The translations under genes were made by a program, and so were the position numbers. The notes under the pieces are model-generated. The model had not been told where the DNA came from. It worked only from the letters and a program-made list of their open reading frames with translations, and ran no database searches. A DNA stretch of 44,938 bases, taken from IMG/VR virus record IMGVR_UViG_3300050014_000137, positions 1-44,938 of that record; one strand, given 5' to 3'. The stretch is from a virus. Shown here piece after piece: positions 1-44,938 of this stretch; the stretch's first letter is position 1, and the number at the start of each line of letters is the position of its first letter.

Positions 1-127
1 GCGTGCGAGCCATGTCACCCTGCGCGACCTTGCTCGACTGATACGCAGCGACGAGACGCAGAAGGGTCTTTTCCGCGTTCGTCATGTCCGCGACATTCTT
101 GCGAATACCCATCGAGAGCGCGAGTTC
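1..127. repeat. 127-bp terminal direct repeat, left copy
   Basis: Bases 1-127 are identical to bases 44812-44938. The tape measure reading frame runs through the repeat and continues in phase across the join, so the window is a circular molecule (44,811 bp unique) opened at an arbitrary point inside that gene. A repeat of exactly 127 bp matches a k-mer size commonly used by short-read assemblers, so it is most likely an assembly overlap and not a packaged terminal redundancy. The real ends could be headful-permuted, cohesive or direct repeats. Confidence 0.95.
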
Positions 128-991
128 CTTGATGCGGGTCAGGCTGACATCGACGCCAAGGGATCGCATCGCACGCGCCTGTCCTGTGAGCACACCCTGC
201 ATCTTGGTGAAGACATCTTCAATCTTCATGTTACGCAAGGAGGCAAAGTCAAGTGTGAGTCGGGTCAGCACTTCAGACAGGGCATAGGCGTTCTTGTTCG
301 CGATGCCGCTGGATTCAGCAATCTGGAAGAAGGTGGACTGATACTCCATGAGGCGCTTCGGGTCCATACCGAACGCAGCGCTCAGAGAACTCACAAACTG
401 GTTCGCCTCACCGATGTTGTTACGCATCGCAACCTGAAACAAGTTCAGAGTCTCGATGAAGTCGATAGCCCCACCGACCGTCACCTTGAGAACTCCAGCA
501 AGCGCGGTCAGGGCGAAGAAGGCGAAGAAAATGGTGGAGCGCAACTGAATGAACGACCCACCGAGGGTCTTAGTTGCCGCGCCGCCCGTCTTAGCCATCG
601 TACCGATAGTCGCCGTGACAGACTGTACCTTGTTCTTCACGGCGTCAAGGACGCTACCTGTCGCAGCAGCGCCAGTGACCGCCTCGACAGCGCTCGTACC
701 CGCGCCAGCCGTAGCCGCAGCGACCTCAGACGCGGCACCCGCACCGACGCCCGAAACTGCCGCAGCGCCAGGAAGCGCGCTTGCCGTGGACATCTTAGCA
801 GCATTAGCGCCCGCGTTTGTACTCACACGGGCAAGGGCAGGACCAAGGGTGGCAAGTTTGGTCAAGGTTGGACCGAGGGTCAGCGCCAACCGAGACAGAG
901 AGGCAGTAAGTAGGTCGATACTAGCCGCAGCGCTGCCTGCTTCGGCTACGACATTGATAGCAAGTTCGTCTACCGTGATGGAGTCTGCCAT
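1..991 (-). CDS. Tail tape measure protein, N-terminal part (cut by window start)
   Basis: This is the N-terminal 330 residues of the tape measure protein, which sets tail length and is threaded through the tail tube. The start is ATG at 991 (MADSITVDEL). The protein begins with a helical, Ala/Ser/Thr-rich stretch, then a hydrophobic segment near residue 150 (FFAFFALTAL) and a conserved-looking region (FIETLNLFQVAM, LGVDVSLTRIKEL) seen in many siphophage tape measures. The frame continues without interruption across the circular join into 44811-42968. The rejoined gene is 2,835 nt and 944 residues, which would predict a tail of roughly 140 nm by the usual length rule. It lies directly downstream of the tail chaperone pair, as expected. 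Confidence 0.9.
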   Translation of the reverse strand, partial: MADSITVDELAINVVAEAGSAAASIDLLTASLSRLALTLGPTLTKLATLGPALARVSTNAGANAAKMSTASALPGAAAVSGVGAGAASEVAAATAGAGTSAVEAVTGAAATGSVLDAVKNKVQSVTATIGTMAKTGGAATKTLGGSFIQLRSTIFFAFFALTALAGVLKVTVGGAIDFIETLNLFQVAMRNNIGEANQFVSSLSAAFGMDPKRLMEYQSTFFQIAESSGIANKNAYALSEVLTRLTLDFASLRNMKIEDVFTKMQGVLTGQARAMRSLGVDVSLTRIKELALSMGIRKNVADMTNAEKTLLRLVAAYQSSKVAQGDMART

Positions 992-1036
992 CTACCTAAC
1001 ATCCATTCAGGTATGAAAACGGGGCGAGCACACCCA

Positions 1037-1456
1037 TTATGTGCTCGCCCCTGTCGGTTTCTGCAACGAAAGCGCGGCTGCGACTGCCAAGAAATCGGCG
1101 TGCATCTTTCGCAACTCCCGCTCCTTCTTCTGAGCCTTCAACTGCTCGTCCAACTCGTAAGCGATGATGGGTTCAGAAGGATACTTTGCCGAACTGGACT
1201 TGGAGAACGCATGGGATAGAACCGCACTGACTGCGAGCATGACATACCTTCCGGTATTCCACGCCTGCACATCGTTCTGAATCGCGTCGTTGCGTTGCTT
1301 GATTGTGTTGCTCGCGATGGCGAACTTCACTATCTCAGGGTCGCCATGCCAGAACTCGTCGTAGGTGACGCCAATCGTGAGTACCTGAGAGCACAAGTCT
1401 TCGAAGTAGTCGGAGATTGAGTCGTAGTGCTTCTCAGACTTCTGCGAATCAGAGGC
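1037..1456 (-). CDS. Tail assembly chaperone, frameshifted second reading frame
   Basis: Second half of the tail chaperone pair, equivalent to the T part of lambda G/GT. It is reached by ribosomal frameshifting from the upstream ORF. The frame is -1 relative to that ORF and stays open well before any start codon. The only nearby start is TTG at 1396, and sensible coding sequence (KHYDSISDYFEDLC, then EEFW-like YDEFWHGDP) already lies upstream of it. I therefore drew the feature from the end of the first ORF. No Shine-Dalgarno precedes the TTG. I could not find a canonical slippery heptamer; the shift should occur near the first ORF's end (SEKK). The fusion would help load tail subunits on the tape measure protein. 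Confidence 0.7.
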   Translation of the reverse strand, partial: ASDSQKSEKHYDSISDYFEDLCSQVLTIGVTYDEFWHGDPEIVKFAIASNTIKQRNDAIQNDVQAWNTGRYVMLAVSAVLSHAFSKSSSAKYPSEPIIAYELDEQLKAQKKERELRKMHADFLAVAAALSLQKPTGAST

Positions 1457-1755
1457 TACTTCTTCTCCGACTCGCCCAAGCCGAAAAGTTCGGCATACTG
1501 CTCCGACAGACTCTCGAACAGGTCTTCGAACTCAACCACACCTGAGTCGAGCAGGTCGTCCAGCATAGCCGCAGCTTTGTTCGGGTTGAACTTGTACTGG
1601 CTGAACAGAGCCGCAAAGAACATCAGGGCAATAGCCGACTGCGGCTTGCCCTGAATCTGTCCAGTGTCGAGACCCTGCGACTCAGCGGCACGGATGCCTG
1701 CACGAGTCATTTTCAGTTCGTAGGTCTTGCCCTCATGCTCCACGCTTGCAATCAT
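1456..1755 (-). CDS. Tail assembly chaperone, first reading frame
   Basis: A 99-residue protein at the position of lambda gpG: between the major tail protein and the tape measure. It begins MIASVEHEGK and has the compact helical C-terminal half typical of this group (FFAALFSQYKFNP, then an acidic segment VVEFEDLFESL). A good Shine-Dalgarno (GAAGGAGAGA) precedes the ATG at 1755. Its last codons overlap the -1 frame of the next ORF, so a fraction of ribosomes probably makes a roughly 240-residue fusion. Both products act during tail assembly and are normally absent from the mature virion. The assignment rests mainly on position and architecture. Confidence 0.72.
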   Translation of the reverse strand: MIASVEHEGKTYELKMTRAGIRAAESQGLDTGQIQGKPQSAIALMFFAALFSQYKFNPNKAAAMLDDLLDSGVVEFEDLFESLSEQYAELFGLGESEKK

Positions 1756-1787
1756 GTGCTCTCTCCTTCACATGGTCTGTCAAATGT

Positions 1788-1809
1788 GCGACCATTTGGG
1801 GCTGGTCGC
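1788..1809 (-). terminator. Hairpin between major tail protein and chaperone genes
   Basis: An inverted repeat GCGACCA / TGGTCGC with an 8-nt loop lies just after the major tail protein stop codon. There is no U-tract, so it is more likely a partial terminator or an mRNA-stabilising structure. It may lower expression of the chaperone and tape measure relative to the abundant tail tube protein. Confidence 0.45.
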
Positions 1810-1823
1810 CCACCCATCAAGAC

Positions 1824-2285
1824 TTAAGAAACCTCGTCCTCATCGACCTCGATAAGTGCGGTAGCCTGCGAGATGTAGAGGGTCGTGGTCGCAGCCGCGT
1901 CAACCGCAGCCTCACCGGGAGCCACAGGCAGAACCTCGCCGGTCCACCAGTACCGCTTGGACAGCGGAGCGGGGAACACGATGGAGAAGGCGCGGGCCTT
2001 GCCAGTAGCCGCGTCAGCAGCCGCAGCGTTCGCAGCCTCGACGAGTTCGGGCGTCATGTTGGCCTTGAACTCGAACGAGCCGCCGAGGTCCATGAGACCA
2101 TTGATGTACGTCTTCTGGCGCAGTTCAGCCAGCGTGGTCGTATCAATCTTGGCGGGTGCCGCGTTCATTGCAGGGGTAGAAGTGATGTCGGGAATCTCAG
2201 TCCACGAGGACGGGATAACCGGAACACCATCGGTCACGGTGGACTCACCGTAGTAGACCTTGATGCCAGCGGTGCTCTGTGCCAT
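1824..2285 (-). CDS. Major tail (tube) protein
   Basis: A 153-residue protein in the major tail protein slot, directly upstream of the chaperone pair and downstream of the tail terminator gene. It is rich in beta-prone and small residues and has the length of siphophage tube proteins. Features seen: an N-terminal MAQSTAGIKVYYGES, a central DLGGSFEFKANMTP, an Ala-rich helix, and a WWTGEVLPVAPGE strand region. It would polymerise into the tail tube around the tape measure. A Shine-Dalgarno AAGGAGT precedes the ATG at 2285. The call is from context and general character, not from a diagnostic motif. Confidence 0.72.
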   Translation of the reverse strand: MAQSTAGIKVYYGESTVTDGVPVIPSSWTEIPDITSTPAMNAAPAKIDTTTLAELRQKTYINGLMDLGGSFEFKANMTPELVEAANAAAADAATGKARAFSIVFPAPLSKRYWWTGEVLPVAPGEAAVDAAATTTLYISQATALIEVDEDEVS

Positions 2286-2297
2286 TGAAGTTACTCC

Positions 2298-2714
2298 TTA
2301 TCGTCTGTACGAATAGCCATACGAATCTGCCACACACTCTCCGCGCCAAACATTCGAAAGCACATCTGGTGTGACAGTTTGTGCCGGACGCCCTGATTTC
2401 CGAGTGATTGCGTAGGCTTCACTCAAAGTGTCGCTCACTTCCGCCATCAGTCGTCGTCCCGCATCCCACATACTCAGAACCGTTCCATCTGTATCCTTGC
2501 AGGAGCGAGTCAGAATATCAACTTGGTATCCCAGAACCGTTCGTTCCTCGTCGTTCACCGTGGCATACCCCTTCGGGATGTTGGTGATTTCGTGCAGGAC
2601 GAGCATGGGATACGCTTTCGGGCTTTCGTCGTATGGCTTTCGAACATTCACATTCGGGATGGAAAACTCATGCTCCTTCAGCGTTGCAAGGATGTCGTCA
2701 TACAGTGACCGCAC
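2298..2714 (-). CDS. Tail terminator (tail completion) protein
   Basis: A 138-residue protein between the gp10-like connector and the major tail protein, the usual place for the tail terminator that caps the tube at the head-proximal end. It begins with a helix (MRSLYDDILATLKEHEF), then strands typical of this fold, such as YPMLVLHEI and VLGYQVDILTR. A long helix follows (GRRLMAEVSDTL). Its start overlaps the preceding gene by 17 nt, indicating coupled translation. Function is inferred from gene order and predicted fold. Confidence 0.6.
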   Translation of the reverse strand: MRSLYDDILATLKEHEFSIPNVNVRKPYDESPKAYPMLVLHEITNIPKGYATVNDEERTVLGYQVDILTRSCKDTDGTVLSMWDAGRRLMAEVSDTLSEAYAITRKSGRPAQTVTPDVLSNVWRGECVADSYGYSYRR

Positions 2715-3222
2715 GAAGCAACGCCTCCTTTATCACTTGTCGCGCCGGAGCCAACGCGCTTACATGACGCATTGCGGCTGCGGCGTTAGCCATCGGTGCC
2801 TGTGGGAGAAGACCGAAGGAGATGGTCGGTTCCCCACTACGGTCATCCAGATAGACCCACGCTTGCTTGGTCGGGTCTGGATGATAGCCCGCAGCAGCCA
2901 TCGCCGCGTTCGGATACGCACCCGCCGCACCAGCAGCGCCAGTCCCGAATTCAAGGAACGGCACTTGTGCTCCGCGCCAGATAACATCATGTCCTGGGAG
3001 ACCAACCTCAACACTGACAGCGTTCGGGTCTCCGCCCATATAGTTACCGTCTACATCCGATATGGAGGTGATTCCCGCGCGTACATCCAAAGCGATGCTC
3101 GCACATGTCGCCTGCTCGATGTCAACTTTGACCTCATCACGAAGACCCAGAGACAGGTTCTTCATGCCAGCAATCAGACTGCGAACATCTGCTACACTAA
3201 GAGACAGGGTTCTCTGAGGCAT
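2698..3222 (-). CDS. HK97 gp10-like head-tail connector / minor capsid protein
   Basis: A protein of about 174 residues at the position of the HK97 gp10 family, which joins the neck to the tail. A longer start at 3273 exists, but it would overlap the preceding gene by 77 nt, so I chose ATG at 3222 (MPQRTLSLS). The family-like pattern is a basic-acidic N-terminal helix followed by a Gly-rich strand region (PFLEFGTGAAG) and a C-terminal helix ending with ARQVIKEALLRAV. The motif FLEFGT closely resembles the conserved E(F/Y)GT of gp10 proteins. It overlaps both neighbours, as is usual in head-tail joining modules. Confidence 0.65.
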   Translation of the reverse strand: MPQRTLSLSVADVRSLIAGMKNLSLGLRDEVKVDIEQATCASIALDVRAGITSISDVDGNYMGGDPNAVSVEVGLPGHDVIWRGAQVPFLEFGTGAAGAAGAYPNAAMAAAGYHPDPTKQAWVYLDDRSGEPTISFGLLPQAPMANAAAAMRHVSALAPARQVIKEALLRAVTV

Positions 3223-3571
3223 CTGAACCCAATCGTTTGAAAGAGACCTCTGTGACTCCGATACCCGGCGCAAGTCCTACGATTTCAAAATCGGCATCTG
3301 CGGCAAGCGAATCGAACTCGCCCGGTGCCACATCCATCCACACCCTATCAAATCGTTTGAGACCTTCGACTTCCGTGTTCGAAGTCATTGCTCTCCGATC
3401 ATCCCTATACTCAGGACCAGCCGCGAGAGTTTCTGGGTTCAAGGTTCGCAAGGTGCTCAAGACTCGCCAATTCCAGCGATGCAGCACCGGAGTGCCATAC
3501 TGCCGTACACCATTCTCGATGAAACCCGACGCAATCCACAGAGGGCGTTTGAGGTTTTCAGCGAAAGGCAT
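3197..3571 (-). CDS. Head closure / minor capsid protein
   Basis: A 124-residue protein between the head-tail adaptor and the gp10-like gene. This slot normally encodes the head closure (stopper) protein that docks under the adaptor ring and retains packaged DNA. The sequence starts MPFAENLKRPLWIASG and contains a short aromatic-rich strand region (LHRWNWRVLSTL). No diagnostic motif was recognised. The start overlaps nothing upstream (the previous gene ends 3 nt away), and its 3' end overlaps the next gene by 26 nt. The role is inferred from position. Confidence 0.5.
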   Translation of the reverse strand: MPFAENLKRPLWIASGFIENGVRQYGTPVLHRWNWRVLSTLRTLNPETLAAGPEYRDDRRAMTSNTEVEGLKRFDRVWMDVAPGEFDSLAADADFEIVGLAPGIGVTEVSFKRLGSDASENPVS

Positions 3572-3573
3572 GG

Positions 3574-3912
3574 TTAACCAGTTTCGACAGGAATGGCGAT
3601 GCGTCCGAGCATAGACTTTGGGAAAGACCCCGCCTCGAACGCTCTGGACACACCGTTCTCTGAAAATGAAATCGTGCCGTCCACTCCACGCTTCTGATAC
3701 AGATACACACCCATCTCGATTGCGAGACTGGCGTAGGCTGTTTCGAAGTCCTCCGTGGGAGTGAGGCCACGATAGAACTTGATGGTGTCCACAGCGGCGT
3801 TGGCGGCGAGTTCAGCCACCGCAGTCTCGGCGGGTGTGGGGCTATCAACCCCACACCACGCCAAGACCGACGAGGCGATGTCAGAGGTAAGCGCTATGAC
3901 ATCGAAAGCCAT
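3574..3912 (-). CDS. Head-tail adaptor (gp6-like connector)
   Basis: A 112-residue, mostly helical protein directly after the major capsid gene, where siphophages encode the adaptor that extends the portal ring. The helices are easy to see: AETAVAELAANAAVDTIKFY followed by a second amphipathic helix (ETAYASLAIEMGVYLYQKRG). The phrase E(M)GVYLYQKRG followed by G...SF is typical of gp6/Phage_connect_1 style adaptors, which end with a Gly/Ser-rich tail. It starts 9 nt after the capsid stop. Confidence 0.62.
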   Translation of the reverse strand: MAFDVIALTSDIASSVLAWCGVDSPTPAETAVAELAANAAVDTIKFYRGLTPTEDFETAYASLAIEMGVYLYQKRGVDGTISFSENGVSRAFEAGSFPKSMLGRIAIPVETG

Positions 3913-3920
3913 TGAGTCGC

Positions 3921-4922
3921 CTAACTAACTTCGTTAACGACATACATCTGCGGAGCCGTGAACGGAGTGGTCGTGGTCGCAAGACCAGTAATCTTCGCGT
4001 GCATCCACTCGTGTCCAGAATCGAGACCCCACTGACCGAAAATCTGTCCAGCCTCGCCCGCGCCGGTCTTAGCCAGCGGCTCGTAGAAGAAGTTGCCCTT
4101 GCCGGGAACATCGTTGAGCACGTTATGACAGAGACCAAGATTTGCGAACGTCGCGGTGCCGTTGGGCTGATAGCGATGTCCACCCTCAAGGAACTTCAGG
4201 GTACCGAACGGAGTGAGATACGAAAGCAGGTTGGAACCCGCAACCGTGTTGTCATCCATCGAGGCACGCTGACCCTGATTGAGAATGATTTTGTTCAACT
4301 GAACAATCTGCTCGGGGTTCAGAATACCAACAACGCCCTGCACACCATACGGAGAGTTGATGGACAGGTACTTGGCAACGTCAATGAGCATATCGGGGAC
4401 AAGTTCGTCTCCACCCGCAGTAACGACACCAGATGTGATGGCGGCGTTCAGGCCGCGCGTCTTGTCAACCATGTCAGGAGTCGTAGCCAGCGAGTACACA
4501 CCGTTGAGAATGGTATACTCGATGTCGTTGCGAATCTCAGCGAGACGGTTGGCAATCTGGAACGAGGTCTCAGACGGCACGTTGTTGGACAGACCTTCGA
4601 GGTTCAGACCCGTCAGCGAACGCTGGTCAGACATCTTGCGGTATGTCACGGAGACAGCGCGGTGGAACATCTGGGTGACGTTCTTGGCCTGAGTCCGCTC
4701 AGTGAAGGTCGGCGTCGGAGCCGTCAGTGAGGCGGTCTCAGAAATCGCGGGCTGCGAGGCGGAGCCGATGGAGAACTCGGAACCAGTCAGGAACTCGCGG
4801 GAACCGACAGTGACCCCACCGAGCATATTGAACAGCGGGGTGCGAACGTCGGTCTTATTGAACAGAACTCCGGCAACATTTACCGGGTCGAAAACGCCAG
4901 CAACACCACTCGGAAGCGCCAT
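3921..4922 (-). CDS. Major capsid protein
   Basis: A 333-residue protein following the scaffold, expected to have the HK97 fold. The N-terminal region (VLFNKTDVRTPLF, then LTGSEFSIGSASQP) and the stretch RNDIEYTILNGVYS resemble the capsid group that includes the SU10-type major capsid proteins. A helix-rich region around residues 130-160 (SFQIANRLAEIRNDIEY) would be the spine helix. The C-terminal part has strands such as GTLKFLEGGHRY. A strong Shine-Dalgarno (AAGGAG) lies before the ATG, fitting a highly expressed protein. No internal protease gene is seen, so capsid maturation probably relies on the separate scaffold. Confidence 0.78.
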   Translation of the reverse strand: MALPSGVAGVFDPVNVAGVLFNKTDVRTPLFNMLGGVTVGSREFLTGSEFSIGSASQPAISETASLTAPTPTFTERTQAKNVTQMFHRAVSVTYRKMSDQRSLTGLNLEGLSNNVPSETSFQIANRLAEIRNDIEYTILNGVYSLATTPDMVDKTRGLNAAITSGVVTAGGDELVPDMLIDVAKYLSINSPYGVQGVVGILNPEQIVQLNKIILNQGQRASMDDNTVAGSNLLSYLTPFGTLKFLEGGHRYQPNGTATFANLGLCHNVLNDVPGKGNFFYEPLAKTGAGEAGQIFGQWGLDSGHEWMHAKITGLATTTTPFTAPQMYVVNEVS

Positions 4923-4943
4923 GTTATGTACTCCTTGTTCGGG

Positions 4944-5507
4944 TTATGCACCCGTGGGGTTCATCAGCAGTTCAATAGCCATTGCTTCGTCGCCACTCTT
5001 GATTGCGGCGGCTGCGGCTGCTGCATTTCCCACGGGGGCGGACTGTGAGTTTGCGGGAGCGGTGGCATTACCCAAGAGGATCTGCTTCGCCGCATCGACT
5101 TCAGTCTTGACACTGTTCTGGTGAAGCATCACGAATGAATCCAGTGTAGTGCCGAGCATTTTGTCATCTACGTTGACGAACATCGGGAGGAGAGATTCGA
5201 TTGCATCGTCCGAGAGTCCAGCCGCAGCCAACTTCTTAGCCGTCACAAGCCCCTTGCGGTCGATTGCGAGTGCCTTCTGCGCGTCAGCGATTTCCTTGCG
5301 CTGGATTTCGAGTTTGCCTGCTTCATCAGCCTCAAACTTGGCACGCTCGCGCTCCAACGCATCGGCAATCTTAGTATCCGTGTCGGCGGCTGCGGCGCGT
5401 TCAGCGTTCTTGCGCGCGGTCTCCGATGCGGTGCTGGCCCTACGGTCGGCCTCTACCTGAATCTCGGCCCACTGTTCCTCTGTGAAATCTTCCTTCTTGA
5501 GTGCCAT
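4944..5507 (-). CDS. Capsid scaffolding protein
   Basis: A 187-residue, highly charged helical protein between portal and major capsid. Residues 5-75 form a long coiled-coil-like helix rich in Glu, Lys and Ala (TEEQWAEIQVEAD, FEADEAGKLEIQ). Then comes GLSDDAIESLLPMFV, a motif commonly seen in scaffolds of the DUF4355 type, and an Ala-rich flexible tail. Scaffolds direct procapsid assembly and leave before DNA packaging. The ATG is preceded by GGGAGATA. Composition, order and the LSDDAIESLL motif agree. Confidence 0.78.
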   Translation of the reverse strand: MALKKEDFTEEQWAEIQVEADRRASTASETARKNAERAAAADTDTKIADALERERAKFEADEAGKLEIQRKEIADAQKALAIDRKGLVTAKKLAAAGLSDDAIESLLPMFVNVDDKMLGTTLDSFVMLHQNSVKTEVDAAKQILLGNATAPANSQSAPVGNAAAAAAAIKSGDEAMAIELLMNPTGA

Positions 5508-5545
5508 GTTGCTATCTCCCTGTCAGTGTCGGATAAACGACCCTG

Positions 5546-7096
5546 CTATGAAACAGCAGTTCCGCCATCGTTCCCTGTCTGCGACTGTCCGCCCTCAGAC
5601 GAGTTCGGCTTGTCGGTTGTTCCCTTGGATGCTTGGATAAGAGCAAGGTCGCTTGCGGCCTTTGCTGCATTTTCCTTAGCAATAGCATCCATACGCATTA
5701 TAACATCACTGACATTATTAGTCAAACCAGCGATGTCCAAAGCATCCTCGGGAGCCATAGCCGCGCTACCCGAAAGAATCTGGAATACCTGAGCCTTGGA
5801 CTGAAGATTCGCGGTCTTGTTGCGGTTGAAGTGGATGTCCACATCGGCAGCGTTGATGTTGGAAACTTCTTTGTTCACATCTAGGATATAGAGGATGACT
5901 GCGAGTGCGTTGCGTTCGGACTGGATGAAGTACGGCTCTTTTGCCGCAGCCACAAGGTCGATGTCCTGCCAACCGTCACGCAGGAACACCGCGTCGCCTG
6001 TGTCTCCCCCGCCACCACCGCGCGTCTTACGGTCAGGCACACCAACGATGACTCGGAGAGTGGATTCTAGATAATCACGCAGCGCTACACCGATGTCAGC
6101 GTTCATGGGTTGACTGATGAAGTCCACCACAGGCGTAACACCGGGCGGGATATTAGCCACATTGAGGAAACCGTTGAGTGAGAGTTTGTCGAAATCGTCC
6201 TTGCCGAGTTCCATACCCATCGCAACCAGAATCGAGTTGACCGCCTGCTGGATGTCGTTCACGCCGTCAGAAGTCACGGCATCAAGGGCATCCATGATGG
6301 AGGTCGCCATCTCCCAATCACCGAGCCGCCAGAGGTTGTTCTGGTACTCGACGATGGGGAGCCAGCCGCCGAACGAGATGTCGGTCGAAGTCTGAAGTTC
6401 AAGCGCTCCACCCGCAACGGGGTCATAGCCGCCCGTGAAGTTGTCCTTGAACACGAACATCTTGGTGGGGGTGTAGACCTTGTAGTAGACGGGACCATTA
6501 ACGGGAGCACCTGGAATCGTGAGTTCGGGAGCACCCTCATACGAGGTTACTGCATAGATTGGCAGTTTGCTAGGGTCTGCCGGGTAGACAACAAAGGTGT
6601 TCATCGGGTCGAGTCGCAGCAGGTTGAGTTTGGTGCCGTTGACCGGATTCTGCTCGGTGAAGCAGCCACGGAAACCGACGCCACAGATGGAACAGTCCTC
6701 CGCAATCTGGATGTCCACGAGTGCCTTGTTCTCAGCGTTCAGGGCGTTGACAAAGTTCTCCATCTGCTTGCGGAACTTGCCCTGTCGGTTCGTGTACTGA
6801 ATCGGCTTGCCAAGGAAGTAGCCCACGATGTCGCGGGTGATGGAGTAGGCGTAGTCCACCGTAATCTTGTTGTCCACATCGGTGCGTGTGGTCTTGAGTC
6901 GTGCGTTGATTGCCGGATGCCAGCCACGCAGGTACTCCTGCAACTGCCGAATCTGGCGACGGTTGTAGGCGTGCATGGGCAGCACGCGCGCGAGGTCGGC
7001 TTTGATAGCCTCTGCCGTGAGTCCATCAACGGTGAGGTTGGTATACAACCGACTACGCCCGCTCAGTACCGATGTTGGGATATTGGTGAACGACAT
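5546..7096 (-). CDS. Portal protein
   Basis: A 516-residue protein of the SPP1 gp6-type portal family, the dodecameric ring through which DNA enters and leaves the head. Evidence: an N-terminal LQEYLRGWHPAIN, then KTTRTDVDNKITVDYAYS followed by DIVGYFLGKPIQY. The pairing of a membrane-like DIVGYFLGKP motif near residue 90 with a long C-terminal helical region and a Gln/Ser/Gly-rich tail is characteristic of these portals. A poly-Gly stretch (TRGGGGGDTGD) sits in the crown or tunnel-loop part. Gene order terminase, metallophosphoesterase, portal, scaffold, capsid supports the call. Confidence 0.88.
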   Translation of the reverse strand: MSFTNIPTSVLSGRSRLYTNLTVDGLTAEAIKADLARVLPMHAYNRRQIRQLQEYLRGWHPAINARLKTTRTDVDNKITVDYAYSITRDIVGYFLGKPIQYTNRQGKFRKQMENFVNALNAENKALVDIQIAEDCSICGVGFRGCFTEQNPVNGTKLNLLRLDPMNTFVVYPADPSKLPIYAVTSYEGAPELTIPGAPVNGPVYYKVYTPTKMFVFKDNFTGGYDPVAGGALELQTSTDISFGGWLPIVEYQNNLWRLGDWEMATSIMDALDAVTSDGVNDIQQAVNSILVAMGMELGKDDFDKLSLNGFLNVANIPPGVTPVVDFISQPMNADIGVALRDYLESTLRVIVGVPDRKTRGGGGGDTGDAVFLRDGWQDIDLVAAAKEPYFIQSERNALAVILYILDVNKEVSNINAADVDIHFNRNKTANLQSKAQVFQILSGSAAMAPEDALDIAGLTNNVSDVIMRMDAIAKENAAKAASDLALIQASKGTTDKPNSSEGGQSQTGNDGGTAVS

Positions 7097-7108
7097 CCTG
7101 CTACCCTT

Positions 7109-8005
7109 CTATTCGTAGACGATACCGTTAGGCGCGGCGAAAACTCCGTCGATTGCAACCACAGGGAACAGGTTGTAACATCCGTTCGGTTGGATATACA
7201 TGACCGCGAAGCCATTTGTCCAAGCGTTGGGCCGGTTGAGAGCATACGATGGATTCATGTGGCAAGCGCACGGAATCTGTGTAGCAGCGTAGGGTAGGGA
7301 GTCCATCGGTGTCACGAGCGTGTGCGTCTGAAGTGTGTGCCCGTGTCCATACATGATGCTGCGACCGTACACCTGCGCGGTTTTCATGGCGTTGTGAATG
7401 TTGGTGTATGTCCCGTGCATGGAGTGAAGGTGCCCGTACTTGGCGGTCTTGCCGTAGTCGAGTACCCGCCAGCCGTCGAGGTGCAGATGCTCCTCAAGTT
7501 CGATGAGACCTTCCATCTCAGGATGTTCCTGAATGTACTGCCGTATCCAGTCCTCGTGATTGCCGAGGTGGAACACCCGCTCTACATCGTCACGAAGGAT
7601 AGCCTCAAGCGGGTCGAGCACATCGCGGTTGAACTCAGCGTAATCCTTCTTCAGTCGCTTACCCTCAACGACCTGCCGCTTGTTACCGACCCAATGCGAC
7701 ACGACCTCAAGGTCTTGGTTGTCGCCACCGAACACGAAGATGTCGGGGTCTAAATCCTCTGTGAACTTGAGAATGTTGCGCCACAATTTCTTGTCGTGCT
7801 TCGGGTGGTGCAGGTCGAACACCGCGATTCCTTTACGCACCTTCGGAGCCGACTCGACTCCACCGAACCAATCAAGGTCGGGATACGCTTTCTTGGCTTC
7901 CCGAATCAGCCTGCGAGCACTACCGCCGTCGATACCGAGTGAGACGCCGAGTTGTTCTCCGCTGAGATGGCAGTACATTTCCCACCATTCACGAGTGCGA
8001 GGCAT
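7109..8005 (-). CDS. Calcineurin-like metallophosphoesterase
   Basis: A 298-residue protein with the full metallophosphoesterase signature: DxH (Asp64, His66 in FDLHHPKHD), GGDN (Asp95-Asn96), GNHED (Asn149, His150) and a late GHGHT motif near residue 220. These residues bind two metal ions and hydrolyse phosphoesters. Residues 1-55 look like a small helix-turn-helix (LSGEQLGVSLGIDGGSARRL) that may bind DNA. It lies between the large terminase and the portal, so it is transcribed with the packaging genes. The substrate is unknown; DNA ends, nucleotides or host phosphoproteins are possible. Placement inside the packaging cassette is unusual but found in some phages. Confidence 0.82.
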   Translation of the reverse strand: MPRTREWWEMYCHLSGEQLGVSLGIDGGSARRLIREAKKAYPDLDWFGGVESAPKVRKGIAVFDLHHPKHDKKLWRNILKFTEDLDPDIFVFGGDNQDLEVVSHWVGNKRQVVEGKRLKKDYAEFNRDVLDPLEAILRDDVERVFHLGNHEDWIRQYIQEHPEMEGLIELEEHLHLDGWRVLDYGKTAKYGHLHSMHGTYTNIHNAMKTAQVYGRSIMYGHGHTLQTHTLVTPMDSLPYAATQIPCACHMNPSYALNRPNAWTNGFAVMYIQPNGCYNLFPVVAIDGVFAAPNGIVYE

Positions 8006-8026
8006 AGGTCTCCTTCGTGTTGCCGG

Positions 8027-9700
8027 TTAGACGTGTTGCCTGTCGTAGATAGTCACGGTAGCGTTGAGACTGCACCGCATCATTGCAGCAAGTCCCGCTA
8101 GAGAGTCAGGCGCGTCGTCGTTCTGGTTCTTGCCACTGAGGGTGTAGGTTGTGAGTCCCGTGAGGAAAGCACGGTACATCGGGGTGCAGGCATCAGATGA
8201 CGGATGCAGGAATGTGAACTCTTTGATTGCCGGTGAGTGCTGAATGATGCGAGTCTCTTTGCTCTTGTTCGATGCCGCTCTGATGGCAGTAATATGACAT
8301 TTGTGTCCAGTTGCCGCCACCAAATCAACCACATCGCGCGAGTAGAAGTCCCCACCGTTGTTCGCCTCGAACACAGCACGACGCACGAGTCGTTCTGTTA
8401 GTTTGCCAGCCACCAGTGGCTCGGTAGTCTTGTACCCGCCCTTCACGAACACCACATCAACAATCACAGGCGGGTCGTTGCCCCACTGATATGCGATGGG
8501 CATTGCAAGGTAGTCCTCGCCTCCGAACGCTACATCGCAGAACGCGAAGATGTCGTCTGGTGCGTCGTGGTCGGGGATGTCGTAGGTGTACTTCAACTCA
8601 TCAGACGGGAACAGCAGTCCGGCACGCTCAATCGGCATCTGCTGATACACACATTGCCAAGTTACCTCGTCCTCTACGCGCCGACGTTCGCGGTAGTATT
8701 CCGTGCTGAATCCGACGCCATATGGGTAGTCGAAGTTCGACTCATCCGTGTCGGGGTCAAGCGCAGGCAGGGTGATGACTTTGCAGCGCGGGTTGTCCGC
8801 GTTCTGACGCTCTACCCACCCCATCGGGTCGTGAATTGACCAACGGGTGCCGATGTGGAGTTCCTTGCACCCTTCCTTCTTACGCGAGTACACATTGGTG
8901 ACGAGTTTGTCACAGAGGATACGAAGGCGTGCCGGGTTCAGCGCTTCCTCGATGTCGCGTACCAAGTCGTCGCAGTAGAGTAGTTGCCGAGCCTCAGTCG
9001 CACCCGTCAGTGAGCCGTCGATGGCACGACAGGTGATGGACTTGTACTTCCGAGTCGCCTTCTTACCGTCATCGCGGAAGTCCAGCGTGAGGTCGTCTGC
9101 GCTGATACTCACAAGGTCGATGAGTGGAAAGATGGCACGGTAGTTGTAGTCGGAGTCCTCGTAGACTTCCTTGATGCCCGAATAGAACATCTTGGTAATC
9201 TTCTCGGCATACCCCGTTGCCAGAATCGGCGCATCAGGATTGCGTCCTGTGAGCCATGAAAGAAACAACAGGCCGAGGGTACTTTTGCCAACGCGAACGG
9301 GCATCGAGAGTTCGATAATGTCATAGAGGTCGTTGACCATCATATCGGTCAGCGCGTCAACCGCTTCCCGCAGCACAGACATACGCGGCTGGTAGAAGCG
9401 GGACTTCGCCGGTCGCTTCCACTCAAGCGCTATGAGGTAGTCATGGAAGTTGTTGGGAGCGCGGGTGATGTACGCACGCTCAAGCGCCTTGTAGACTTCC
9501 ACTTTTTCATACACTGGGGCATCGGTGGACATGAAAGGTACACCGAGAGCGATGACAGACGCTGCGATGTCGTCAGAGGGGGTGCTCTCCTTGACTCGCA
9601 TGTACCGAAGTGCATCGCCCGCCATGATTCGGTCGTAGGTACTGCGCTTTCTGTTCTTGACGATGGCCGCGAGAGTGGCCGCATTCGCAGTTGTTGTCAT
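8027..9700 (-). CDS. terL: Large terminase subunit (packaging ATPase/nuclease)
   Basis: A 557-residue motor that cuts concatemeric DNA and pumps it into the prohead. Numbering from ATG at 9700, the Walker A-like motif is MPVRVGKST (Lys139) and Walker B is LLYCDDLV. The C-terminal nuclease domain shows FCDVAFGGEDY, then FEANNGG and NDDAPDSLAG, which carry the acidic metal ligands. An in-frame start at 9736 would lie inside the promoter, so I prefer ATG at 9700 (MTTTANAATL), which sits 7 nt downstream of the -10 box. A second ATG at 9709 is less likely. The small subunit is not adjacent; the best candidate is about 10 kb away. Confidence 0.9.
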   Translation of the reverse strand: MTTTANAATLAAIVKNRKRSTYDRIMAGDALRYMRVKESTPSDDIAASVIALGVPFMSTDAPVYEKVEVYKALERAYITRAPNNFHDYLIALEWKRPAKSRFYQPRMSVLREAVDALTDMMVNDLYDIIELSMPVRVGKSTLGLLFLSWLTGRNPDAPILATGYAEKITKMFYSGIKEVYEDSDYNYRAIFPLIDLVSISADDLTLDFRDDGKKATRKYKSITCRAIDGSLTGATEARQLLYCDDLVRDIEEALNPARLRILCDKLVTNVYSRKKEGCKELHIGTRWSIHDPMGWVERQNADNPRCKVITLPALDPDTDESNFDYPYGVGFSTEYYRERRRVEDEVTWQCVYQQMPIERAGLLFPSDELKYTYDIPDHDAPDDIFAFCDVAFGGEDYLAMPIAYQWGNDPPVIVDVVFVKGGYKTTEPLVAGKLTERLVRRAVFEANNGGDFYSRDVVDLVAATGHKCHITAIRAASNKSKETRIIQHSPAIKEFTFLHPSSDACTPMYRAFLTGLTTYTLSGKNQNDDAPDSLAGLAAMMRCSLNATVTIYDRQHV

Positions 9701-9707
9701 GCTGCCC

Positions 9708-9736
9708 ATTGTAACAGAATATGAGAGAAAATGCAA
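9708..9736 (-). promoter_or_regulatory. Promoter of the packaging/structural operon, near-leaderless
   Basis: On the minus strand: -35 TTGCAT (9731-9736), a 17-nt spacer, extended -10 TGT-TACAAT (-10 at 9708-9713). The terminase ATG begins only 7 nt after the -10, so transcription would start on or one base before the ATG and the mRNA would have no leader or Shine-Dalgarno. It separates the terminase operon from the fibre gene upstream. Confidence 0.65.
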
Positions 9737-9763
9737 GAATCCACCGATTTCTCAGTGGATTCT
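9736..9763 (-). terminator. Hairpin terminator after the fibre gene
   Basis: A perfect 9-bp inverted repeat AGAATCCAC / GTGGATTCT with a 10-nt loop lies just downstream of the fibre gene stop codon. On the minus strand it is followed by TGCATTTTCTCTC, a moderately U-rich run. It abuts the -35 box of the next promoter, so the two operons are separated in about 55 bp. Confidence 0.6.
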
Positions 9764-9790
9764 CACGGCTACGCGATTACCGTAGCGGGG

Positions 9791-11572
9791 TTACTCTGTC
9801 GATACCTCAGCTTCGGTGTCCTGATACCCGCTCTTGCGAGCCACAAGGGTCCAGATGCTTCCCACGGGCAAATCGTAGGAGTAGTCACCGTCAGCGTCCG
9901 CGTCGAACTGATACGCGGCCTCGTTCCCATGATACACCGTCACCCGACCATAGGGCATGACTCGTCCGAGTTTCGATCCATCAGTACCGAGGGTGTCCGG
10001 GGTGATGGTGACGACATCACCAAAGGTCTCCCCGCCGTAGGCACCGATGCCGTGGTCGGCGGTAATCTGAGCGGCAGTGACTGCGGCAATCGCAGCACGC
10101 TCACCCGAGGAGAGGACGGTCGGGTTCACCGTGACCGCAGGAGCGGAGACCGTGCCACTGAAGGTCGGTGTCGGGATGGCATCGATGGCCTCGACAACGG
10201 GGGTCATGTCGATTGGGGCTGCGGGGAGTACAGGCGAAAGCGCGAGCACTTCGAGTTTCGTAGCCAGTCCGCTGATGTCGGGTGCGGCCTGTACCTGTGA
10301 CAGACCAAGGATGGCGAGGCCGAGTTCAGCGTTCGTCGGCAGGTCGTCTATACTCGGCGGTGCGGTGTATCCGGTCGTCGCCAGTCTAGTGCTCACAGCA
10401 GCGTCGATACGTCCGAGTTCGGTTGCGAGGTTCGTGCGAACAGCCGAGGCGATGGTCGAGACGTCGGGGGCGGCAGCAATCATGTTCGCTGCCGTGACCT
10501 GACCAGACCCGTCAGTCGCAATCTTGTTCGCGGGAGTGACCAGCAGCATATTAGCCACAGCAGAGGCGATGGTCGCGGTGGACAGACCCGCAAGGTTCAC
10601 GTCGGCTGCGTTGATTGCGCTCACGATGGCAGCGAGCAACTGCTGACCGTCAGCCTCGCTGATGAGTGCCGCTTCGATAGCCGCCGTGAGGGTAGCGCGC
10701 TCACCCGTGGTGAGAGCCATCGAGTCGCCAGCCTTCGCCGGAGCGTAGTTCGGCTGCGAGGCTGCGAGCGCCACAGCGGGCACGGTGCCAGTGATGTTGG
10801 TGACTGTACCCATGTTGGAGCCGACTGCGGCGGGGGATGCGGGGAGGTTCGTCGTCTTGGAGTTGATGCCCGACAGTTGCGTATCGAGGTTGGCGGTGGC
10901 GAGTCCGAGCGCGGTGCGCGTACCATCCGCATCCAGCCCCGCTACGATGGTGTCCGTCTTGGCCTTGATAGCCGCGTTGTCACCAGCGCCGCCCGACTTC
11001 ACGACGGCGAATGAGTCGCCCGTCTGCGGCTGGTGTGTGCCCGTGGCGATGGTGCCGATCAGTCGGCCTAGGATGGTCGTGTGCGTGTCGGTGTAGATGT
11101 TGGCCGTGTCCGTCTTGATGTTCGCCCGTGCCGTCACGGCGGCGACCAGTCCGTTCGTGCCGTCGTTGGCAATCGCGTACGTGTCGCCGGTCTGGTCGAT
11201 GCTGTGGTCGAGCGGCACCTGCAACACGACCGGCACCATGTTCGCCGCACCCTTGAGGTACACGGTGACGAAGTTGACGCCAGAAGAAGAAGCCACAGCT
11301 GCGTCGGGGAGTCCGAGTTGGTACGAACCCGGCGCGTTGGTCGCGTCTGAGGCGACGAATCCGCCCGAGACCCATGTACCCTTCGTCATAGTGGCCAGCG
11401 AGATGGCCGTCCACGCGCCCGTCGCGTTCTGGCGCGAGTAGTACGCCGTCAGTCCGCTGGTGTTGTAGACGAGGCCCGCGAGCCGCGCGCCCGTGGTCGA
11501 GGACGAGTCGAGCACGTCGAACTCGACGATCTGTGAGGTGGCCCCCGCCTTGATGGGGTGTGTCGTGAGCAT
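9791..11572 (-). CDS. Tail fibre / virion surface protein
   Basis: A 593-residue, Ala/Thr-rich protein that looks like an elongated virion appendage. The N-terminal 130 residues are a beta-rich attachment-like domain (MLTTHPIKAGATSQIVEF, LTAYYSRQNATGAW). The middle holds degenerate repeats of the pattern TIASAVxxxL plus many TDT and AAIxAKTD segments, typical of trimeric fibres. The last 90 residues (GRVTVYHGNEAAYQF, then LVARKSGYQDTEAEV) resemble a carboxypeptidase-regulatory-like beta sandwich. Its ATG directly abuts the stop codon of the preceding virion gene. A role in host binding or head decoration is inferred. Confidence 0.6.
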   Translation of the reverse strand: MLTTHPIKAGATSQIVEFDVLDSSSTTGARLAGLVYNTSGLTAYYSRQNATGAWTAISLATMTKGTWVSGGFVASDATNAPGSYQLGLPDAAVASSSGVNFVTVYLKGAANMVPVVLQVPLDHSIDQTGDTYAIANDGTNGLVAAVTARANIKTDTANIYTDTHTTILGRLIGTIATGTHQPQTGDSFAVVKSGGAGDNAAIKAKTDTIVAGLDADGTRTALGLATANLDTQLSGINSKTTNLPASPAAVGSNMGTVTNITGTVPAVALAASQPNYAPAKAGDSMALTTGERATLTAAIEAALISEADGQQLLAAIVSAINAADVNLAGLSTATIASAVANMLLVTPANKIATDGSGQVTAANMIAAAPDVSTIASAVRTNLATELGRIDAAVSTRLATTGYTAPPSIDDLPTNAELGLAILGLSQVQAAPDISGLATKLEVLALSPVLPAAPIDMTPVVEAIDAIPTPTFSGTVSAPAVTVNPTVLSSGERAAIAAVTAAQITADHGIGAYGGETFGDVVTITPDTLGTDGSKLGRVMPYGRVTVYHGNEAAYQFDADADGDYSYDLPVGSIWTLVARKSGYQDTEAEVSTE

Positions 11573-12106
11573 CTAGCACTCTCCATTCACGGCGAGGAAC
11601 ATGCGGATGGGGCTGCTAGGGGCCGCCCAAAGCGTGTCGGTCGGAAAGTCCAAGTAGGACTCCCGATTGCCGTAGAACATCGCGGGCTTTGACGATGCAT
11701 TCGAGGTCGTGGTCGCGGCGAATGTTATGGTCTGCGCACCGATAGTCTTTCCAGACCCGAACTGCTGCGAGCAGAAAAGAAGCGTGGTAGGGGAGTTTCC
11801 GGGGGTCATGTTTATCTGAAACGCGTCGGTTGCCGCTACGGTAGTTGACGCGAACGAAAACGTGTCAGTACGGAGTGCCTTCGACATGTTCGCAGAGTGC
11901 ATAATCAGGGCGGTGGTACTGCCAACCTGCGTCGTCGAACCGGCTGACGTGCGCTTGTAGATTCCGAACGTCATGTAGTTGGTGCCGTTTCCCTGCACGG
12001 CAGATGATTCCGCTGTTGCGTCGGATGTATCCGCCCCACCATTCCACACACTAGACGACTGCCGCGTGCCTGCACCGCCGTTGCCTAAGTAGAGTCGGGT
12101 GGCCAT
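11573..12106 (-). CDS. Putative virion structural protein
   Basis: A 177-residue Ser/Thr/Ala-rich beta protein starting MATRLYLGNGGAG. It ends with MFLAVNGEC, one base before the fibre ATG. The composition and the adjacent fibre gene suggest a virion surface or fibre-associated protein. No catalytic motif is visible. The start codon overlaps the stop of the 44-residue gene upstream (TAATG), so all the small genes from 12.6 kb to here are probably one translationally coupled unit. Confidence 0.55.
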   Translation of the reverse strand: MATRLYLGNGGAGTRQSSSVWNGGADTSDATAESSAVQGNGTNYMTFGIYKRTSAGSTTQVGSTTALIMHSANMSKALRTDTFSFASTTVAATDAFQINMTPGNSPTTLLFCSQQFGSGKTIGAQTITFAATTTSNASSKPAMFYGNRESYLDFPTDTLWAAPSSPIRMFLAVNGEC

Positions 12107-12240
12107 TATTTGGCCTCAATCAGGGTCGAACCAGCACCGACGAACGACTCCATGAAGGCGTTGCCACCATCATGCGCACCGTGCAGTTTCGCTTTTTGAG
12201 TTTGATTTAGGCGCTTCTTGGGTTGCTTCTTACGCGGCAT
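12106..12240 (-). CDS. Small basic protein, 44 aa
   Basis: Encodes MPRKKQPKKRL followed by a short helical region and FMESFVGAGSTLIEAK. The N-terminus is strongly basic. Support comes from tight coupling: its start overlaps the end of the 86-residue gene by 11 nt and its stop shares a base with the next ATG. The function is unknown; a small virion or assembly accessory protein is plausible given the neighbours. Confidence 0.6.
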   Translation of the reverse strand: MPRKKQPKKRLNQTQKAKLHGAHDGGNAFMESFVGAGSTLIEAK

Positions 12241-12490
12241 GGACAGTCACCGTCCCATCCTCTGCGACCTCGAACCAATCGTATCCGTTCGGATTGCTCG
12301 TCGCGTCATAAGCGAGTTCCGCGTGCAGGGAACCGTTGTCGTCACGAATGGACACGCAGAAGCAAGGCTGGTCAGGTGCTTCCTGTGATGCACACCATGT
12401 ATCGACTCCCGACTCGTCTACTATTTCGGGGCGGTACGGGTCGGCCATCGTGCCGGTACCAACCTTTCCACAGATGTAGTAGCGAGCCAT
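12230..12490 (-). CDS. Hypothetical protein, 86 aa, Cys-containing
   Basis: An 86-residue acidic protein (MARYYICGKVGTGTM) with four cysteines, three of them in the segment TWCASQEAPDQPCFCVS. The start lies immediately after the stop codon of the 34-residue gene (TAA-ATG). The family was not recognised. It sits between the holin and the fibre genes, so it is probably expressed late. Confidence 0.6.
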   Translation of the reverse strand: MARYYICGKVGTGTMADPYRPEIVDESGVDTWCASQEAPDQPCFCVSIRDDNGSLHAELAYDATSNPNGYDWFEVAEDGTVTVHAA

Positions 12491-12595
12491 TTACGACCTC
12501 CCATCGTGGATGGTGATGAACGCGGTGATGGTGCCGTCGCCGTTATCGAAGTGCTTGGAGTTGCGCGTGCGGCGACCTATAATTTCCTGCGGCAT
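12491..12595 (-). CDS. Very small hypothetical protein, 34 aa
   Basis: Encodes MPQEIIGRRTRNSKHF followed by DNGDGTITAFITIHDGRS. A good Shine-Dalgarno (GGGGAG, 4-5 nt spacing) precedes the ATG, and the stop abuts the next ATG. The DNGDGTITA segment resembles beta repeats found at the N-terminus of some surface or fibre proteins. It may be a remnant or a tiny virion component. Function unknown. Confidence 0.5.
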   Translation of the reverse strand: MPQEIIGRRTRNSKHFDNGDGTITAFITIHDGRS

Positions 12596-12702
12596 GGTGC
12601 TCCCCTAGATTTCATTGAGTGGTGTGCCTGCCCCTACACACCCATCGCGCCCCGTAACACAGAACCTTATGCGCGACCGCCCGTGTTCTTTTAGTCGAAC
12701 GA

Positions 12703-12936
12703 CTACGACTCTGAGTCAGCCGGTGGCAGCCCACTCTTGGTCTGAGTCGAGGTGTTGAAGAACGCCATGAACGCCGTGAGAGCCGTGATGATACGGATGA
12801 CCGTCTCGGTCACGCTGTTGAGCTGAGCCGTCGTGATGACGTTGAACGCGAGCAACACAGTCGCGCTAGCAGCGACGATGCCATAGATTGCTCTGCGTCG
12901 AGCCGGAGTGAAGAACTCCATGAACTTCTCAAGCAT
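12703..12936 (-). CDS. Holin (r1t-like)
   Basis: A 77-residue membrane protein with two predicted transmembrane segments (AIYGIVAASATVLLAF and IITALTAFMAFF), a charged N-terminus containing FFTPARRRAIYG, and a polar tail. This layout and the FFTPARR start match the r1t-type holins of actinobacterial and Gram-positive phages. It would permeabilise the membrane so that the endolysin, encoded far away on the other arm, reaches the wall. It has its own consensus promoter and a perfect AGGAGG Shine-Dalgarno, consistent with strong, timed expression. Confidence 0.75.
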   Translation of the reverse strand: MLEKFMEFFTPARRRAIYGIVAASATVLLAFNVITTAQLNSVTETVIRIITALTAFMAFFNTSTQTKSGLPPADSES

Positions 12937-12960
12937 GGTGGACCTCCTAAGTCTGCTGTC

Positions 12961-12989
12961 ATTATACCACAGGATGAATCATCAGTCTA
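12961..12989 (-). promoter_or_regulatory. Holin promoter
   Basis: Minus strand: -35 TAGACT (12984-12989), 17-nt spacer, -10 TATAAT (12961-12966) preceded by TGG (extended -10). The -35 overlaps the stop codon of the glycosyltransferase gene upstream. The 5' leader carries AGGAGG 6 nt before the holin ATG. Confidence 0.75.
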
Positions 12990-14102
12990 TATGATGCGTG
13001 GGTCTGTGAGTAGCCCCGCCATCTTCATCCCGACGGTTGTCGCCCGATCCACCCGAGCGCCCTGTGGGTACGCTCGTCCCTCGAAGGTGACGGACTTGCT
13101 GAGTTTGACGGGATACGCCAGTGGCACTAACACGGGGGCAGATTTGTCCACAATCGGAAGTTTCACCAAATCGCGCGTCTCATGGATGGTCAACCGCCCG
13201 ATGCCCGCGATGTCGTAGGTCCGAGGTGCGACCCACCATACGGGGGCGTCATATTCCGCGTTCAGTAGCGTCATGTCCCGACGCATCGTGTCAATCTCCG
13301 CCTCGTGCTCCGCAACCTCTTTGTAGAGTTGATTCGGAGCAAGCCGGGAGTACCCCATGTCGCTCTCAACCTTGATAGCGGTACACGAGTTCGCCATCTC
13401 GCCCTTGTGCGACCGCCATAGGTAGTGGGGTGTATTCGGCACCGTCCGGATGGTCAACCCAGCGGCCCACCAGCGCGCGTGGATGAGCACATCCTCAGCC
13501 CCCGCCACATACTGCAACGGACGCTCGATGTTGATCACGCGAGGACGCATCATCACGGCGGGAGTCGCCACTGGCTTGTGATAACTCGACCGAGTCCATC
13601 CCCAGACTTCGGGGCGTGCATACTGCGCTTGCTCGCTATACGCCAACCCTGCCCAGAGTGCGTCTGTTTTGGTCGTCATACCGATAGGGACCAACCCACA
13701 GAACGCCGCGTCACACTCAGGATACGCGGCGAGATACTGTACCGAATCCTTCAGGCGATCCGGATGGAATATGTCGTCATCATGGAGCCAGCACGCCACT
13801 CCATCCCCGCCCCACAACTCCCGCAAGTGCTCATGCGCGGCGCATCCTGCGTCGTCATGCGGAGGGAAGTGCTCGAACTGTGTCTTACGCCGGAAACCGA
13901 CTGGCATTTTGGCCAATATCGACTGTGCTCGCCCCTCCCCCGAGGTGTCGAGAAGGACGAGCCGCCACGGGAAGGTCTGCGCTGCCACAGAATCCAGCGC
14001 CTCTTTGAGAAACGCGCCACCCCGATACGACGGCACCATAATGGTGACGCTATCTATCGGGGTCTTGTCTAGTGCGAGTCGTCTGGGTGGTGTGTAGGCC
14101 AT
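12987..14102 (-). CDS. Glycosyltransferase family 2-like protein
   Basis: A 371-residue protein. Residues 18-235 form a GT-A glycosyltransferase: VTIMVPSYRGG at the nucleotide-binding strand, then the metal-binding DDD in ACWLHDDDIFHPDRL, and an acceptor-side AGAEDVLIHARWW. The C-terminal about 120 residues include a helical segment (EVAEHEAEIDTMRRD) and an unassigned beta region. It would transfer a sugar from an NDP-sugar to DNA, a virion protein or a host surface glycan. It overlaps the upstream glycosyltransferase-like gene by 34 nt and both are first in the late-strand operon. Confidence 0.72.
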   Translation of the reverse strand: MAYTPPRRLALDKTPIDSVTIMVPSYRGGAFLKEALDSVAAQTFPWRLVLLDTSGEGRAQSILAKMPVGFRRKTQFEHFPPHDDAGCAAHEHLRELWGGDGVACWLHDDDIFHPDRLKDSVQYLAAYPECDAAFCGLVPIGMTTKTDALWAGLAYSEQAQYARPEVWGWTRSSYHKPVATPAVMMRPRVINIERPLQYVAGAEDVLIHARWWAAGLTIRTVPNTPHYLWRSHKGEMANSCTAIKVESDMGYSRLAPNQLYKEVAEHEAEIDTMRRDMTLLNAEYDAPVWWVAPRTYDIAGIGRLTIHETRDLVKLPIVDKSAPVLVPLAYPVKLSKSVTFEGRAYPQGARVDRATTVGMKMAGLLTDPRII

Positions 14103-14695
14103 AGAACGCCCTCCTCAGTGATGTGTCCGCAGACACAGTCGAAATCAGCCAGAAGTGGGCGCATGTGCGCCGTATGCTGCTCGTCGATGGCCCCACCATC
14201 GTCGGTGAGGATAGCCGCGCGATATGCCTCCCCCGTGGTGAGGAGACAGCCCATCCCACAGCCATCGACGGGGTGAATGCCCTCGCGCATCCCCTGTGCA
14301 GGATAGATGACGGGTCTGCGACACTCGTGACGGGCTATCTGTATCCCCGTGGCGTGCGGACCTATCGCGCTGAGGCGCGCATAGATGTCGGGAGGGACGA
14401 GGATGTCGTCCTCGATGCACAGGAGCGGCCCGTCTGGGACGAGCATCTGAGAAAGTTGCCGCATTATCCGATGACGGGGTCTGCGTGCGAGTCGTCCCTG
14501 CAACGGTGGACCATTCGTGGTGCGATACGACTCCACCACGAACCCGATGTGCTGCAATGACACCACCCAAGCGTCGCATCCGGGGGCATCTTGGATAAGC
14601 ACCATCCGCTCGCGGGGGATGTCGGACGCAGCGATAGCGGCGCACACCGCCTCGCGGGTCTCTGGACGAGTGACGGGTATCAGTGTAGTCAGCAT
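14069..14695 (-). CDS. GT-A fold glycosyltransferase-like protein
   Basis: A 208-residue protein starting MLTTLIPVTRPETREA. It has the GT-A pattern: an N-terminal strand with nucleotide-binding character, then LLCIEDDILVPPDIY with the acidic metal-binding cluster, and a C-terminal HITEEGVLWPTHHP region with histidines. It is shorter than family 2 enzymes and may act together with the adjacent enzyme. The ATG lies exactly 6 nt after the -10 box of its promoter, so the message is probably leaderless. Donor and acceptor are unknown. Confidence 0.6.
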   Translation of the reverse strand: MLTTLIPVTRPETREAVCAAIAASDIPRERMVLIQDAPGCDAWVVSLQHIGFVVESYRTTNGPPLQGRLARRPRHRIMRQLSQMLVPDGPLLCIEDDILVPPDIYARLSAIGPHATGIQIARHECRRPVIYPAQGMREGIHPVDGCGMGCLLTTGEAYRAAILTDDGGAIDEQHTAHMRPLLADFDCVCGHITEEGVLWPTHHPDDSH

Positions 14696-14701
14696 GGCGA
14701 C

Positions 14702-14730
14702 ACTATACCAGAAATCTCCTCAGAAGTCGA
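14702..14730 (-). promoter_or_regulatory. Leaderless promoter of the minus-strand arm
   Basis: Minus strand: -35 TCGACT (14725-14730), 17-nt spacer, extended -10 TGG-TATAGT (14702-14707), six bases, then ATG at 14695. The predicted start of transcription is the A of the ATG. It lies back to back with the plus-strand promoter. Confidence 0.65.
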
Positions 14731-14738
14731 GAAAATGC

Positions 14739-14767
14739 TTGAATCTCGGGGTTTCCTGTGCTAGACT
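14739..14767 (+). promoter_or_regulatory. Promoter of the first plus-strand operon
   Basis: -35 TTGAAT (14739-14744), 17-nt spacer, -10 TAGACT (14762-14767) with TGC directly upstream (GTGCTAGACT). That decamer differs by one base from the GTGCTATACT found at three other promoters. The leader carries AAAGGGGAGAG before the ATG at 14795. Confidence 0.65.
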
Positions 14768-14794
14768 GACCTCAACACCCACGAAAGGGGAGAG

Positions 14795-15004
14795 ATGCCA
14801 GACCGTATCGGATATGTCCGGATACCGTTCGCCCGATTGGTGCAATCCGCCCGTCATCTCGGCTCTCAGAGGTGCGAAGCGTGCCCTCCGGGGACCGAGA
14901 AGTGCTGGATACAGCGGGAACTGAATCCGTTTCTGTCCGGAGACGCGGTTGACAACGAGTGTGCGGAGTGCTGGCTGCACTTTTTCGTTGCCGGGAGCCT
15001 CTGA
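14795..15004 (+). CDS. Small Cys-rich protein, 69 aa
   Basis: First gene of the plus-strand operon, starting MPDRIGYVRIPFARL, with a good Shine-Dalgarno. Two cysteine pairs (RCEACPPG and NECAECW) could bind one zinc ion. The stop overlaps the ATG of the next gene (TGATG). The family was not recognised; early small zinc proteins in phages are often host-takeover or regulatory factors. Confidence 0.65.
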   Translation: MPDRIGYVRIPFARLVQSARHLGSQRCEACPPGTEKCWIQRELNPFLSGDAVDNECAECWLHFFVAGSL

Positions 15005-15189
15005 TGAACCCGCACGGCACCTGCGACGACTGTTTGTGGTCCACCGTGCAGCGTGAACCGGACATCAGTGGTGATTGGCTCGTCTGGCGCTGCTGGAAAT
15101 ACCCCGGATGTCCTGTCGTGCGGCTCTCGACGGTGCGGGATCACATGCCGCCCGCGTGCGAGTGCTGTCTGAAGGAGAAGAAACTCTGA
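15004..15189 (+). CDS. Small Cys-rich protein, 61 aa
   Basis: Starts MNPHGTCDDCLWST and ends PPACECCLKEKKL. The CxxC and CxCC pairs at the two ends would allow a compact zinc-binding fold. A longer frame opens upstream, but the ATG at 15004 overlaps the previous stop (TGATG) and is the natural coupled start. It also overlaps the next ATG at 15189. Function unknown. Confidence 0.65.
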   Translation: MNPHGTCDDCLWSTVQREPDISGDWLVWRCWKYPGCPVVRLSTVRDHMPPACECCLKEKKL

Positions 15190-15368
15190 TGCCCACCTAC
15201 ATCCTCAAATGCACGGAATGTGGCTGGAAGTGGGAGGAACAGCGTCCGATGAGCGAGGTTAACAATCCTGCCGTGTGCAAGAACTGTGGTGGCGCGGGGC
15301 AAGTCGTCATCAACTCAGCACCGACGATCCCGTGGTATCCCGATTCGACCAGACTGCTGAAGTCATGA
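15189..15368 (+). CDS. FmdB-type zinc ribbon protein
   Basis: A 59-residue protein: MPTYILKCTECGWKW with a second pair CKNCGG at residues 32-37. The MPTY-x(3)-C-x(2)-CG start and the Cys4 spacing are the hallmark of the FmdB/CxxC zinc ribbon family of small putative regulators. Here it is coupled by TGATG to the gene before and ATGA to the gene after. The precise role in phage biology is not known. Confidence 0.75.
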   Translation: MPTYILKCTECGWKWEEQRPMSEVNNPAVCKNCGGAGQVVINSAPTIPWYPDSTRLLKS

Positions 15369-15580
15369 GAGGACAGTTCATACCTGACGACAACACGAAC
15401 GGCGGGGTGGGTTGTCTGACCCTCCTGTTCCTGATATTCCTCGTCCTGAAGCTCACCGGACTCATCGCGTGGTCGTGGTGGTGGGTCACGCTGCCGCTCT
15501 GGGGACCGGCTATCCCGTTCCTCCTCGTCATCCTGTGGGTCATCTGTGCGCGTATCGTGTCCGGTCGGGTGTTCAAGTGA
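15365..15580 (+). CDS. Small membrane protein, 71 aa
   Basis: Two hydrophobic segments (GCLTLLFLIFLVLKLTGLIAW and LWGPAIPFLLVILWVI) separated by a Trp-rich turn suggest a hairpin in the cytoplasmic membrane. It is coupled to its neighbours by ATGA and GTGA overlaps. Its early location argues against a holin, but a lysis-modulating or superinfection-exclusion role is possible. Function unknown. Confidence 0.65.
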   Translation: MRGQFIPDDNTNGGVGCLTLLFLIFLVLKLTGLIAWSWWWVTLPLWGPAIPFLLVILWVICARIVSGRVFK

Positions 15581-15912
15581 GCGACGAGACACGAGTCGTG
15601 GACCCCGATACAGGCGGCGAGAAAGGCATGAAGCTCGAACGCTACGATCTCATCCCGGTCGGCCCGCTCGAAGATGTAGCGAGACACTACGGGCGGGGCG
15701 CGGCCAAGTATGCCGACCGCAACTGGGAGCGCGGCTATTTCTGGTCTCTGTCATTCGCTGCCATGATGCGCCACGCGTGGGCATTCTGGCGCGGAGAGGA
15801 TAGCGACGAGGAGACTGGCAGTCCGCATCTTGCCGCAGTAGTCTTCCACGCATTCGCACTCATGGAGTTTTCCAAGACCCATCCGGAGAAAGACGACAGG
15901 AGTCTCAGATGA
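15577..15912 (+). CDS. dATP/dGTP diphosphohydrolase-like protein (MazG-like, DUF5664)
   Basis: A 111-residue protein beginning at GTG 15577 (overlapping the previous stop). The signature is ERYDLIPVGPLEDVARHYGRGA with KYADRNWERGY and a helix containing MMRHAWAFWRGEDSDEE, followed by HLAAVVFHAFAL. This is the all-alpha fold known as the dATP/dGTP diphosphohydrolase N-terminal family, related to MazG. Such phage enzymes remove particular dNTPs. The acidic ED..DEE cluster would bind the metal. It neighbours a deoxyribosyltransferase-like gene, so the two may shape the nucleotide pool. Confidence 0.72.
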   Translation: MSDETRVVDPDTGGEKGMKLERYDLIPVGPLEDVARHYGRGAAKYADRNWERGYFWSLSFAAMMRHAWAFWRGEDSDEETGSPHLAAVVFHAFALMEFSKTHPEKDDRSLR

Positions 15913-16334
15913 AGGAACTGCTCTACAATGTCCCCACCGCGCCGTGCAAGTGTGGCATTCTCGCCCTCGATGGCGACCCGCTGGACTGGCCGCTTGAGGA
16001 CCGCCCCGTCATCTATGTCGCGGGCTATTATAGCGCGTGCCCGACGCACGGTGTCCGCAATGCGGTACAGGCTTACGAGGAGCTTCTGGCCGTGGGCTGG
16101 ATACCCCTCGTCCCGCACGCCAGTATGCTGCTCGACATGCTCGCTCCCAACACCCCGGACTTCTGGTACTCCTACGATCTGGCGCTGCTCGCGCGCTGTG
16201 ACGCGATGTATGTCTGTTCCGACATACTCACCCGTGACTCGACTGGCGTGGACAAGGAGATCACCTTCTGCCTGACACACGATATTCCAGTGTATTATGA
16301 GGTCATACCGGCAAAAGATAGGTATTCACGATGA
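15909..16334 (+). CDS. Nucleoside 2-deoxyribosyltransferase-like protein (DUF4406-like)
   Basis: A 141-residue protein. The core matches the Rossmann-like deoxyribosyltransferase superfamily: VIYVAGYYSACP near residue 35, a helix with NAVQAYEELLAVGWIPLVPH, then DLALLARCDAMYV and STGVDKEITFC, which supplies the candidate catalytic Glu. It ends with IPVYYE. Members cleave or exchange N-glycosidic bonds of deoxynucleosides, though many DUF4406 proteins are uncharacterised. The ATGA overlap with the diphosphohydrolase gene suggests joint expression. Confidence 0.7.
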   Translation: MKELLYNVPTAPCKCGILALDGDPLDWPLEDRPVIYVAGYYSACPTHGVRNAVQAYEELLAVGWIPLVPHASMLLDMLAPNTPDFWYSYDLALLARCDAMYVCSDILTRDSTGVDKEITFCLTHDIPVYYEVIPAKDRYSR

Positions 16335-16753
16335 CCGCGCGAGCCGAGATTCGATATCTCGAACAAGATTGTGGATACGAGACGCCGTGCTGGGTGTGGC
16401 AGTTGGCACGAAATCATCATGGATACGACATTGTTCGAGATGGAATCTCACGAATCGCACACCGAGTCTACTGGGAGCGCGAAAACAGGCCGGTGCCTGA
16501 TGGGTTGCAACTCGATAATCTCTGCCAGAATCGTTCCTGTGTTCGACCGTCACATCTCGAACCGGTGACGAATACTGAGAATGCGCGGCGAGGAAGGAAA
16601 TCGAAACTCACCCTCGCGGCGGCACGCGAAATCAGACATTTGTTAGCCAACTCCCAGCTACAACAACGAGACATTGCCGAGATGTTTGGAGTAACCCAAG
16701 AGAACATTTCGAGCATAGGCCGAAACCAAAGTTGGAAAGAGGAGGAAGCATGA
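16331..16753 (+). CDS. HNH_3-like protein with degenerate nuclease motif and C-terminal HTH
   Basis: A 140-residue paralogue of the HNH protein at 28555. The N-terminal module (YLEQDCGYETPCWVW) and zinc-finger-like HNH core are clear, but the motif reads LDNLC...CVRPSHLE. The expected His of DH is Asn63 and the expected Asn of NP is Arg72; only His75 remains. The C-terminus has a helix-turn-helix (QRDIAEMFGVTQENISSI). It may be a DNA-binding protein derived from a homing nuclease, or a dying copy. It is coupled by ATGA on both sides. Confidence 0.75.
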   Translation: MTARAEIRYLEQDCGYETPCWVWQLARNHHGYDIVRDGISRIAHRVYWERENRPVPDGLQLDNLCQNRSCVRPSHLEPVTNTENARRGRKSKLTLAAAREIRHLLANSQLQQRDIAEMFGVTQENISSIGRNQSWKEEEA

Positions 16754-16971
16754 TAGCCCGACCCGCAGACGAATGGCTTTACAAAGTCATACTGAATGGT
16801 GAGGATGTGTCGAAGCGAGCATTCCTAGCCGTCGCCTTCTGTGGACTCGGATATGTGAAAGTCTACCGACACGATCACTTGTTTGATTTCCCTTATGTCG
16901 GAGCGGACGGACGGGTCGCCACGGAGACGGTGTGGGGACGAGTCAGTATCAAACGGAGGGGGCACCGATGA
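16750..16971 (+). CDS. Hypothetical protein, 73 aa
   Basis: Starts MIARPADEWLYKVIL with a GGAGGA Shine-Dalgarno just upstream. Predicted mainly beta, ending with a basic tail (IKRRGHR). No family recognised. ATGA overlaps on both sides show it belongs to the same early operon. Confidence 0.6.
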   Translation: MIARPADEWLYKVILNGEDVSKRAFLAVAFCGLGYVKVYRHDHLFDFPYVGADGRVATETVWGRVSIKRRGHR

Positions 16972-17234
16972 CCGAAGTGCAGCGAGTGACCACGGAGAGC
17001 GGTACGACCTACGACTTCTGGCCGGGGATGACGTATGTGAGACGGAATCTCAGAGGGAGCCGTCCGATGCGTCGTGACGGTGAGTGGGTGCCCGTCGTCG
17101 GCGTGAATGTCGGCATGGGCAAGCCAATGGTCCTACATCTGACTGGTGTCGCAGAGACCGGCGACACCATGCGGACGACGACACCCGTGGTGTCCATCGA
17201 GCCTGTGGAAGTGGACTGGAACGACAACTTCTGA
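16968..17234 (+). CDS. Hypothetical protein, 88 aa
   Basis: Last gene of the first plus operon, beginning MTEVQRVTTESGTTYDF with GGAGGGGG upstream. Predicted beta-rich; it contains RTTTPVVSIEPVEVDW near the C-terminus. No recognised domain. A strong terminator follows 17 nt after its stop. Confidence 0.65.
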   Translation: MTEVQRVTTESGTTYDFWPGMTYVRRNLRGSRPMRRDGEWVPVVGVNVGMGKPMVLHLTGVAETGDTMRTTTPVVSIEPVEVDWNDNF

Positions 17235-17250
17235 TCTGGTAGGGACAGTC

Positions 17251-17290
17251 AAGACCCCCGAGCTGCGAGGCTACGGGGGTCTTTTTGTTT
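17251..17290 (+). terminator. Rho-independent terminator of the first plus operon
   Basis: Perfect 10-bp stem AAGACCCCCG / CGGGGGTCTT (17251-17260 and 17274-17283) with a 13-nt loop, followed by TTTGTTTT. It faces a short minus-strand gene and probably protects it from read-through. Confidence 0.9.
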
Positions 17291-17312
17291 TCAGCGCGAT
17301 TTCTGAGACTGG

Positions 17313-17402
17313 CTACTTCTTCTTGACGGGCTTCTTGACCTTCTTCTCGTCACCCTTGGTGAACGGAGCGGCCTTCTTGCCAGCGAACTTGGCTTTAGCC
17401 AT
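17313..17402 (-). CDS. 29-aa lysine-rich peptide
   Basis: Encodes MAKAKFAGKKAAPFTK followed by a tail of Lys-rich repeats; 12 of 29 residues are Lys. It has a GAAAGGA Shine-Dalgarno and the best promoter in the window. The composition resembles the unstructured tails of histone-like or ribosomal proteins, so binding to nucleic acid or an acidic host protein is plausible. It is isolated on the minus strand in the early region. In the mRNA a 5-bp hairpin (CUUUC-GAC-GAAAG, 17411-17423) would partly cover the ribosome site. No family recognised. Confidence 0.65.
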   Translation of the reverse strand: MAKAKFAGKKAAPFTKGDEKKVKKPVKKK

Positions 17403-17449
17403 CGTCGATCCTTTCGTCGAAAGTGGCACACTGAATGGAGTCCGAGGGC

Positions 17450-17478
17450 AGTATAGCACTTGGCGATTGAGGTGTCAA
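17450..17478 (-). promoter_or_regulatory. Strong promoter of the 29-aa peptide gene
   Basis: Minus strand: -35 TTGACA (17473-17478, perfect), 17-nt spacer, -10 TATACT (17450-17455) in the context GTGCTATACT (extended -10). This is the closest match to the sigma-70 consensus found here. It points away from the repeat-rich noncoding block. Confidence 0.85.
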
Positions 17479-17479
17479 T

Positions 17480-18298
17480 CATATTAGTAATTATAAGATT
17501 ATACGCAGAGTAGGGAGAGCGTGCGTATAACGTTCAACATGGGACTTGTGTGTTATATTTTGTGTCGCGTTGATATGCTGTGGGGGTGATTATCGTGACG
17601 TGGACTATATCGGAGTATCGGAAGAGATAGACAAGTATCTCTGGGGATTGGAAGAAAGTGCCTTTTAGAGTGATGAGTTCTCCGAGGGACCGACACCGCG
17701 TGCGATGCGATTCGCTGATATAGGGGTGGGGTATCCCTTATGGCACAAGTTTCCAGCGCACGGATCAGGCTAGGCAAGTACCATGCCAAGTATCCCTATA
17801 CTATGCAACAAAACGACGAACGGCATACCCATTTAGGGGTACAAGAACCATGCCAACATGCACTACAAGAACCATGCCAACATGCACTACAAGAATCATG
17901 CCATTGTGCCATGTACTGCACGACATCATCGCTTTACTGTGATGTAGTAGTGTATGGAAGATGCTGTCATATGCGACAGTCTAGGCACTATCCGCCCGTG
18001 AGAGCATACCCCTGTAACGCGCCACAATGCCCACTGTGACACGCTACCCCATCATGGGCATACGACCTAATGCGCTAATATTCTGAAGTCTACGATTGTC
18101 GTGCCAAGTATGCGACCATTCGTTATATAGCGTGACCGTTTGTCATTCGATAGATGGTACTACCATTGTGCGCTATGACGGGTAGACTAGCAGTAACAGG
18201 GAACGCCAACACGAAAGTACGTGGCACGATGATAGATCCGAAGCAGGATATATGACGTGTCGGACGGTCTGCTCACAATCGTTGTGGAGGAATGATTC
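17480..18298. other. Repeat-rich noncoding block, candidate origin/control region
   Basis: About 820 bp with no convincing gene, lower in GC than the neighbours. It contains the 24-bp tandem repeat listed separately, the word CATGCCAA at 17782, 17849 and 17873, and TGCCAAGTAT at both 17785 and 18102. CACTGTGAC at 18032 recurs at 18960. A plus-strand extended -10 (TGTTATATT, 17551-17559) diverges from the peptide promoter but lacks a clear -35. Such clustered short repeats next to divergent promoters suit iterons or operator sites. An untranslated RNA is another option. Confidence 0.45.
17840..17911 (+). repeat. 24-bp tandem repeat, three units
   Basis: Units at 17840-17863 and 17864-17887 are identical (TACAAGAACCATGCCAACAT plus GCAC). 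The third, 17888-17911, is diverged. Each unit contains CATGCCAA or a variant. Because 24 is a multiple of 3 the repeat makes an open frame with repeated Cys-Gln-His, which I consider incidental. Confidence 0.85.
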
Positions 18299-18421
18299 AT
18301 GCCGAAGATTTGCGCGTGTCCGTGCTATGGCGAGGAATGCGACCGGGTAGAATGCCCGTTCCAGCTTGCCGAGGATAACGTGTGCCTGTACGAATCCGAC
18401 GACGAAGGGAATGATCGATGA
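18299..18421 (+). CDS. Small Cys-rich protein, 40 aa
   Basis: Encodes MPKICACPCYGEECDRVECP followed by an acidic tail. Five closely spaced cysteines in the first 19 residues, with a sixth later, suggest a zinc knuckle. A strong GGAGGA Shine-Dalgarno lies 7 nt before the ATG, and the stop overlaps the next start (ATGA). It is the first gene after the noncoding block. Function unknown. Confidence 0.7.
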   Translation: MPKICACPCYGEECDRVECPFQLAEDNVCLYESDDEGNDR

Positions 18422-18714
18422 AGACTAGCAACTATCAAGAGGTCCGGGATGCGCTCTACCATCGTGAGAGATTCACGCACGGAAGCCGCAACGGGAACCG
18501 CAACGACTACACACGCCGGGACGCTACGTCTACCACCTATAGCGTGTGGAGTTACAACACGCTTATCCTCACATACAATCTCAACGCGCACAGGGTAACG
18601 TACTTCGACAACCGGTATTACTCTCAGACGACATCCCGTCTACAGTCCATGATTCGCGCCGCATTCCTCGATGAGGTGGGTGGTCTCGTCGCCCGCGTGG
18701 TCTATGAATACTAA
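18418..18714 (+). CDS. Hypothetical protein, 98 aa (DUF8033-like)
   Basis: A small basic protein starting MKTSNYQEVRDALYH. The central pattern TTYSVWSYNTLILTYNL followed by FDNRYYSQTTSRLQ is common in small phage proteins of unknown function with the phrase VWSYNT. The Thr-Ser-rich region before it and the helix after it fit one compact domain. A 16-bp direct repeat array begins within its stop codon. Coupled by ATGA to the Cys-rich gene. Confidence 0.7.
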   Translation: MKTSNYQEVRDALYHRERFTHGSRNGNRNDYTRRDATSTTYSVWSYNTLILTYNLNAHRVTYFDNRYYSQTTSRLQSMIRAAFLDEVGGLVARVVYEY

Positions 18715-18757
18715 CACCTAACATAACTAACACCTAGCATAACTAACACCTAGCTTA
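18710..18757 (+). repeat. 16-bp direct repeat x3 (ACTAACACCTARCWTA)
   Basis: Three contiguous copies: 18710-18725, 18726-18741 and 18742-18757, differing at two positions, followed by AT-rich ACAATATTACG. Each copy carries TAA and TAG, and since 16 is not a multiple of 3 the array has stops in several frames. Length and tandem arrangement are iteron-like. Confidence 0.9.
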
Positions 18758-18803
18758 ACAATATTACGCTGGCACTAAACCTCAAGTGGAAGGATAGACT
18801 ATC

Positions 18804-18887
18804 ATGCGCCGCATGACGCGCCCGCAATACCGCGCCATGCTCGCGATCAAACGCGCCGTATCCGCACCGACCCCTAAGAAGCGTTGA
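18804..18887 (+). CDS. 27-aa arginine-rich peptide
   Basis: Encodes MRRMTRPQYRAMLAIK plus VSAPTPKKR. GGAAGGA lies 9 nt upstream, directly after the 16-bp repeat array. Ten of 27 residues are Arg or Lys. It may be a tiny nucleic-acid-binding peptide; no family recognised. Confidence 0.5.
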   Translation: MRRMTRPQYRAMLAIKRAVSAPTPKKR

Positions 18888-18986
18888 GAGGCGCTGTAAG
18901 ACTTCGGGCATACAGTATGGACTCTGAGTCCACTAGACACAACAATGCGCCACAGCGGACACTGTGACGCGGAGATGGGGTATCTA

Positions 18987-19109
18987 ATGGAGTGGCAAGC
19001 TCGCAGGATAGCGCGGCGTCGGCACATCTTGAGGCTACGATCCGTGGAACGCGCCCAGTGTATGTTCTTCACGCTATGCGCGTTCTCGCTGTATGCACTA
19101 TGCCGCTAG
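18987..19109 (+). CDS. Possible 40-aa membrane peptide
   Basis: MEWQARRIARRRHILR then a hydrophobic run CMFFTLCAFSLYALC. A basic N-terminus followed by one membrane segment is a sensible small membrane protein. A start at 18975 would add four residues. Ribosome binding is only fair (GGAG/GGGG upstream), so this is tentative. It fills an otherwise empty gap between two genes. Confidence 0.35.
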   Translation: MEWQARRIARRRHILRLRSVERAQCMFFTLCAFSLYALCR

Positions 19110-19132
19110 ATTGACCACGGAAGGAGACTACA

Positions 19133-19381
19133 ATGGACAGCACTCGCGTCGTATTCCGCACGTTCTCGGACGGTGAAGTAATAGCACTATTTCCGGATCA
19201 GACGTGGTACGACCATCAGTCGGACACTGTGGACAGCTACATGCGCTTCGGCCAACACGGGGCGGCATCGTACAGCTACGTTATCGCGCATACCCGCCCA
19301 GCGACTCGTGACCAGTACCTCGATCTCGCTGCTGAGCTGACCTCGATAGGCTACGACCTCCACGTAGCGCATCGGCGCTAA
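19133..19381 (+). CDS. Hypothetical protein, 82 aa
   Basis: Starts MDSTRVVFRTFSDGEVIALFP with GGAAGGAG upstream. The phrase VVFRTFSDGEVIALFP followed by SYMRFGQHGAA is frequent in small conserved phage proteins of unknown function. C-terminal helix LAAELTSIGYDL. It converges with the minus-strand terminase-like gene, sharing four bases at the stop codons. Confidence 0.72.
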   Translation: MDSTRVVFRTFSDGEVIALFPDQTWYDHQSDTVDSYMRFGQHGAASYSYVIAHTRPATRDQYLDLAAELTSIGYDLHVAHRR

Positions 19382-20067
19382 CCCTCGCGGAAGACTCCGT
19401 CCTCACCTTGCGTCAAGAGTATCACTCGCTCTTGCATCTCCTCAACGCTCGGCTCATGTGAGTTATCATCCACGACCACGTTGACCTGCGTCTTCTCCAC
19501 AATGTCAAACATTGCCTTCTGAGAATGAAAAAACAGCAGGGGATTTAGCGCACTACTCCAGGCCGCTTGTTCCATGAAGGATCGGAGCGCTTCCTTGCAC
19601 ACACCATACGCAGCGGCACGCTCCGGATTACTCTGGTCCTTCTCGATCTGTCCCATCCTCGCGAGTGTTACTCCATTCCAGAGCGCCCAGCATCCGATGG
19701 TCGGTGGTATCTTGTTGTCGTATGCCCAGGTGAAAAACGCCTCTATCTCCCTGAATGCGTCACTCGCTGTCGCCGGAGGCTTCACAAGCTCGCCTCGCGC
19801 CACGAGCCACTGGATAGCCGCGAGTCGGTGGCCCTCGTCCTCAAACAACTTGTTGGGAGATACATCCAGATTCCGAGTACACTCCAACCGGTGCGCTATG
19901 AAGGGAGATACCATCGGATCGTCGGGATGGGTCGCATACCTCACGAGAGAGTCAACTATCTTCTCCTTGCTACCCGAATCATGGGGATGCTTCGCGAGAT
20001 CTTGCTCTCGCGTCATGCGACCCGGAGGCCGTCCTATCCTCTTGCCGTTCTTACTGAAGGTCGTCAT
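19378..20067 (-). CDS. terS: Putative small terminase subunit
   Basis: A 229-residue protein with an AT-hook-like start (GKRIGRPPGR), a helical N-terminal half, and a C-terminal region ALNPLLFFHSQKAMFDIVEK followed by VNVVVDDN. This resembles small terminases, in which a phrase like (N)P..IF.LK precedes a strand that ends the protein. It would recognise the packaging site. Unusually it stands alone on the minus strand in the early arm, about 10 kb from the large subunit, with its own promoter and a 9-codon leader ORF. An early DNA-binding regulator is the alternative. Confidence 0.6.
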   Translation of the reverse strand: MTTFSKNGKRIGRPPGRMTREQDLAKHPHDSGSKEKIVDSLVRYATHPDDPMVSPFIAHRLECTRNLDVSPNKLFEDEGHRLAAIQWLVARGELVKPPATASDAFREIEAFFTWAYDNKIPPTIGCWALWNGVTLARMGQIEKDQSNPERAAAYGVCKEALRSFMEQAAWSSALNPLLFFHSQKAMFDIVEKTQVNVVVDDNSHEPSVEEMQERVILLTQGEDGVFREG

Positions 20068-20071
20068 GCCC

Positions 20072-20101
20072 CTACTTCGTACACGTCTTGGTCATATCCA
20101 C
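20072..20101 (-). CDS. Putative 9-codon leader ORF before the small terminase gene
   Basis: GTG at 20101 opens MDMTKTCTK and stops at TAG 20072-20074, four bases before the terminase ATG. It has an ideal AAGGAG 6 nt upstream (20108-20113). The terminase-like gene itself has only GGGG one base before its ATG. It may be translated by re-initiation after this leader. Confidence 0.4.
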   Translation of the reverse strand: MDMTKTCTK

Positions 20102-20128
20102 TTTTGTCTCCTTAGTCGTGCCGCACCT

Positions 20129-20157
20129 AGTATAGCACACATCCTCGACTTCGGCAA
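20129..20157 (-). promoter_or_regulatory. Promoter of the small terminase gene
   Basis: Minus strand: -35 TTGCCG (20152-20157), 17-nt spacer, -10 TATACT (20129-20134) in the decamer GTGCTATACT. Same extended -10 as the promoters at 17450 and 20486. Confidence 0.7.
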
Positions 20158-20462
20158 GATGCTACCTCTACCTCTGGTAACTTCTGGCAATAGTGCCTCT
20201 GACCTGCGCGACTTTCCCGATTCGACCACCTCGGATTATCGCTATCTGTATATGCCATTAGTACCGACCTGCGAATATCCTCAATATTGACCCGAACGCA
20301 ATATGTTTAGTACCTTGCTCTATACTCTTTCATTTATTCCTTTATCTAATAACTTTACTACCTCCTAGTAGCCAACAACTACAAAATATTGATATCTTCT
20401 CGAATCCTCTACTTTCCGCAGGGTATCCCGCAAAACTAAAAAAATGGATAGGTGACATGTCC
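20158..20462. other. AT-rich intergenic block
   Basis: About 300 bp without a gene between divergent promoters. From about 20280 to 20450 it becomes markedly AT- and pyrimidine-rich with CAATATTGA at 20282 and AAATATTGATAT near 20385. It could be a DNA-unwinding element. No tRNA or coding pattern is seen. Confidence 0.5.
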
Positions 20463-20491
20463 TTGTTGTTTACCGAAAAAAGTGCTATACT
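20463..20491 (+). promoter_or_regulatory. Promoter of the paralogue pair 20530/21056
   Basis: -35 TTGTTG (20463-20468), 17-nt spacer, -10 TATACT (20486-20491) in the decamer GTGCTATACT. The leader ends with AGAGAGG before ATG 20530. Confidence 0.75.
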
Positions 20492-20529
20492 ACTAAACAC
20501 GCTGGAAATCCCCAACAGAGAGGTTCGCC

Positions 20530-21054
20530 ATGAAAATGCACTTGGTACGTCGGGATTCCATCCCCGCCCGCCGCACCGTGAAACGGAACCCGGATGCGCC
20601 CGAGGCCCGATACAGGACCGACGGCACGCGGATCAGACTCACGGGATACGACACACTCATCCGAGAGTTTCAGCGCGGCAGCGATAGCGTGGTGGAGGTA
20701 CGATTCTCGGATGGGCACCCCGATACCATCTATCACGGACTGCTCTCGGCCTGTCACGACATGCCCGCGCCTGAAATCGACGTGATGCAGCGCGGGACGC
20801 GGGTGTACCTGACACGCGGGGCCGACACGGACAAGATCGCCCGCGCGGAGCGGAGAGAGGCCGTCCGCGACACACTGCACACATTCGACGCGAGCGGGGC
20901 GCACACTGAGCGCATCGACTGTACGCCCGAGGACTTTCCGGCGCTGTACGCCCTGTTCCAGAAGCAGCGGACGGCGCAGGGGCTGGGGAATGTCCGTGTC
21001 GGTCGTGCAGCAGGACTGACGGGTATCGTGTTGACGAATACAATGGTGGACTGA
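20530..21054 (+). CDS. Hypothetical early protein, 174 aa (paralogue A)
   Basis: A basic protein starting MKMHLVRRDSIPARR. Residues about 38-98 (GYDTLIREFQRG, VVEVRF, RGTRVYLTRG) align with residues about 37-98 of the next gene. The shared pattern is Y-x-x-L-(I/V)-x-(E/D)-F-x-R, then VEV, then RG-(T/D)-RV-(Y/F)-L. The C-terminal part differs and is helical with DCTPEDFPALYALFQ. The repeated module may be a small DNA- or protein-binding domain. No known family recognised. Confidence 0.68.
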   Translation: MKMHLVRRDSIPARRTVKRNPDAPEARYRTDGTRIRLTGYDTLIREFQRGSDSVVEVRFSDGHPDTIYHGLLSACHDMPAPEIDVMQRGTRVYLTRGADTDKIARAERREAVRDTLHTFDASGAHTERIDCTPEDFPALYALFQKQRTAQGLGNVRVGRAAGLTGIVLTNTMVD

Positions 21055-21055
21055 C

Positions 21056-21589
21056 ATGCCACACACCGTAGTATCCGAGATTCCATCGTGGGGCTCCGTC
21101 ACACCGTCCCCCGTCCGGCCCGTCCCCGTCGCTCGCGGGGCAAAGAAGAACGTGAGCACACAGACATACGCCGCACTCGTGGAGGACTTCGAGCGGTCGG
21201 AGGATACAGCCGTCGAGGTCGTATACGACCACACCTTGCAGGTGCCGCACACACTCTGGACTTCGCTGAATGCAGCGCGCGGGCGGGACTACCTGCACAT
21301 CGAGTGCAAGATTCGAGGGGACCGGGTATTCCTGTGTAAGCGAGGCGTACCCGGCGTGGTGCTGCTTCAGGGACGGCTGGGGCGATCGATGCTGCGTATG
21401 ACCGCGCTCACGGTCGAGCGGGACAGGTTGGTGCGGGAGTACGAGTCTTTGGGCGCGCTGACGGAGACAGTCGGGGACATAGTGCTCGCCGCGCAGCATC
21501 AGATCGAGGGTGCGATGAAGCGGGAGACACAGAAGCAGACGCGGATACAGGAGAGCATCGCCGCGCTCAATGCTGCGGGAGAAAAGTAG
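21056..21589 (+). CDS. Hypothetical early protein, 177 aa (paralogue B)
   Basis: Shares the 60-residue module with the preceding gene (TYAALVEDFERS, VEVVYD, RGDRVFLCKRG) and then has a long charged helix with heptad-like spacing (RLVREYESLGALTETV, IEGAMKRETQKQTRIQE), probably a coiled coil. It starts one base after the previous stop. A tandem duplication followed by divergence of the tails is the simplest origin. Function unknown. Confidence 0.68.
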   Translation: MPHTVVSEIPSWGSVTPSPVRPVPVARGAKKNVSTQTYAALVEDFERSEDTAVEVVYDHTLQVPHTLWTSLNAARGRDYLHIECKIRGDRVFLCKRGVPGVVLLQGRLGRSMLRMTALTVERDRLVREYESLGALTETVGDIVLAAQHQIEGAMKRETQKQTRIQESIAALNAAGEK

Positions 21590-21592
21590 TCA

Positions 21593-21621
21593 TTGACAAT
21601 AAACGCAGTAGGGTGTAGCAT
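21593..21621 (+). promoter_or_regulatory. Promoter of the methyltransferase operon
   Basis: -35 TTGACA (21593-21598, perfect), 17-nt spacer, -10 TAGCAT (21616-21621), immediately after the previous gene. The leader of about 85 nt ends with AGAAGGAGCAGG before ATG 21714. Confidence 0.6.
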
Positions 21622-21713
21622 CGTAGAAGTAAGGGTGCGCGGGTGCGTCGGCTACAGGTACGGCCCGCGACCGAGAGTCATAGGACAAACACAACGACAG
21701 AAGGAGCAGGACA

Positions 21714-21944
21714 ATGGCACAGGCGACACGGCAGGATTGGGTTCCGGTAGTACCAGCGGTCGAGAGTTACACGCTGAGTCTCACGCCCGACGAGGCGGAC
21801 ACGCTCAGCGCGATGTTCACCAAGCATGTTGCGCCGGGACACATGATCCAAGCCACCAAGGCCGATGTGACGCCATTGGACTTCCCCAAGCCGGGCGAGA
21901 GCATGGACATGGATTGGGACACCGGACGGAGGCGCAAGTCATGA
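21714..21944 (+). CDS. Hypothetical acidic protein, 76 aa
   Basis: Starts MAQATRQDWVPVVPAV; has a helix LTPDEADTLSAMFTKHV and an acidic, Met/Asp-rich segment (ESMDMDWDTG) before a basic tail. An excellent GGAG Shine-Dalgarno. It overlaps the methyltransferase ATG by four bases (ATGA). Unknown family; an inhibitor or partner of the next enzyme is possible. Confidence 0.6.
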   Translation: MAQATRQDWVPVVPAVESYTLSLTPDEADTLSAMFTKHVAPGHMIQATKADVTPLDFPKPGESMDMDWDTGRRRKS

Positions 21945-22672
21945 CCGAGGCGTGTGCGCGGGTCGTTCATGGTGACTTCCGCAATCACTTCGGGTACTCC
22001 CGACTGCCGGGTCTGGTGTTCTCTGACCCGCCCTACAATCAGGGCTACCACTATGACGAGTACCGCGACAGACTGCATGAGGACGAATATGCCGCGCTGC
22101 TGCGGTATGCGTTCTCCGGGCATCGCGCCGTGGTCATCCACTACCCAGAGGAAACCATCAACGTGCTCGGCCCTATCCTCGGAGCCTGCGAGCAGGTCGT
22201 CTCATGGGTCTACCCGTCGAACACGGCAAAGCAGTCTCGGCTTGTGTCGTGGTGGGGGTGTGCGCCCGACCTCCGACGCGTCGGGCAGGACTACAAGAAC
22301 CCAACAGACAAGCGTATCGCCGCACGCATCGCTGACGGAAAGCGTGCACGGCTCTACGACTGGTGGAACATCAATCAGGTCAAGAACGTGAGCAAGTCGG
22401 GCAACCCGCATCCGTGTCCGATACCCTACGAACTCGCCCGTCGCGTGATACTCACCACAACCGAACCGGGGGAGCTGGTGGTGGATCCTTTCTGCGGAAG
22501 CGGCACCATCCTCCGCGCCGCGCTCGATTGCGGACGCAACGCGCTCGGGTTCGAGATAGATGCGCGCTACGCCGAATATGCGGCAGCATCACTCGACACC
22601 ACCTCCCATGGCGCGGGTTTGCCGGACTATGAGGATATCATCATCGGACGCGGCACCATCTACTTCGACTAA
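21941..22672 (+). CDS. DNA methyltransferase (amino-methylating, beta-type)
   Basis: A 243-residue enzyme. SDPPYNQ (residues 28-34) is catalytic motif IV of N6-adenine / N4-cytosine methyltransferases, and VVDPFCGSGTILRAA near residue 185 is the AdoMet-binding motif I. Motif IV preceding motif I is the beta-class order. The target recognition region lies in between (residues 60-170) and cannot be read. No restriction enzyme is encoded nearby, so it is likely an orphan that protects phage DNA or marks sites. Confidence 0.88.
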   Translation: MTEACARVVHGDFRNHFGYSRLPGLVFSDPPYNQGYHYDEYRDRLHEDEYAALLRYAFSGHRAVVIHYPEETINVLGPILGACEQVVSWVYPSNTAKQSRLVSWWGCAPDLRRVGQDYKNPTDKRIAARIADGKRARLYDWWNINQVKNVSKSGNPHPCPIPYELARRVILTTTEPGELVVDPFCGSGTILRAALDCGRNALGFEIDARYAEYAAASLDTTSHGAGLPDYEDIIIGRGTIYFD

Positions 22673-22673
22673 C

Positions 22674-22886
22674 GTGTACGGTTACACCCTCACGACCCCG
22701 CAGGGTGTCGAGTTGGACTCGCACTGGGGTATGTACGGGTACGAGTACGAGTACGCGAAGCAGGAAGCGATGGACGCGGCAGACTCATACTCCGCCGAGG
22801 AGATTCGTCAGGCAGACCGCGAGGAGATCGAGGCAAAGATATCCGCGCTCCGTGACTCACTCGCCGCTATGAATAAGGAGGCATGA
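22674..22886 (+). CDS. Hypothetical protein, 70 aa
   Basis: Starts at GTG 22674, one base after the methyltransferase stop, and reads MYGYTLTTPQGVELDSHWG, then an acidic Tyr-rich helix (GYEYEYAKQEAMDAADSY) and a coiled-coil-like tail. A longer upstream frame would overlap the methyltransferase by over 100 nt, so I reject it. No Shine-Dalgarno is seen; translation is probably coupled. Function unknown. Confidence 0.6.
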   Translation: MYGYTLTTPQGVELDSHWGMYGYEYEYAKQEAMDAADSYSAEEIRQADREEIEAKISALRDSLAAMNKEA

Positions 22887-23590
22887 AGATGGATACACTT
22901 TACAAGGTGCTCATAAGGGGTCATAAAGCATGTCACGGGGGGTCATTCACCTACGACCCCGCACGTCCCTCGCGTCCCGGCAAGTGGACGCCGCGCGTCA
23001 CTCATACGCGCCTGTGTCAGACAGGCTATCATGTCTGCACCCTCGACCAGTTCTCACGGTGGCTCTATGCCGACTCGGACTCACTCCTGCCGCTTGAGAT
23101 ATGGGAGTGTGAAGCCGAGGGCGTGACTGCGGCAGAAGACAAGTCGGTGTGTGAGCGCATCCGGCTCACGCGGCTGGTCGGCACGCTGGACGCGTACGAC
23201 CTGCGCTGGCTCGGCACCATCTTTGCGGAGCGCGTGCTTGGCAACACCACCGATTCGCGCGTGGGTGAGTGCATCAATGCCGTGCGTGCATATTCGCTTG
23301 GATTCTTGGACGCGGACGGGTTGTCGGCGGCAGAGTCGGCGGCAGCGTCGGCGGCATGGTCGGCGGCATGGTCGGCGGCAGAGTCGGCGGCATGGTCGGC
23401 GGCACGGTCGGCGGCACGGTCGGCGGCACGGTCAGCGGCATGGTCGGCGGCAGAGTCGGCGGCATGGTCGGCGGCAGAGTCGGCGGCAGAGTCGGCGGCA
23501 TGGTCGGCGGCAGAGTCGGCGGCAGTGTCGGCGGCATACTCGACGCAAGGACAGGATATTCTCGACTACCTGCGGGACGGTGCGCGATGA
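22883..23590 (+). CDS. DUF7666-like protein with long AAxS repeat tail
   Basis: A 235-residue protein. Residues 1-145 form a globular domain (MKMDTLYKVLIRG, then TGYHVCTLDQFSRWL and LEIWECEAEG) common in phages and sometimes annotated DUF7666. Residues about 148-219 are 18 near-perfect copies of AA-[EWR]-S, which would give a long amphipathic helix or coil. The globular part ends with ECINAVRAYSLGFLDADGL. The role is unknown. ATGA overlaps link it to both neighbours. Confidence 0.72.
   Translation: MKMDTLYKVLIRGHKACHGGSFTYDPARPSRPGKWTPRVTHTRLCQTGYHVCTLDQFSRWLYADSDSLLPLEIWECEAEGVTAAEDKSVCERIRLTRLVGTLDAYDLRWLGTIFAERVLGNTTDSRVGECINAVRAYSLGFLDADGLSAAESAAASAAWSAAWSAAESAAWSAARSAARSAARSAAWSAAESAAWSAAESAAESAAWSAAESAAVSAAYSTQGQDILDYLRDGAR
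23324..23539 (+). repeat. 12-bp tandem repeat, 18 units (TCGGCGGCANNG)
   Basis: Eighteen contiguous 12-bp units coding for the AA-x-S tail. The varied codon is GAG, TGG, CGG, GCG, GTG or ATA-like. Every reading frame on both strands stays open across the array, which produces several false ORFs. Slippage would change the tail length in steps of four residues without a frameshift. Confidence 0.95.
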
Positions 23591-24774
23591 AAGACTGTCC
23601 GTGGGCACCGTGCGGAGGCGTTGTGGACTACCCTGTGATTTCCCTGTTCAGCGGTGCTATGGGCCTAGACCTGGGCCTGGAGTCGGCCGGCCTGGACATT
23701 CGCGTTAGCCAGGACTTCGACCCTTGGTGCGTCAAGACAATGGAAATGAACGACCGCACCAACATTCCCGGTGACATTCGGGCTCTGCTGGAATCGGATC
23801 CGGAGTGCCGGAACATCCTCAAGACAGCAGGGCTCAAGCGTGGCGATGCCTTCGCCGTCGTAGGAGGACCGCCTTGTCAAAGCTACTCAACCGCTGGAAA
23901 GCGGCAGGCCATTAATGATCCCCGCGGCAGCTTGTTCAAGCAGTTCGCCGAAGTCGTGGACAAGACCCGGCCCCGGTTCTTCGTTATGGAGAATGTGAAG
24001 GGCCTTGCCTCCGCCGCCGTAAAGCATCGGCCCCTGGATGCCAGGGGTGGCAAGCCCACCGCCGATGAATTGCCGGGCTCCGTGTTCCGCATCGTTCTGG
24101 ACACCTTCCACGCTCTCGGCTACTCCGTGGAATGGGCCGTGCTGGATGCCGTCCACTACGGTGTGCCGCAGTTCCGGGAGCGGCTGGTGATTATCGGATC
24201 CCGCGATGGTGAGCCGCTGTTCCTGCCGAAACCGACGCACTTTCCCCAGCATCAGGATTCCGCCCACCGTTGGGCTCTGCTCGGGGATGCCATCGGCGAC
24301 CTGGAGGACAATCCCGGCCCCTGTGCCGCCTTCAGCGAAGACCGCCTGAAACTGCTCCGGCAAGTTCCGGAGGGTGGCAACTGGCGGTCGCTGCCGAAGG
24401 ATCTTCAGCCGGTGGCGATGGGTGGTGCCTTCGAGTCCAGCGGCGGCAAGGTCGGCTTCTATCGGCGGCTCACCTACAACGAGCCCAGCCCGACGCTGAT
24501 AACTTCGCCGGTACAGAAATCGACGATGCTCTGCCACCCCAGACAAGACCGGCCGTTGTCGGTGCGGGAGTATGCCCGCATCCAGCAGTTCCCCGACAGC
24601 TGGAACATTAATGGCGCAATCGCCCACGCCTACCGCCAGATTGGAAATGCGGTGCCGGTGGGATTGGGTCAGGCCATCGGCCAAACCCTCATCGCCATAG
24701 CCGACGGCGAGGGATCCAGAACCTTCAAGCGGCTTCGCGGAACCAGCGTCCACCGGGAGATTAGCGGCAGCTAA
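23587..24774 (+). CDS. DNA cytosine-5 methyltransferase
   Basis: A 395-residue C5 methyltransferase with all key motifs: I (ISLFSGAMGLDLGLE), IV with catalytic Cys97 (GGPPCQSYS), VI (ENVKGL), VIII (QFRERLVIIG), IX (ARIQQFPDSW) and X (GNAVPVGLGQAIG). The start could be ATG 23587 (ATGA-coupled to the repeat gene) or GTG 23623, preceded by GGAGG. The first 11 residues (MKDCPWAPCGG) do not belong to the family and seem to come from a disrupted phage gene. Codon style differs from its neighbours. Probably a recently acquired orphan enzyme; target site not deducible. Confidence 0.92.
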   Translation: MKDCPWAPCGGVVDYPVISLFSGAMGLDLGLESAGLDIRVSQDFDPWCVKTMEMNDRTNIPGDIRALLESDPECRNILKTAGLKRGDAFAVVGGPPCQSYSTAGKRQAINDPRGSLFKQFAEVVDKTRPRFFVMENVKGLASAAVKHRPLDARGGKPTADELPGSVFRIVLDTFHALGYSVEWAVLDAVHYGVPQFRERLVIIGSRDGEPLFLPKPTHFPQHQDSAHRWALLGDAIGDLEDNPGPCAAFSEDRLKLLRQVPEGGNWRSLPKDLQPVAMGGAFESSGGKVGFYRRLTYNEPSPTLITSPVQKSTMLCHPRQDRPLSVREYARIQQFPDSWNINGAIAHAYRQIGNAVPVGLGQAIGQTLIAIADGEGSRTFKRLRGTSVHREISGS

Positions 24775-24957
24775 TCCGGCTCCGGTCGGCACCACGCAGT
24801 GGGTGACTGGTACGAGGTCACACGCGAGCCGGTGTCACGTGGATACGGTTCCTATGAAGCGGGCAACTACGCGGCTGCTGGCATCGCATACAGGGTGCGT
24901 GCGGCGTGGGACTGGGTGTGCGGATTCTTCGGCTACATGAGGGGGAACAAACTCTGA
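24775..24957 (+). pseudogene. C-terminal remnant of a gene interrupted by the cytosine methyltransferase
   Basis: After the methyltransferase TAA, the same reading frame stays open and encodes about 60 residues: HHAVGDWYEVTREPVSRGYG then YEAGNYAAAGIAY and ending CGFFGYMRGNKL. It has no start codon or ribosome site of its own. The methyltransferase begins with a foreign-looking MKDCPWAPCGG in the same frame. The simplest reading is that one small gene was split by insertion. GTGGGCACCGTGCGG (23601) and GTCGGCACCACGCAG (24785) flank the insert as imperfect repeats. Confidence 0.6.
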
Positions 24958-25070
24958 TGGGCTATCCTGACGACCTCATGGACGAGGCGCGCGAGGCGGA
25001 AGCCGACATGTGCATAGGGGACTGTGCCGAGTGTCGGTGGGCGGACGACGACGGGGAGTGTACACGATGA
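24957..25070 (+). CDS. Small acidic Cys-rich protein, 37 aa
   Basis: Encodes MGYPDDLMDEAREAEAD followed by MCIGDCAECRW and GECTR. Four cysteines could bind a metal ion. Its ATG overlaps the stop of the remnant frame (TGATG), and its stop overlaps the lysozyme-like gene. GGGGGA lies upstream. Function unknown. Confidence 0.6.
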   Translation: MGYPDDLMDEAREAEADMCIGDCAECRWADDDGECTR

Positions 25071-25435
25071 TCCGACGCATCCTGCTCCTCGCGCTCCTCT
25101 TTGCGATTACACCCACCATCGCGTTAGCGATTACACACTACTCGCAAGCGTATACGAAAGCCGCGATTCGGAGCGAGGCTCACGCTGAGGGTTACGGCAA
25201 GGCACAGACCGCCGCGCTGGTCCACCTCGCGTACCACGAGTCTCGGTGGCACAACTTCAGCCGGAGTAGCGGAGGTCATTTCCTCGGTGCGTTCCAGATC
25301 AAGTGGACGATGTGCAAGGGTAATCCGTGGTCGAATCCTCGATGGAATACGAGGCGAGCGATACGATACCTGAAGCACAGATACGGCAGTCCTGTCAAGG
25401 CATTGGCCCACTATCACAGACTTGGATGGTACTAG
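25067..25435 (+). CDS. Secreted lytic transglycosylase-like protein
   Basis: A 122-residue protein starting at ATG 25067. Residues 1-21 are a clear signal peptide (IRRILLLALLFAITPT, then ALA). The mature part matches the SLT/lysozyme fold: catalytic Glu58 in AYHESRW, followed by GAFQIKW and a terminal ALAHYHRLGWY. It would cleave peptidoglycan outside the membrane. Being in the early arm and exported without the holin, it may help DNA entry, local wall opening or superinfection control more than final lysis. A longer upstream start overlaps the previous gene and is rejected. Confidence 0.78.
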   Translation: MIRRILLLALLFAITPTIALAITHYSQAYTKAAIRSEAHAEGYGKAQTAALVHLAYHESRWHNFSRSSGGHFLGAFQIKWTMCKGNPWSNPRWNTRRAIRYLKHRYGSPVKALAHYHRLGWY

Positions 25436-25437
25436 AC

Positions 25438-25746
25438 ATGATCCTGAACCCCGACAACATCTGCCTCGAATGTGGAGACCCGAAAGGACCGGAAGCCATG
25501 ACCTGCTCGAAGTGTGAGAGTGGCACGGTACACCAACTCGGTCGTCCGCAGACCTACACCGACGAGTACATCGTCAATGTCATTCGTACCGGCGAGTGCT
25601 ACACTCTTGACTCGCTGCTCGAAGCTCTCAACCTCAAGTCGAAGACGACACTCATCAAGCGACTGCGTAAGATGCGCGATGCTGGACTTATCGAGATGGT
25701 GGAGCGGTCTCGTCACGAGGGATTCCTCATCACGGTCAAGGAGTAG
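25438..25746 (+). CDS. Zinc-ribbon and winged-helix DNA-binding protein
   Basis: 102 residues. An N-terminal Cys4 ribbon (CLECGDP...MTCSKCES) is followed by a winged-helix-like region: YTLDSLLEALNLKSKTTLIKR, then a wing (GLIEMVERSRHEG). This combination suggests a transcription or replication regulator. I chose ATG 25438; the frame opens earlier, but an upstream start would overlap the transglycosylase gene. It immediately precedes the helicase gene. Confidence 0.65.
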   Translation: MILNPDNICLECGDPKGPEAMTCSKCESGTVHQLGRPQTYTDEYIVNVIRTGECYTLDSLLEALNLKSKTTLIKRLRKMRDAGLIEMVERSRHEGFLITVKE

Positions 25747-25756
25747 ATCAAGCCGG

Positions 25757-27148
25757 ATGTCGTACACCCTGTTCAACCATCAGAAGGATATCCTCGCGCT
25801 ACTGACTGAGCACGATAGGTTCATGCTGTTGGCTGAACAGGGCGTGGGTAAAACGCTCGTCACCCTCGTCCACCTCTCCAATCTCATTCTCGCGGGAGAA
25901 GTCACAACCGCGCTCATCATCGCTCCGCTGTCGGGGATTGGCGCGTGGCGACGGGACATCGAGAAGTTCCCGCCCGAGCGACGGGCTGCGCTCCGCAAAG
26001 CCATCGTCCTGTGTAACTACGACAAACTGTCGCGCAAAGGCTCGAAGTATCAGAAGCAGATGTGGCAATCGTGGGACTTCATCGTCCTTGACGAATCGCA
26101 CGCCATCAAGAATCCGTCAAGCAACCGGACCCAATATTTCATCGGCAAGGGTAAAGCACTCGGCCTCGTGAGCAAGGCGAAGTATGTCTACCTGCTGACC
26201 GGCACACTCATCACCAACAGCCATCTCGAAGACGCATGGGCACCGCTGCGTGCGGTACTGGGTGACGACTGGCTGTCGTGGCCGGACTTCAAGAGGCAGT
26301 ACCTCGTCACGAAGAACCTGCCCGGATCGTATGCAGAGATAATCGTCGGCTACCGACACCGCGCCGAACTGCTCGCGCTCGCGGCTCAGTATTCGTACCG
26401 CGTGCTGAAGAAGGACTGTCTGGACCTGCCGCGAGTGCAGGACGACGAGGTCGTGCTGGTCCCATTCGCTGACGGCACGAATGCCGAGCCGTTCGGTAAG
26501 ACGACGAAGGCGCTCTACGACGATGCACTCGAATCATATGTCGAGGCACTTGACATGGTGATGGACAACCCGCTCGTCCGCATGATGCGGCTGCGTCAGA
26601 TAGTCACGGGGCACATCAAGGAGTCCGACACCGTAGCCGAGACTGGGTGTAAGGTAAAGGGTGAGACTTACAGGCTCAACTCGCTCAAGACCCGGTACGC
26701 GGTCGAGCTGATTGAGGCGAATCTCCCCAAAAAGACGGTCGTATTCTACAACTTCACGGAGTCGTGCGCCTCGCTAGAGGCGGCGCTGAAGAAGAAAGGC
26801 ATCGCGTACCTCACCCTGAATGGCGCGACGAAGGACAAGAGTGTGTGGATGCAGTTCCAGTCGGACGACACGCCCGTCTTCATTGCGCAGTACCAGTCCG
26901 GGGCGAGGGCTATCGACCTGTTCGCGGCGTCGTACACCATCTACTACGAGCCGACAGATTCGTCCGAGATCATGGAGCAGAGCCGTGCGCGCACCGACCG
27001 CAATGGGCAGACTGAGAGCTGCGCTTATGTCATGTTGCTGACCGAGGGGAGCATCGAGGAGGACATGTATCGGTCCCTGTGTAAGCACGAGGACTTCGCA
27101 GAGGAGTCCTACCGTGAGATAGCCCGAGCGAGAGTGAGAGGAGCGTAG
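25757..27148 (+). CDS. SNF2-type DEAD/DESH helicase
   Basis: A 463-residue superfamily 2 ATPase. N-terminal Q-like start (MSYTLFNHQKDIL), Walker A AEQGVGKT (Lys32), motif II DESH (112-115) followed by AIKNPSS, motif III LLTGTLITN, and helicase C motifs (YQSGARAIDLF; then ARTDRNGQ with the arginine finger). The DESH box plus AIKNP and the RTDRxGQ motif are typical of the SNF2/Rad54 group found in many phages. It probably remodels protein-DNA complexes or replication forks. A longer start at 25514 is an artefact of overlapping frames. Confidence 0.9.
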   Translation: MSYTLFNHQKDILALLTEHDRFMLLAEQGVGKTLVTLVHLSNLILAGEVTTALIIAPLSGIGAWRRDIEKFPPERRAALRKAIVLCNYDKLSRKGSKYQKQMWQSWDFIVLDESHAIKNPSSNRTQYFIGKGKALGLVSKAKYVYLLTGTLITNSHLEDAWAPLRAVLGDDWLSWPDFKRQYLVTKNLPGSYAEIIVGYRHRAELLALAAQYSYRVLKKDCLDLPRVQDDEVVLVPFADGTNAEPFGKTTKALYDDALESYVEALDMVMDNPLVRMMRLRQIVTGHIKESDTVAETGCKVKGETYRLNSLKTRYAVELIEANLPKKTVVFYNFTESCASLEAALKKKGIAYLTLNGATKDKSVWMQFQSDDTPVFIAQYQSGARAIDLFAASYTIYYEPTDSSEIMEQSRARTDRNGQTESCAYVMLLTEGSIEEDMYRSLCKHEDFAEESYREIARARVRGA

Positions 27149-27150
27149 CA

Positions 27151-27510
27151 ATGCTGGACGATTGCGACTACTGTGGGGTAGACAACCCCACCTGTCCGTT
27201 CTGTGGACAGTCGTGGCAAGACGACGATCATGCCGTTGACTCGCAGGGTGACTATCTGGTGGAGTGTGATTGTGGGGCGGCATATGTGGTGTGCGCCGAC
27301 TACACCGTCGATTACTCATCCACTCCACTTGCGTATGTTCACTATACAACACCAGATGGCGAGGCCAAAGACGGATTCTGTGACATGGAGTCCCGCACGT
27401 ACTGCGGCGCGGATTATCTACCGCCAAACGGGATCGGTCGGTATGTCTATGACCGATTGGGTAATCGCTCACTAGTGACACTAGACGCGGTGCATGTGTC
27501 CGAGCGATGA
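27151..27510 (+). CDS. Zinc-ribbon protein, 119 aa
   Basis: MLDDCDYCGVDNPTCPFCGQ at the start and a further CDCG at residues about 49-52 give three zinc-type cysteine pairs. The rest is beta-rich with HYTTPDGEAKDGFC. It begins two bases after the helicase stop. Unknown family; perhaps a nucleic-acid-binding helper of the helicase. Confidence 0.62.
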   Translation: MLDDCDYCGVDNPTCPFCGQSWQDDDHAVDSQGDYLVECDCGAAYVVCADYTVDYSSTPLAYVHYTTPDGEAKDGFCDMESRTYCGADYLPPNGIGRYVYDRLGNRSLVTLDAVHVSER

Positions 27511-27686
27511 AGCGGAAACCAAAGAAGCCGCGCGTGTGCGCGGCCACTGGAAAGCGGGTATACCCGACCCTCGGCGCGGCGATTCACGCGGCTATCGGAT
27601 CGAGCACTTCGTTCGGAAAGGCGATGAGGTACTACCGCTGCGAGTCATGCAAGGGATACCACTTGACAAGCTGGGTCGTCACTTAG
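27507..27686 (+). CDS. Small basic zinc-finger protein, 59 aa
   Basis: Starts MKRKPKKPRVCAATGKRVY and ends with RYYRCESCKGYHLTSW. The CxxC-x-G-Y-H-L-T ending is common in short phage proteins thought to bind nucleic acid. Its ATG overlaps the previous stop. It converges with the minus-strand membrane gene, overlapping by 8 bp. Confidence 0.7.
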   Translation: MKRKPKKPRVCAATGKRVYPTLGAAIHAAIGSSTSFGKAMRYYRCESCKGYHLTSWVVT

Positions 27687-28170
27687 GATGGGTATCCCCG
27701 GATGCGTCCGGATTCGCGGGGTTGGCGACGACGGTGAACTCATCCGTGTAGAACTGATAGACGAGTTCGCGAAGGGGGTTGACTTGATACCGAACAGTGA
27801 TTTGCAGGTGATAGCGCCCCGGTGGGAGCGTGGAGGGAATCGTGACGGGTCGGACGATGCGCTTGGGCGTCAGTTGCACCGGCAGAGCGGAGTCGTAGCT
27901 GCCAGCGTCGTACACGATGCCGTCCACGAAGGCGCGGGTGGCCTGTCCGTCGATGTCGAGGAGTTTGATGTAGTCGTCGCTGTACGCCGTGGTCTGCCCC
28001 TGCATCACAACCGATTGCGACATGTGGGCGTTGGTCACGCGCAGCACCTCGTAGGGCGCCAGCATCCAGTACGCCGCAAGCCCCACAACGGCGAACGCGA
28101 CAAGGAATGTCATGTAGACGAGGGCAAGCACGGGGTTGAACCGGGAACGCCGCATGTGCGCCGCCATCAC
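27679..28170 (-). CDS. Membrane-anchored protein, 163 aa
   Basis: An N-terminal membrane anchor (ALVYMTFLVAFAVVGLAAYWML) is followed by about 130 residues of extracytoplasmic beta-rich domain (LRVTNAHMSQSVVMQGQT, PPGRYHLQITVRYQVN). The positive N-terminus (MRRSRF) predicts an outside domain. With the next-upstream gene it forms a two-gene minus-strand operon in the early arm. Candidates: superinfection exclusion, spanin-like or host-envelope modification. No homologue recognised by eye. Confidence 0.68.
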   Translation of the reverse strand: MMAAHMRRSRFNPVLALVYMTFLVAFAVVGLAAYWMLAPYEVLRVTNAHMSQSVVMQGQTTAYSDDYIKLLDIDGQATRAFVDGIVYDAGSYDSALPVQLTPKRIVRPVTIPSTLPPGRYHLQITVRYQVNPLRELVYQFYTDEFTVVANPANPDASGDTHPK

Positions 28171-28403
28171 TTCACGACCAATCGGGGAATCCAGAGGTAC
28201 AGTCCCGCCACCGCGACGATCTGCAAGATGAGGGCAACGAGGCCGAAGACGATGGTCTTGACGATGATGGGAGCGTAGATAGTGTCTGTTTCCTCGCGGT
28301 GCCGCTTGAGTGCTTTGACGAGCGCGAGTTCGATGAGTTCGTCCACGCGCTCTTTGTCCAGCCCCCGCCGTCCGGCGCTACCAGCGCGGTGTTCATCGAT
28401 CAT
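28167..28403 (-). CDS. Small membrane protein with cytoplasmic helix, 78 aa
   Basis: Starts MIDEHRAGSAGRRGLDK; a charged helix (ERVDELIELALVKALKRH) precedes one membrane segment (IVFGLVALILQIVAVAGLYLW). The frame extends to 28502, but those extra codons overlap the promoter, so ATG 28403 is preferred. Its stop overlaps the start of the anchored protein gene (ATGA), so the two products may form a membrane complex. Confidence 0.65.
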   Translation of the reverse strand: MIDEHRAGSAGRRGLDKERVDELIELALVKALKRHREETDTIYAPIIVKTIVFGLVALILQIVAVAGLYLWIPRLVVK

Positions 28404-28473
28404 CGAATGCTCGTTTCTGATGAATCGGGATAGGCGGAACCGCCGATTCGTGAAGACGGACGAATCACCTGTT

Positions 28474-28502
28474 ATTATATCATTATCCTGCATAACTTGC
28501 AA
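28474..28502 (-). promoter_or_regulatory. Promoter of the minus-strand membrane operon
   Basis: Minus strand: -35 TTGCAA (28497-28502), 17-nt spacer, perfect -10 TATAAT (28474-28479) preceded by TGA. An inverted repeat GATTCGT-N8-ACGAATC (28445-28466) lies at the predicted transcription start and could be an operator or leader hairpin. Confidence 0.75.
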
Positions 28503-28525
28503 ACCCGCTTGATTTGTAGTACAGT
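28497..28525 (+). promoter_or_regulatory. Divergent promoter of the HNH/primase operon
   Basis: Plus strand: -35 TTGCAA (28497-28502), 17-nt spacer, -10 TACAGT (28520-28525). The -35 is its own reverse complement and is the same six bases used by the opposite promoter, so only one polymerase could occupy it at a time. Confidence 0.6.
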
Positions 28526-28554
28526 ACCCTCACCTAGTAGGGAGCGACAGAGAC

Positions 28555-29013
28555 ATGGCCGGTACACGAAGGGGTCGTCCGCCCGGATCAGAAGTTGAAT
28601 ATCTAGAGCAAGATTGTGGTCACAGTACCCTATGCTGGATTTGGCAACGGCGCTGTGACAAGGGCTATGGAAAGTTGTTTAGGGACGGTAGGCCGCAGGG
28701 GGCGCATCGCGTTTACTACGAACGGATGGTCGGCCCGATACCCGAAGGGTTGGAACTCGACCATCTCTGTCATCAGCGGTCGTGTGTCAATCCCGCACAT
28801 TTGGAGCCGGTGACTCACGCCGAGAACATCCGCCGGGCGTGGCTGGCTCGGGGGCGGAAGCCCAAACCCTATCCCCAGAAAATCCTTGCGCCCATCGAGC
28901 GACTTATCGCATGTGGAATGCGTCGGGAAGGCGCTACGCTCCGCGTCATAGCTCAACAGTTTGGTATGAGCGAGTCGGGTGTGTCTCGGCTTTGCTCGCG
29001 GGAGATGCGATGA
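28555..29013 (+). CDS. HNH endonuclease with C-terminal HTH
   Basis: A 152-residue HNH_3-type nuclease. The basic start (GTRRGRPPG) leads to a zinc-finger-like core with CW-x-W and the intact HNH triad: His70 (LELDHLC), Asn79 and His82 (CVNPAHLE). The C-terminal HTH is IAQQFGMSESGVSRL. The free-standing layout suggests a homing-type or genome-specific nuclease. The degenerate copy at 16331 is a paralogue. GGGAG lies about 10 nt before the ATG. Confidence 0.85.
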   Translation: MAGTRRGRPPGSEVEYLEQDCGHSTLCWIWQRRCDKGYGKLFRDGRPQGAHRVYYERMVGPIPEGLELDHLCHQRSCVNPAHLEPVTHAENIRRAWLARGRKPKPYPQKILAPIERLIACGMRREGATLRVIAQQFGMSESGVSRLCSREMR

Positions 29014-29237
29014 AACGAAGCAATCCCGCCCCTGAGACCCCCTGTGACCCGTCGCAGGTCGTCGTGGGCGATATGGTCACAGCGACCCGGTGGCCTCGAC
29101 GGTGGAGGTACAACAAGGCGATGCTCGTGACGGGTATCGTAAGCGTCATATTAGACGGGGGGTTCACGTTGCTGACGGCAGGGGGATACCATACCGTGCG
29201 CGTATGCGACGTGGTGAAGGTGAAGCGAATCACATGA
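29010..29237 (+). CDS. Hypothetical protein, 75 aa
   Basis: Starts MKRSNPAPETPCDP; a beta-rich core (VVVGDMVTATRW, MLVTGIVSVIL, TLLTAGGYHTVRVCDVV) resembles a small SH3-like barrel. ATGA overlaps on both sides. A longer frame upstream lies inside the HNH gene and is rejected. Function unknown. Confidence 0.6.
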   Translation: MKRSNPAPETPCDPSQVVVGDMVTATRWPRRWRYNKAMLVTGIVSVILDGGFTLLTAGGYHTVRVCDVVKVKRIT

Positions 29238-29323
29238 ATGGATACACGGTTGAACCCATCGCGCGCAGTCTCGTGGTAGACTTCATCGAGACGTGGCATT
29301 CTACCGAGACGCGGTGTAAGTGA
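29234..29323 (+). CDS. 29-aa peptide, possible truncated gene
   Basis: Encodes MNGYTVEPIARSLVVDF then IETWHSTETRCK. The pattern R-x-x-x-x-x-F-(I/V)-x-x-WH-x-S recalls the first residues of phage acyltransferase/Mom-type modification proteins (usually WHYS), so it may be the stump of a larger gene. It is ATGA-coupled before and TGATG-coupled to the primase after, so it may survive as a coupling ORF. Confidence 0.45.
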   Translation: MNGYTVEPIARSLVVDFIETWHSTETRCK

Positions 29324-31719
29324 TGACCAACTATCCTACCATCCCACCCACACTAGCCGCCGCCCCCAACTGGCTCGGCTACCGATTGGTAGATACTGGC
29401 AAGGGGCGATTGTCCAAGCCGCCGGTGTCGCCCAAGACGGGCATCGTGTGTGCCAAGAACGACATCACGAACTTCACCACGCTCGAAGAAGCACTCGTCG
29501 GCATGGAGCGGTACGATCTGGACGGCGTCGGCTTCGTCTTCACTGACGGGTTCGTCGCCATCGACCTTGATGACTGTTTCGACGAGACAGGCGCGCTTCT
29601 CCCTGTGGCGCAAGATACCTTCGACCACTTCAGCGGCACATACTGGGAGTACAGCCCCAGTGGGAACGGGTTGCACGGATTCATGGAAGGCGTCAAGCCC
29701 AACAACCGGACCAAGGATGCCGCGCTCGGTATCGAGGTCTACTCCAATGGGAACTTCGTGACCGTGACCGGCGACCGTGTCGAGGGGTCTGGAACCGACG
29801 CGCTGCCGATGCAGGACGCGCTGGACTGGATATATGAGACCTATCTGCCGCCCATCATCTCAGCAAACGCAGAAGAACGCCCCGTCGAGCACGGCACCCG
29901 CACGCCGCAGGAGTGGCTGGCGCTGGGACTGGCGCGCGACGAGAAGTTGATGACCGTCTACAACAACACCGACCACGGCGGAGACGAGTCCTCGACCGAC
30001 TTCTCGCTCATGTCGAAGTTGGCCTACTGGCTCAACCGTGACACCGCCGCGATGACCGAGGCGTTCATGGCATCCCCGTGGGTCCACACCAAAGACGCCG
30101 CGCATTCCAAGAAGCTCGAACGCTCCGACTACATGCCGGACTCGATTGTCAAGGCCGCTGCGATGTGCAGCACCACGGCATTCGAGACCTCGAAGCTCTA
30201 CGAGACGAAGGCGGTGCGGTTTTTCAGTCAAGCGGGAAGTGACGACATCGAGGACTTCCCGCTGAAGGACTACACCGATCTCGGCAACGCCGCCACGCTC
30301 GCGCAGATATTCGGGGACGGCCTGTGCTATACGCCTCAGTGGGGTTGGTGTTTCTTCAACGGGTCGCGTTGGGAGACCGATGTGCCGTACCGCGCGATGA
30401 ATGCCGCGCGTGACATCGCCCAAGCGTTGACCGATTGTGCGAAGGCACGGCTGGACCGAGCCACCGAGGAAATCGAGGCGGACGGCATCTCGGCGCAATC
30501 CGACGAGGGGAAGCGTCGGCTGAAGCCCGCGCACGCGCTGTACGACCACGCTATGAAGTCACAGAGCGAGCACGGCATTACGGCGATGGTCGCACTCAAC
30601 AAGGCATACATGATTGCGTCCGCCGACAACTTCAACATCGACCCGTGGTTCCTCAACACGCCGTCCGGCGTCGTGGACCTCAAAACCGGCGAGTTGATGC
30701 CGCACGACGCGAAGTACCGGCTGACCTCGATGACGAGCGTCGCTCCGGCCAAGGTGCCGACGCCGATGTTCAACGCCTTTCTCGACAAGGTCTTCTGTGG
30801 AGACGCCGAACTCATCGAGTTCGTTCAGCGCTCTCTCGGTTCCGCCCTCGTTGGTAAGGTCTACACCGAAAACCTCATCATAGCCAACGGATGTGGGTCT
30901 AACGGCAAGAGTACGCTATTCAATACGATGCAGTATCTCCTAGGAGATTATGCCACGAGCATCGACCCGAACCTGCTCATGTCGTCCAAGGCGAACGAGC
31001 AGCAGGTCGGCATGGCGATGATGGAGGGCAAGCGTTTCGCGGTGGCACAGGAGACCGAGGAAGGTCAACGCCTGTCGTCGTCCATGCTGAAGCGCATCGT
31101 ATCGACCGACATGATGGTAGCCAAGAAGCTCTACAAAGACCCGCACGAGTTCATCCCGTCGCACATGCTTGTGCTGTCCACGAACCATCTGCCGAAGATC
31201 AGCAGCACCGACACCGGCACATGGCGACGCATCGTCGTCCTGCCGTTCGAGGCGACTATCCGGCCCGAGGAGATAATCACCGACTTCCACTCTATCCTGA
31301 TGGAGCGTGAGGGTCCGGGCATCCTTCAGTGGGTCATCGACGGCGCGGTCAAGTTCTACGAGATGGGCTGTGACATCCCCATCAAGCCCGCCGCCGTGGT
31401 GCGTGTCAGCGCGGAGTATCGCGTCGAGGAGGACTGGGTCGCGGGATTCCTCGGAGAGTGCTGCACACCGGGAGACCCGCACAACGAGGCCATCATGGTC
31501 AAGCACAACGACCTGTACCGCATCTACCAGCATTGGGCGAAGAACCGGGGCGAGTATGTCCGGAGCACCAATGCGCTCAGTCGTGCGCTTCAGACGGCGG
31601 GATTGCGCGGAAAGCAGAAGTTCTACGACCCCGAGACCAAGGCGACAATCAAGATATGGTTCGGGTTCCAGTTGCTTGACGGTGGACGATTCACACTGAC
31701 ACAGGGGAGTGCCAAATGA
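29323..31719 (+). CDS. Bifunctional primase-helicase (PrimPol-like + D5/SF3 helicase)
   Basis: A 798-residue replication protein. The N-terminal 170 residues are primase-polymerase-like: AIDLDD (Asp81, Asp83), SGNGLHGF and IEVYSNGNFVTVTGD. A linker leads to a D5-type region and a superfamily 3 helicase: Walker A CGSNGKST (Lys529), Walker B-like FAVAQETEE (577-580) and motif C VLSTNH (Asn621). It would prime and unwind DNA at the fork. GTG 29320 is an alternative start; ATG 29323 overlaps the previous stop. The methyltransferase that follows overlaps by four bases. Confidence 0.9.
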   Translation: MTNYPTIPPTLAAAPNWLGYRLVDTGKGRLSKPPVSPKTGIVCAKNDITNFTTLEEALVGMERYDLDGVGFVFTDGFVAIDLDDCFDETGALLPVAQDTFDHFSGTYWEYSPSGNGLHGFMEGVKPNNRTKDAALGIEVYSNGNFVTVTGDRVEGSGTDALPMQDALDWIYETYLPPIISANAEERPVEHGTRTPQEWLALGLARDEKLMTVYNNTDHGGDESSTDFSLMSKLAYWLNRDTAAMTEAFMASPWVHTKDAAHSKKLERSDYMPDSIVKAAAMCSTTAFETSKLYETKAVRFFSQAGSDDIEDFPLKDYTDLGNAATLAQIFGDGLCYTPQWGWCFFNGSRWETDVPYRAMNAARDIAQALTDCAKARLDRATEEIEADGISAQSDEGKRRLKPAHALYDHAMKSQSEHGITAMVALNKAYMIASADNFNIDPWFLNTPSGVVDLKTGELMPHDAKYRLTSMTSVAPAKVPTPMFNAFLDKVFCGDAELIEFVQRSLGSALVGKVYTENLIIANGCGSNGKSTLFNTMQYLLGDYATSIDPNLLMSSKANEQQVGMAMMEGKRFAVAQETEEGQRLSSSMLKRIVSTDMMVAKKLYKDPHEFIPSHMLVLSTNHLPKISSTDTGTWRRIVVLPFEATIRPEEIITDFHSILMEREGPGILQWVIDGAVKFYEMGCDIPIKPAAVVRVSAEYRVEEDWVAGFLGECCTPGDPHNEAIMVKHNDLYRIYQHWAKNRGEYVRSTNALSRALQTAGLRGKQKFYDPETKATIKIWFGFQLLDGGRFTLTQGSAK

Positions 31720-32924
31720 CAACGGTCAACATTTATCACGGGGATGCTTGGGAACTCGCTGAGGACTTGGCGCTATCAGCGCCACAGTCCATCAACACCA
31801 TCGTCACGTCGCCTCCGTACTGGGGTCTGCGCGACTACGGCGAGCCGGGGCAGTTCGGGTTGGAGGCAACGCCCGAGGAGTATGTCACTAAGTTGGTTGA
31901 CCTGTTCGCGCTTCTGCGTCCTGCACTTCGTGACGACGGCACAATCTTCTTGAACCTCGGGGATTCCTACTTCACGAAATCTGCGTCCGGCCGTCTTCCC
32001 ACATCGGGTTCATCGCGCCAGGCTGACCGCAACTCAGACGCCACTCCTGATCCCGTGCCGACGCGGTCCCTCGGAGACGCGCCGATTCCCGCATCTCTGG
32101 AGTCCACGCCGACCGAATCTTCTCCGCTACGCCCGGCAGACTCCCGCCCGTCGGATACGCCTTCGGTTTGCCTGCTGTGCGGGACGACATTAGCGCCCGG
32201 TGCTCGGGAGTCCGCTCATACGCCGGGTTGCACTTGCGGCACTGAGCAGACTTCGGGCCCATTGGGGCACCGCACGTCGGGCATGGATTCTTCGGACTTG
32301 GCATACCCACATTGTACCACACAATCCCTCAAGCCGAAAGACCTCATCGGCATCCCGTGGCGAGTCGCGTTCGCGCTCCAAGCGGACGGCTGGTATCTGC
32401 GGCAGGACATCATCTGGCACAAGCCGAATCCGATGCCGGAGTCCGTCACCGACCGCTGCACGAAGTCGCACGAGTACATCTTCCTGCTGTCTAAGTCTCC
32501 GCACTATTACTTCGATCACGAGGATATCAAGGAACCGGCGGTGTCGGGATACAAGTCATCAGACTTCATACCGAAGTCTGACAAGGACAAGGCGTTGCTT
32601 GATTCGAGCATCCAGACTTGTGCTACAGGCGCATCGTCTAACAACCGTACAGACGAGCATGTATCAACCCGTAACAAACGCGATGTGTGGACGGTGCCGA
32701 CCGCTCCCTTTGCCGCCGCACACTTCGCCACGTTCCCGCCCGCACTCATCACCCCATGCGTACTTGCGGGTTGTCCCGAAGGTGGAACGGTTCTCGACCC
32801 ATTCGGAGGTAGTGGTACGACTGCGATGGTCGCTCGTGACAACGGACGCAACGCCATTCTGTTCGAGTTGAATGCAGAATACATCGAGATAGCACGGACG
32901 CAACGACTGGGGGAGACGGCATGA
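31716..32924 (+). CDS. DNA methyltransferase (N4-cytosine/N6-adenine) with odd internal insertion
   Basis: A 402-residue enzyme. TSPPYWGLRDYG (Ser32-Tyr35) is motif IV; DPFGGSGTTAMVA near residue 360 is motif I. Conserved blocks are also seen in LNLGDSY (about 80-86) and LKPKDLIGIPW (about 205-215). Between them, residues 87-203, lies a Ser/Pro/Thr-rich region with six cysteines that does not look like the rest. The antisense strand of that stretch reads as the N-terminal part of an HNH homing endonuclease. Residues on both sides are in frame, so the enzyme may still be active. Confidence 0.88.
   Translation: MTTVNIYHGDAWELAEDLALSAPQSINTIVTSPPYWGLRDYGEPGQFGLEATPEEYVTKLVDLFALLRPALRDDGTIFLNLGDSYFTKSASGRLPTSGSSRQADRNSDATPDPVPTRSLGDAPIPASLESTPTESSPLRPADSRPSDTPSVCLLCGTTLAPGARESAHTPGCTCGTEQTSGPLGHRTSGMDSSDLAYPHCTTQSLKPKDLIGIPWRVAFALQADGWYLRQDIIWHKPNPMPESVTDRCTKSHEYIFLLSKSPHYYFDHEDIKEPAVSGYKSSDFIPKSDKDKALLDSSIQTCATGASSNNRTDEHVSTRNKRDVWTVPTAPFAAAHFATFPPALITPCVLAGCPEGGTVLDPFGGSGTTAMVARDNGRNAILFELNAEYIEIARTQRLGETA
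31972..32304 (-). pseudogene. Relic HNH homing endonuclease on the antisense strand of the methyltransferase
   Basis: From ATG 32304 the minus strand encodes about 110 residues: a zinc ribbon (CPTCGAPMGPKSAQCRKC), a helical linker (TPEHRALMSSR, SAWTPEMRESARLRG) and NPMWEDGRTQIS. These phrases are typical of the N-terminal half of phage HNH endonucleases, in which NP-x-W-x-(G/D)G is followed by the HNH domain. That domain is missing here. A TGG-TACAAT extended -10 (32311-32316) ends 6 nt before the ATG, as at other leaderless starts in this genome. An alternative start at 32322 lies upstream of this box. Confidence 0.6.
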
Positions 32925-33145
32925 ATCCCAAGCGCAGATCGCTCGATGACCTGTTCGATCCTCTCGATGACGACGAGGAAATGGACGAGTTCGACGGGTT
33001 CGTCATCATAGAGGTTGACACGCCGGACAGTATGTGGGAGACTCCACTATGCCTGTTCGGATTGGGCGATGGCGATGGGCGTTGTGCAAAGGACAGGTTC
33101 GGATGCCACATCGAGGGGTGCGAATACGCGACCCGACTAGACTAA
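32921..33145 (+). CDS. Small acidic protein, 74 aa
   Basis: Starts MNPKRRSLDDLFDPL followed by an Asp/Glu-rich run (DDDEEMDEFDGF). It ends with three cysteines (GRCAKDRFGCHIEGCEY). ATGA overlap with the methyltransferase; 13 nt before the polymerase. Function unknown; a DNA mimic or polymerase partner is conceivable. Confidence 0.6.
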   Translation: MNPKRRSLDDLFDPLDDDEEMDEFDGFVIIEVDTPDSMWETPLCLFGLGDGDGRCAKDRFGCHIEGCEYATRLD

Positions 33146-33158
33146 AGGACAACGGCAC

Positions 33159-35894
33159 ATGACACAGCAAATCTACTTCTACGACACCGAGACATTCGCA
33201 CACGACAATCTGCATGTGATGAAGCGGCAGAGTGACGGAGCGACCTACTCATTCTGGAATGACAACGAAGGTGTGCAGGACTTCATCGTGCTGCACAACC
33301 CAGTCTTGTGCGGGTACAACGCGCGAGACTATGACGCCTACATCTTGAAAGCGACCCTGCTCGGTTGGACACCCGAGGAGATCAAGGTCGTCAACGACAC
33401 CATCATCCACGAGGACGACCGGACGATGGTGTGGCGGCTGTTCGACGGGTCCGCATGGGTGGAACTGCCACCCATCATCGACCTGTTCCCCGATATTGTC
33501 CCACGCAAGGGTCTCAAGGAGATCGAGGCCAACATCGGCATGAGCATCGTCGAGTCGAGTGTGCCGTTCGACATCGACCGACCGCTGACAGCAGATGAGC
33601 GCGAGGAAGTGCTGCGCTACTGCATCCACGATGTCAACGCGACGAAGCGCCTGTACGACCTGCGTTTCGACTATCTCAAGAGCAAGTCGGACCTCTGTGA
33701 ACTCAGAGGCGTCGATCCGCTGACGATGCTGAAGCACTCCAACGCCCGCATCGTCTCCGAGGTCTTCGAGGCGCAGCGATTCCATGCCCCGTTTGAGACC
33801 TACACTATCCCCGACAACATCGACCTCACGGCGATTCCCGAAAGTGTCATCAAGTATGTCGGTAAAGTCAACACTGACAACTGTACCGACACGCAATCCG
33901 AGAGTCTGCCGTTCCTATTCCACGGATGCCCGACCGTCGTGGGGCTGGGTGGTATCCATGCCGCCGTGCCGTCCTACAAGGAGACGGCGACCGATGAGCG
34001 TGCCATCCTGATTCAAGACATCGGATCGTTCTACCCGTCGCTCATCCTCAACAACGGCTACATGAGCCGCGCCGTGGCGGATCCGAGCGCGTACCGGCAG
34101 TTCTACGACATCCGGATGAAGGCCAAAGCGGACGGCGACAAGGCTACCGCCGAAGCTGCGAAACTCGTGCTGAATACGACCTACGGCACGATGAAGGACA
34201 CCTACAACAAGATGTTCGATCCGATGCAGGGGACGCTGGTCTGTCTTTCCGGTCAACTCTACATCATCGACCTCATCGAACAGATGTACCGCGCAGCAGG
34301 AGACGGCCTGACGCTGGTGCAGCTCAACACTGACGGATGGATCATCTCGTGCCCTCGCTCGTCTGTATCGACCGTACAGCGCATCGTAGAGGCATGGCAG
34401 CAGAGAACGAATCTGACGGTGGAGACCGACGAGGTTGAAACCATCGTTCAGGCGAACGTCAACAACTATGTCCTCCGGTTCGCCACAGGTAAAGTCAAGG
34501 CGAAGGGTGGCGTCGTCGCCAAGTTCGAGGGTGGGGACTTCAAGTCCAACAGCGCGACCATCATCGACAAAGCGGTGGTGGACTATCTACTTGACGGCGT
34601 GCCGGTCGAGACCACCATCAACGAGTGTGACGACATCGAGCGATTCCAGATAGTCGCCAAAGCCGGATCGTCGTTCAGCAAGGTCGTGCAGCAGCAGTTC
34701 TATCCCGATAGTGAGTCGGCAGCGAATCCCGTCGAGATTGAGGTCCAGCGCGTCAACAGGGTGTATGCTACGACCGACCCCTTCATGGGTGGCATCTTCA
34801 AGGTCAAGATGGAGAAGTTGGACGTCACCGCGCACGGCGACAGTTACGATAGGTTCGTGGACGGCGTCGAGACGGCGCGTCAACGCATCCCGCTCACACC
34901 TGAGCGTTGTTTCGTGGACAACGAGAATCTGATTCAGAAGTCAGGAAAAGGCTTGACAACACTGGACCGCGCATGGTACATTTCATTGGCACAGAAGAAA
35001 GCCCGTGAGTTCGTGACCCGTGATAAGAAGGAGAAGGAGCAAATGGCGGAGACAGCGGAAAAGACCAATGAGTTGCAGCAGGGCGCTGAGGCACCGAAGC
35101 CGACGCGCAAGAAGGCCGAGTCCGTAGTCGAGCCGACGCCCGTTCCGTCGTTCAAGGAGCGTCTGTTGGCGCTTCAGGGTGACATGGCGAAGGCCGCAAG
35201 TGGAGTCAAGTTCGACGGTGTCGTGAGCAACATCAACTATGAGTATGCCGATACCCAGCAGTACAAGGCATGGTTGTCCGCGCTCTGCACGAACCACGGC
35301 ATCATCTTCAAGTTGGCTATGACATGTCAGTTCCTCGGCATCATCTCGCCAGAGAAGGACAAGGCTCTTTACGCGGCACAGGCCGATGGGGAAGTCGAAC
35401 TGGTAGACGCATACGGCGATGGATTCATGCGCTATATGGTATCCGGTTTCGGCAGCAACTATCAGCCGGGATACTGCAACGGTGGCGCGCAGACCAACCT
35501 GCTTCGCAACTTCATCCTCAACAACTTCCTGCTCGACAACAAGGGCCGCGAGGGTGACGATCAGGTGTTCAACGCCGCGACCGACAGTGGCAGCAAGGTG
35601 GGATATGTCGCCCCCGCTGAGAAGGCCCAGATGAAGCAGGGCATCGCGGATGGCAAGGCCGAGGACGCAAAGTACGCGACCGACATGTTCGTCAAGGCGC
35701 TGTACGACAAGATTATCGAGGCTCAGAAGTACAAGCCTGACTTCGGTGCCAAGATGATTTCCGAGCACTTCACTGAGGATGGCACGCCTGTCCTCGGAGC
35801 GACCGGCAAGTCCACGATGCTGAAGCAGACCGCCGTCACGGGTCTGACGAAGTCCGAGGAGATCATCGCTGAGGGTGCGAAGGTGGCCGAGTAA
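33159..35894 (+). CDS. Family B DNA polymerase fused to ERF-like ssDNA annealing protein
   Basis: 911 residues. Residues 1-628 are a family B polymerase: exonuclease motifs YDTET (Asp9, Glu11), NARDYD and YCIHD (Asp158); polymerase motif A DIGSFYPSL (Asp287), motif B K335-x(3)-N-x(2)-YG (342-343) and motif C NTDGW (Asp392), in place of the usual DTDS. It ends with LDRAWYISLAQKKAREF, the normal C-terminus of such enzymes. Residues 629-911 begin MAETAEK and, after a Lys/Pro-rich linker, resemble an ERF-type annealing protein (SFKERLLALQGDMAKA, INYEYADTQQYKAW). No stop separates them. An internal promoter and doubled Shine-Dalgarno precede Met629, so the second part may also be made alone. Confidence 0.88.
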   Translation: MTQQIYFYDTETFAHDNLHVMKRQSDGATYSFWNDNEGVQDFIVLHNPVLCGYNARDYDAYILKATLLGWTPEEIKVVNDTIIHEDDRTMVWRLFDGSAWVELPPIIDLFPDIVPRKGLKEIEANIGMSIVESSVPFDIDRPLTADEREEVLRYCIHDVNATKRLYDLRFDYLKSKSDLCELRGVDPLTMLKHSNARIVSEVFEAQRFHAPFETYTIPDNIDLTAIPESVIKYVGKVNTDNCTDTQSESLPFLFHGCPTVVGLGGIHAAVPSYKETATDERAILIQDIGSFYPSLILNNGYMSRAVADPSAYRQFYDIRMKAKADGDKATAEAAKLVLNTTYGTMKDTYNKMFDPMQGTLVCLSGQLYIIDLIEQMYRAAGDGLTLVQLNTDGWIISCPRSSVSTVQRIVEAWQQRTNLTVETDEVETIVQANVNNYVLRFATGKVKAKGGVVAKFEGGDFKSNSATIIDKAVVDYLLDGVPVETTINECDDIERFQIVAKAGSSFSKVVQQQFYPDSESAANPVEIEVQRVNRVYATTDPFMGGIFKVKMEKLDVTAHGDSYDRFVDGVETARQRIPLTPERCFVDNENLIQKSGKGLTTLDRAWYISLAQKKAREFVTRDKKEKEQMAETAEKTNELQQGAEAPKPTRKKAESVVEPTPVPSFKERLLALQGDMAKAASGVKFDGVVSNINYEYADTQQYKAWLSALCTNHGIIFKLAMTCQFLGIISPEKDKALYAAQADGEVELVDAYGDGFMRYMVSGFGSNYQPGYCNGGAQTNLLRNFILNNFLLDNKGREGDDQVFNAATDSGSKVGYVAPAEKAQMKQGIADGKAEDAKYATDMFVKALYDKIIEAQKYKPDFGAKMISEHFTEDGTPVLGATGKSTMLKQTAVTGLTKSEEIIAEGAKVAE
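34953..34982 (+). promoter_or_regulatory. Internal promoter before the annealing-protein segment
   Basis: TTGACA (34953-34958, perfect -35), 18-nt spacer, TGG-TACATT (-10 at 34977-34982) inside the polymerase coding sequence, about 60 nt before an internal ATG with a strong Shine-Dalgarno. It could give separate expression of the annealing protein. Confidence 0.5.
35028..35045 (+). promoter_or_regulatory. Doubled Shine-Dalgarno and internal start (Met629)
   Basis: AAGGAGAAGGAG lies directly before CAA-ATG at 35043, giving spacings of 9 and 3 nt. It falls exactly at the boundary between polymerase and annealing protein. The products would be the full 911-residue fusion plus a separate 283-residue protein. 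Confidence 0.6.
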
Positions 35895-35895
35895 C

Positions 35896-36069
35896 ATGCC
35901 GACACGCACTCAGCGGGAACAGCAGATGAACGTCGAGCGGGAGGACGTGCCTCCGACATGGGTCGAGGGCACCGAGACCGACAAGCCGGGACGCGCTGCA
36001 CGGCGCAAGGCCGAGCGTGCCGCACACCATGAGCGCAACCTGAAGATAGCGAGGATTCTCAATGGCTAA
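35896..36069 (+). CDS. Small charged protein, 57 aa
   Basis: Starts MPTRTQREQQMNVERED, ends in a basic helix (RRKAERAAHHERNLKIARILNG). It begins one base after the polymerase fusion and overlaps the exonuclease by 8 bp. Likely a small partner of the recombination module; no family recognised. Confidence 0.6.
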   Translation: MPTRTQREQQMNVEREDVPPTWVEGTETDKPGRAARRKAERAAHHERNLKIARILNG

Positions 36070-37111
36070 GTCCTTCAATCCGTGGGAGTACACCGAGGAC
36101 AAGACGCGAGTCCGCGTCGTCGGTGGCCCCACGAAGAACCCGAAGAAGCTCACGGGCACCCGGATCGGCGCGGTCCTCGGTCTGAATGGATACAAGTCGG
36201 ACTTCGGCGTGTGGTGCGAGATTGCGCGGGTGGCCGAGGAGCCGTTTACCGGCAACAAGTACACCGAGGCGGGTATCGCCATCGAGCCGAAGTTGGGCGA
36301 GTGGTGCAAGGAGAATATCAGCCCGTATATCGTCACGCCGGAACAGTGGTTCAAGACTTCGGAGAAGTTGTACGACCACTTCCCCAAGGAGCCGATATTC
36401 GGTGGCATGTGGGACTTCCTCGTGCTCGACGGGCCACTCGGCAAGGGCAAGCCCATCGGACTGGTCGAGACCAAGACCTCGTCCCGCCCGCAGGACTGGA
36501 CGGACGGTGTGCCCGCGTCCTACGCGGCTCAGGCGCTTCTGTACGCCGCGCTGCTCGGTGTGGACCGGGTATTCGTCCCCGTGGCATTCCTCGATCCACA
36601 GGACTACGACGACCCGTCATCCTTCGTCTGCACCGAGGACAACACCTTCATCTACGACCTGACGGTGTCGGGTAGTGACATCGTAAACATGATGGCCTGT
36701 GCGATGGACTGGTATGAAGCGTCTGTCGTCGGGAATGTCTCGCCTGTCTTCGACGAGAAGAAGGACAAGGTCTTTCTTGACATCATGCGTAAGAGCGAAG
36801 TCAAGAGCGACGGACTCGAAGCATTAGCAAAAGAAGCTGCTATTCTGGAAGCCAAAATAGAGGATGCGGTTGCTAAAGCGGGACTCGCTGAGATGGAGAA
36901 GTCGCTCAAGGCTATCAAGGACCGCATGAAGCCCGAGTTCGTCAAATTGTTCACAGACAAGGACGATGTCGTGTCGGCCTACGGCTGGAAAGTCAAGCGC
37001 ACGGACAGAGAGACTATTGACAAGGAGGCGCTGAAGCGGGATAATCTTCTAGCACAGTACACCATCTTCACCGCATCGTACACCATGACCAAGGAGAAGA
37101 ACAATGACTAA
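36062..37111 (+). CDS. YqaJ-like viral recombinase exonuclease
   Basis: A 349-residue PD-(D/E)XK exonuclease. Early motif GTRIGAVLGLNGYKS is the YqaJ signature; the catalytic line is GGMWDFLV (Asp118) and LVETKT (Glu136, Lys138), followed by YAAQALLYAAL with its Gln. The C-terminus is a long helical region (KEAAILEAKIEDAVAKAG). It resects double-stranded ends so that the upstream annealing protein can pair strands, which makes a Red/RecT-type recombination pair. It is also needed in some phages for packaging concatemers. Confidence 0.88.
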   Translation: MAKSFNPWEYTEDKTRVRVVGGPTKNPKKLTGTRIGAVLGLNGYKSDFGVWCEIARVAEEPFTGNKYTEAGIAIEPKLGEWCKENISPYIVTPEQWFKTSEKLYDHFPKEPIFGGMWDFLVLDGPLGKGKPIGLVETKTSSRPQDWTDGVPASYAAQALLYAALLGVDRVFVPVAFLDPQDYDDPSSFVCTEDNTFIYDLTVSGSDIVNMMACAMDWYEASVVGNVSPVFDEKKDKVFLDIMRKSEVKSDGLEALAKEAAILEAKIEDAVAKAGLAEMEKSLKAIKDRMKPEFVKLFTDKDDVVSAYGWKVKRTDRETIDKEALKRDNLLAQYTIFTASYTMTKEKNND

Positions 37112-37544
37112 CGTGGTCGGCAAGGGGAAGCCGCAGGGCTTCAAACTCATCGACGAGGGCGTCCAGACGCTTCACATCACGAATGTCAAGGGTCTTCCGC
37201 GCGACAATGTGACCGTCGTCACGATGGACATGCTCAACGCTGAAGGTCTCGGCTTCAACGGCAAGTACCCGCAGAAGTACGATCTGGCGAGTCAGGGCGG
37301 ATATGCGGCCTTCTACTTCCTCGTGCTCAACGGGTTCGGCATCGACCTGAACGAAGGCGACCAGTTCGACATCGACCATCTCGAAGACACCTATGTCGAG
37401 GTCGAGATCGTCCACAAGGACGGCACGAATCCGCGCGACGACGGCACGTTCCCGGTCTTCGCAAATATCAAGTCCACCATCGGCAAGGGTGTGCCATTCG
37501 ACGGAGCGGTCAAGGCTGCACCCGCTGAGGAGTGGGAGGACTAG
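37104..37544 (+). CDS. Putative single-strand DNA-binding protein with acidic tail
   Basis: 146 residues, mainly beta (KLIDEGVQTLHITNVKGL, VEVEIVHKDG), with the acidic, Trp-containing C-terminal tail AAPAEEWED, similar in style to SSB or phage DUF669-like proteins. It follows the exonuclease with an 8-bp overlap and precedes a nuclease. Role in recombination or replication is inferred from context and tail. Confidence 0.5.
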   Translation: MTNVVGKGKPQGFKLIDEGVQTLHITNVKGLPRDNVTVVTMDMLNAEGLGFNGKYPQKYDLASQGGYAAFYFLVLNGFGIDLNEGDQFDIDHLEDTYVEVEIVHKDGTNPRDDGTFPVFANIKSTIGKGVPFDGAVKAAPAEEWED

Positions 37545-37545
37545 C

Positions 37546-37860
37546 ATGGGTGAGGTCGAGTCGGCCATCCAGAAGCGCATCATCGGCTATCTGCGCGGAC
37601 TTGACCAGACTTATGTCGTCAACATCGGAGGAGGGGCATCGACCGCGAAAGGCACGCCAGACATTCTGGCGTGCCATCGCGGTCGGTTCGTCGCTTTGGA
37701 AGTCAAGCGGCCTGATAGCGACTACGGTTTGACCGTGCCACAGAAGATGCGACTGACGACCATCAAAGCATGTGGCGGCGTGACTGGGGTCGTCAGAACA
37801 CTCTCTGACGTGGTCGCCATCATCGCACAACTAGACGAGGAGGAACGGAATGCCGAATGA
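37546..37860 (+). CDS. VRR-NUC nuclease
   Basis: A 104-residue single-domain VRR-NUC enzyme: an N-terminal helix (EVESAIQKRIIGYL), then GTPDIL (Asp39) and ALEVKRP (Glu52, Lys54), the PD-(D/E)XK core. The length is normal for stand-alone phage members, which cut branched DNA such as Holliday junctions. GGAGGA lies 5 nt before the ATG. It may resolve junctions before packaging. Confidence 0.88.
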   Translation: MGEVESAIQKRIIGYLRGLDQTYVVNIGGGASTAKGTPDILACHRGRFVALEVKRPDSDYGLTVPQKMRLTTIKACGGVTGVVRTLSDVVAIIAQLDEEERNAE

Positions 37861-38002
37861 CAAGCCGGTGATCATCGAGACAATCGACGGCGAGGAGTAC
37901 GACATCGAGCAGACGGACAACTCTGTGAAGCCCGAGGACGGCGACCAGAGTGCTGTCGATCAGATGCCGGTGCTCGACGCAGACGAGGAGGCGGACGAAT
38001 GA
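37850..38002 (+). CDS. Small acidic protein, 50 aa
   Basis: Starts MPNDKPVIIETIDGEEYDIEQ; nearly a third of residues are Asp or Glu. AGGAGG lies upstream and it overlaps both the nuclease and the endolysin gene (ATGA). No family recognised. Confidence 0.6.
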   Translation: MPNDKPVIIETIDGEEYDIEQTDNSVKPEDGDQSAVDQMPVLDADEEADE

Positions 38003-38679
38003 GCCTCCCGACGCGCAGGGCGTATCTGACATATGTGGCGTCACAGATTGGTGTCAAAGAGAAGCCGATGGGTAGCAACCGTCAGCCCTATGGGGTCGCC
38101 TACGGGATGAACGGCGTGGCGTGGTGTCAGGAGTTCGACTGGGACTGCGCGCAGCACATGGGCGTGCCGCATCTCAAGACGGCCTCCACGATGGCTGCTG
38201 TGGATCAGGCCCGCAAGAACGGCACATGGCACGACGGCACGAAGGGTATCAATCCCGGAGACAGCATCTACTTCCACTGGGCATCGAGCACGCGCGCCAA
38301 GAATCAGCCGGATCATGTCGAGACGGTCGAGAAGGTGCTGGATGATGGCGGCATCCAGACCATCGGTGGAAACGTGCAGAACATGGTGCATCGCCAGATT
38401 CGTAGGTCAAGCATCCTCGGCTACATCCGGCATGACTTCGCTGTGCCCACCACGCCCTCGACGCATCTCCCGCCCGACATCCGTCCGGGGAGTAGCAACA
38501 AGGTTCTCGTCACTCGGATGCAGGAGATTCTGATTCGAAAGGGTTTCGGTAAGAACATCACCGCTACGGGGTTGTTCGGTCCCAAGACGGTACTCGCGCT
38601 CATGTCATTCCAGCGCAGCGTTGGACTGACGCCTACGGGCGTGTGTGGTCCTCGCACATGGGCCGCGCTTCTGAGATAG
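37999..38679 (+). CDS. Endolysin: CHAP domain + peptidoglycan-binding domain
   Basis: 226 residues. Residues 5-150 are a CHAP amidase/endopeptidase with catalytic Cys43 (VAWCQEF) and His106 (PDHVETV), plus GDSIYFHW. Residues about 160-225 are a PG_binding_1 domain (VLVTRMQEILIRKG, GLFGPKTVLALMSFQRS, ending GPRTWAALL). It has no signal peptide, so release depends on the holin encoded at 12703 on the other strand. It is the last gene of the plus-strand arm, before the convergent terminator. Confidence 0.9.
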   Translation: MSLPTRRAYLTYVASQIGVKEKPMGSNRQPYGVAYGMNGVAWCQEFDWDCAQHMGVPHLKTASTMAAVDQARKNGTWHDGTKGINPGDSIYFHWASSTRAKNQPDHVETVEKVLDDGGIQTIGGNVQNMVHRQIRRSSILGYIRHDFAVPTTPSTHLPPDIRPGSSNKVLVTRMQEILIRKGFGKNITATGLFGPKTVLALMSFQRSVGLTPTGVCGPRTWAALLR

Positions 38680-38697
38680 ACTGCGTCAAGATCGACT

Positions 38698-38744
38698 GAG
38701 ACCCCCGCGCTCTCGAAGGAGAGAAAGGTAAGCGCGGGGGTCTC
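38698..38744. terminator. Convergent hairpin terminator between the two arms
   Basis: A perfect 14-bp stem GAGACCCCCGCGCT / AGCGCGGGGGTCTC (38698-38711, 38731-38744) with a 19-nt loop. There is no U-run on either strand, so it may rely on hairpin strength. It separates the endolysin gene (plus) from the last structural gene (minus) and can act in both directions. Confidence 0.8.
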
Positions 38745-38771
38745 TCTATGCTCGCCCGTAGGCGGGATAGT

Positions 38772-39128
38772 CTATCCGACGAGCGTAGTCGCAATCCAAC
38801 CGACCGTAGTCGAGCGGGTCGCGTCCGTCCGGTAGAAGCGCAAGTTGAAGCCCGTGGTCGATACCGCAGACACACAGACGCTCGAAAACTGAGGATCGAC
38901 CTCGTTCTGTGGAGTAGCCGTCACGACGGGCGTGCTGCCAAACGGGGTTGAGAACGTGATGGCGGTGGTGTACCCGGTGTTGACCGTCCCTGTGAATGTG
39001 TGAGTGCCGCATTTGATGGGCAGCGCGGCCACATCTGCCACCACATCAGCAATCCCCGTCTCGATGTGGTTCAGGTCGGTGTCGGTGATGGGGTCGGTCA
39101 GACTCCATGTTTTAGGATTGTACGCCAT
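38772..39128 (-). CDS. Tail-associated protein with H-type lectin-like domain
   Basis: 118 residues. N-terminal helix (MAYNPKTWSLTDPITDTDLNHIETGIADV) is typical of proteins that attach to the tail; residues about 45-118 form a beta domain with the pattern GYTTAITFSTPFGSTPVV and TTGFNLRFYR, close to the H-type lectin fold. Probably binds sugars on the host surface. It is the last gene of the minus arm, 15 nt after the large tail-tip gene. Confidence 0.65.
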   Translation of the reverse strand: MAYNPKTWSLTDPITDTDLNHIETGIADVVADVAALPIKCGTHTFTGTVNTGYTTAITFSTPFGSTPVVTATPQNEVDPQFSSVCVSAVSTTGFNLRFYRTDATRSTTVGWIATTLVG

Positions 39129-39143
39129 TGTCTTCTCCTTCGG

Positions 39144-42100
39144 TTAGTCGATACTGACGACGGCGACACAGGTTGCGTCGGTTCCGCCGTTGAACGCTCG
39201 CTTGATACTTTGCATCACGACCGAGAGGTAGTTGTCCCACCGGGTCGTGAGAATCGGGGCGGTGGCCGAGACCACACACGCCGCGTCTCCGAGGATGTAG
39301 TTCCACACGCTGTACTCACGGTCACTGATGAGTTGGAGATTGACCACATCGCCCACCTTCAACTTCGCGTCGTCGCGCATCGAGAACTCGAACCGGGTAG
39401 ATGAATCCACGGCGTTGTAGTGGTCGAGCATTGCTATGAGTTGTGCAGGGTCGGACGCGATGTCACACTTGACATCCACCACATCACCCGAGGCATAGTA
39501 GGTCTTCTCGAAGTTCTGAGACGAGATGGTGACTTTCTTACCCGTCAGCGTGACGTGGATGGTCGTGCTAGTCGGCTCGACCGTGAACACCGTCGAGTAG
39601 GTGTTGTAGACCGGCGTCCCGCTGATGGAGCCGCCCGAGGTGATGTCCAGAGAACCGCTGTCGCAACCGTCGTGGGTGATGCGGACCTCGACCGGATCGG
39701 TGTTGACGAGCCGCAAATCTCCATCGAAAATCGTGCTCGTGGTCGCGTCGGCGGTGTAGAACGACAGAGTGCTCGTGAGTCGGTTGATGCGCGTTCCGGT
39801 GTCCGTCTTGGGGCGGTCATAGACCCGCATCTCCCCGACTGTGTAATCCGGTTTGTCGGTCAGCGTCGAAGTGACCGATAGAGACCCGTCATCCCGGTGG
39901 ATGAGATACGCGCCCACATAGGCCGCAAGCTGTGTCAGGGCTTCCCTGTGACTGACTGGCGGGATGGGGATGTACACGAGGACCGAATCAAATGCCGGGT
40001 CGATGGTGTAGTATGCGTGCCCATCCGTGTCCCACAGAACGAGAGAGTCTGAGACAAGGCAGGTATCCGCACCGAGGATGTAGTTCCAATGACCACGGAC
40101 AGGGAACCGCGCGCTGGTCAGAATCTCCTCGAACAGTGTGGACGCGGGAATCCCAGCAGGATCGTAGCGTCCGCCATAGAAGATGTCGGGGTCCATGACC
40201 GAGGTGAAGGACAGCCCCTTGAATGTCGCGTACAGGTCGTCGTCACTGACCGTCATTGGCTGAAGAATCTGCTGTGTCATCGGGACGGTCTCTATGACTC
40301 CATCGTCGTACCGATACCCGAGGGAGAGGCTGATGACGCCGGGAGCATCCAGTTTCTCAACAATATCAGGACGGACGAAATCGTAGCCCGTCGCAGGTTC
40401 GCCGTCGTACACCGCGTTCTCCACGACGACTTCGCAGGACTCGAACGGCAGAGTCGCGCGGGAATAGTCGAACTCACTGGTTATTTGCGCGGTGATGGCG
40501 TTCTTCGCCGTCAGGTTGTCCGCCAACCAATCATTTGTGACGGGAGTGGTGTCAACCATCTGATGCGTCTCAACGGTGCCGACAAGAACACTGGGGGCCG
40601 AAACATCGGAGGCTTGGTTGGTTTCCCAACTGGCAGAGTCGTGGACGAAGGGGCGCAGAAGGATGATGCCGTCGTGCGATGGGATGGTCACGGACGAGAC
40701 AGCAGAACCGTCATTGATGTCCGGCTGCTGTGATCCGTTGATTTTCGTATACGTTGCACCCAGCGCCACAGTCTGCGAGGCGTCGGTCGGGTTACACAGA
40801 TTGAGCGCGTGTTCGTACTCCCGAATCCACACGCCGCTTGGAAGCAGCGTGGGCGCGGTGCCGAGCGGCGCACCCATATACCCCTTGCCCGCGCCCGCGT
40901 TGTCGAACTCGTCAGCCCACAGCCGCGTGTTCACGTCGTGCCCCTGCGGTTCCCACAGGAAGGGTGCGCCGATCAGCAGGCAGGATGTGAGTCCGAAGCG
41001 CATCACGCGGTAGTCGGTGTCGCTTGGCGGGCTGGTTACGGCGTAGGGACCGAGGGAGGTGTAGGTCGGCGTGCGGCCCGCTGCGACCTCATCGAACATC
41101 GACATGTGGTCGGGCACGCTGTCGTAGGGTCCGCGTATGACGAGGTTCCACATCGCCAAGTCCCACGCGGCGGTCGGCTGCTCCTCGCGGTACGCACCGT
41201 CGTAGGCGGTCGGGTTCGGGACGGGCTGGTTCTCGATTAGGATTGCGTCACCGATGATGGCACGCAATTCACTTGAGATAGCACGCGCTCCCACGTTCCA
41301 CGCGGTGTTGAAGTCTGTGTAGTCGGTGACGAGCGTGTTGGAGCGGTCTACGTCGATGTTGCGGGTCTTGCCAGCGGCGACGATCCAGCCCTTGCTACCA
41401 TCAGCATCGTCAACCATGAGGCCGTCCCAATCAGAGGCGGCGAGCCACTCGCTATGGGATCGGATACAGTAGTCCACCCACGTTTCTGCGCCATGCCCCA
41501 CGTCAACCGTTGGGCAGACGTTTGTGAGGTCCATGACGGGCGTGGTCACGCCCCATATGCACACGACCTGCGCGATGCGTGAACCCGCCGCGTGCGTGTG
41601 TACGCCAGCGTTGCCGATGCCGCGTGAGTCGAGAGTCAGCGTTGAAGCGCCCACGGTGCCGATGCGCACCAACTCATAGTTGCCGTGCGTCTCGTCACCA
41701 ATGACAGCGAGTGACCCCTCATCGAACAGGTTCATCTCTGTCGCCGTAAGGTCAGAGGCGTAGAAGTCGGTTGCTTCTGTTCCGCCGTCGTAGCGAGAGA
41801 TGAACAGGTTGATGGTGGCGGCGCGTTCGGGCACGGCGTAGTAGCGAACCAGCTCATGCCATTCCCCGTCGAGCGCGATAATCTGGTTCCATGACGCGCC
41901 GGGGGCTGCGAATGCTGCGCCCTCTATGAATACATCATCGGCATCGCGCACTTCGTATGACGCGCCTATCCACCCGGTGCCGGTGCCCTTCATCCACAGG
42001 GAGTTGTAGAACAGTTGCCCCGGCGTCACGGACGCACTCTCGATGAGCGCGCCGAATGTCGCTCCCGTTGATTGCTGCACGCGAACGGCGCTGCCACCCG

Positions 42101-42575
42101 AATGACCCGCTGAACCGACGACAGTAACGGTCGCGTCGGTGTCGAACGCCCCGTACTTTGTGAAACCGTCCGGTACGCCGTCTGAGTTGCCGTCTACGAA
42201 ACTGCTGTTGAGTCCAGATTCCGTGGCGAACCTCATGGCGGCAGGCGTTACGATATATCCGGTCGTAGCGATGCTCGACGCCAGTGTACTACCGACATTC
42301 GTGAGCATCCACGCCGGTTGCGCGGCCTCGCCCATCGCAGGCAGGGGCCACGACGCGGGATCGACTATCGTCGGGTACACGGTCGTTTCGTCGTTGTTCA
42401 TACCGGTATTGCCGCCGAGAATCTTGATGGCGGGATTGATGGCGCGCACGGCAGCGTCGTAGGTCGGGTTACAGTCGCCCATCAGGTAGATGCTGTCGAA
42501 GCGGGCAGCGTCGGCTACCGGCCAGTTGTCGGTGTCGGACACGCCCCATATGGGGCCGGTGCGCGGGTAGTCCAT
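39144..42575 (-). CDS. Large tail-tip protein with glycoside hydrolase-like N-terminal half
   Basis: 1,143 residues. The N-terminal about 620 residues look like a TIM-barrel hydrolase related to GHL15: SIYLMGDCNPTYDAAVRA, IKILGGNTGMNN, then after a beta-sandwich insertion (about 110-290, SAGHSGGSAVRVQQ) DGLMVDDADGSKG and ILIENQP. The Asp/Glu in these loops are candidate catalytic residues. The remaining part is a baseplate or tail-tip-like region (VRPDIVEKLDAPGVIS, YASGDVVDVKCD, KLKVGDVVNLQL). It is likely the receptor-binding or wall-degrading component. It follows the distal tail protein and is the largest gene. Confidence 0.75.
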   Translation of the reverse strand: MDYPRTGPIWGVSDTDNWPVADAARFDSIYLMGDCNPTYDAAVRAINPAIKILGGNTGMNNDETTVYPTIVDPASWPLPAMGEAAQPAWMLTNVGSTLASSIATTGYIVTPAAMRFATESGLNSSFVDGNSDGVPDGFTKYGAFDTDATVTVVGSAGHSGGSAVRVQQSTGATFGALIESASVTPGQLFYNSLWMKGTGTGWIGASYEVRDADDVFIEGAAFAAPGASWNQIIALDGEWHELVRYYAVPERAATINLFISRYDGGTEATDFYASDLTATEMNLFDEGSLAVIGDETHGNYELVRIGTVGASTLTLDSRGIGNAGVHTHAAGSRIAQVVCIWGVTTPVMDLTNVCPTVDVGHGAETWVDYCIRSHSEWLAASDWDGLMVDDADGSKGWIVAAGKTRNIDVDRSNTLVTDYTDFNTAWNVGARAISSELRAIIGDAILIENQPVPNPTAYDGAYREEQPTAAWDLAMWNLVIRGPYDSVPDHMSMFDEVAAGRTPTYTSLGPYAVTSPPSDTDYRVMRFGLTSCLLIGAPFLWEPQGHDVNTRLWADEFDNAGAGKGYMGAPLGTAPTLLPSGVWIREYEHALNLCNPTDASQTVALGATYTKINGSQQPDINDGSAVSSVTIPSHDGIILLRPFVHDSASWETNQASDVSAPSVLVGTVETHQMVDTTPVTNDWLADNLTAKNAITAQITSEFDYSRATLPFESCEVVVENAVYDGEPATGYDFVRPDIVEKLDAPGVISLSLGYRYDDGVIETVPMTQQILQPMTVSDDDLYATFKGLSFTSVMDPDIFYGGRYDPAGIPASTLFEEILTSARFPVRGHWNYILGADTCLVSDSLVLWDTDGHAYYTIDPAFDSVLVYIPIPPVSHREALTQLAAYVGAYLIHRDDGSLSVTSTLTDKPDYTVGEMRVYDRPKTDTGTRINRLTSTLSFYTADATTSTIFDGDLRLVNTDPVEVRITHDGCDSGSLDITSGGSISGTPVYNTYSTVFTVEPTSTTIHVTLTGKKVTISSQNFEKTYYASGDVVDVKCDIASDPAQLIAMLDHYNAVDSSTRFEFSMRDDAKLKVGDVVNLQLISDREYSVWNYILGDAACVVSATAPILTTRWDNYLSVVMQSIKRAFNGGTDATCVAVVSID

Positions 42576-42578
42576 CGA

Positions 42579-42968
42579 CTATACCTCGATGAGATTTGCT
42601 TGGACGTTCGTCCAGTATTTTGGATGACCCTCGCCGGGATTCGGTATCTGAATCGGTTTGCCCTGCCTATCCCCGACATACATCTTGATGTCACGGTACA
42701 GCATCCTGCGCGGGTCGTACACATGGAAGGTGTTGACGAACTTGCCGCCTTGTGCGCGGTCCCAAATCTTGAGTAGTTCATGCATCTGTTCGGCGGTGAG
42801 CGCGCCCCAGTTCATCTCTATCTTCAGCTTATCGTCCCCGATGACCTGACCGACGAACTTCCCGTTGGCGTTGCGACCATCGTTGACGAGCGTCGAGATG
42901 GTGACATTCCCGCTGTCAAGCGCGGGTTCGGGAATCGCTATGCCGGTTGATGTCGTTACCCACGCCAT
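42579..42968 (-). CDS. Distal/minor tail protein (DUF6711-like)
   Basis: 129 residues, starting MAWVTTSTGIAIPEPA, with a beta-rich core: KLKIEMNWGALTAEQMHELL followed by KFVNTFHVYDPRRM. This layout fits small distal tail or baseplate proteins that lie between the tape measure and the tail tip. The ATG overlaps the stop codon of the tape measure gene by one base, so it is coupled. Specific family assigned by resemblance only. Confidence 0.62.
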   Translation of the reverse strand: MAWVTTSTGIAIPEPALDSGNVTISTLVNDGRNANGKFVGQVIGDDKLKIEMNWGALTAEQMHELLKIWDRAQGGKFVNTFHVYDPRRMLYRDIKMYVGDRQGKPIQIPNPGEGHPKYWTNVQANLIEV

Positions 42969-44938
42969 TATGTAGTCACCCTCACAAGACCCGCGTTGAT
43001 GCCCGTCCGCCTGTCGTTGGCGCGAAGCACATTCCCGACCTTCGTACCATCGAGATACACATTCCCGTCGCCACCGGACGATGCTCCGTCCATAGCACTC
43101 GTGACCGCGCCGTAGACGGCCTTAGCCATCGCCTCGACGAATCCGCTGTTCTCAAGAGGCATGACGGTGTTGGAGTTGCCGCCGAACGAACCCACGAGTT
43201 CAGGACCAGCCTCGCCTGCGACGAACATGCGCCCCTGCGTGACGGAACCACCAGCAGCGAGGTATGGAATCCTCGTGACATGACTGACGCCCTTCATCAG
43301 TCCCGTCTTGTCCACAGCCTTCGCAGCGTCGATAATCTTGTTCAGTATGGCGATTGGTCCGTTGTTGATGGAACTGATGAGGAAGTTGATACCACTGCGG
43401 AACACCGACCGAATGACATCCCAAGCCTTCGAGAGTCCTTCAGACAGACCATCCCACACCGTCTTCACGGTGGTCTTGATGAGGTTGAATGTCGGGGTGA
43501 GGAACTTCATAATCGCGTCCAGCGGACCCTTGATTTTGTCGTACACCCAATCCCACGCTACCTTCGTAGCAGTCTTGATTGTGTTCCACGCTGTGATGAT
43601 GAGAGTACCGATAATCGCGAGCGGAATGGTCACGACAGCCTTGATGACACCCCATGCCGTCTTGATGATTCCACCGATGAACGCCCAAATCGGCGCGGTC
43701 GCCTTAGCGATACCGTTCCACGCACCGACGAGGGTGTTCCACAGATTGATAGCGCCAGCCTTGATTGAGTCCCAATTAGCGACGATAGCGATGACGCCCG
43801 CAATCACAGCGGCGATGAGCAGCGCCCACCATCCGACAGCGATTCCTGTGGCGGTGGCCAGAGCGGTCAGGATTCCACTACCCGTACCGAGTTCAGCGAA
43901 GAATAGACCGATACCTGTGGTGACATCTCCCGCTGTGAATATCGCCATGAATCCGGCGAGACTCGCAGAGATGCCCCCAACGATACCGCTGAGTCCGCCC
44001 ATTCCGAGGATCCCACCGAAGAATCCAGAGATGGTCTTGACAATGCTGATGATGCTGCTCAAACCCTTGAGCGCCATGAACGCCGCGATGAGTGCGCCGA
44101 CCGTCTTAGAAGCGTTGGGGTGCGCGTCGAACCACTCCACGATGACTCGGAAGGTGTCGAGTACCGCCACGCCCACAGTGTTCATCGTCCAGATACCGAG
44201 GGGAACCAGAACCTCTTTCCAGAACTGCGTGAAACCCTGCCACACATCGTTGATGAACGGATTGAGTGCATCCCACAGGCGCTTAGCAGCGTCGATGAAC
44301 GGCTGAAGCGGCTTCAGCGCGTCACCCACGCTCTTACCAATCTTCTTCATCAGGTCCGCGAACGGCGTGGTAAGGAGTTCTGCCAACTTCTTCTTGATGG
44401 CGTCGATGGTGCTACTGATGTTGGAACCGGCACCGCCGCCACCAGCGCCGCCCCCGCCTCCCCCACCACCAGATGAGACTTCGGGCTTTACGACATTGAG
44501 TTCATCAATTCCTAGGAGATAGTTCTTCATTGCCTTAGCGGATTTGGCAGCATTAGATGTGTTTTTAGCGGCCTTCCCCATGCTGTCCGCGACCTTAGCC
44601 GCAGGCACATCGGGAATCGTGAACGCCATCTTCGACATGTCCACGCCGAAGAACGACGCCAGCGCGGTGAACGCCTGTCCTATCGCCTGAACAAACCAGA
44701 TGATGTACGGAACCACAGCCTCTAACACCGGAATGAACAGCGAGCCGATAGCCCGTGCGGTGATGGAGAACTGGTCGCCCAGAACACGCAGGAGGTTCGC
44801 AGGCTGCAACAGCGTGCGAGCCATGTCACCCTGCGCGACCTTGCTCGACTGATACGCAGCGACGAGACGCAGAAGGGTCTTTTCCGCGTTCGTCATGTCC
44901 GCGACATTCTTGCGAATACCCATCGAGAGCGCGAGTTC
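42968..44938 (-). CDS. Tail tape measure protein, C-terminal part (cut by window end)
   Basis: The same gene as at 1-991. The open frame extends past 44938, so the internal Met at 44923 is not the start. Features: several hydrophobic stretches (FGGILGMGGLSGIVGGI, WWALLIAAVIAGVIAIVANW) that may help DNA cross the membrane, a Gly-rich linker (SSGGGGGGGGAGGGGAG) and repeated W(D/N) segments (INLWNTLVGAWNGIAKAT, LIITAWNTIKTATKVAWDWV) typical of tape measures. The C-terminus has GPELVGSFGGNSNTV, a common tape measure ending motif. It overlaps the next gene at the stop. Confidence 0.92.
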   Translation of the reverse strand, partial: ELALSMGIRKNVADMTNAEKTLLRLVAAYQSSKVAQGDMARTLLQPANLLRVLGDQFSITARAIGSLFIPVLEAVVPYIIWFVQAIGQAFTALASFFGVDMSKMAFTIPDVPAAKVADSMGKAAKNTSNAAKSAKAMKNYLLGIDELNVVKPEVSSGGGGGGGGAGGGGAGSNISSTIDAIKKKLAELLTTPFADLMKKIGKSVGDALKPLQPFIDAAKRLWDALNPFINDVWQGFTQFWKEVLVPLGIWTMNTVGVAVLDTFRVIVEWFDAHPNASKTVGALIAAFMALKGLSSIISIVKTISGFFGGILGMGGLSGIVGGISASLAGFMAIFTAGDVTTGIGLFFAELGTGSGILTALATATGIAVGWWALLIAAVIAGVIAIVANWDSIKAGAINLWNTLVGAWNGIAKATAPIWAFIGGIIKTAWGVIKAVVTIPLAIIGTLIITAWNTIKTATKVAWDWVYDKIKGPLDAIMKFLTPTFNLIKTTVKTVWDGLSEGLSKAWDVIRSVFRSGINFLISSINNGPIAILNKIIDAAKAVDKTGLMKGVSHVTRIPYLAAGGSVTQGRMFVAGEAGPELVGSFGGNSNTVMPLENSGFVEAMAKAVYGAVTSAMDGASSGGDGNVYLDGTKVGNVLRANDRRTGINAGLVRVTT
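44812..44938. repeat. 127-bp terminal direct repeat, right copy
   Basis: Exact duplicate of bases 1-127. It lies inside the tape measure gene and should be trimmed when the genome is circularised. Confidence 0.95.

Follow-up and report, generated by a model that had tools for sequence, protein, structure and literature searches.

A single open frame of 911 codons, uninterrupted by a stop, joins a family B DNA polymerase to an annealing protein of predicted ERF type in the 44,938-nucleotide viral DNA analyzed here (the window). This Pol-ERF fusion is confirmed as a real observation, and a search among relatives found it in 27 other viral and bacterial contigs. We consider it fairly probable that the one gene gives two in-frame products, Pol-ERF and free ERF, which would co-assemble and couple annealing to extension. 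The making of both products is what we infer from conserved signals at the seam, and the mixed oligomers from annealase biology and endolysin precedents. A preliminary description of the window had proposed a frame running through a polymerase into an ERF-like protein, and its interpretation as a whole is supported. The features concerned are the following.

29320-31719, plus strand: primase-helicase, D5 type (D5_N 2.2e-27; phrog_1829 4.6e-129)
33159-35894, plus strand: Pol-ERF fusion gene, 911 amino acids
33159-35042, plus strand: family B DNA polymerase part with 3'-5' exonuclease, residues 1-628
34953-34982, plus strand: promoter-like site TTGACA-N18-TACATT with TG extension
35028-35045, plus strand: candidate internal ribosome binding site AAGGAGAAGGAG and start ATG
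35043-35894, plus strand: ERF-type annealing part, residues 629-911, and predicted free ERF product of 283 amino acids
36062-37111, plus strand: YqaJ exonuclease, presumed partner nuclease
37104-37544, plus strand: small gene of the same module, possibly SSB-like
37393-37860, plus strand: resolvase/VRR-type nuclease, the true start probably later than the ATG (phrog_93 1.4e-13; weak Hjc)

The two parts of the fusion protein

In a PHROGs search, residues 2-628 match phrog_1252 (E=1.5e-136) up to two positions before the profile end. The AF2 model of the whole chain has archaeal family B polymerases as its top PDB matches (E=1.6e-13), and the fold comparison with PDB shows the family B fold. Pol motifs A (DxxSxYPS), B (Kx3NxxYG) and C (TD) are present together with the acidic residues of Exo I-III, and D9, E11, D59, D158, D287, K335, N339, G343, T391 and D392 are invariant among the fused relatives. 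The polymerase part is complete, because unfused polymerases of the phrog_1252 family end a few residues past the motif WYxxLAxKRxxDF. The profile match, the fold and the invariant motifs thus bear out the proposal of a full polymerase with exo and pol motifs and a normal C-terminus. Polymerases of the same family are found, for example, in Enterococcus and Paenibacillus phages; those sampled stop at the polymerase C-terminus without an ERF part, whereas the gene of the window carries one. Between the two parts, residues 622-660 form a long, charged linker that is predicted to be disordered in the whole-chain model.

Searches with residues 629-911 alone gave no match to a Pfam or PHROGs family, the PF04404 (ERF) profile included. 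The AF2 model of this part has a mean pLDDT of 65.5, with most of the core at 75-88 and a disordered N-terminus and loop. The model shows the annealase fold (helix, three strands, helix). Foldseek against BFVD ranks annealing and ERF proteins at the top (best E 1.1e-7), and comparison with PDB gives RAD52 (E 1.6e-3, probability 0.97). A profile built from the window's clade only, with the linker taken out, matches the C-terminal parts of L092, L025 and L023 (E 1e-8 to 6e-7); no unrelated protein scores below E=1. L023 and L025 in turn match the Erf-like annealing protein family phrog_155 (6.5e-19 and 7.2e-16), and in the more distant fused relatives L026-L028 the PF04404 ERF domain is found at the same place above its curated cut-off. 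Direct alignment of the window's clade with these L026-L028 ERF members by hhalign falls short of significance (E=0.096), so that structure and transitive homology carry the identification. On this basis residues 629-911 most probably constitute an ERF/RAD52-fold annealing domain, the ERF-like character having been suggested by eye, and we can predict an ssDNA-annealing, ring-forming protein. It shares with the ERF superfamily (PF04404, phrog_155) its fold, transitive homology and a YqaJ partner nuclease; it differs in having diverged in sequence past direct detection and in being joined to a polymerase.

Since the window is a metagenome contig, a missed stop codon or an assembly error might be invoked for the joining of the two parts, and the polymerase part is indeed frameshifted in two relatives (L113 and L117). 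The frame is open through the seam in all 27 other fused contigs, among them isolate genomes, and we regard an artefact or a lost stop as ruled out.

Signals at the seam

The seam reads AAGGAG (35028-35033), AAGGAG (35034-35039), CAA and ATG (35043-35045), and this ATG has the strongest Shine-Dalgarno (SD) sequence among the 50 in-frame starts of the window's frame. Every fused member has an in-frame start just past the polymerase end, which is ATG but TTG in L028 and GTG in L094. Seam starts were compared in 23 representatives, which are related within clades and amount to about four lineages rather than 23 independent observations. Their SD strength averages -10.1 kcal/mol, versus -2.6 for 996 other internal starts, and the seam start ranks 1-3 of 29-62 in-frame starts in all 23. 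The codon after it always specifies Ala, Ser or Thr (23 of 23), compared with 20% after other internal starts. In the sister phage EL753P1, the free ERF gene begins at the equivalent Met.

AGGAGG lies 8-10 nt before the start at near-constant spacing, and across lineages it occurs in all three codon phases: as AGG-AGG (Arg-Arg) in L027, L092, L093 and L096, as GGA-GGA (Gly-Gly) in L099 and L113, and within AAG-GAG-GNN (Lys-Glu) in L026, L028 and L094. The residues encoded at the seam differ accordingly between relatives (KKEKEQ, RRTKQ, GGRKK). That the peptide changes while AGGAGG stays at the same spacing points to the RNA signal, and not the peptide, as what is conserved. A protease could alternatively cut the long protein within its charged and disordered linker, releasing polymerase and ERF as separate proteins. 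This is very improbable, as internal initiation fits better with a seam that keeps an RNA signal and has no conserved peptide. The conserved binding site and start codon are those of a gene with an in-frame internal start, and they are general across the fused clades; the SD-CAA-ATG initially noticed at the boundary thereby gains the backing of conservation in four clades.

SD strength was also compared with a synonymous-codon null, in which the amino acids are fixed and synonymous codons are drawn at random. Five members of clades 2 and 4 gave P=0.007-0.027. In the window's own clade P was about 0.4-0.7, the SD being no stronger than chance, because Lys and Glu residues force purines and leave little codon freedom. 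The pattern AAGGAG-N4-12-ATG occurs 13 times in the window, versus 1.9 expected, and several of these occurrences are at real gene starts. The seam signal, AAGGAGAAG followed by ATG, recurs at 37091-37106 within the 3' end of the YqaJ gene, where it serves as the start of the following gene (37104). It is therefore normal in this phage for a gene to begin within the end of the one before it.

The preliminary description had also placed a TTGACA-N18 promoter about 60 nt upstream of the seam, and this claim holds for the window's clade only. TTGACA covers 34953-34958 and TACATT 34977-34982, so that the site ends 60 nt before the ATG. A promoter scan of the region found 3 sites (0.8 +/- 0.8 expected), the seam site being the best with 10 of 12 positions and a TG extension. 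The TTGACA, which covers codons 599-600, is identical in 11 of 11 members of the window's clade, synonymous sites included; among columns with an invariant amino acid, only 2 of the 21 for Leu and 1 of the 10 for Thr use one codon throughout. The -10 element keeps its final T though residue 608 varies between Ile, Ala and Val, and an invariant third base is found in only 8 of 310 such variable columns. If these conserved features were independent, the joint chance of their invariance would be about 2e-4. When synonymous conservation is scanned in sliding windows, the promoter region belongs to the highest-ranking ones, but these windows alone were not taken as proof of a promoter because codons 787-797 rank equally high. 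The latter stretch, in the ERF part (about 35517-35549), contains 11 consecutive invariant bases. EL753P1 has TTGAAA-N17-TATATT with a TG at a similar place, and no comparable promoter was found in the other clades. The internal promoter thus appears confined to the lineage of the window, with a different one in the sister phage.

Conceivably, only the fusion is made and the internal start is left over from a time when the genes were separate, the ERF part then serving as an ssDNA-binding or processivity arm of the polymerase. The amino acids do account for the codon choice at the seam in the window's clade, and a Lys/Arg-rich linker by itself yields purine-rich RNA. A relic would be expected to decay, yet four clades retain the start codon, the Ala/Ser/Thr codon and AGGAGG although phase and residues have changed. 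The low P values in five members of two clades and the conserved promoter in a further clade also speak against this explanation, which we judge to be quite unlikely compared with the production of both proteins.

Relatives and neighboring genes

Scans of IMG/VR gave 13 contigs with an ERF part 52-70% identical to that of the window, all of them fused, and L023-L028, also fused, with polymerase identities of 36-42%. A scan of bacterial genomes added fusions in Paenibacillus alkalitolerans, Adlercreutzia mucosicola, an Eggerthellaceae genome, Criibacterium bergeronii, Lacrimispora defluvii and others. In total, 28 contigs are fused; they come from Bacillota, Actinomycetota and unassigned phages, and their polymerases fall into four clades. 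Fusion and internal start are common to all four clades and, judged from these comparisons, represent a conserved architecture. Two further candidates, Methanobrevibacter virus MSTV1 and Paenibacillus phage LincolnB, proved not to be fused when examined. Among the contigs, L091 (JAFDAS010000020.1), assigned to a Deltaproteobacteria MAG, agrees with the IMG/VR contig L007 in length, range and match coordinates, and its host assignment may be a binning error. In L113 (4960-8525) and L117 (5980-8967), which are bacterial MAG contigs, the frameshifts leave the seam and the ERF part intact and reflect either decay or assembly error.

In a tree of 75 polymerases obtained with a quick method, the ERF-linked ones form one branch (SH-aLRT 97), and 19 of the 23 on the tree are fused, over large divergence. 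A close comparison is Eggerthella phage EL753P1 (OP172808), in which homologous polymerase and ERF genes (EL753P1_00036 and EL753P1_00035, both annotated as hypothetical) are adjacent, in the same order and frame, and followed by YqaJ. They differ from the fused gene of the window in being two genes, the TGA of the polymerase and the ATG of the ERF being separated by one codon. The L100-type split of a Lachnospiraceae MAG likewise has separate polymerase and ERF genes in the same frame, parted by a stop codon. In other split cases the frames overlap (L098) or a gap of about 600 nt is present (L097). The split polymerases of clostridia retain a KPPKKNTRK tail. Because this tail is similar to fused linkers (KPEKKTRRK), it suggests that these genes descend from fused ancestors, i.e. 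that the fusion is old, the direction of change being not proven.

These relatives raise another alternative, in which both products are made, free ERF anneals independently, and the fusion is a neutral loss of a stop codon with a functionless tether. EL753P1 and L100 differ from the fused state only by the stop at the seam, and split phages evidently function. The retention of the fused state in most ERF-linked polymerases over so large a divergence, and the old fusion suggested by the clostridial tail, argue against neutrality, and we hold this alternative to be unlikely. A tether with a function in coupling annealing to extension remains our preferred reading.

Downstream of the fusion gene, the YqaJ exonuclease is recognized by Pfam (24.7 bits versus a 22-bit cut-off) and by phrog_434 (1.7e-24). 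All ERF-linked loci carry a homolog downstream of ERF. It is mostly the gene that follows directly, and in many loci it overlaps the ERF stop. At least one gene lies between ERF and YqaJ in L096, L097 and probably a few others, and L099 has only a fragment matching YqaJ. An exonuclease gene is thus adjacent to the annealase, as in two-component systems of the lambda Red type, and the assignment of YqaJ as the neighboring partner nuclease, made at the outset, agrees with this. The gene inserted in L096 (8529-9263; Criibacterium bergeronii) is PAPS-reductase-like. The next gene of the window (37104-37544) has no family match in Pfam or PHROGs; its position and inspection by eye suggest a single-strand-binding protein. 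Homologs of this small gene at the same place, and a resolvase-like nuclease, are present in many relatives' loci; the resolvase/VRR-type nuclease is found in most relatives. Most loci also have the primase-helicase in the same module, which in the window spans 29320 to 37860.

A proposed mechanism and its significance

Initiation at 33159 would give the 911-residue polymerase, tethered by the disordered charged linker to the ERF-type annealing protein. The ribosome binding site within the polymerase 3' end, with the promoter further upstream in the window's clade, would give the 283-residue annealing protein alone. The YqaJ exonuclease would resect ends to 3' single strands, which ERF would anneal to complementary strands. 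The tethered polymerase could then extend the annealed 3' end at once, annealing thereby priming replication or repair synthesis. Free ERF would probably be in excess and would allow rings or filaments in which only some subunits carry the bulky polymerase. It is a more tentative and somewhat doubtful proposal that a replicative polymerase sits in such a mixed Pol-ERF/ERF annealing ring and that annealing fed by YqaJ is a main primer of phage DNA synthesis. Our main doubt concerns the importance of the tether, which is not indispensable since split relatives exist.

A replication gene with long and short in-frame products sharing a ring-forming domain is known in phage T7, where gene 4 encodes a primase-helicase and a helicase; the enzymes are different from those of Pol-ERF and include no annealing protein. 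The annealases RAD52 and Red-beta form rings (PMC9989933, PMC8034648), and endolysin genes are known whose long and short products together assemble into a ring (PMC9430671). In the endolysins Lys170, LysIME-EF1, CTP1L and LysP7951, an internal in-frame start yields a C-terminal product able to co-assemble with the full-length protein, as proposed here (PMC9430671). These are lysis enzymes with unrelated domains, and both of their products were shown by experiment (PMC9430671), whereas those of the window's gene are predicted.

Both protein families and the in-frame two-product strategy are already known. The literature searched, to which two classic surveys of annealing proteins (Iyer 2002, Lopes 2010) did not belong, contained no description of an annealing protein joined to a family B polymerase and provided with a conserved internal start, and protein databases may list the architecture without comment. 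Pol-ERF physically joins annealing and extension, two steps for which studies of their coupling in phage recombination-dependent replication usually employ separate proteins. Should both proteins be produced, the endolysin strategy of two products from one gene would extend to replication. The natural fused and split versions, with a stop codon at the seam, offer a ready comparison of tethered and untethered function. The polymerase-annealase and its YqaJ partner could also serve recombineering in Bacillota and Actinomycetota.

Elsewhere in the window, the minus-strand gene at 39144-42575, in the structural half, encodes a 1143-residue protein with a marginal PHROGs match only and no Pfam match; it is perhaps tail-associated, and its N-terminal third looks glycoside-hydrolase-like by eye. 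Two different N6/N4 DNA methyltransferase genes, only weakly similar to each other, are located at 21593-22672 and 31716-32924 and possibly provide self-protection from host restriction.
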